This document shows positions 1 through 22,387 of a stretch of DNA of 22,387 nucleotides, piece after piece (positions within the stretch are counted from its first letter, which is position 1; each line of letters begins with the position of its first letter). Position numbers and translations under genes: made by a program. Source of the stretch: a virus; the IMG/VR virus record IMGVR_UViG_3300042939_000703, positions 1 through 22,387 of that record. One strand, written 5' to 3'. Below the pieces are notes generated by a model that was not told where the DNA came from, searched no databases, and was given only the letters and a program-made list of their open reading frames with translations.

Positions 1-1
1 C

Positions 2-997
2 AGTCCAAGCCAGATTCTTGCTGCTCTTCGCGGCGCGGGCATCAAACTTGAATCCACCGCCGAAGAAATCCTCAAGGCATCCGACGACGGCCACTTGGTT
101 CCCCTGGTGCTGGCCTACCGCGAAGCAAGCAAACGCGCCCAGCAAGCCGAATCACTGGTTGGTCACATCCAGAAAGACGGACGGATCCACGGACGCTTTG
201 AACCACTCGGCACCGCCACCGGTCGCTTCTCATCCAAGGAACCGAACCTCCAGAACATCGGACGGGGTGAAATGCGGGAAGCCTTCACTGCACCGGCAGG
301 CAAACGCCTCATCGTCGCCGACTACTCGCAGATCGAATTGCGTGCGGCGGCAGCCATCGCGGGCGAAACCAAGATGATCGACGCATACAAGTCGGGCGCG
401 GACCTTCACAAACTCACCGCCGCCACCGTGCTCGGCAAACGCGAAGATCAGGTGACGAAGTCCGACCGGCAGTTGGCGAAAGCGGTGAACTTCGGCCTGC
501 TCTACGGCCAGTCCGCCCCCGGTCTGGTGAAATACGCCGCCAGCTCATACGGCGTCACCCTCGACGAAGATCAGGCAACCGACATCCGCCAAGCGTTCTT
601 CCGCACCTACTCGCGTCTCCGCCAATGGCATGGCACCAGCCACAACCAGGCAGAGTCGGGCGTCACGGAAGTTCGCACCCGCACCGGCCGTCGTCGTCTC
701 GTCCCGGAAAAAGCCAGCGAGTGGGAACGCTTCACCGCGCTGGTGAACACCCCGGTCCAGGGCGGCACAGCCGACGGCATGAAACACGCCCTCATCCTGA
801 TCCACGAACGCCTGCCGAAATCCGCCCGCATCGTCTCCACCGTCCACGATGAAGTCGTCGTCGAGTGCCGCGAGGAATCCGCCGACGAATGTCGGGAAAT
901 CATCACGACCGCGATGGTCGAAGCCATGTCCGCCCTCTTCCCCGAGGTGCCGGTCGAAGTCGAAGCAAACATCTGCACCACCTGGGCCGAGAAATGA
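2..997 (+). CDS. Family A DNA polymerase, C-terminal part (left-truncated)
   Basis: The frame is open to the left edge, so only the last 331 residues of the polymerase are here. All three palm/fingers signatures are visible: an LGTATGRFSSKEPNLQNI block near residue 70, motif A DYSQIELR (bases 320-343), an O-helix block RQLAKAVNFGLLYG, and motif C VHDEVVVE (bases 842-865) with the catalytic HDE. In this family the two aspartates of motifs A and C bind the metal ions for nucleotide addition. Phages encoding such an enzyme usually use it as their replicative polymerase. Any 3'-5' exonuclease domain would lie outside the window. The stop overlaps the next start in an ATGA, so it is translationally coupled to the HTH protein downstream. 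The family call is secure; the replicative role is inferred. Confidence 0.97.
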   Translation, partial: SPSQILAALRGAGIKLESTAEEILKASDDGHLVPLVLAYREASKRAQQAESLVGHIQKDGRIHGRFEPLGTATGRFSSKEPNLQNIGRGEMREAFTAPAGKRLIVADYSQIELRAAAAIAGETKMIDAYKSGADLHKLTAATVLGKREDQVTKSDRQLAKAVNFGLLYGQSAPGLVKYAASSYGVTLDEDQATDIRQAFFRTYSRLRQWHGTSHNQAESGVTEVRTRTGRRRLVPEKASEWERFTALVNTPVQGGTADGMKHALILIHERLPKSARIVSTVHDEVVVECREESADECREIITTAMVEAMSALFPEVPVEVEANICTTWAEK

Positions 998-1545
998 ACT
1001 CCGACGACTACTCCAAAAAACAGAAGTCCCGCGATGCCGAGTATCAGCGCGAATACCGGGCGTGGATTGAGTCCTTGCCTGCGGACGAACGCCGCAAACT
1101 CGAAGCCCAAGGGCTTGCCGCGCCATGCCTCGCCCATCACGGCAACGGCTCCGCAAATGGTGATGCCGCCGACAGTCCATTGATGAAGGAAGGTGACGAT
1201 CCGGCCGTGATGCCCGAACCCGAGCCGGAATCCGATGACGAAACATGCGACACCGAATCCGTGTGGGCATCCCTGCGGCGGGTGCTGGGTGAAATCCTCT
1301 GCCACGACAATGCCCGCCTCACCGCCGAGTGCATCGCCCTGGTCAGCGGCCTTTCCTATACCGGTTCTTCGATGACTGAAATCGCCGAACGCCACGGCAT
1401 CACCAGGGCGGCGGTCAGCAAGCGTTGTGTCGAACTAACCGAGCTGCTCGATCTCAAACCATCCCGCGCCATGCGCTCGTTGACAGCCCGCAAGCGGTAT
1501 CGCGCCGCACGCATCAGATCCACCAGATCCCATGAACTCACTTAG
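994..1545 (+). CDS. Sigma-70 region 4-like helix-turn-helix protein
   Basis: A 183-residue protein starting in an ATGA overlap with the polymerase. The N-terminal half is charged and low in complexity (KKQKSRDAEYQREY, then an acidic PEPEPESDDE stretch). The C-terminal part, about residues 90-160, reads as a helical DNA-binding unit with a clear helix-turn-helix: SMTEIAERHGITRAAVSKR. This resembles sigma region 4 or similar HTH domains of phage regulators. The tail is basic (TARKRYRAARIRSTRS). I see no sigma region 2, so it is more likely a small transcription regulator or DNA-binding accessory protein than a complete sigma factor. Its position after the polymerase fits an early replication or control operon. 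The exact target is unknown. Confidence 0.7.
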   Translation: MNSDDYSKKQKSRDAEYQREYRAWIESLPADERRKLEAQGLAAPCLAHHGNGSANGDAADSPLMKEGDDPAVMPEPEPESDDETCDTESVWASLRRVLGEILCHDNARLTAECIALVSGLSYTGSSMTEIAERHGITRAAVSKRCVELTELLDLKPSRAMRSLTARKRYRAARIRSTRSHELT

Positions 1546-2182
1546 ACTCCCAAACCCGAAGGTCACCGTCAGTCGCGTCGGCCTGCAAATCTCCGACAAA
1601 CTCAGCGTTGAGGAATGGCAGGAACTCGCCACCAGCATCGGTGAAGCCGCCAGTTCGATTGCATTCATCGTCGGCGATTGGCTCGTCTATGGGCAAAGCC
1701 TGTTCGGCACCCAAGGCGATCCAGACCGCAAGGTGGATCATCCATCCTATCAGCTCGCTCTCAAAGCTACCGGTCTCGACCTCTCCACGCTCCAGAACTA
1801 CGCCTATGTTTCACGCAACGTCCCGTATTCGCTGCGCAGCGAACGACTCTCGTGGGAACACCACCGCCTGATGGCCAAGCTGCCCGACGGAGACAAACAG
1901 GATTGGATCGAAGCCTGCGTCGCCGAGGAAGATGCCGGACGCCGGATGTCCACCCGCCGCTTGCGCAAGTCGCTCAATCTTGGCCGCATCGCCACCGAGA
2001 AGGATCTGGAGCCGGACGAGTCCGACAAGGGCATCGACAACCACATCCCATTCGTGAACCGCCTCTCCGTCTGGTGGAAGCGGATGAAGGCAAACCGTTT
2101 TCTGGACACCGCCACCGACGAACAGCGGGAGGCTCTCAAACGAGACCTCGAACCGATCGTCACCATCTACAACCAACTCTAA
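1532..2182 (+). CDS. LmbU-like DNA-binding regulator
   Basis: A 216-residue protein whose start overlaps the previous gene by 14 bases. The central region has features I associate with the LmbU/plasmid regulator group: a FIVGDWLVYGQ block near residue 45, TGLDLSTLQNYAYVSRNVP near residue 85, an LSWEHHRLMAKLPDGDK block near residue 110, and a STRRLRKSL block near residue 145. These proteins are helical DNA-binding regulators. No catalytic motif is evident. The C-terminal 60 residues contain a W-W-K-R-M-K-A-N segment of unknown role. It sits in the same tightly packed operon as the polymerase. The family assignment is by pattern recall only. Confidence 0.55.
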   Translation: MNSLRLPNPKVTVSRVGLQISDKLSVEEWQELATSIGEAASSIAFIVGDWLVYGQSLFGTQGDPDRKVDHPSYQLALKATGLDLSTLQNYAYVSRNVPYSLRSERLSWEHHRLMAKLPDGDKQDWIEACVAEEDAGRRMSTRRLRKSLNLGRIATEKDLEPDESDKGIDNHIPFVNRLSVWWKRMKANRFLDTATDEQREALKRDLEPIVTIYNQL

Positions 2183-2197
2183 CAATAAACTAAAATC

Positions 2198-2362
2198 ATG
2201 GAAGCATTCTTCATCCTCATGGGCTTCACAGCCTGCATCATCATTGCCGCTTACGCCGTCATGAAGTTCATCGACGCCGTGTTCTTCTTCACCGGGTTTC
2301 GCGACTCAGTGAATCGCTCGCTCACCAAAATCGAAGAACGCCTCAACAACCTCAAGCCATGA
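2198..2362 (+). CDS. Small single-pass membrane protein A
   Basis: A 54-residue ORF with ATG at 2198 and a TGA that forms an ATGA with the next gene. A hydrophobic segment spans about residues 4-33 (FFILMGFTACIIIAAYAV, then FIDAVFFF). It is followed by a polar helix ending KIEERLNNLKP. The next gene has the same plan and a very similar C-terminus, so the two look like a tandem duplication. Small membrane proteins of this kind in phages may be holins, superinfection-exclusion proteins or membrane anchors; nothing here decides between these. It is real as a gene by its exact coupling to its neighbour. Confidence 0.65.
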   Translation: MEAFFILMGFTACIIIAAYAVMKFIDAVFFFTGFRDSVNRSLTKIEERLNNLKP

Positions 2363-2544
2363 ACCTACTCACTGACATCCTCACCTTCGTCGGCTTTTTC
2401 GCCATCACCTTCGGTGCGGCCGGCACGATCTCGAAATGGCTCAAGGCCAGCGAGGAACGCAAACGCACCCTCGCCGATCACAACGCCTCGGTAATGGCCG
2501 CACTCCGCCGCATTGAAGAAACCCTCCGCAACACCAAGCCATGA
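2359..2544 (+). CDS. Small single-pass membrane protein B (paralogue of A)
   Basis: 61 residues, coupled by ATGA at both ends. One predicted membrane segment at residues 5-25 (ILTFVGFFAITFGAAGTI) is followed by a charged helix with KASEERKRTLADHN and an ending RIEETLRNTKP. That ending matches the upstream protein's KIEERLNNLKP at IEE, L, N and KP, which supports duplication. Likely topology is N-terminus in the membrane with a short cytoplasmic coiled helix. Function is unknown. A holin or holin/antiholin role is possible for the pair, although the recognisable endolysin lies 12 kb away. Confidence 0.65.
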   Translation: MNLLTDILTFVGFFAITFGAAGTISKWLKASEERKRTLADHNASVMAALRRIEETLRNTKP

Positions 2545-2786
2545 ACACCAAGCCCACCGAATGCAAAGCCGCCGTCGATGCGGTGAAGGAACTTCTCGAT
2601 GTTCATTTCGATGAAGCCGAGGACAGCGCCGACGAAGACGGCAAGTTCAGCCTCGGGTTCCGCGTGACCTTCGACCGTTCGCACTCACCCACCAAACTCA
2701 AGGTGACGTGCCGCGTGTCCAAGGTGACGACCGATGAAATCGAGTGCTCCATCGACGATCCCAATCAGCCGAAATTGCCCCTCTGA
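2541..2786 (+). CDS. Small acidic protein of unknown function
   Basis: 81 residues, coupled to the upstream gene by ATGA and to the nuclease downstream by TGATG. The N-terminal half is acidic and helical (ECKAAVDAVKELLDVHFDEAEDSADEDG). The second half looks like beta strands (FSLGFRVTFDRS, LKVTCRVSKVTTDEIECSIDDP). It ends in PNQPKLPL, where a short PxLPL-type tail may be a protein-interaction peptide. I do not recognise the family. The operon position between the membrane proteins and a nuclease suggests early expression. Confidence 0.6.
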   Translation: MNTKPTECKAAVDAVKELLDVHFDEAEDSADEDGKFSLGFRVTFDRSHSPTKLKVTCRVSKVTTDEIECSIDDPNQPKLPL

Positions 2787-3139
2787 TGGCGACCCGCGCC
2801 CGCAAAGTGTTCCGGGGTGCCAAGCCGCCAAGCAGGCTTGAGAAACGCTTTGAACTTCTGTGGCGGGCGCTGGGTGGACCTGAGTTGGAAAAGGAATTCC
2901 GATTTCATCCCGTGCGGAAATGGCGAGCGGACTTCGCTCACCAGGAATCGAAAACTCTGATCGAAATCGAAGGCGGAATCTACGTGAACGGGCGTCACAA
3001 CCGCGGGGCTGGCTTCGCCGCCGACCTGGAGAAATACCTCGAAGCCTCATTGGCCGGATGGCGTGTGGTGAGACTCGGGCCGAACGAACTGACATCGGAT
3101 CACATCGTCCGCCTGGTTTCCCTGGTGCTGGGCAGTTGA
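2786..3139 (+). CDS. PD-(D/E)XK nuclease, DUF559/Vsr-like
   Basis: 117 residues starting at an ATG that overlaps the previous stop (TGATG); the open frame extends further upstream but that part overlaps the previous gene. The fold signature is a strand-turn-strand core, WRADFAHQ with Asp49, then TLIEIEGGIYVNG with Glu60 and Glu62, then a helix with a DLEKYLEASLAGWRVVRLGP ending. This matches the order seen in DUF559 and Vsr-type endonucleases. In phages such small nucleases are thought to act in recombination, repair or host DNA degradation. The usual motif Lys is not at the classical place (E-I-E instead of E-x-K), as is common in the Vsr-like branch. Substrate is unknown. Confidence 0.72.
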   Translation: MATRARKVFRGAKPPSRLEKRFELLWRALGGPELEKEFRFHPVRKWRADFAHQESKTLIEIEGGIYVNGRHNRGAGFAADLEKYLEASLAGWRVVRLGPNELTSDHIVRLVSLVLGS

Positions 3140-3154
3140 CTCCCGGCGCGGAGC

Positions 3155-4087
3155 ATGGATTTCAAACCGCTCACCGTCCTCGTCACCGGTTCGTCCGGCT
3201 TCATCGGCAACCATGTCGTGCGGCACCTCACCGCAGCAGGCCACAAAGTCATCGGCTACGACTTGATCCCGCCAGAGGACAGATTTCCGGACGGCAGCAT
3301 CTACCTCTGCGGCGACATCAGGACCGCCCGCCTGCCCGACCAAGGAATCGACGCCGTTGTTCATCTCGCAGCTCTGGCTGGTGTTCGCCCCTCGATGGAC
3401 CGGCCTTTCGATTATGATTCAACGAACGTGATCGGCACCCTGCGGCTCCTGGAACATTGCCGAATCCACGGCATCCGCCATTTCGTTTTCGCTTCGTCCT
3501 CCAGCGTCTATGGACCGGACACGCCACTGCCGGCCGAGGAATCGACCACGCCAGATCCGTGCAGCCCATACGCACTGACCAAACTCCACGGCGAGCAATG
3601 GGGCCGACTCTACTCCCGCCTCCACGGTCTGCGCTTTCTCGCACTGCGGTTCTTCTCCGTCTGGGGTCCAGGTCAACGCCCAGATCTCGCACTGGAAGCG
3701 TTCCGTCGCAAGATCGAGGCGGGCCAGCCAGTCGTAATCAATGGTGATGGAAGCCACCGCCGCGACCTCACCCACGTTTCCGATGTAGCCCGGGCGGTCG
3801 AACTTGCTCTCCATTGGCCCGGTCCCGGATCGGCCGTTCTGAACGTCGGCACAGGCAAAAACCACTCCGTCATGGACATGCTGGATGCCGCGACGAAAGC
3901 CGCCGCCGCTTTACAGTTATCGGACTCCAGCTTTACTGATTTTACACCTGCCGTGGTCCATCAAGACGCCCATCCAGCGGACGTGCCGGAAACTCGTGCA
4001 TCCCTTGTGTCAGTAGGGAAAGAACTGGATTGGAACCCACGGATTTTCTTCCCAAACGATACGGCCCCCGACGTGAAAAAAGTGTAA
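3155..4087 (+). CDS. NAD-dependent epimerase/dehydratase (extended SDR)
   Basis: 310 residues, typical size for a nucleotide-sugar epimerase. The Rossmann glycine motif TGSSGFIG is at residues 11-18, the catalytic triad region has a SSSSVYG block near residue 111, and Tyr139 and Lys143 form the YxxxK of extended SDR enzymes (PYALTK). The C-terminal substrate-binding part has ALRFFSVWGPGQRPD, INGDGSHRRDLTHVSDVARA and LNVGTG. It most resembles UDP-glucuronate/UDP-galactose 4-epimerases, acting on NDP-sugars in the cytoplasm. A GTTGAC hexamer sits 14 bases upstream of the start. In a phage it could supply an activated sugar to the glycosyltransferase at 10825-11616, or alter host surface polysaccharide; both are inferences. 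It is an unusual cargo beside replication genes. Confidence 0.93.
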   Translation: MDFKPLTVLVTGSSGFIGNHVVRHLTAAGHKVIGYDLIPPEDRFPDGSIYLCGDIRTARLPDQGIDAVVHLAALAGVRPSMDRPFDYDSTNVIGTLRLLEHCRIHGIRHFVFASSSSVYGPDTPLPAEESTTPDPCSPYALTKLHGEQWGRLYSRLHGLRFLALRFFSVWGPGQRPDLALEAFRRKIEAGQPVVINGDGSHRRDLTHVSDVARAVELALHWPGPGSAVLNVGTGKNHSVMDMLDAATKAAAALQLSDSSFTDFTPAVVHQDAHPADVPETRASLVSVGKELDWNPRIFFPNDTAPDVKKV

Positions 4088-4283
4088 AGTTGAAAAACGC
4101 ACCTTTCATGGAATTTGAGTGAGGGTGGGGAGACCCGAGGACTGGAACGGTCACGGAAATAGATTTCCTCCTCACAATGGGGCGTTTACAGCCTCACAGA
4201 TATGATATTTCCCCGCGATGTCGGCCACAAGCAACAGGTCGGTTGCCAAATTCCCAACGAATCTCCACTCTGTTGCTGCACTG
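4088..4283. other. Intergenic gap before the HNH nuclease gene
   Basis: No gene is supported here apart from a possible 22-residue N-terminal extension of the next ORF from 4218. A small GGGT/ACCC hairpin lies near 4126-4139, and a TATGAT hexamer at 4201-4206 could be a -10 box, although no matching -35 box stands at normal spacing. I see no convincing terminator after the epimerase. Confidence 0.4.
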
Positions 4284-4883
4284 ATGTCCCGCTATCTTCT
4301 TCTGCTATCCCTCTTTCTGTTCGCCCCGTGTTGCAGCCGCCCGGTAGCGGCCAATGACGCGCCCAAGTTAATTCATCCCCTCATTGATCCCGCCAAACTC
4401 GCCACTCTTGGAGACCGAGGAGCCAATACGAGAATCCAGAAGGTCACCGAGATTCTGTGGCAAGCCAAGGTGAATGGGCAGGATCCTGCCAAGGTGGCAG
4501 ATAGTGCCGTTGAAAGTATCGGCTGGGGAGGCACCGAAAAGGGCCGTCTGACTTCTGCTGCGATGGTTCGCAATGTCACGATTCTGGAACGCCTTGGTTC
4601 CACCACGCCAGCAGACCTAGACGATATGAGACATGGGAAGACCGCCACCGTGAGGAAAGGTCCGTATGCTGGTGAGGTGCTTTCGGTAGATCACATCATC
4701 CCACGGGCCGTTGCACCGGAACTCGATAATGTGATCGCAAACTTGGAACTGATGCCACTGAGCGTGAACCAGAAGAAGAACGACAAGATTGGCGACCGCC
4801 AGATTTCTATGGCGAAGGCATTCCATGATGCCGGACTCTTATCGGATGCTGGATTTCAGCGTGTAATGGCGGCGAAGCGATAA
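4284..4883 (+). CDS. Signal-peptide-bearing HNH endonuclease
   Basis: 199 residues from the ATG at 4284. An in-frame ATG at 4218 would bury the signal peptide, so the later start is preferred. The first 24 residues are a signal sequence: SRYLLLLSLFLFAP core and a likely cleavage after VAA; the CC at 16-17 makes a lipoprotein less likely but possible. The nuclease core is DHIIPRAVAPELDN (Asp136, His137), then NLELMPLSVNQKKNDK, the pattern of HNH/His-Me finger nucleases with His as general base and the later Asn/His as metal ligands. Export to the periplasm or outside would be odd for a replication enzyme. It could be a lysogenic-conversion gene, an effector against competing DNA, or host material picked up by transfer. 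It is last in the plus-strand block and converges on the AAA+ gene. Confidence 0.75.
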   Translation: MSRYLLLLSLFLFAPCCSRPVAANDAPKLIHPLIDPAKLATLGDRGANTRIQKVTEILWQAKVNGQDPAKVADSAVESIGWGGTEKGRLTSAAMVRNVTILERLGSTTPADLDDMRHGKTATVRKGPYAGEVLSVDHIIPRAVAPELDNVIANLELMPLSVNQKKNDKIGDRQISMAKAFHDAGLLSDAGFQRVMAAKR

Positions 4884-4914
4884 ATGATTCGGAGGCTCGG
4901 GAAAGATATGAACC

Positions 4915-5538
4915 TCAGCCCAACCACATCTCCAAATCTGCCATCGCAGCCCTGACGTTTCCTGCTGCCCCGGCCGCAATCATCCGGGTGGTGGCAATAG
5001 GGACAGCCCAGCGCTTCGCGAGGAATGCCGCGAGAACTTCGTTTTCCGGTGGCTGGAGCCGGACCGATTGGAAGCGGGTTTGGAAGCGTTCGGTCAGGCT
5101 GCCGAGGTCGAGATTCGTGGTGCCGAGGAACGCATGGCCTGGCTTCATCCGGTCGAGATACGTGAGAAGCATATCCTGTGCATCCTTCGAGCATCGGTCT
5201 AACTCATTCACGACTTTGACCGACCACGATCCGAAGAGCGCCCCATAGGCGAGTGAGCGTGTCCATTCACGGGCGAGTTCGAGTCCCACTTCCTTGCCGT
5301 TCACGTCCTCGATGGCAACGGGGTGACTGGCGAGCGTGCGAGCGATCATGTTCACCAAACTTGTCTTGCCGATGCCGGGAGCACCGGACACTAACAGCTT
5401 GATTGGTTGGTTGGGGTTCGTCCGCAGGCGCTCGGCCTTTCGCAAAAGCACGTCTGCCACCTTACCCGCCTGCCCCACGAAATCCGCAGGACAGGACGGG
5501 ACGAAGCAGGTGGGCGCAACCGGTGGCTTACGCGGCAT
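4915..5538 (-). CDS. AAA+ ATPase (clamp-loader/RarA-like module)
   Basis: 207 residues from the ATG at 5538; a GTG at 5559 is possible, but the ATG has an AAAGG site just upstream. Walker A GAPGIGKT is at residues 52-59 and sensor 1 LGTTN near 138-142. An RFQTRFQSVRL stretch probably holds the arginine finger and start of the lid, followed by a short helical lid. The Walker B stretch reads VKVVNELDR (109-115), with Asn where Asp is expected; Glu112 is kept. In this family the module hydrolyses ATP to remodel or load DNA proteins. It lacks the C-terminal oligomerisation domain of RarA, whereas a stand-alone RarA-C-like protein is encoded at 10210-10767 on the same strand. It is the last gene of the minus-strand block. 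Confidence 0.83.
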   Translation of the reverse strand: MPRKPPVAPTCFVPSCPADFVGQAGKVADVLLRKAERLRTNPNQPIKLLVSGAPGIGKTSLVNMIARTLASHPVAIEDVNGKEVGLELAREWTRSLAYGALFGSWSVKVVNELDRCSKDAQDMLLTYLDRMKPGHAFLGTTNLDLGSLTERFQTRFQSVRLQPPENEVLAAFLAKRWAVPIATTRMIAAGAAGNVRAAMADLEMWLG

Positions 5539-5698
5539 CACTCGCCACCTTTCCAGCACGGGTGTTGAGGATCAGATCGGCAATGGCCATCGCACCCTTT
5601 CGATAGAGCACCACAGCCAGCAACTCACCATCGACATACACGGCCCAATGGCGGGTGCGGTATCCGTCCGCCTTGTGATAGGGTTTGACCTCGATCAT
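5528..5698 (-). CDS. Small protein of unknown function (56 aa)
   Basis: The start forms an ATGA with the stop of the upstream gene, and the end overlaps the start of the AAA+ gene by 11 bases, so both junctions fit a real operon gene. The sequence has a short strand-rich core: YRTRHWAVYVDGELLAVVLYRKGA, broken here by position (residues 13-36), then a helix MAIADLILNTRAGK. No motif or membrane segment is recognised. It might be a small partner of the neighbouring ATPase, but this rests only on position. Confidence 0.6.
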   Translation of the reverse strand: MIEVKPYHKADGYRTRHWAVYVDGELLAVVLYRKGAMAIADLILNTRAGKVASDAA

Positions 5699-6195
5699 GC
5701 CGCCCAACCCTCCCTTCTGGCACGGGCGTTCAGGTCGCGCAGGTTCAGTCCGTATTTTTCAGCCGTCTTGCGCGGATCCCCGTAGCGGCGGAAGTGGCGT
5801 CTCACGAGGTTCCAGTCCGGCTCCGGTGGCGTGTCGGGCAAGATGGCGAGCGGGTCGAAGCGGGTGGGCCGCTCCGGTTCATTCGGCGTCTGCTCCAGTG
5901 CAGCCAGTCGGCGGAGGATCGGTTTCAGGCGGTCCATCACAAGTGCTTCCACATCGGCGGGCACTGGTGTTTGAATCGGCGCTCCACCGGCAAGCTCGGC
6001 AATCCTGGCGTCCACGATCTCGCGGATCAGGTCCACGGGAATCTCGGTGATGGAATACACGATGCCGCTCAGGCTTTCGAGGCCGAGGAGCTTCTTCATT
6101 TCCCGGCGTGCATCGCGGGGGCTGTCCGCTTGGAGACGGTCATCAAAGACGATCTCGGTGCCACGGCTTGCTATCAGTTTGTAGGTGCGTTTCAT
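5695..6195 (-). CDS. Conserved-looking phage protein with C-terminal HTH-like end
   Basis: 166 residues, coupled to both neighbours by ATGA. The N-terminus is a beta-rich small unit (TYKLIASRGTEIVFDDRLQA) followed by a helical part (DARREMKKLLGLE). Residues 60-110 form a helical, perhaps coiled segment (DVEALVMDRLKPILRRLAALEQ). The last 35 residues, WNLVRRHFRRYGDPRKTAEK and YGLNLRDLNARARREGW, resemble the helix-turn-helix seen in small terminase-like or other DNA-binding phage proteins. The true function is unknown; DNA binding is an inference from that C-terminal pattern. Confidence 0.6.
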   Translation of the reverse strand: MKRTYKLIASRGTEIVFDDRLQADSPRDARREMKKLLGLESLSGIVYSITEIPVDLIREIVDARIAELAGGAPIQTPVPADVEALVMDRLKPILRRLAALEQTPNEPERPTRFDPLAILPDTPPEPDWNLVRRHFRRYGDPRKTAEKYGLNLRDLNARARREGWAA

Positions 6196-6497
6196 GGTTT
6201 TGCTTTCTTTCTTTTGGTCATACGTTGCAGGGCTTCATCGACATCGAGACGGCGGAATCTCACGCACCGCCCGATTTTGATGTAGGGAATGAGTCCGGCC
6301 ATCCTCCAGCAGTAGAGGTTGCGCTTGCAGGTTTTGAGGTAGGCGCAGGCTTGTTGCTCGGTGAGCAGAGGTTCCATTTCTATCACTTTTGGCTCATGAC
6401 GCGTGACGGCAGCTTGTTCGACAACCGACTCGCGGGATTTGATGGGAAACACTCCGCCCCATCCGGTGCTGTTATGAAAGTGAATGACGGCTTTCAT
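6192..6497 (-). CDS. Excisionase-like MerR/HTH_17 DNA-binding protein
   Basis: 101 residues from the ATG at 6497, which forms an ATGA with the upstream gene; a longer frame reaches 6530. About residues 52-95 match the winged HTH of Xis/HTH_17 proteins: LLTEQQACAYLKTCKRNLYC, then WRMAGLIPYIKIGRCVRF and RRLDVDEALQRM. The first 50 residues are not explained. In phages such proteins bend DNA during excision or act as small regulators. No integrase is visible in this window, so a regulatory role is as likely as excision. The basic tail (MTKRKKAKP) fits DNA binding. Confidence 0.75.
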   Translation of the reverse strand: MKAVIHFHNSTGWGGVFPIKSRESVVEQAAVTRHEPKVIEMEPLLTEQQACAYLKTCKRNLYCWRMAGLIPYIKIGRCVRFRRLDVDEALQRMTKRKKAKP

Positions 6498-6934
6498 GGC
6501 TGTTCGGTGTTGAAGCATTCTTCCGCCCATTCGCGTGCGGCTTGGGTAATGGCGGCGACGAACTTCTGTGGGTCTGCCGCCAGCGGGTTGTTTTCCATCA
6601 GGTCATGGAAGCTGTTGAGCGCCGAAGTCACGGCAGCCTCTAGCAGGATTTGTGGATCATCGAGTTCCAGCGCGGTTTCCCAATAGCCGATGCGTTCGAT
6701 CAGCACGGGATACTTGCGAGCGTCTGGCAGCGGTTCCTGGCGCAAGGGTCCGTTCTGATAACTCTTGCGGCCAATCGTCGCGATGGCGGGGACGAAGTCC
6801 CGTCCTTTGGCACTCGCCCACAACAAAGCATGGGCGTCGATTTCAAAGGCGGGTTGGAACGTGCGGTTCACGGGGTCTCCGATCTGCACGACTGGTTTGG
6901 TCATGGTCTTCATGGTGTCTGTTTTTTGGTTCAT
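6494..6934 (-). CDS. Phage protein of unknown function (146 aa)
   Basis: Start at 6934 is chosen because an ATG follows an AAACC leader like those of neighbouring genes; ATGs at 6913 and 6904 are alternatives, and the frame is open to 7051. Residues 20-80 appear beta-rich (NRTFQPAFEIDAHALLWASA, FVPAIATIGRKSY), and residues 90-140 are helical with an ELDDPQILLEAAVTSALNSF segment and an ending AAREWAEECFNTEQP. I do not recognise the family. It is ATGA-coupled to the excisionase-like gene. Confidence 0.55.
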   Translation of the reverse strand: MNQKTDTMKTMTKPVVQIGDPVNRTFQPAFEIDAHALLWASAKGRDFVPAIATIGRKSYQNGPLRQEPLPDARKYPVLIERIGYWETALELDDPQILLEAAVTSALNSFHDLMENNPLAADPQKFVAAITQAAREWAEECFNTEQP

Positions 6935-6965
6935 GGTTTCATTGGAGTGGGCACATGCGGGCGGC

Positions 6966-7613
6966 TCAGGTGTCCGAGTTGCCGCAGGTGTCCGAGAAAT
7001 CGAGAAAGGGTTGGTGGTGGCTATCCGCAGACTGCGTATCTTTGGGCGCAAAAAGTGAGGGGCGCGTGTTCAGTCCATAGGTGAACCCGAGGTTGCTCAC
7101 CTTCATGCCGCGCCACTCGCGCCAGTCGCCGTAGAGTTCGGTGAAGTCGCGGTCAAAGAACACCCACCTGCCCGGAAGCCGGTCGAGCGTGTCCATGCCG
7201 CAGAGATCGACCAAGGACGCGGCAACCCGTGTATCGGACAAAAGCCCATCGGGCATCCGGTGCTTGGGCATCCGCCGCAGGGTTTCGCGCCACTGGCACC
7301 ACGTTCCATTGTGGAAGAGCACGGCGCGGGCATGGCCGGACAGTCGGGTCGTGGCTTTCGCGGAAATGGGGAACGGGTGGCACAGTTTCGGCGTCACCTC
7401 CCCCACGCTCGCCCACCGGAAGTGGATCACGATTTCACCGTCGAGTCCGGCGATCAGCGGTTCGAGTTCCCGTGGTTCGAGTCCCTTGAACCAGCGCACC
7501 ACTCCATCCTCCCGCCATGCCACACCGGCACCGTGGGGGTTCGCTTCGTGGCAGGCAGCGAGGGTTTTTCTATCAGGCCGCACATCGGCGGGGCATACTA
7601 GGATTACACACAT
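6966..7613 (-). CDS. Class II glutamine amidotransferase (Ntn hydrolase)
   Basis: 215 residues beginning Met-Cys: Cys2 is the expected N-terminal nucleophile after Met removal, which fixes the start at 7613. Other GAT-II landmarks follow in order: NPHGAG (25-30), HFRWASVG with Arg66, CHPF (78-81), FHNGTW with Asn102-Gly103 forming the oxyanion hole, and an LSDT segment near residue 126. Such domains release ammonia from glutamine for a partner synthetase. No synthetase domain is fused, so a partner must be separate; the amidoligase gene ends only 13 bases upstream. Known GAT-II enzymes act in purine, asparagine and amino sugar synthesis, but this stand-alone phage form is more likely part of the neighbouring amidoligase pathway. 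Confidence 0.88.
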   Translation of the reverse strand: MCVILVCPADVRPDRKTLAACHEANPHGAGVAWREDGVVRWFKGLEPRELEPLIAGLDGEIVIHFRWASVGEVTPKLCHPFPISAKATTRLSGHARAVLFHNGTWCQWRETLRRMPKHRMPDGLLSDTRVAASLVDLCGMDTLDRLPGRWVFFDRDFTELYGDWREWRGMKVSNLGFTYGLNTRPSLFAPKDTQSADSHHQPFLDFSDTCGNSDT

Positions 7614-7626
7614 GGTTTTCGTTTGG

Positions 7627-8571
7627 TTAGAGATTGGCGTAGGGAAAGCGGGAATCGAAGCGGCGACACATCCGGTCGGCGATCTTCCGGTAGTGCTTGA
7701 ATTCCGAGTGCAGGGGGCCGACCAGACCCAAGGCGACGGGGCGCTTTGATCCGGTCCATCCGAGGTAATCCCAGAGGAAGCGAAGAGCGTCCTTCGCCGT
7801 GGCCGTGCGTTTCGCTTGTGACTTGTTCTTCGAGAAGGCACCGAGGCATTCGACTTCGGCTGCGCGGCGGCAAAGGCCCATCACGGTGGCAAGGTGGTGC
7901 AGCAGCTTGTGGCGATTGAGCGTGCCGGCGAAGACCCGGAATTCGATCACGCCGTGGGTGAAGAGCTTTTTGAAATTGATCATCCCGCGCCCGCACCGGC
8001 TGGCGGCGTCGGCTTTCCTGGCAGGGTTGCTGTTGCGTTCCATCTGGCGGACCAGAGTTCCCACATCCTCGCCGAGCGTGTGGCTGTATCGGTTCAGGTG
8101 GCGTCCGGTTCCCGTTTGGCCATAGAGGCTCATGGCGTGCCACCGTGCGATGTGGGCGAGCTTGCGGCCGTATTCGCTCATGGCTTGCGGGTCGTCCGTG
8201 CCGATGATGGATTTGACGCCCACGGTGATATGGCATCCGCATGAGCCGTTCACGTTCGCCCCGATGGCTTTGGCCCAATCGACGAATTGAAGGAGATGTT
8301 CGATGCCCTCGCCGCCTTGGAGGATGGGTGAAACAAACTCACAGGCCATGCGGCCCGGGTTGGCGCGGATGGAACCGTCACGTTCGGCTTTCCAGTGGGA
8401 ACCATTGTAGGTCGGAGCTACAAGGGGCAGATTGGTTCCTACATGCGCTCCGTTGCGCACCGTGCTGCCACCGTGGTAGGGACCAACGACAACTCCCGAG
8501 GTGGCTGGGATCGTGGTTTCGAGTTCAACTCCGAAGGTGATGGATTCGGCTTTGGGATCTTGCGGTTTCAT
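7627..8571 (-). CDS. Amidoligase (COOH-NH2 ligase, glutamine synthetase-like fold)
   Basis: 314 residues. Key blocks in order: FGVELE (13-18), W60 with DGS (65-67), CEFVSPIL (77-84), SCGCHITVG (110-118) with His114, a GRGMINFKKLF segment near 200, and EFRVFAGTLN near 215. This is the Amidoligase_2 pattern, where the acidic residues and His bind metal-ATP and form an amide or peptide bond between a carboxylate and an amine. A TTG at 8682 would add a 37-residue Cys-rich N-terminus lying in the duplicated intergenic element; the ATG at 8571 is preferred. Together with the glutaminase just downstream, it probably forms a two-gene pathway. Such enzymes have been proposed to modify cell-wall peptides, small metabolites or proteins; substrate here is unknown. 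Confidence 0.85.
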   Translation of the reverse strand: MKPQDPKAESITFGVELETTIPATSGVVVGPYHGGSTVRNGAHVGTNLPLVAPTYNGSHWKAERDGSIRANPGRMACEFVSPILQGGEGIEHLLQFVDWAKAIGANVNGSCGCHITVGVKSIIGTDDPQAMSEYGRKLAHIARWHAMSLYGQTGTGRHLNRYSHTLGEDVGTLVRQMERNSNPARKADAASRCGRGMINFKKLFTHGVIEFRVFAGTLNRHKLLHHLATVMGLCRRAAEVECLGAFSKNKSQAKRTATAKDALRFLWDYLGWTGSKRPVALGLVGPLHSEFKHYRKIADRMCRRFDSRFPYANL

Positions 8572-8617
8572 ATGGTGATCTAGGTTGGAATCTGAGGCCG
8601 GTGAGCCAATGAGTGGC

Positions 8618-8742
8618 GCGTTCCGACATCCTCCTTCCTGCCAGCCACCCGCGTCGTTTGTCGCGCACCATCCGCACGCCAATTCGCACCATTTTTATCG
8701 GCCATTTATTGCCGTTAGATGCCATTGGCATGCGGATTGAAC
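8618..8742 (-). repeat. Duplicated intergenic element, copy A (upstream of amidoligase)
   Basis: Matches copy B at 9683-9767 over most of 8618-8714, including a 21-base identical run (8657-8677 against 9722-9742), with a 12-base insertion in A. An 18-base identical run TTGGCATGCGGATTGAAC follows at 8725-8742 (9879-9896 in B). It fills most of the 182-base gap between the ligase and amidoligase genes. On the minus strand one frame reads CGWCATND then WQEGGCRNA. Confidence 0.85.
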
Positions 8743-8753
8743 AGGGCCGCAAA

Positions 8754-9659
8754 TTACATGTCCCATGCTTCCCGAAAGCCGATGAACTTCGGAAACCGTG
8801 GTGCCTCTTTCGCACCGCTTGGCTGGTGACTGAACTTCACCACGCGGCCAATCAGGGTTTCGCGTTTCATCCAGAGCGTCACCCGGTCGATGCCGCCGAC
8901 GACATGGTTGTATCCCAAGCGGAATTCCACCCCGGTCGAAAGGTGGCGGACAATGAACCCGCCGAGTTCTCCCCGGCCAATCATGCCAGCCTGGGCGAGA
9001 CTGCGTTTCGTGCGTCCGAAGGCATCCTGTTCGGCAGCGTTCTGATTGGTCATGCCCTCGTAAGGTTCAAGCACCACGGCTTCCGCGTCCTCAAAGCGTT
9101 TGATCTTGAGCAGCCACGCTTCGCGTTCGGTGGACCGTCCGCACTTGTAGGGTGAATGCGGCGTGCGGACCATCACGCCCTCGTATCCCTCATCAAGGCA
9201 TTTGGTCTCGAAAGCTTCAAGCTCGGCCAGATTGCGAACCAGCGTCGGCGTCACGAATATCAGATGCCGCGAGCGTGGGTCGGAATCGCTGAACCCAAGC
9301 AGGCCGTCGAGGTCCGCCACGCGCTGGCGGTAGGGTTCGTCCAATCGCCCCTCGAACACATAGTCGAAGATGTGGAAGACGAAGTCCGGCTGGCCGTCAC
9401 GACGACCGATCGCGCTCGTGGTTTCCGAGAACGTGCCGTCGCGCAGCATGAGTTCGCCGTCCACGCCGTCGGGCAGGTTGGCTTCGATCCACTCGCGGGC
9501 AAACCGATTGGAGATCGGCTTGAACGAGCGCGTGAGTGCTTTGCCGCCGAGCTTGAGACAGCGGATGCCGTCGAGCTTGGGCGTGGCGAGCACGGGAAAT
9601 GGGAGCAGGTCGGGGCGCTCACACTTGGAGGCGAGCATTGGCTTGGTAATGGCATTCAT
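8754..9659 (-). CDS. ATP-dependent DNA ligase
   Basis: 301 residues, the size of small phage ligases. The nucleotidyltransferase motifs are complete: motif I KLDGIR with the adenylated Lys28, a DGELM block near residue 65, motif III FHIFDY, motif IV EGVMVRTP, and motif V LLKIKRF. A C-terminal OB-fold region follows with a GELGGFIVRHLSTGVEFRLG segment. It seals nicks by lysine adenylation from ATP, and with the polymerase on the plus strand suggests the phage runs much of its own replication or repair. The ATG at 9659 is chosen because it follows the AAAACC leader shared with other minus-strand genes and leaves a typical N-terminus. Copies of the duplicated element lie on both sides. Confidence 0.96.
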   Translation of the reverse strand: MNAITKPMLASKCERPDLLPFPVLATPKLDGIRCLKLGGKALTRSFKPISNRFAREWIEANLPDGVDGELMLRDGTFSETTSAIGRRDGQPDFVFHIFDYVFEGRLDEPYRQRVADLDGLLGFSDSDPRSRHLIFVTPTLVRNLAELEAFETKCLDEGYEGVMVRTPHSPYKCGRSTEREAWLLKIKRFEDAEAVVLEPYEGMTNQNAAEQDAFGRTKRSLAQAGMIGRGELGGFIVRHLSTGVEFRLGYNHVVGGIDRVTLWMKRETLIGRVVKFSHQPSGAKEAPRFPKFIGFREAWDM

Positions 9660-9682
9660 GGTTTTGAGTGCCGGAAGGATGT

Positions 9683-9767
9683 GCGTTCCGGCATCCTCCT
9701 GCCTGCCAGTCAATCCCGTCATTTGTCGCGCACCATCCGCACCATTTTTCAGAGCGATTTATTGCCG
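9683..9767 (-). repeat. Duplicated intergenic element, copy B (upstream of DNA ligase)
   Basis: Partner of copy A. On the minus strand it encodes, in one open frame, AAINRSEKWCGWCATNDG and WQAGGCRNA, which overlaps the ligase start out of frame. Differences from A include third-position changes that keep the residue (AAC/AAT, TGT/TGC, GCG/GCA). The rest of the 247-base gap 9660-9906 holds only the second shared run at 9879-9896 and no supported gene. Confidence 0.85.
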
Positions 9768-9906
9768 CGTAATCAGCCGTAGGGACACACGACCCCCGCA
9801 CAAGGGATGGCAATATGGTCGGCCCTCACATCCACCATCCGCGTTTGTTAGTCTTCCGTTAGGCGCGGAAATGCACCGTTGGCATGCGGATTGAACGGCC
9901 GCCGCA

Positions 9907-10185
9907 TCAGTATTCTGACGGCAACAAAATTGTCGTCATCGACCTATCGTGCTCGGTAATGATGTAGATCGAACCACCCGGCGTGGCAAAGCGGCTGAGT
10001 AGCCGGGTTCCGTCGTCGAGCGAGTGCTCGTTCGCCTGCTTGTCTTCGGCGCAGAGTTCATCGCCCCAATCGCCGCAGTGGTGACGACGAAGGTATTTCG
10101 ACAGGTCCACGTTCAGCGCAAGCGCGCCGGGAGTGGCGTATATTTTCCCAAGCGGGAAGCGGGGTTGCATCAGGTGTATGCCCAT
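9907..10185 (-). CDS. Conserved plasmid/phage protein of unknown function
   Basis: 92 residues. It has the hallmarks of a widespread small protein often found on plasmids and phages and sometimes mislabelled as a restriction subunit: FPLGKIYATPGAL near the N-terminus, then HHCGDWGDELCAEDKQANEH, a SLDDGTRLLSRFATPGG segment and the nearly invariant ending ITEHDRSMTTILLPSEY. No catalytic motif is evident and I know of no established function for the family. It lies between the RarA-C-like gene and the ligase on the same strand. An internal ATG at 10170 is an alternative start. Confidence 0.8.
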   Translation of the reverse strand: MGIHLMQPRFPLGKIYATPGALALNVDLSKYLRRHHCGDWGDELCAEDKQANEHSLDDGTRLLSRFATPGGSIYIITEHDRSMTTILLPSEY

Positions 10186-10209
10186 AGGGATCTCGGGGTT
10201 GGTGGTTTA

Positions 10210-10767
10210 TCAGGAATCAATCAGGTTGTCGAACAGGCCGGGGATGAATGGATTGAGCGCCTCATGCTCGGCTTTGAAGAACTCAGCCTTGGTCTTGCCC
10301 ATCTTGCGTCCTTGCGGCGTGTGGCAGTCGTAGGCGTAATCGGGGATGGGGATGTATTCGCCCGCCTGTTCGAGTTCATCGGTGAGGGTTTCAGGGTCCA
10401 AGCCCGCCTGCTGGTCATAGACGAAGTTTTGCAGGTGATCGGGATCACGGCTCTTCTTGGCGAGGCAAAGCAGGATCACAGCCTTGGAGACGAAGATGCG
10501 GCCCTTGGGTGTCTTTGCCGGACTGTTGCGGTTGATCTCGGTGTAGCTGTCGTGCAGCGCCTTGACCTCCGCTGTGATAATGCCCCAGCAATCCTCCGCG
10601 CTCACGGTGAGCAGACGCCGCCAGACATACTGGCCAAATCCGCTCGCCCAAAGTTCGAGTGCCCAATATCCGGCCAGCTTTGCGTCACCGCGCCGGATCG
10701 CCTTCTGCATCGCGCTCGACACTCCAGGGAAGGAGTATCCGCGCTTGGTGTGTAGGTGATAACTCAT
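10210..10767 (-). CDS. Stand-alone RarA/MgsA C-terminal-like protein
   Basis: 185 residues. Blocks TKRGYSFPGVSSAMQKAIRR, GYWALELWASGFGQYVWRRL, SAEDCWGI, and FVSKAVILLCLAKKSRDPDH follow the order of the C-terminal tetramerisation region of RarA/MgsA/WRNIP1 proteins, which in full-length form sits behind an AAA+ motor. It ends with a conserved-looking IPDYAYD, GKTKAEFF and PGLFD tail. No Walker motif is present, so it cannot be an ATPase alone. RarA acts at stalled replication forks with clamp-loader-like activity. Here the protein might bind host RarA, or pair with the phage's own AAA+ module at 4915-5538. Both are inferences; the family resemblance is fairly clear. Confidence 0.75.
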   Translation of the reverse strand: MSYHLHTKRGYSFPGVSSAMQKAIRRGDAKLAGYWALELWASGFGQYVWRRLLTVSAEDCWGIITAEVKALHDSYTEINRNSPAKTPKGRIFVSKAVILLCLAKKSRDPDHLQNFVYDQQAGLDPETLTDELEQAGEYIPIPDYAYDCHTPQGRKMGKTKAEFFKAEHEALNPFIPGLFDNLIDS

Positions 10768-10824
10768 CGTCTGCTAGAATGTCAGTTTGGCACACGAGGT
10801 GAAAGCAGTATTGGACGCCATTTA

Positions 10825-11616
10825 TCACAGCTTCACCGATTGCCGACGTGGTGCATCCATCGACACGCGGTCCTGGCTCTTGTAGGTTTCAAGACGGATG
10901 TGAGCCTTCCACTTGCGCTTGAGGTATCGCTTCTCGGTGGCGATGCGTTCCTCACTGCGAAACAGGCTGTTGCCGCCGAGGTTTTTGTCACGCTCCTGGA
11001 CAAAACAGAATCGCGCTTCATTCCATACCAGCCGGTTGTCCATCAACTCTTGCAACGTGGCGTCGATGTCACACTTGCATTTGAGAAGTTCATCCCACTT
11101 CGGCACGCCGCCTTTCTCGTCGCGCACCACGCCCACCGCCCCGCCGACCCAGTGGTTCACACCGAATGGATCGTTGCGTTGCAGAAGCCGTGGATCACTC
11201 CGCTGGTGCCAGCCGAACAATCGTGCCCCGGCCCCACGCGCACACCAGGCCGAATTTTCGAGCATGGCGATGGTTTCGGCGATGGACAGTTTCCGGCACC
11301 GAAGGGACACCATACAGACACACGCGGAAATATCGTCGTCGAGCATGACGATGGCGTCGTCCTTGAAATGCCGCAGCACCCAATTCCGCACGGCACTGAT
11401 GCCGGCGATCTCGTCGGGGATGGTTTCGATTTCCAGCCCGGTGTGCCGGTAATGCTCAGCCTCGCTTGCGGGAACGAGCAGTGTCGCCGTCGGGAATAGC
11501 TTGTGGCTGGTGATCGAGCGGCTTCGGCTCCGGGACAGAATCACCAGACGAAGTTTCAACGGGCGGAATTCCGGCCATGCTGGCGCGGCGGCAGAGTTCA
11601 ATGAGTCGTTTTCCAT
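10825..11616 (-). CDS. TET-associated-type glycosyltransferase (GT-A fold)
   Basis: 263 residues from the ATG at 11616. The N-terminus LRLVILSRSRSRSITSHKLF is the first strand and donor loop, followed by TATLLVPASEAEHY, an IPDEIAGISAVRNWVLRHF block (residues 66-84), and VMLDDDISAC with the DxD-like Asp93-Asp95 metal site. Later blocks include NDPFGVNHWVGGAVGVV and CDIDATLQELMDNRLVWNEA. This order matches the TAGT group that Iyer and Aravind described near DNA-base oxidising and modifying genes in phages. It should transfer a sugar from a nucleotide donor, plausibly to a modified base. No TET/JBP or hydroxymethylating enzyme is visible in the window. Its first 54 codons overlap the ParB-like gene. 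Confidence 0.75.
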   Translation of the reverse strand: MENDSLNSAAAPAWPEFRPLKLRLVILSRSRSRSITSHKLFPTATLLVPASEAEHYRHTGLEIETIPDEIAGISAVRNWVLRHFKDDAIVMLDDDISACVCMVSLRCRKLSIAETIAMLENSAWCARGAGARLFGWHQRSDPRLLQRNDPFGVNHWVGGAVGVVRDEKGGVPKWDELLKCKCDIDATLQELMDNRLVWNEARFCFVQERDKNLGGNSLFRSEERIATEKRYLKRKWKAHIRLETYKSQDRVSMDAPRRQSVKL

Positions 11617-12235
11617 GGAGCACACGGCCAATGCCGATTTTTTTGGTTCTGCGGGTGATCGAGTAGTCAACTTCGGACACTCCCATGAGTTGAAGCACCT
11701 GCATCCAATCCCGCAGGTCGTGGAACATGAACACGAGGTAGTCGTGCGTCTCGAATGCCTGGCATTCCATCCGGGGAATCGTTTCAAGTTCATCCTCGGG
11801 ATTCCCCGCGTCGTCCATCAGCTTGCGAATCTCGTCCTCCATGAAGCCGGTCAGCTCGATGTCGAAGTCGGGATCTGCGTCAGCGATGGATTTGAGCACT
11901 CTCCGCAGATCGTCTTCATCGAGTTCGGCGAGTTCAGACAAACGGTTGTCGGCAAGAAGGTCGGCTAGTTCCTCCGCTTCGCTCGCATAGTCTTGCTCGT
12001 CAACAGGGATCGTCTCGCAGCCGATGAGCAACGCCGCTTCCAACCGGCCATGACCGCGGACGATCAGGCCCGAGCGCTTCGATACGGTGACGGGATTGCG
12101 CCAGCCTTGTTCCTGGATGATCGACGCGAGAAGCTGGATCTGGTGGGCGCTGTGCCGGTTCGGGTTGACCGGGTTCGGTTTCAGCGTGTTCGGATCAACG
12201 AGAGTGGTATGGGCGCAATGCACGGGAATGCTCAT
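11456..12235 (-). CDS. ParB/Srx-domain protein with phage-type C-terminal extension
   Basis: 259 residues. The N-terminal 110 residues are a ParB-type domain: LKPNPVNPNRHSAHQIQLLA, a VRGHGRLEAALLIG block (GHGR near residue 63), then the typical EAEELADLLADNRLSELAEL run. The region 150-215 contains DYLVFMFHDLRDWMQVLQLM and a SITRRTKKIGIGRVLHGKRL end. The last 40 residues are low in complexity and overlap the glycosyltransferase gene by 161 bases. ParB/Srx proteins in phages often sit beside DNA methylases, terminases or base-modification genes, and some are CTPases or nucleases. A GTTGAC hexamer lies 15 bases upstream of this start on the minus strand. It is the first gene of the minus-strand block. 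Confidence 0.85.
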   Translation of the reverse strand: MSIPVHCAHTTLVDPNTLKPNPVNPNRHSAHQIQLLASIIQEQGWRNPVTVSKRSGLIVRGHGRLEAALLIGCETIPVDEQDYASEAEELADLLADNRLSELAELDEDDLRRVLKSIADADPDFDIELTGFMEDEIRKLMDDAGNPEDELETIPRMECQAFETHDYLVFMFHDLRDWMQVLQLMGVSEVDYSITRRTKKIGIGRVLHGKRLIELCRRASMAGIPPVETSSGDSVPEPKPLDHQPQAIPDGDTARSRKRG

Positions 12236-12300
12236 GCCATCGCCCCCGCCGTCAACCTTGACACCACAACCACGATCATCCGTAGTCTGCGGACAGTCTC
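12236..12300. promoter_or_regulatory. Divergent control region between ParB-like and XRE genes
   Basis: A 65-base gap separates two divergent genes. It contains a palindrome GTCAACCTTGAC (12251-12262), a TTGACA hexamer (12258-12263) on the plus strand and a weak TAGTCT (12283-12288) 19 bases on. Either strand could use it as a promoter or the XRE protein as an operator. The evidence is by inspection only. Confidence 0.45.
12280..12292 (+). repeat. 13-base repeat with dyad, copy 1 (before XRE gene)
   Basis: CCGTAGTCTGCGG matches copy 2 at 12512-12524 at 11 of 13 positions and has a CCG/CGG dyad. It ends 8 bases before the XRE start. Candidate operator half of a pair flanking that gene. Confidence 0.5.
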
Positions 12301-12495
12301 ATGGATCACGCAACCTTCGCCCAACTGCTCCGCAAATGGAGGGAACGCAATGGTTACAGCCAGCGCGACGCCGCCGTGGCGTTGAAGGTTTCAAAACGCA
12401 GCCTGGAGAACTGGGAGCAGGAACGAGCGATGCCGCAGGGTTTCGGACTTCAGATGATGCTGGAAATCATCCAGCCCAAGCGGAAACGGAAATGA
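12301..12495 (+). CDS. XRE-family transcription regulator
   Basis: 64 residues. Nearly the whole protein is a Cro/CI-type HTH: FAQLLRKWRERNGYSQRDAA, then VALKVSKRSLENWEQERAMP, and a final short helix with a basic KRKRK tail. It has no dimerisation or protease-cleavable domain, so it resembles small Cro-type regulators more than CI repressors. It is the first gene of the rightward morphogenesis block and stands divergent from the minus-strand block, a good place for a switch or late-gene regulator. The 13-base dyad repeats on either side of the gene may be its operators. Confidence 0.85.
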   Translation: MDHATFAQLLRKWRERNGYSQRDAAVALKVSKRSLENWEQERAMPQGFGLQMMLEIIQPKRKRK

Positions 12496-12511
12496 TGCCC
12501 GGTTGACGCCT

Positions 12512-12524
12512 CCGCAATCTGCGG
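12512..12524 (+). repeat. 13-base repeat with dyad, copy 2 (before small terminase)
   Basis: CCGCAATCTGCGG forms a perfect 5-base stem with a 3-base loop and ends immediately before the ATG at 12525. It could act as an operator or an RNA hairpin that hides the start of the small terminase message. Confidence 0.5.
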
Positions 12525-13124
12525 ATGGAGCCTGTATCACCCGACATCGCCAAAAAACTACTCTCGCGAGACTTCGCCAATCTGGTCGGTCGTGTGCAGA
12601 AGGGCGGCAAGCTGACCCGTGCCGAACGGGCGATGCTGCAAACGCTGGCCACCGGCACCGGTGCCGCCCCCACCAACGCCGCATCCTACGTCGAACTCGC
12701 GGCCATCCTGGGAATCACGCGCCAGTCGCTCAACAACTGGAAGAAACGCAAGGACGCCCCAAAGCCTGCCGCCAACGGCATGCACGACGTGGCCGCGTGG
12801 CGGGAGTTCATGCGTCGCAATGATCTCAAGGGCAGCGAGGTTGCCGAACCAGGTGACATCGAATCGTCACTCAAGGCCCGCAAGTTGTTAGCTGAGGTCG
12901 AAGAACGGGAACTGCGGCTCGGCATCCGGCGCGGCGACTACGTGGCCGTCGAGGAAGTCCGGCAGGCATGGACCGAGTTCGTGGCGCAGGCAACGTCGAT
13001 GCTCCGCAAAAAGTTCGAGCAGGAATTGCCGCCAATTCTATCGGGTCTCGATGCCACCGGCATTCAGGAGGAAGCGCGTCGTGCCATCGACGAGGTGTTG
13101 ACGATCCTCCATCAGGGCGAATGA
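12525..13124 (+). CDS. Terminase small subunit, Nu1-like
   Basis: 199 residues. A winged HTH at about residues 55-80, YVELAAILGITRQSLNNWKK, matches the DNA-binding region of lambda Nu1-type small terminases. A long helical middle follows (SLKARKLLAEVEERELRLGI), with RRGDYVAVEEVRQAWTEFVA towards the C-terminus, as in Nu1 relatives. It recognises the packaging start site and recruits the large subunit. The next gene is the large terminase and begins in an ATGA overlap, which confirms the assignment. A GTTGAC hexamer is 17 bases upstream of the start. Confidence 0.9.
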   Translation: MEPVSPDIAKKLLSRDFANLVGRVQKGGKLTRAERAMLQTLATGTGAAPTNAASYVELAAILGITRQSLNNWKKRKDAPKPAANGMHDVAAWREFMRRNDLKGSEVAEPGDIESSLKARKLLAEVEERELRLGIRRGDYVAVEEVRQAWTEFVAQATSMLRKKFEQELPPILSGLDATGIQEEARRAIDEVLTILHQGE

Positions 13125-14944
13125 AGACCATCGAACCCGCCCGCAGGAAACTCGAACGCATCTGGCGCAATGCCTGGCGTCCGCCGGATCGTCGTCCCCC
13201 GTGGGCATGGTGCGAGGAACACATCACCTCGATCCCATACTCCCCCATTCCCGGTCGGTTCCGTTCGGCCAACTCGCCATGGATGCGTGAGCCGATGGAA
13301 GCCTTGGTCGATCCGAAGATCCGCATCGTGAGCATCATCGCCGCAATTCAGAGCGGCAAAACCAGCGTTGGCGAACTTGGACTCGCCCACATCATCGCCA
13401 ACCATCCAGGCCCGACATTGTGGCTCGACCAGACCGACGATGACGCGAAGGACCAAAGCGAAAGCCGCCTCCAGAAACTCTTCGACGAATGCAAACCGGT
13501 CAGCGCCCTCTATCCGGCCAACCGTCACAAGAAGCGCATCGCCACGGTTCATTTCGCCAATGGCATGACACTCTGGGTGCTGGGAGCGCACAACAAAACC
13601 AACCTCCAGCGGCGTTCGATTCGCTGGCTCATCGGTGACGAAACCTGGCGGTGGCCCATCGGCCATATGGCGGAAGCCGAAGCTCGTGTCACCGCGTTCG
13701 GTTGGCTCGGCAAGTGCCTGTTCATGTCACAAGGCGGAGAGGACGACGACGACACACACCGCAAATACGAAACCACCGACATGCGCGAGTGGACGTTTGA
13801 GTGTCCGCACTGTCACCAGCGCCAGCCGTTCAAGTGGGAGCAAGTCGAGTGGAGCAAGGACGCCCGCGACGAATCCGGCGAGTGGGATTTCCAGAAGGTC
13901 CGCGACACCACCTCGATGCGTTGCGCGTCCTGCAATCACTACTTCGAGGACAGCGACCGCACCCGCCGCGAACTCAATCTCAGCGGCAAGTATGTCGTCA
14001 TGAATCCGAACGCGCCGAAGGAAAACGCCGGATTCCACTGGAACGCCATGTGCGCGATGAGCTGGGGCCGTCTGGCCGAACTCTATCTCCGCGCAAAGGC
14101 CGCCGCCCGCAAAGGCGACGTGAGTTTGATCCAGCAGTTCTATCAAAAACGTCTCGCCCTCGCATGGCGCGAGTATCTGGAAGACTACAAACTCGACATC
14201 GTCCCGGGCGGCTATCTGAAAGGCGAAACTTGGGACGGCGAGGCGGGCGTGGATGCCCAGGGGCGATTGGTTCCGGCTGGCGAACCGTGCGCGTGTCCAC
14301 TCCGCATCCTCACAGTCGATTGCCAGATGGATCACTTGTTTCTCGTTGTCCGCGCATGGGCGGAGGACGGATCAAGTCGCCTGATTTGGAACGAGCGGAT
14401 CCTGACATTCACCGACGTGGAAACCGTGCAGGAGCGTTTCGGTATTCATCCAAACCTCGTCTTTGTCGATGCCGGCCACGCCACCTATGACGTGTATCGC
14501 GAATGCGCGGCACACGGATGGACGGCCCTCATGGGTGACAAGCGAGCGACGTTCACCCACAAGGTCAAAGGCCGGAAATCGGTAGAGCGGTTCTATTCGC
14601 CGCGCAGGAAAGTTGTTCTCGGCCGGGGGCAATCATGCTCCGTGTTCTATTGGTCCAACCTCAACATCAAGGACACGCTCGCCCGCCTGCGTCGGAATCA
14701 AAATCCGGACGACGGCCCGGTGTGGGAAGTGCCCGATGACATCGACGATGACTATCTCGCCCAGATGGAAAGCGAGCACCGGATCAAGAAGAACGGCAAG
14801 TGGTTGTATGAGAGGATCGGTTCCCGACCTAACCACTACTACGACTGCGAGGCGGAACAGGTCGCCGCCGCCACCATGCTCAAGATCGTGGGCCGTGAAG
14901 CGGTGACATCAGCGCCAGTTGACACCTCGGACGAGGAACCATGA
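13121..14944 (+). CDS. Terminase large subunit, GpA family
   Basis: 607 residues from the ATGA-coupled ATG; the open frame extends upstream but overlaps the small terminase. The ATPase half has Walker A QSGKTS (77-82, Lys80) and Walker B LIGDE (Asp173-Glu174). A Cys4 zinc knuckle follows: C228, C231, C268, C271. The C-terminal nuclease half has acidic strands VDCQMDH (Asp400) and FVDAGH (Asp450), the RNase H-like metal site that cuts concatemers. The length and layout match lambda gpA. The gene ends in another ATGA with the lipoprotein gene, and a GTTGAC is 18 bases upstream of its start and another near its end. Confidence 0.96.
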   Translation: MKTIEPARRKLERIWRNAWRPPDRRPPWAWCEEHITSIPYSPIPGRFRSANSPWMREPMEALVDPKIRIVSIIAAIQSGKTSVGELGLAHIIANHPGPTLWLDQTDDDAKDQSESRLQKLFDECKPVSALYPANRHKKRIATVHFANGMTLWVLGAHNKTNLQRRSIRWLIGDETWRWPIGHMAEAEARVTAFGWLGKCLFMSQGGEDDDDTHRKYETTDMREWTFECPHCHQRQPFKWEQVEWSKDARDESGEWDFQKVRDTTSMRCASCNHYFEDSDRTRRELNLSGKYVVMNPNAPKENAGFHWNAMCAMSWGRLAELYLRAKAAARKGDVSLIQQFYQKRLALAWREYLEDYKLDIVPGGYLKGETWDGEAGVDAQGRLVPAGEPCACPLRILTVDCQMDHLFLVVRAWAEDGSSRLIWNERILTFTDVETVQERFGIHPNLVFVDAGHATYDVYRECAAHGWTALMGDKRATFTHKVKGRKSVERFYSPRRKVVLGRGQSCSVFYWSNLNIKDTLARLRRNQNPDDGPVWEVPDDIDDDYLAQMESEHRIKKNGKWLYERIGSRPNHYYDCEAEQVAAATMLKIVGREAVTSAPVDTSDEEP

Positions 14945-15096
14945 GAACCGAAATCCTCCTCGCCGCCCTGTCGCTCCTGCTCCCGTCATGCATGACCCCC
15001 CCGATCACAGGGCAGTTCGCCAGCAAGGACGGTCAGATCAAGGTGTATCCCGACGGTCGCTTTGAAATCATCGTCGAACCCCGCACCTCCAAGTAA
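14941..15096 (+). CDS. Small lipoprotein, Rz1/spanin-like candidate
   Basis: 51 residues. A signal peptide with a lipobox LPSC (Cys17) follows a basic start MRTE and LLAALSLLL core, so the mature part is only about 35 residues and would be lipid-anchored. The mature part contains QIKVYPDGRFEIIVE, a short beta hairpin. It lies between the large terminase and the endolysin, starting in an ATGA overlap, with GTTGAC 17 bases upstream. Outer-membrane spanin subunits of phages have the same size and lipobox, but Rz1 is usually proline-rich, and no partner i-spanin is visible. Confidence 0.72.
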   Translation: MRTEILLAALSLLLPSCMTPPITGQFASKDGQIKVYPDGRFEIIVEPRTSK

Positions 15097-15099
15097 GCC

Positions 15100-15534
15100 A
15101 TGAGCACGTTCAGCGACTGGTTCGAATCCCAGAAATTCCGGCACTTCGGAGCGAGCGAGTTCGAATCCTACTTCGCCGCGCAGCGAAAAGGAGTGAAGAA
15201 CAGCCAACCTCCGAAGCGGCTCTGGAAAAACATCGTGCCCACGCTCCGCGTCGTGGACGAACTCCGTGAGTCATTCGGCAAGCCATGCCGCATTCTGAGT
15301 TCCTACCGCTCGCCCGACTACAACAAGACGGTTGGCGGCGCCCCTCTCAGCCAGCACAAGGAATTCACGGCACTCGACATCACCATCGACGGCGTGAGCC
15401 CTCAGCGCGTCTATGACCGTCTGATCGAATGGCGGAAGGCCGGGAAATTCACCGGTGGACTCGGACTCTATTCTTCGTCGGGTTTCGTCCACGTCGACAC
15501 ACGCGGCAACAACGCCACTTGGCGTGGTCGTTGA
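15100..15534 (+). CDS. Peptidase M15 endolysin
   Basis: 144 residues. The Zn-peptidase motifs are present: SSYRSPDYN, SQHKEFTALDI with His86 and Asp93, then GFVHVD with His131 and Asp133. This is the M15 (D-Ala-D-Ala carboxypeptidase/VanY-like) fold, often used by phages as an endolysin that cuts cross-bridges in peptidoglycan. No signal peptide is present, so it would need a holin, and the two small membrane proteins at 2198-2544 are one distant possibility. It follows the lipoprotein, suggesting a lysis pair inserted within the packaging operon. Confidence 0.88.
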   Translation: MSTFSDWFESQKFRHFGASEFESYFAAQRKGVKNSQPPKRLWKNIVPTLRVVDELRESFGKPCRILSSYRSPDYNKTVGGAPLSQHKEFTALDITIDGVSPQRVYDRLIEWRKAGKFTGGLGLYSSSGFVHVDTRGNNATWRGR

Positions 15535-15549
15535 CACCCGTCGCCGTGC

Positions 15550-15810
15550 ATGGCTCGCGGACTATTCATCACCGGCTTCACAATTTCCGAGGTGCTCGCC
15601 ATTCAGCAGCGAGCGAAGGAATTCCTGATCGAGGGCAAGACGCTCATGAACTGGACCGACAGTGGAAGCTCGGCTTCCAAGCAGTTCACCATGCCGGTCG
15701 ATCAGGTGCTTGAGGAATGCGCCCATGCGCTCCGCGTGCTCGATCCAGCCACCTACGGCCGTCCCCGCACCATCGCCGTGTCGCAAGTTTCAGGATACCT
15801 GCCGAAATGA
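15550..15810 (+). CDS. Small head protein at the gpW position
   Basis: 86 residues, starting 15 bases after the endolysin stop; a GTTGAC is 14 bases upstream of the ATG. The sequence has the look of a compact helical protein: TISEVLAIQQRAKEFL, then TMPVDQVLEECAHALRVL. In lambda the gene between terminase and portal encodes gpW, a head-completion protein of about the same size, and this protein's position and length suit that role. Sequence evidence for gpW homology is weak, so the role is inferred from position. Confidence 0.6.
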   Translation: MARGLFITGFTISEVLAIQQRAKEFLIEGKTLMNWTDSGSSASKQFTMPVDQVLEECAHALRVLDPATYGRPRTIAVSQVSGYLPK

Positions 15811-17249
15811 ACCGCCTCCAATCTATCGCCCGTCTCTTTCTGCCACCCGTGCTTGTTCCGAAAGCATGGGGTTCGCCGTTTGAGGCCGCCAACTGGTCGC
15901 CGCGCCGTGGCAGCGTGCCTGGGGCAGCACCAACCGACTCACGCAATGAACTCACTTCTTCGGTGCGCACCGAACTGGTTCGCAAGTCGCGGTACATGCA
16001 CAAGAACTCGGGGTTCGTCCGCGAGCTTGTCGCCAACATGGCGATCTACTCGACTGGCGATGGCATCCGCGTGCAGGCTCAATCGCCCGAACCCGAGTGG
16101 AACCGCGCTGCCGAGGCGTATTTCGCCCTCTGGTCCGCCCGCTGCGAAATCACCCGGCGATTCTCGTTTGAGGAATGCCAGGCACTCGTTTGTCGCGGCA
16201 TGGACATCGACGGCGAGTATTTCATCCACAAGACCCGCGACCGCGACGGAGAACCACGCATCCAGTTGCTTGAAAGCCACCGCATCGGCGACCTATACGG
16301 CTCTCAAGAAACCGTGGATGGCGTGGGACTGGATCCTTTCGGCGCTCCGCTTTTCTATCGAGTGATCGAGGACAACGGCAAATCCCGCGACATGCCTGCC
16401 GATTCCATCCTCCACGTTCATGAACCTGAATGGGCAGGCGGCGTGCGAGCGCATCCGACGATTCAGCATTCCATCAATCACGTCCTTGATGAAATGGAGT
16501 TGCTTGCCCTGGAGAAGCACGCCGTCAAAGACAATGCCGACGTGTCGCGCATCCTCAAAACGGCACGCGGCGAACTGGACGACAACGGTGACTTCGTGGT
16601 CGGAGCGGGAACAGGCGCGGGCGAACCCAGCGATCCGGTGTCGCTCCAAAAGATCGTCGGCGGCAAGTTGGTTGCACTCAAGCCAGACGAATCACTCGAC
16701 AGCTTCCAATCCAACCGACCCAGCCCGACATTCACCGGATTCCTCGAACACCTGCGGCGTGACTCCGCTCTCGGTATGATCCCTTTCGAGTTCGCTGCGG
16801 ATTCAAGCAAGATCGGTGGTGCTGGCGTTCGATTGATCGTCGCCAAGGCCGACCGTCGGTTTTCATTCCGCCAGATGATTCTCGAACGCCGACTGATCCG
16901 CCCGGTGTGGACCTATGTGATCGGCGACGCAATCAGCCGTGGAATCCTGCCAGCCATCGAAGGATGGTGGAAGATTTCGTCGGTTCCTCCGAAGCGTGTA
17001 ACCGTGGACGCCGGACGCGAAGCCCAACAGAACCGCGCCGACGTGGAGATGGGACTCAAGACTCTATCAGACCACTTCCAGGAACTCGGTGCCGACTTCG
17101 GTGAGGAAATCGAACGCCGCGCCAGTGATGCGAAACTCATTCTCGAAACTGCCGAAAAACACGGCGTGCCGGTCGAGATGCTTTGGAAGCCGTCGGGTGG
17201 CTCGTTGACACCACTGACGGGGAGTGAATCCGCTCCTGCAAACCCGTGA
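15807..17249 (+). CDS. Phage portal protein, lambda family
   Basis: 480 residues, starting in an ATGA overlap. Typical lambda-type portal features are present: N-terminal TDSRNELTSSVRTELVRKS and a YMHKNSGFVRELVANMA block, a YSTGDGIRVQA segment, a DIDGEYFIHKTRDRDGEPRI core, a HRIGDLYGS block and a clear VHEPEWAGGVRAHPTIQHSI motif. The C-terminal part has SRNP-like QSNRPSPTFTGFLEHLRRD. The portal is the dodecameric ring through which DNA enters and leaves the head. Its C-terminus overlaps the protease gene by 26 bases. Confident. Confidence 0.95.
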   Translation: MNRLQSIARLFLPPVLVPKAWGSPFEAANWSPRRGSVPGAAPTDSRNELTSSVRTELVRKSRYMHKNSGFVRELVANMAIYSTGDGIRVQAQSPEPEWNRAAEAYFALWSARCEITRRFSFEECQALVCRGMDIDGEYFIHKTRDRDGEPRIQLLESHRIGDLYGSQETVDGVGLDPFGAPLFYRVIEDNGKSRDMPADSILHVHEPEWAGGVRAHPTIQHSINHVLDEMELLALEKHAVKDNADVSRILKTARGELDDNGDFVVGAGTGAGEPSDPVSLQKIVGGKLVALKPDESLDSFQSNRPSPTFTGFLEHLRRDSALGMIPFEFAADSSKIGGAGVRLIVAKADRRFSFRQMILERRLIRPVWTYVIGDAISRGILPAIEGWWKISSVPPKRVTVDAGREAQQNRADVEMGLKTLSDHFQELGADFGEEIERRASDAKLILETAEKHGVPVEMLWKPSGGSLTPLTGSESAPANP

Positions 17250-18507
17250 ATGGTTGATCCAACCTGATGCCCTGCAATCCATGGCCGCTTCCCTGCGGGG
17301 GCTGGTGGATCGCGGTGGAATGCTTCCCAAGCAGGCATCCGAAAGTTCACTGCTTTCCGTCGAGGATGGCATCGGCGTGGTCGCCATCGAAGGTCCGATT
17401 CTTCGCAAGCCCGATTTGTTCGCCCGAATTTTCTTCGGTGCGACCAGCTCCGAGGAAATTGGCGATGCGATTCGCGAAGCGGCGGGACGCGATGACATCA
17501 AGGCGGTGTTTCTCAACATCGACTCCCCGGGCGGCACCGTGGCCGGCACCCCGGAACTGGCGAACGCCGTAGCCGCCCTCGACAAGAAAAAGCCGGTCTA
17601 TGCTTTCTCGTCCGGCCTCATGTGCTCCGCCGCCTACTGGGTGGCAAGCCAGGCACGCGCCATCTACGCAACGCCATCCGCGCAAGTCGGCTCCATCGGT
17701 GTCGTTCAGGCGGTGCTCGACAACAGTGCGGCCCTCGACAAGGCGGGCATCAAGGTCGAGGTCTTTTCCGTCGGCAAATACAAGGCGATGGGCGCGCCCG
17801 GCACCCCGCTCACCGACGACCAGCGCGAACTGATCTCTTCCAACCTAGCGGAAATCGCCGGGGAGTTCCATGCGGCGGTTCTAGCGAAGGGGCGTGCGAT
17901 CCCCGCCGAGGCCATGGAAGGCCAGACATTCAGTGGCAAGCAGGCCCAGCGCCACAACCTCGCGGGCATGGTCGCGGATCGTGCAGATGCCATGCGCCGT
18001 CTCCGTGTCTATCACGCGTCGGTTGACACGGCATCACGGGCGATGAACACCACCATCGAAGACGAACTCGCCGAAGCCCGCACCCAGGTTGAAAAACTCA
18101 CGCGGGATCACCAAGCCCAGACCGAACTTCTCAACGAAGCATCCGTCACCACGGATTCGCTGCGCGGCGAAGTGGAAACGCTCTCCGCCCAACTCGAAAC
18201 GCTGACCGGCGAACACGACAAGGCCATCGAGCAGGTATCCACGCTGCAAGCCCGCATCACGGAACTCACTGCGTCGCAGTCCGATTTCGACAAGCGACTG
18301 CAAACCGAGGTCGCACGAGTCGTCGCCTCCACCGGCACCACGATGCCAGCCCGCGTCACTCCCGCCGGGGACAACCAAGCCGCCGTCACCCAGGCCACTT
18401 CGCTTCAAGACCTCGTCGCCGAATACACGCGCCTGGTGAACGCCAGCAAGCCCGACGAAGCCGCCGCCTTCTATCACCAACACCTCGCTTCCCACTTCAA
18501 CCGCTAA
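17224..18507 (+). CDS. S49-family capsid maturation protease with C-terminal scaffold
   Basis: 427 residues from a GTG at 17224 within the portal gene's end. Residues 50-260 are an SppA/S49 protease: IDSPGGTVAG near residue 100, catalytic Ser135 in LMCSAAYW and Lys187 in GKYKAMG. The 52-residue spacing is that of the Ser/Lys dyad in small SppA enzymes. The region after residue 270 is a coiled-coil-rich scaffold (EDELAEARTQVEKL, LETLTGEHDKAIEQV), as in lambda gpC. It cleaves scaffold and perhaps itself during prohead maturation. A GTTGAC hexamer is 14 bases upstream of the GTG, supporting that start. Confidence 0.92.
   Translation: MNPLLQTREWLIQPDALQSMAASLRGLVDRGGMLPKQASESSLLSVEDGIGVVAIEGPILRKPDLFARIFFGATSSEEIGDAIREAAGRDDIKAVFLNIDSPGGTVAGTPELANAVAALDKKKPVYAFSSGLMCSAAYWVASQARAIYATPSAQVGSIGVVQAVLDNSAALDKAGIKVEVFSVGKYKAMGAPGTPLTDDQRELISSNLAEIAGEFHAAVLAKGRAIPAEAMEGQTFSGKQAQRHNLAGMVADRADAMRRLRVYHASVDTASRAMNTTIEDELAEARTQVEKLTRDHQAQTELLNEASVTTDSLRGEVETLSAQLETLTGEHDKAIEQVSTLQARITELTASQSDFDKRLQTEVARVVASTGTTMPARVTPAGDNQAAVTQATSLQDLVAEYTRLVNASKPDEAAAFYHQHLASHFNR
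18043..18507 (+). CDS. Nested scaffold protein (internal start in protease gene)
   Basis: 154 residues in the same frame as the protease, beginning at an internal ATG (MNTTIEDELAEA). It covers exactly the coiled-coil part. In lambda, scaffold Nu3 is made from an internal start in gene C, and this is the same arrangement. Supporting evidence is a GTTGAC hexamer at 18022-18027, 15 bases before the ATG, which matches the position of the hexamer before independent genes. Separate expression is likely but is not shown by sequence alone. Confidence 0.6.
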   Translation: MNTTIEDELAEARTQVEKLTRDHQAQTELLNEASVTTDSLRGEVETLSAQLETLTGEHDKAIEQVSTLQARITELTASQSDFDKRLQTEVARVVASTGTTMPARVTPAGDNQAAVTQATSLQDLVAEYTRLVNASKPDEAAAFYHQHLASHFNR

Positions 18508-18513
18508 GCCGCC

Positions 18514-19413
18514 ATGTCCAACAGCAACGCCACCGTCAATTCCCCGCTGATCGCCCAAACGGCGCTCAACACCCTGCTCGCGAAGTTCCCAATCCTGAGC
18601 CGCATCGCCACGGACTTCTCGTCCGCGAGCGTGAAGTTCAATCAGGACATCGTCACCCACATCGTCACGCCAACCGTGGCGCATGACTTCGATCCTGCCA
18701 CCGGCTACGTCCCCGACGACCAGGCGCAAGTCGATGTCACCGTGAAAATCGACAAGCACGCATACGCGGGCTACGCGATTACCGATGTTGAACGCTCCAC
18801 CAGCGAAATCGACCTCAACCAACGCTATGCCGACAAAGTGGCTTACGCCCTCGGCCGCAAGGTGAACGATGACCTGATGGCGCTCATCATCAACGCCAAC
18901 TTCAACAACAAGACCGAAGCTGCCGTCGTGGATTTCGGTCGCGACTCGGTTGTGGACATCGGCACCAAGCTCAACAAGCGCTTCATCCCCGACATGGGCC
19001 GCTTCATGTTCGTCAACTCGGACTACTACAACTCGCTGCAAAAGGACGAAGCCCTCTACAAGGCTTACATCACTCCGCAGGCGGGCAACGTGGTGGTTTC
19101 CGGGATGCTGCCGGACGTGAACGGATTTGCCGTGATCGAATACTCGGCTCTGCCTGAAAACGGCGAGCGTCTGGTAGGCTTCGCCGGTATCCGCGAGTCC
19201 CTCATCATGGCCGCCCGCGTGCCGGATGTTCCCGCCAACACCGGCGACACCGTGATTCGCGTCGTCACTGACCCGCGCACCGGTTTGTCGATGCAAGTCC
19301 GCGACCGTTACGATGGTCGCCTCGGCAAGCAGGAAGTCAGCTTCACCCTGATGTATGGCTTCGCTCCAGGCAACAAGCCGATGTTGGAGCGGATTATCCG
19401 TCCTGTGGCGTAA
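18514..19413 (+). CDS. Major capsid protein
   Basis: 299 residues, immediately after the protease/scaffold gene, as in most HK97-fold phages. It has an N-terminal helix region (LIAQTALNTLLAKFPILSRI), a central YAGYAITDVERS segment and a P-domain-like YALGRKVNDDLMALIINANF run. The end RYDGRLGKQEVSFTLMYGF is also typical for the final strands of capsid proteins. No separate delta domain of HK97 type is visible, consistent with the separate scaffold. It is followed by a strong terminator. The exact capsid family is not resolved. Confidence 0.88.
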   Translation: MSNSNATVNSPLIAQTALNTLLAKFPILSRIATDFSSASVKFNQDIVTHIVTPTVAHDFDPATGYVPDDQAQVDVTVKIDKHAYAGYAITDVERSTSEIDLNQRYADKVAYALGRKVNDDLMALIINANFNNKTEAAVVDFGRDSVVDIGTKLNKRFIPDMGRFMFVNSDYYNSLQKDEALYKAYITPQAGNVVVSGMLPDVNGFAVIEYSALPENGERLVGFAGIRESLIMAARVPDVPANTGDTVIRVVTDPRTGLSMQVRDRYDGRLGKQEVSFTLMYGFAPGNKPMLERIIRPVA

Positions 19414-19437
19414 GCGATTTGGATCGTGGTTTCATGC

Positions 19438-19475
19438 AACGCCCTCTCCGGGAAACTGGAGGGGGTGTTTTGTTT
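19438..19475 (+). terminator. Rho-independent terminator after major capsid gene
   Basis: A 12-base-pair stem (19438-19449 with 19458-19469, two G-U pairs) and an 8-base loop are followed by TTTTGTTT. It stands 25 bases past the capsid stop. It may cut read-through and so give high capsid expression relative to the tail genes. Confidence 0.85.
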
Positions 19476-19503
19476 CCAGCTCGATTGACACCGCACGCTT
19501 GGC

Positions 19504-19812
19504 GTGAACGCGATCCAAGCCGCTGCCGCCGAAGCCTTCGTCGAAATCCTGCGAGACGCGGGCGTGCCGGTCACCATCGGCGGCAGGGACTATCAGGCGA
19601 TGGTCTCGCAAAGCGGCCTTGCCGTCGATCTTGAGGAAGGCGGATTCACCCAGGATGGCACGTTCACGGTGAGGCTGCTCGTGACCCATCTGCCAACTCC
19701 GCCGCCCGCTCACAACGACACGATCCTCATCGGCGGCGAGCGCCACAAGATCGAGGAGATCATCCGCAAACCAGGCTCCGGGATCATCGAATACCGCGTT
19801 GCCCGCCGCTGA
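19504..19812 (+). CDS. Head-tail connector protein (FII-like position)
   Basis: 102 residues from a GTG preceded by ATTGAC at 14 bases. The sequence is beta-rich: VTIGGRDYQAMVSQ, TFTVRLLVTHLPTP, then DTILIGGERHKIEEIIRKPG and SGIIEYRVARR. This is the pattern of small head-tail connector proteins such as lambda gpFII. No enzymatic motif is seen. Its place right after the capsid agrees. The first residues NAIQAAAAEAFVEILRDAG are a helix. Confidence 0.65.
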   Translation: MNAIQAAAAEAFVEILRDAGVPVTIGGRDYQAMVSQSGLAVDLEEGGFTQDGTFTVRLLVTHLPTPPPAHNDTILIGGERHKIEEIIRKPGSGIIEYRVARR

Positions 19813-19823
19813 AAATCACCACC

Positions 19824-20225
19824 ATGAACCAAGCAATCGAAGATTATCTGGCCAGCCTGTTCACCTCAGCGCAACTCGTTCCCGCGCCAGAGGTATTCAC
19901 CGGGACTTCCTCCGACATCCGCACGCCAGAAAGCCACGCGATTCTCGTGCTGGCCGATTCGATTGAAAACGTGGTCGGGCCGCTCCACCGGGCGACGGTC
20001 AAAATTCTCGTTTCGTCCCCCACCGACAACCGACCGCAACACGCATCACTCGCCCATGCGGTGAAGGGCATCATGGAAGGAACCTTGCCTGCGGCGAACG
20101 GATTCACCATCGGTGGATTCAGGACCAAGGCTCACGCCACCGCCATCACCGATGATAATAGATGGCTCACCACCATCGAAGGGATTCTCGGAGTGGATTG
20201 GACGCCGGTTGACAACCAGCCATAG
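19824..20225 (+). CDS. Tail terminator/completion-like protein
   Basis: 133 residues. The start has an N-terminal helix (QAIEDYLASLF), then a mixed alpha/beta part with HAILVLADSIENVVGPLHRA, TVKILVSSPTDN and a final TTIEGILGVDW. Small proteins at this place in siphoviruses cap the tail tube or join it to the head. I see no motif that fixes its family. It lies 11 bases after the connector gene. Confidence 0.55.
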   Translation: MNQAIEDYLASLFTSAQLVPAPEVFTGTSSDIRTPESHAILVLADSIENVVGPLHRATVKILVSSPTDNRPQHASLAHAVKGIMEGTLPAANGFTIGGFRTKAHATAITDDNRWLTTIEGILGVDWTPVDNQP

Positions 20226-20230
20226 GCGTC

Positions 20231-20545
20231 ATGCCCGCCACCTTCGGAGTCACCAACCTTCACGGACTCGCTCCCGCCACCGGACACGCCCAAGAGGCGT
20301 CCGCAGATGCATCCATCGAAGTGGCCACCCTACGCGACTCACTCGGCGTCACCGTGGTTGCGAAGCCGAAAAAACTCATCACCCGCAGCATCACACTGTC
20401 CGGCAAGGGCACCGTGAATTTCGCCGACGTGGCTGCCGGGGCAATCACCAAGGGCGTCTCGTTCGTGACCTCCGTCAAGGTGACCGAAAGCAACGATGAT
20501 TTCCCGTCCTTTGAAATTCAGGCAACCGCCTACGACGACATCTAA
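20231..20545 (+). CDS. Tail protein A (tube-like, paralogue of next gene)
   Basis: 104 residues starting MPATFGV. The protein is beta-rich (VTVVAKPKKLI, SITLSGKGTVNF, GVSFVTSVKVTESN, FPSFEIQATAYD). The last part matches the next gene's product at TSVK, N, D and SFE, so the two arose by duplication or are related tail proteins. Tail tube or tube-associated proteins have this beta-barrel plan, but no family is recognised. A GTTGAC hexamer is 17 bases upstream of the start. Confidence 0.65.
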   Translation: MPATFGVTNLHGLAPATGHAQEASADASIEVATLRDSLGVTVVAKPKKLITRSITLSGKGTVNFADVAAGAITKGVSFVTSVKVTESNDDFPSFEIQATAYDDI

Positions 20546-20559
20546 CACTCATTATCTCC

Positions 20560-20895
20560 ATGCCCGCCGCATTCAATGAAATCGGAGTCAAGTGCGTCAC
20601 CGCCGCCCTGGTGGAAAGCGTGGACGTGCAGAAGCAGCTTGAACACAAGATCCTCAAGAAGAGCGATGGCGCGTTCGAGACGGGCAACCGCTACGACCCG
20701 TCATTCAGCTTCACGGTTAAGGGCCGGGGCATCGCCGATGAATCGCTGCTGGGTGGTGCATCCGGCGCTTACATCCCCGAACAGATCGCGGGAGGAACCA
20801 CCATCATCACCTCCGTCAAGAACTCCCAGACCAACGAGGACTACGACTCGTTCGAAGTGTCGGGAGTGAACCATCCCGCCGCAGGCGCGGCATGA
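20560..20895 (+). CDS. Tail protein B (tube-like, paralogue of previous gene)
   Basis: 111 residues starting MPAAFNEIGVKC. The beta-rich core (YDPSFSFTVKGRGIADE) is followed by IITSVKNSQTNEDYDSFEVS, which aligns with the previous gene's C-terminal block. No tape measure or other landmark distinguishes a tube protein from a head-proximal tail protein. The short intergenic space and lack of a separate leader suggest co-expression. Confidence 0.65.
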   Translation: MPAAFNEIGVKCVTAALVESVDVQKQLEHKILKKSDGAFETGNRYDPSFSFTVKGRGIADESLLGGASGAYIPEQIAGGTTIITSVKNSQTNEDYDSFEVSGVNHPAAGAA

Positions 20896-20929
20896 CGCGT
20901 CAATCCAACCGATCACCTGAAAATCACCT

Positions 20930-21397
20930 ATGAAAGAAGGAACCACCATCAGCGTCGTGCGCGATCACGACACCAAGCCCACCGAAAGCCGCAACACCAG
21001 GCTGGTCGCCGCCGCTCTGTCCAGCGGTGCGATGTTCGCAACAGAAGCGGCCTACTCGGATACGGTTGAACAGACTCCTAACGGCGCGAAGCGAACCGTC
21101 ACCTGGTTGATGGACGGCGCGGCGAAACTCCACTTTGAACCCATCGAGGGAGCGGAAAGCATCACCTTCGACGAGTTCCGCAAGCGTTACGAATCACTCC
21201 CCTGGTGCGAGGCCAACGCCAATCACCCAATCGCATACCTGCGGGCGATGAACGACCAGCACAACCGGATGCTCGACAAGGTGAAGACCATGCGCCCGAT
21301 GCTGCTGATCCGCAAAGGCAAGCGCATCGCCATCGTTCCAAGCGGCTCCGACGAAGCGAGCAAAGCAACCCGCGAGCAAATCCTTTCCGAATTCTAA
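20930..21397 (+). CDS. Tail-region protein of unknown function
   Basis: 155 residues. The N-terminal half has an extended, polar part (TISVVRDHDTKPTESRNTRL) and an FATEAAYSDTVEQTPNGAKR segment. The second half is helical (SITFDEFRKRYESLPWCEAN, NHPIAYLRAMNDQHNRMLDK). It ends with RPMLLIRKGKRIAIVPSGSD and a final helix. It occurs between the tube-like genes and the tail chaperone. I do not recognise the family, and no membrane segment or enzymatic motif is visible. Confidence 0.6.
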   Translation: MKEGTTISVVRDHDTKPTESRNTRLVAAALSSGAMFATEAAYSDTVEQTPNGAKRTVTWLMDGAAKLHFEPIEGAESITFDEFRKRYESLPWCEANANHPIAYLRAMNDQHNRMLDKVKTMRPMLLIRKGKRIAIVPSGSDEASKATREQILSEF

Positions 21398-21401
21398 CAT
21401 C

Positions 21402-21821
21402 ATGAACGACCGCGAACTTCAACTTGCCACCGGCATGATCGACAACGGCGAACGCCGCATCGGCAGCCTCAAGCTGCGTCCATACACCATGGGTTCGATG
21501 CAACTGGCCTATCTGCTCAAGCTCACCATGTTCACTCGTGGCAAAGATGATCCACCGTTGGATCTCGATGATTTGGAAGAGCAGCGGCAGATCATGGCCT
21601 TCGCATGGATGCAGTCGGCGGATGAAGATGACATCGCTGACGCCGTCCGTGACGACACTGTGGACCGTTGCGTGCTCAAGTTTTCTCTCAATGTCACCTT
21701 CGACATGCTTCCTGGGTTGATGGAGGAAATCAACCGGATCAACGCGATGCTTGCCGCATCCAGCGTCCGAGTCGAAAGCAAGTATCCATCCCGCGAGGAC
21801 GATGCGCCGGGAAAGTCCTGA
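21402..21821 (+). CDS. Tail assembly chaperone, gpG-like
   Basis: 139 residues. The protein is mainly helical and acidic (LDLDDLEEQRQIMAFAWMQS, ADEDDIADAVRDD), as usual for gpG-type chaperones that coat the tape measure protein during tail assembly. Near its end lies the heptamer G GGA AAG followed by TCC TGA, so most ribosomes would finish here and a few would shift. Position after the tube-like genes agrees. The chaperone call depends mainly on the frameshift site and the overlapping ORF. Confidence 0.8.
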   Translation: MNDRELQLATGMIDNGERRIGSLKLRPYTMGSMQLAYLLKLTMFTRGKDDPPLDLDDLEEQRQIMAFAWMQSADEDDIADAVRDDTVDRCVLKFSLNVTFDMLPGLMEEINRINAMLAASSVRVESKYPSREDDAPGKS

Positions 21822-22063
21822 ATCCCGGCTGGCTGGCAAGCGCGGTGTTCACCATCGCCAAGGACACCGGCTGGAGCGAGGACTTCATCATCTGGCGGCT
21901 GCCGATGGCGCGTGCCCTCCAGTATTACCATTGCTCGCTCCAGGCGGCCAATCTCTGGACGCTTGAACCACCCACCGAAGAGGCGATGCAGGCACTCGCG
22001 CCGGACGAACTGATCGGACTGATCGACCGCATGGTTGACGAGACCGAAGATGACAATGGGTGA
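21402..22063 (+). CDS. Frameshift fusion of tail chaperone, gpG-gpT-like
   Basis: The fusion product is about 220 residues: 138 from the chaperone frame, then the -1 frame from 21815. The added part (82 residues) contains NPGWLASAVFTIAKDTGWSE, DFIIWRLPMARALQYYHCSL and LAPDELIGLIDRMVDETEDD. The -1 segment has no good start codon of its own, which argues for frameshifting. In lambda, gpGT and gpG are both needed in a fixed ratio to assemble the tail tip and tube with the tape measure. The tape measure gene should lie just beyond the window. Confidence 0.82.
21809..21815 (+). other. Programmed -1 frameshift site (G GGA AAG)
   Basis: The heptamer is in the correct phase (codons GGA at 21810 and AAG at 21813), and the in-frame stop TGA follows one codon later. 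Slipping back one base gives GGG AAA and joins the ORF ending at 22063. It is the same heptamer as the lambda G/T site. An 8-base-pair hairpin at 21843-21869 lies 27 bases downstream, farther than usual for a stimulator. Confidence 0.85.
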
Positions 22064-22387
22064 CGACGTGAAATTCCGGCTTCATGTCGATGAGTTCCAG
22101 CGGGCTGCTGACAGGCTCGCCCATTATTCCAAGCGCGACGGCGAGACGTTCATGAAGGAACAGATCCGCGGCTTCATCCGTCACTTGCTGGACCTCACTC
22201 CCCCGAGCCGTGGCAGCATTCGTGGCGTCAAGGCGAAGAAGCGGGGCGAGCAAGCGATTATAGGCGACATCCGAGCCGTGTTTCGCGGGGTATCCGATCC
22301 GAAACGGGCGGATGTGGATTCAATGGCGCAGATGCGTTCGATACTCAGGTCGCGTCGGCGCAGTGGCAGTATGCGTGTGGCCAAGGG
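22056..22387 (+). CDS. Tail protein, right-truncated
   Basis: The frame runs to the edge. ATG at 22056 is preferred to ATG at 22050, because GTTGAC at 22034-22039 is then 16 bases upstream, as at other genes. It overlaps the end of the -1 frame segment. The first 110 residues are basic (RSILRSRRRSGSMRV, VKAKKRGEQAII) with a helix RGFIRHLLDLTPPSRGS. Possibly a minor tail component of HK97-gp10 type, but no certain family can be named from a partial protein. Confidence 0.55.
   Translation, partial: MGDDVKFRLHVDEFQRAADRLAHYSKRDGETFMKEQIRGFIRHLLDLTPPSRGSIRGVKAKKRGEQAIIGDIRAVFRGVSDPKRADVDSMAQMRSILRSRRRSGSMRVAK

Follow-up and report, generated by a model that had tools for sequence, protein, structure and literature searches.

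An amidoligase-glutaminase gene pair linked to a ParB-like protein and a TAGT-family glycosyltransferase in phages of Verrucomicrobiota: a candidate amide step in DNA hypermodification

Phage operons that combine an amidoligase, a class II glutamine amidotransferase (GAT-II) and a gamma-glutamylcyclotransferase (GGCT) were reportedly recognized in 2009 by Iyer, Abhiman, Burroughs and Aravind; the UFV-P2/LUZ24 group, OM43 phages and Arthrobacter phage Waltz are said to carry them. We know of no product assigned to a phage amidoligase/GATase pair. Pairs of this kind have already been published (PMC3890496, PMC10580990), and such gene sets have been interpreted as serving metabolite production, nitrogen metabolism or the cell wall (PMC10580990, PMC10945688). 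The locus analyzed here resembles the 2009 operons in having a PF12224 amidoligase adjacent to or near a class II GATase, but it has no GGCT or ATP-grasp gene; a ParB-like protein, a TAGT-family glycosyltransferase and a stand-alone MgsA_C protein are its constant partners instead.

Two groups of DNA-modifying systems are also relevant. The amide ligase CmoY, known since 2025, works on phage DNA and is a neighbour of ParB; some of its relatives bear a glutaminase domain (PMC12783734). The CmoA-CmoX-CmoY system and the present locus share ATP-dependent amide formation, known or proposed, on DNA, ParB neighbours, and ligase variants that bear or accompany a glutaminase. However, CmoY is an AsnB-type, AMP-forming ligase, whereas the present locus encodes a GS-fold ligase and a separate GAT, and no CmoA was found in the contigs of its clade that were searched. 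The second group comprises operons with TET dioxygenases, TAGT glycosyltransferases, kinases and the amino acid:DNA transferase ADDT (PF18724). The locus shares TAGT and ParB with these operons, and among relatives some TET phages carry the amidoligase-GAT pair next to TAGT or to a kinase of PF18751. It differs in that no TET, kinase or ADDT was found in its own clade, and the pair would represent an added amide step. In the literature searched, which lay outside Iyer et al. 2009 and 2013, no paper was found that joins a PF12224 amidoligase, a GATase, TAGT and ParB.

The amidoligase and glutaminase genes

The stretch of DNA analyzed (hereafter the window) is a viral record of 22,387 nucleotides and is itself a fragment of a genome. 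An Rfam search of the window gave no match. Its relevant genes are the following.

3155..4087, plus strand: NAD-dependent sugar-nucleotide epimerase that most resembles MoeE5/UDP-glucuronate 4-epimerases and may supply the donor sugar
4915..5538, minus strand: AAA+ ATPase, a conserved neighbour further downstream within this block of minus-strand genes
5695..6195, minus strand: conserved protein downstream of GAT, no family assigned
6966..7613, minus strand: stand-alone class II glutamine amidotransferase (glutaminase; GAT), 215 aa, N-terminal nucleophile Cys2
7627..8571, minus strand: GS-fold amidoligase (AmL), PF12224, 314 aa
8754..9722, minus strand: ATP-dependent DNA ligase, a frequent but not constant neighbour
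10210..10767, minus strand: stand-alone MgsA/RarA C-terminal-domain protein (MgsA_C), a constant cassette member in the window clade
10825..11559, minus strand: TAGT-family glycosyltransferase (GT), PF20691, with a VMLDDDI motif; start codon uncertain
11456..12235, minus strand: ParB-like protein; proteins of this type occur as fusions with phage DNA methyltransferases or as their neighbours

The AmL gene, read from 8571 to 7627, encodes the motifs FGVELE (residues 13-18), DGS (65-67), CEFVSP (77-82) and CGCHI (111-115), and its product matches Pfam Amidoligase_2 (PF12224) at 41 bits against a curated cut-off of 22. After a gap of 13 bases (7614-7626) it is followed by GAT (7613 to 6966), the product of which starts MCVILV, carries Cys2, Arg66 and His101-Asn102-Gly103, and matches Pfam GATase_6 at 29.6 bits (cut-off 27). 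A preliminary description, made from the letters alone, had named this GS-fold amidoligase and this stand-alone GAT-II with the same motifs, residues and spacing. The coordinates, the residues and the folds all agree with it, and the Pfam search places neither protein in an unrelated family.

Alignments of 18 diverse homologues, which reach down to ~30% identity for both proteins, identify G14, E16, E18, D65, S67, C77, E78, S81, P82, G112 and H114 of AmL as invariant; E210 and R212 are likewise invariant. Among these residues, E16, E18, E78, H114, E210 and R212 are likely to serve the metal and ATP sites. The invariant residues of GAT are C2, R66, H101, N102, G103, S126 and D127. PDB sequence searches with AmL, GAT or their alignments gave no useful match, so predicted structures were needed for fold assignment; an NCBIfam search returned no family for either protein. 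Among solved folds, the AmL model (pLDDT 93.8) is nearest to GS, gamma-GCS, YbdK and the depupylase Dop, at Z 11-13. For the GAT model (pLDDT 88.1) the best matches are glutaminase domains, those of GlmS, GFAT and PPAT (probability 1.00). ATP-dependent amide formation by AmL is predicted from its family and fold.

Genomes from IMG/VR and GTDB were scanned for relatives, giving several hundred loci. GAT is the next gene in 94 of 96 distinct close amidoligases (those scoring >300 bits against the clade profile) with room downstream, and the adjacency is no accident; most of the loci are homologous, so this and the other counts of pair and cassette linkage given below are not counts of independent events. 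The two exceptions (L328, L329) are bacterial MAG contigs in which the amidoligase match is itself partial. The gap between the two genes is 12-107 bases in nearly all loci. In contrast, 23 of the 30 amidoligases that scored below 150 bits are without GAT, and the pairing is thus a feature of the window clade and not of PF12224 as a whole. Among distant amidoligases of phages and bacteria, many have no GAT and no modification genes within reach. No natural fusion of AmL and GAT was found among the loci scanned. The correlation between AmL and GAT distances (r 0.89) shows co-inheritance only.

The hosts of this group are Verrucomicrobiota: the nearest relatives in genomes occur in Akkermansiaceae, Prosthecobacter, Chthoniobacterales (Chthoniobacter) and others. 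In the cultured Chthoniobacter flavus Ellin428 (L321/L051) a related prophage has an interrupted AmL frame, with GAT, GT, ParB and MgsA_C all detected. Three bacterial MAG contigs (L325, L335, L336) carry a truncated amidoligase with the downstream AAA gene within ~100 bases, the 3' part of AmL and GAT having been lost together. Amidoligases without GAT are present in Planctomycetes, both cultured and MAG (L347-L356), with two copies in some genomes and, in most, a ParB-like gene ~5-6 kb away on the opposite strand; this Planctomycetes locus is probably a mobile element.

The cassette and its variants

The pair belongs to a cassette of same-strand genes in the order ParB, TAGT-family GT, MgsA_C, AmL, GAT. 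The window GT matches PF20691 at 33.2 bits (cut-off 27.5) with partial coverage, over profile positions 4-96 of 205, and it also matches phrog_842. The PF20691/TAGT family includes the T6-type glucosyltransferase that acts on hydroxymethylcytosine DNA, and TAGT glycosylates the DNA of T-even phages (PMC13390438). ParB lies beside GT in all of the 80 best GT loci. AmL is found in 43 of these 80, and every locus without it ends within ~4.4 kb of GT; where more than ~4.4 kb of downstream sequence is available, AmL is always present in these best loci. Likewise, each of the 80 best MgsA_C loci has both ParB and GT. ParB, GT, AmL and GAT are kept while gene order and phage background vary. The window TerL has only 21-29% matches, or none, in four contigs with the cassette (L040, L071, L086, L111), so that phages sharing the cassette can have packaging genes of little or no relationship.

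The DNA ligase, glycosyltransferase and ParB-like neighbours mentioned in the preliminary description are all real. As context for the pair the ligase is not constant, however; it is absent from many loci and was rejected as an essential part of the cassette.

The most compact arrangement is seen in L111 (G028), where ParB, GT, a sulfotransferase, MgsA_C, an APS kinase, AmL and GAT form one block. In L132 (14036-19239), also of G028, a sulfotransferase (PF13469) and an APS kinase are inserted among GT, MgsA_C and AmL. These G028 insertions suggest sulfation as a further decoration.

Several features of the surrounding genes may be recorded here. The likely 5' end of the window GT overlaps the 3' end of ParB by ~100 bases (11456-11559) in a different frame, an overlap that is slight or absent in the G012 and G015 relatives. 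The small AAA+ ATPase (4915-5538) and MgsA_C (10210-10767) are separate genes in the window and adjacent in L128, as if they were a split RarA. Relatives encode a family A DNA polymerase of ~1,470 aa (L118/L119; G001, 36301-40710), of which the window holds only the C-terminal end; in L118/L119 the ~660 residues before the exonuclease domain are without a Pfam match in the stretch scanned.

The MgsA_C protein has a profile match to RarA structures. It is constant in the TAGT phages of the window group that have no TET, and it was found in none of 10 TET-bearing contigs. In G031, MgsA_C occurs together with a C5-methylase; G036 is without MgsA_C and without every known handle enzyme, that is, the enzymes that would prepare a base for further modification. 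The protein may be only a replication protein (a split RarA) or may be part of the modification; that it takes part in making the base handle is speculative.

Links to DNA hypermodification and the nature of the sugar

Several relatives place the pair among genes for base modification. A TET/JBP dioxygenase is present in three AmL-GAT contigs of a first set of 30 and in three of a second set, and ParB stands immediately before TET wherever these contigs were inspected. In these TET phages the gene directly upstream of AmL encodes TAGT in L283 (PF20691, 38 bits) and, with a weak match, in L140 (21.9 bits); in L137, L141 and L344, the last from a betaproteobacterial MAG, it encodes a PF18751 P-loop kinase (base-modification kinase). 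The GTs of the window and of the TET phages are homologous by profile comparison (probability 98.7%). The linkage of TET with AmL comes from one phage lineage. A separate TET lineage, L444, has an operon (9352-13211) adjoining the terminase and running ParB, TET, class II GATase, GNAT, ADDT and a PF18751-like kinase, in which no amidoligase was detected.

TAGT was found in 12 of 20 amidoligase contigs tested and in 1 of 14 controls, the controls being cellular genomes and not phages; G033 has four TAGT copies. A C5-methylase lies ~6 kb from the AmL-GAT pair in G031. In one phage contig, G019 (L138/L139), a thymidylate-synthase-family gene directly precedes one of three amidoligases; two class II GATases are also present there. 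G032 has an amidoligase locus without GAT, containing three ParB-like proteins, GGCT, a CmoA-like gene and a divergent C5-methylase. In G032 (L289:1027-2628 and L279:9809-10498) the C5-methylase-like protein reads SPSY, its catalytic cysteine missing, at the position where the carboxymethyltransferase CmoX is published to have SPPC. The C5-methylase of L278 was considered as a CmoX and rejected, having an ordinary GFPCQ motif and no CmoA.

Enzymes that could supply a base handle were sought with PF00145, PF12851, PF00303, PF01555 and CmoA. In window-clade contigs of 39-79 kb no TET, TS/hydroxymethylase, CmoA or N6/N4 methylase was found, and the only trace of a C5-methylase (PF00145) was a 28-position fragment in G004. 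In the TAGT-rich G031 and G033 the same enzymes were not found, bar a C5-methylase; in G033, with its four TAGTs, the C5-methylase, TET, TS family, CmoA and N6/N4 methylases are all absent. No base-hydroxylating enzyme having been found in the window clade, the acceptor of the GT is left unexplained.

The window epimerase provides a clue to the sugar. Its closest solved relative is MoeE5 (5e-48), the UDP-glucuronate 4-epimerase of the moenomycin pathway. In moenomycin, too, a galacturonate sugar goes together with an amidation, there carried out by a different enzyme. The likeness to the present locus thus lies in the epimerase and in the proposed logic of uronate amidation; the difference is that moenomycin belongs to a natural-product pathway and that its amidating enzyme is not homologous to AmL-GAT. 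In the Bacillus cereus enzyme Arg185 binds the galacturonate carboxylate (PMC12338863). The window epimerase keeps the equivalent arginine within a GxxQRPD motif, and this residue (R175) is invariant in six homologues. Near the cassette in G015 is another epimerase, distantly related (33% identity), that also has this arginine. However, the best NCBIfam match is to GalE, at 141.8 bits below the 262.3 cut-off; the UDP-GlcNAcA epimerase TviC scores 86 bits, far below its cut-off, and no other uronate 4-epimerase model matched. The epimerase gene also lies on the strand opposite the cassette, and some relatives (G010, G014) do not have it. For these reasons the uronate route is put forward as a hypothesis.

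Proposed function and alternatives

We favour, with moderate confidence, the view that AmL and GAT form a two-subunit glutamine-dependent amidase for phage DNA hypermodification. Since GS-fold ligases work through an acyl phosphate and class II glutaminases provide ammonia, a carboxamide is the expected product of the pair. The N-terminal cysteine of GAT would release ammonia from glutamine, to be channelled within a complex of the two proteins to AmL, which with ATP would convert a carboxylate to an acyl phosphate and then to the carboxamide. The most likely site of that carboxylate would be a hypermodified base in the DNA of the phage itself, put in place by the cassette, with the TAGT glycosyltransferase attaching a sugar and ParB bringing the enzymes to the DNA. 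In the most specific version the sugar would be a uronic acid, the epimerase converting UDP-glucuronate to UDP-galacturonate. Given the MoeE5-like epimerase and its carboxylate-binding arginine, the simplest pathway would be transfer of galacturonate from UDP-galacturonate to DNA by TAGT, followed by amidation by AmL and GAT. The product is perhaps a uronamide sugar on DNA, which would hide the phage DNA from nucleases with no added charge. Taken as a whole, the detailed scheme of an amidated uronic-acid sugar on phage DNA (for example galacturonamide on a pyrimidine), made by the epimerase, TAGT and the split AmL/GAT on a base handle from an unrecognised enzyme, is rather doubtful.

The preliminary description had left the product of the pair entirely open among a small molecule, peptidoglycan, protein and DNA; the adjacent two-gene phage module it described stands, but the neighbourhoods in other phages favour DNA. 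Auxiliary metabolic roles have been proposed in the literature (PMC10945688, PMC10580990), Arthrobacter phage Waltz has the same two families with GGCT, and the L143 and L148 phages have GAT with GGCT. The pair could accordingly make a small amide or gamma-glutamyl metabolite, or serve the nitrogen metabolism of the host. We consider this unlikely, since no GGCT, ATP-grasp or other metabolic partner is seen in the window and what constantly accompanies the pair is ParB, a glycosyltransferase of the DNA type and MgsA_C. The earlier remark that the window lacks GGCT was borne out, no GGCT profile matching anywhere in this 22.4-kb fragment, and GGCT is not needed by the window clade.

A target at the host surface, with the pair and the GT building or amidating a uronic-acid sugar of O-antigen, capsule or peptidoglycan and so blocking superinfection, is quite improbable. 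Amidated uronic acids do occur in bacterial surface glycans. A UDP-glucuronate-type epimerase and a GT are found here in one phage, a sulfotransferase and an APS kinase lie inside the G028 relative of the cassette, and a cell-wall role in superinfection has been proposed (PMC10580990). However, the GT falls in TAGT, a family known to act on phage DNA; flippases, acyltransferases and membrane GTs were not seen; and ParB is always adjacent, with TET and base-kinase linkage in relatives. The least probable of the three alternatives retains DNA as the target but has AmL join an amino acid or an amine, the GAT-fold protein being an amidohydrolase or transferase and not an ammonia source. CmoY ligates glycine to 5-carboxymethylcytosine (PMC12783734), and some amidoligases near modification genes, such as that of G032, have no GAT; yet nearly all members of the window clade have GAT, with its full set of glutaminase residues.

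The window clade gives phage amidoligase/GATase pairs a specific role that can be tested, namely amide formation on phage DNA that carries sugars. To our knowledge, the GS fold is not known to act on DNA. If amidation of DNA by AmL and GAT is correct, it would point to a base-hydroxylating enzyme yet to be found, and ATP- and glutamine-dependent carboxamide chemistry would join the repertoire of DNA modifications by which phages escape restriction and CRISPR.
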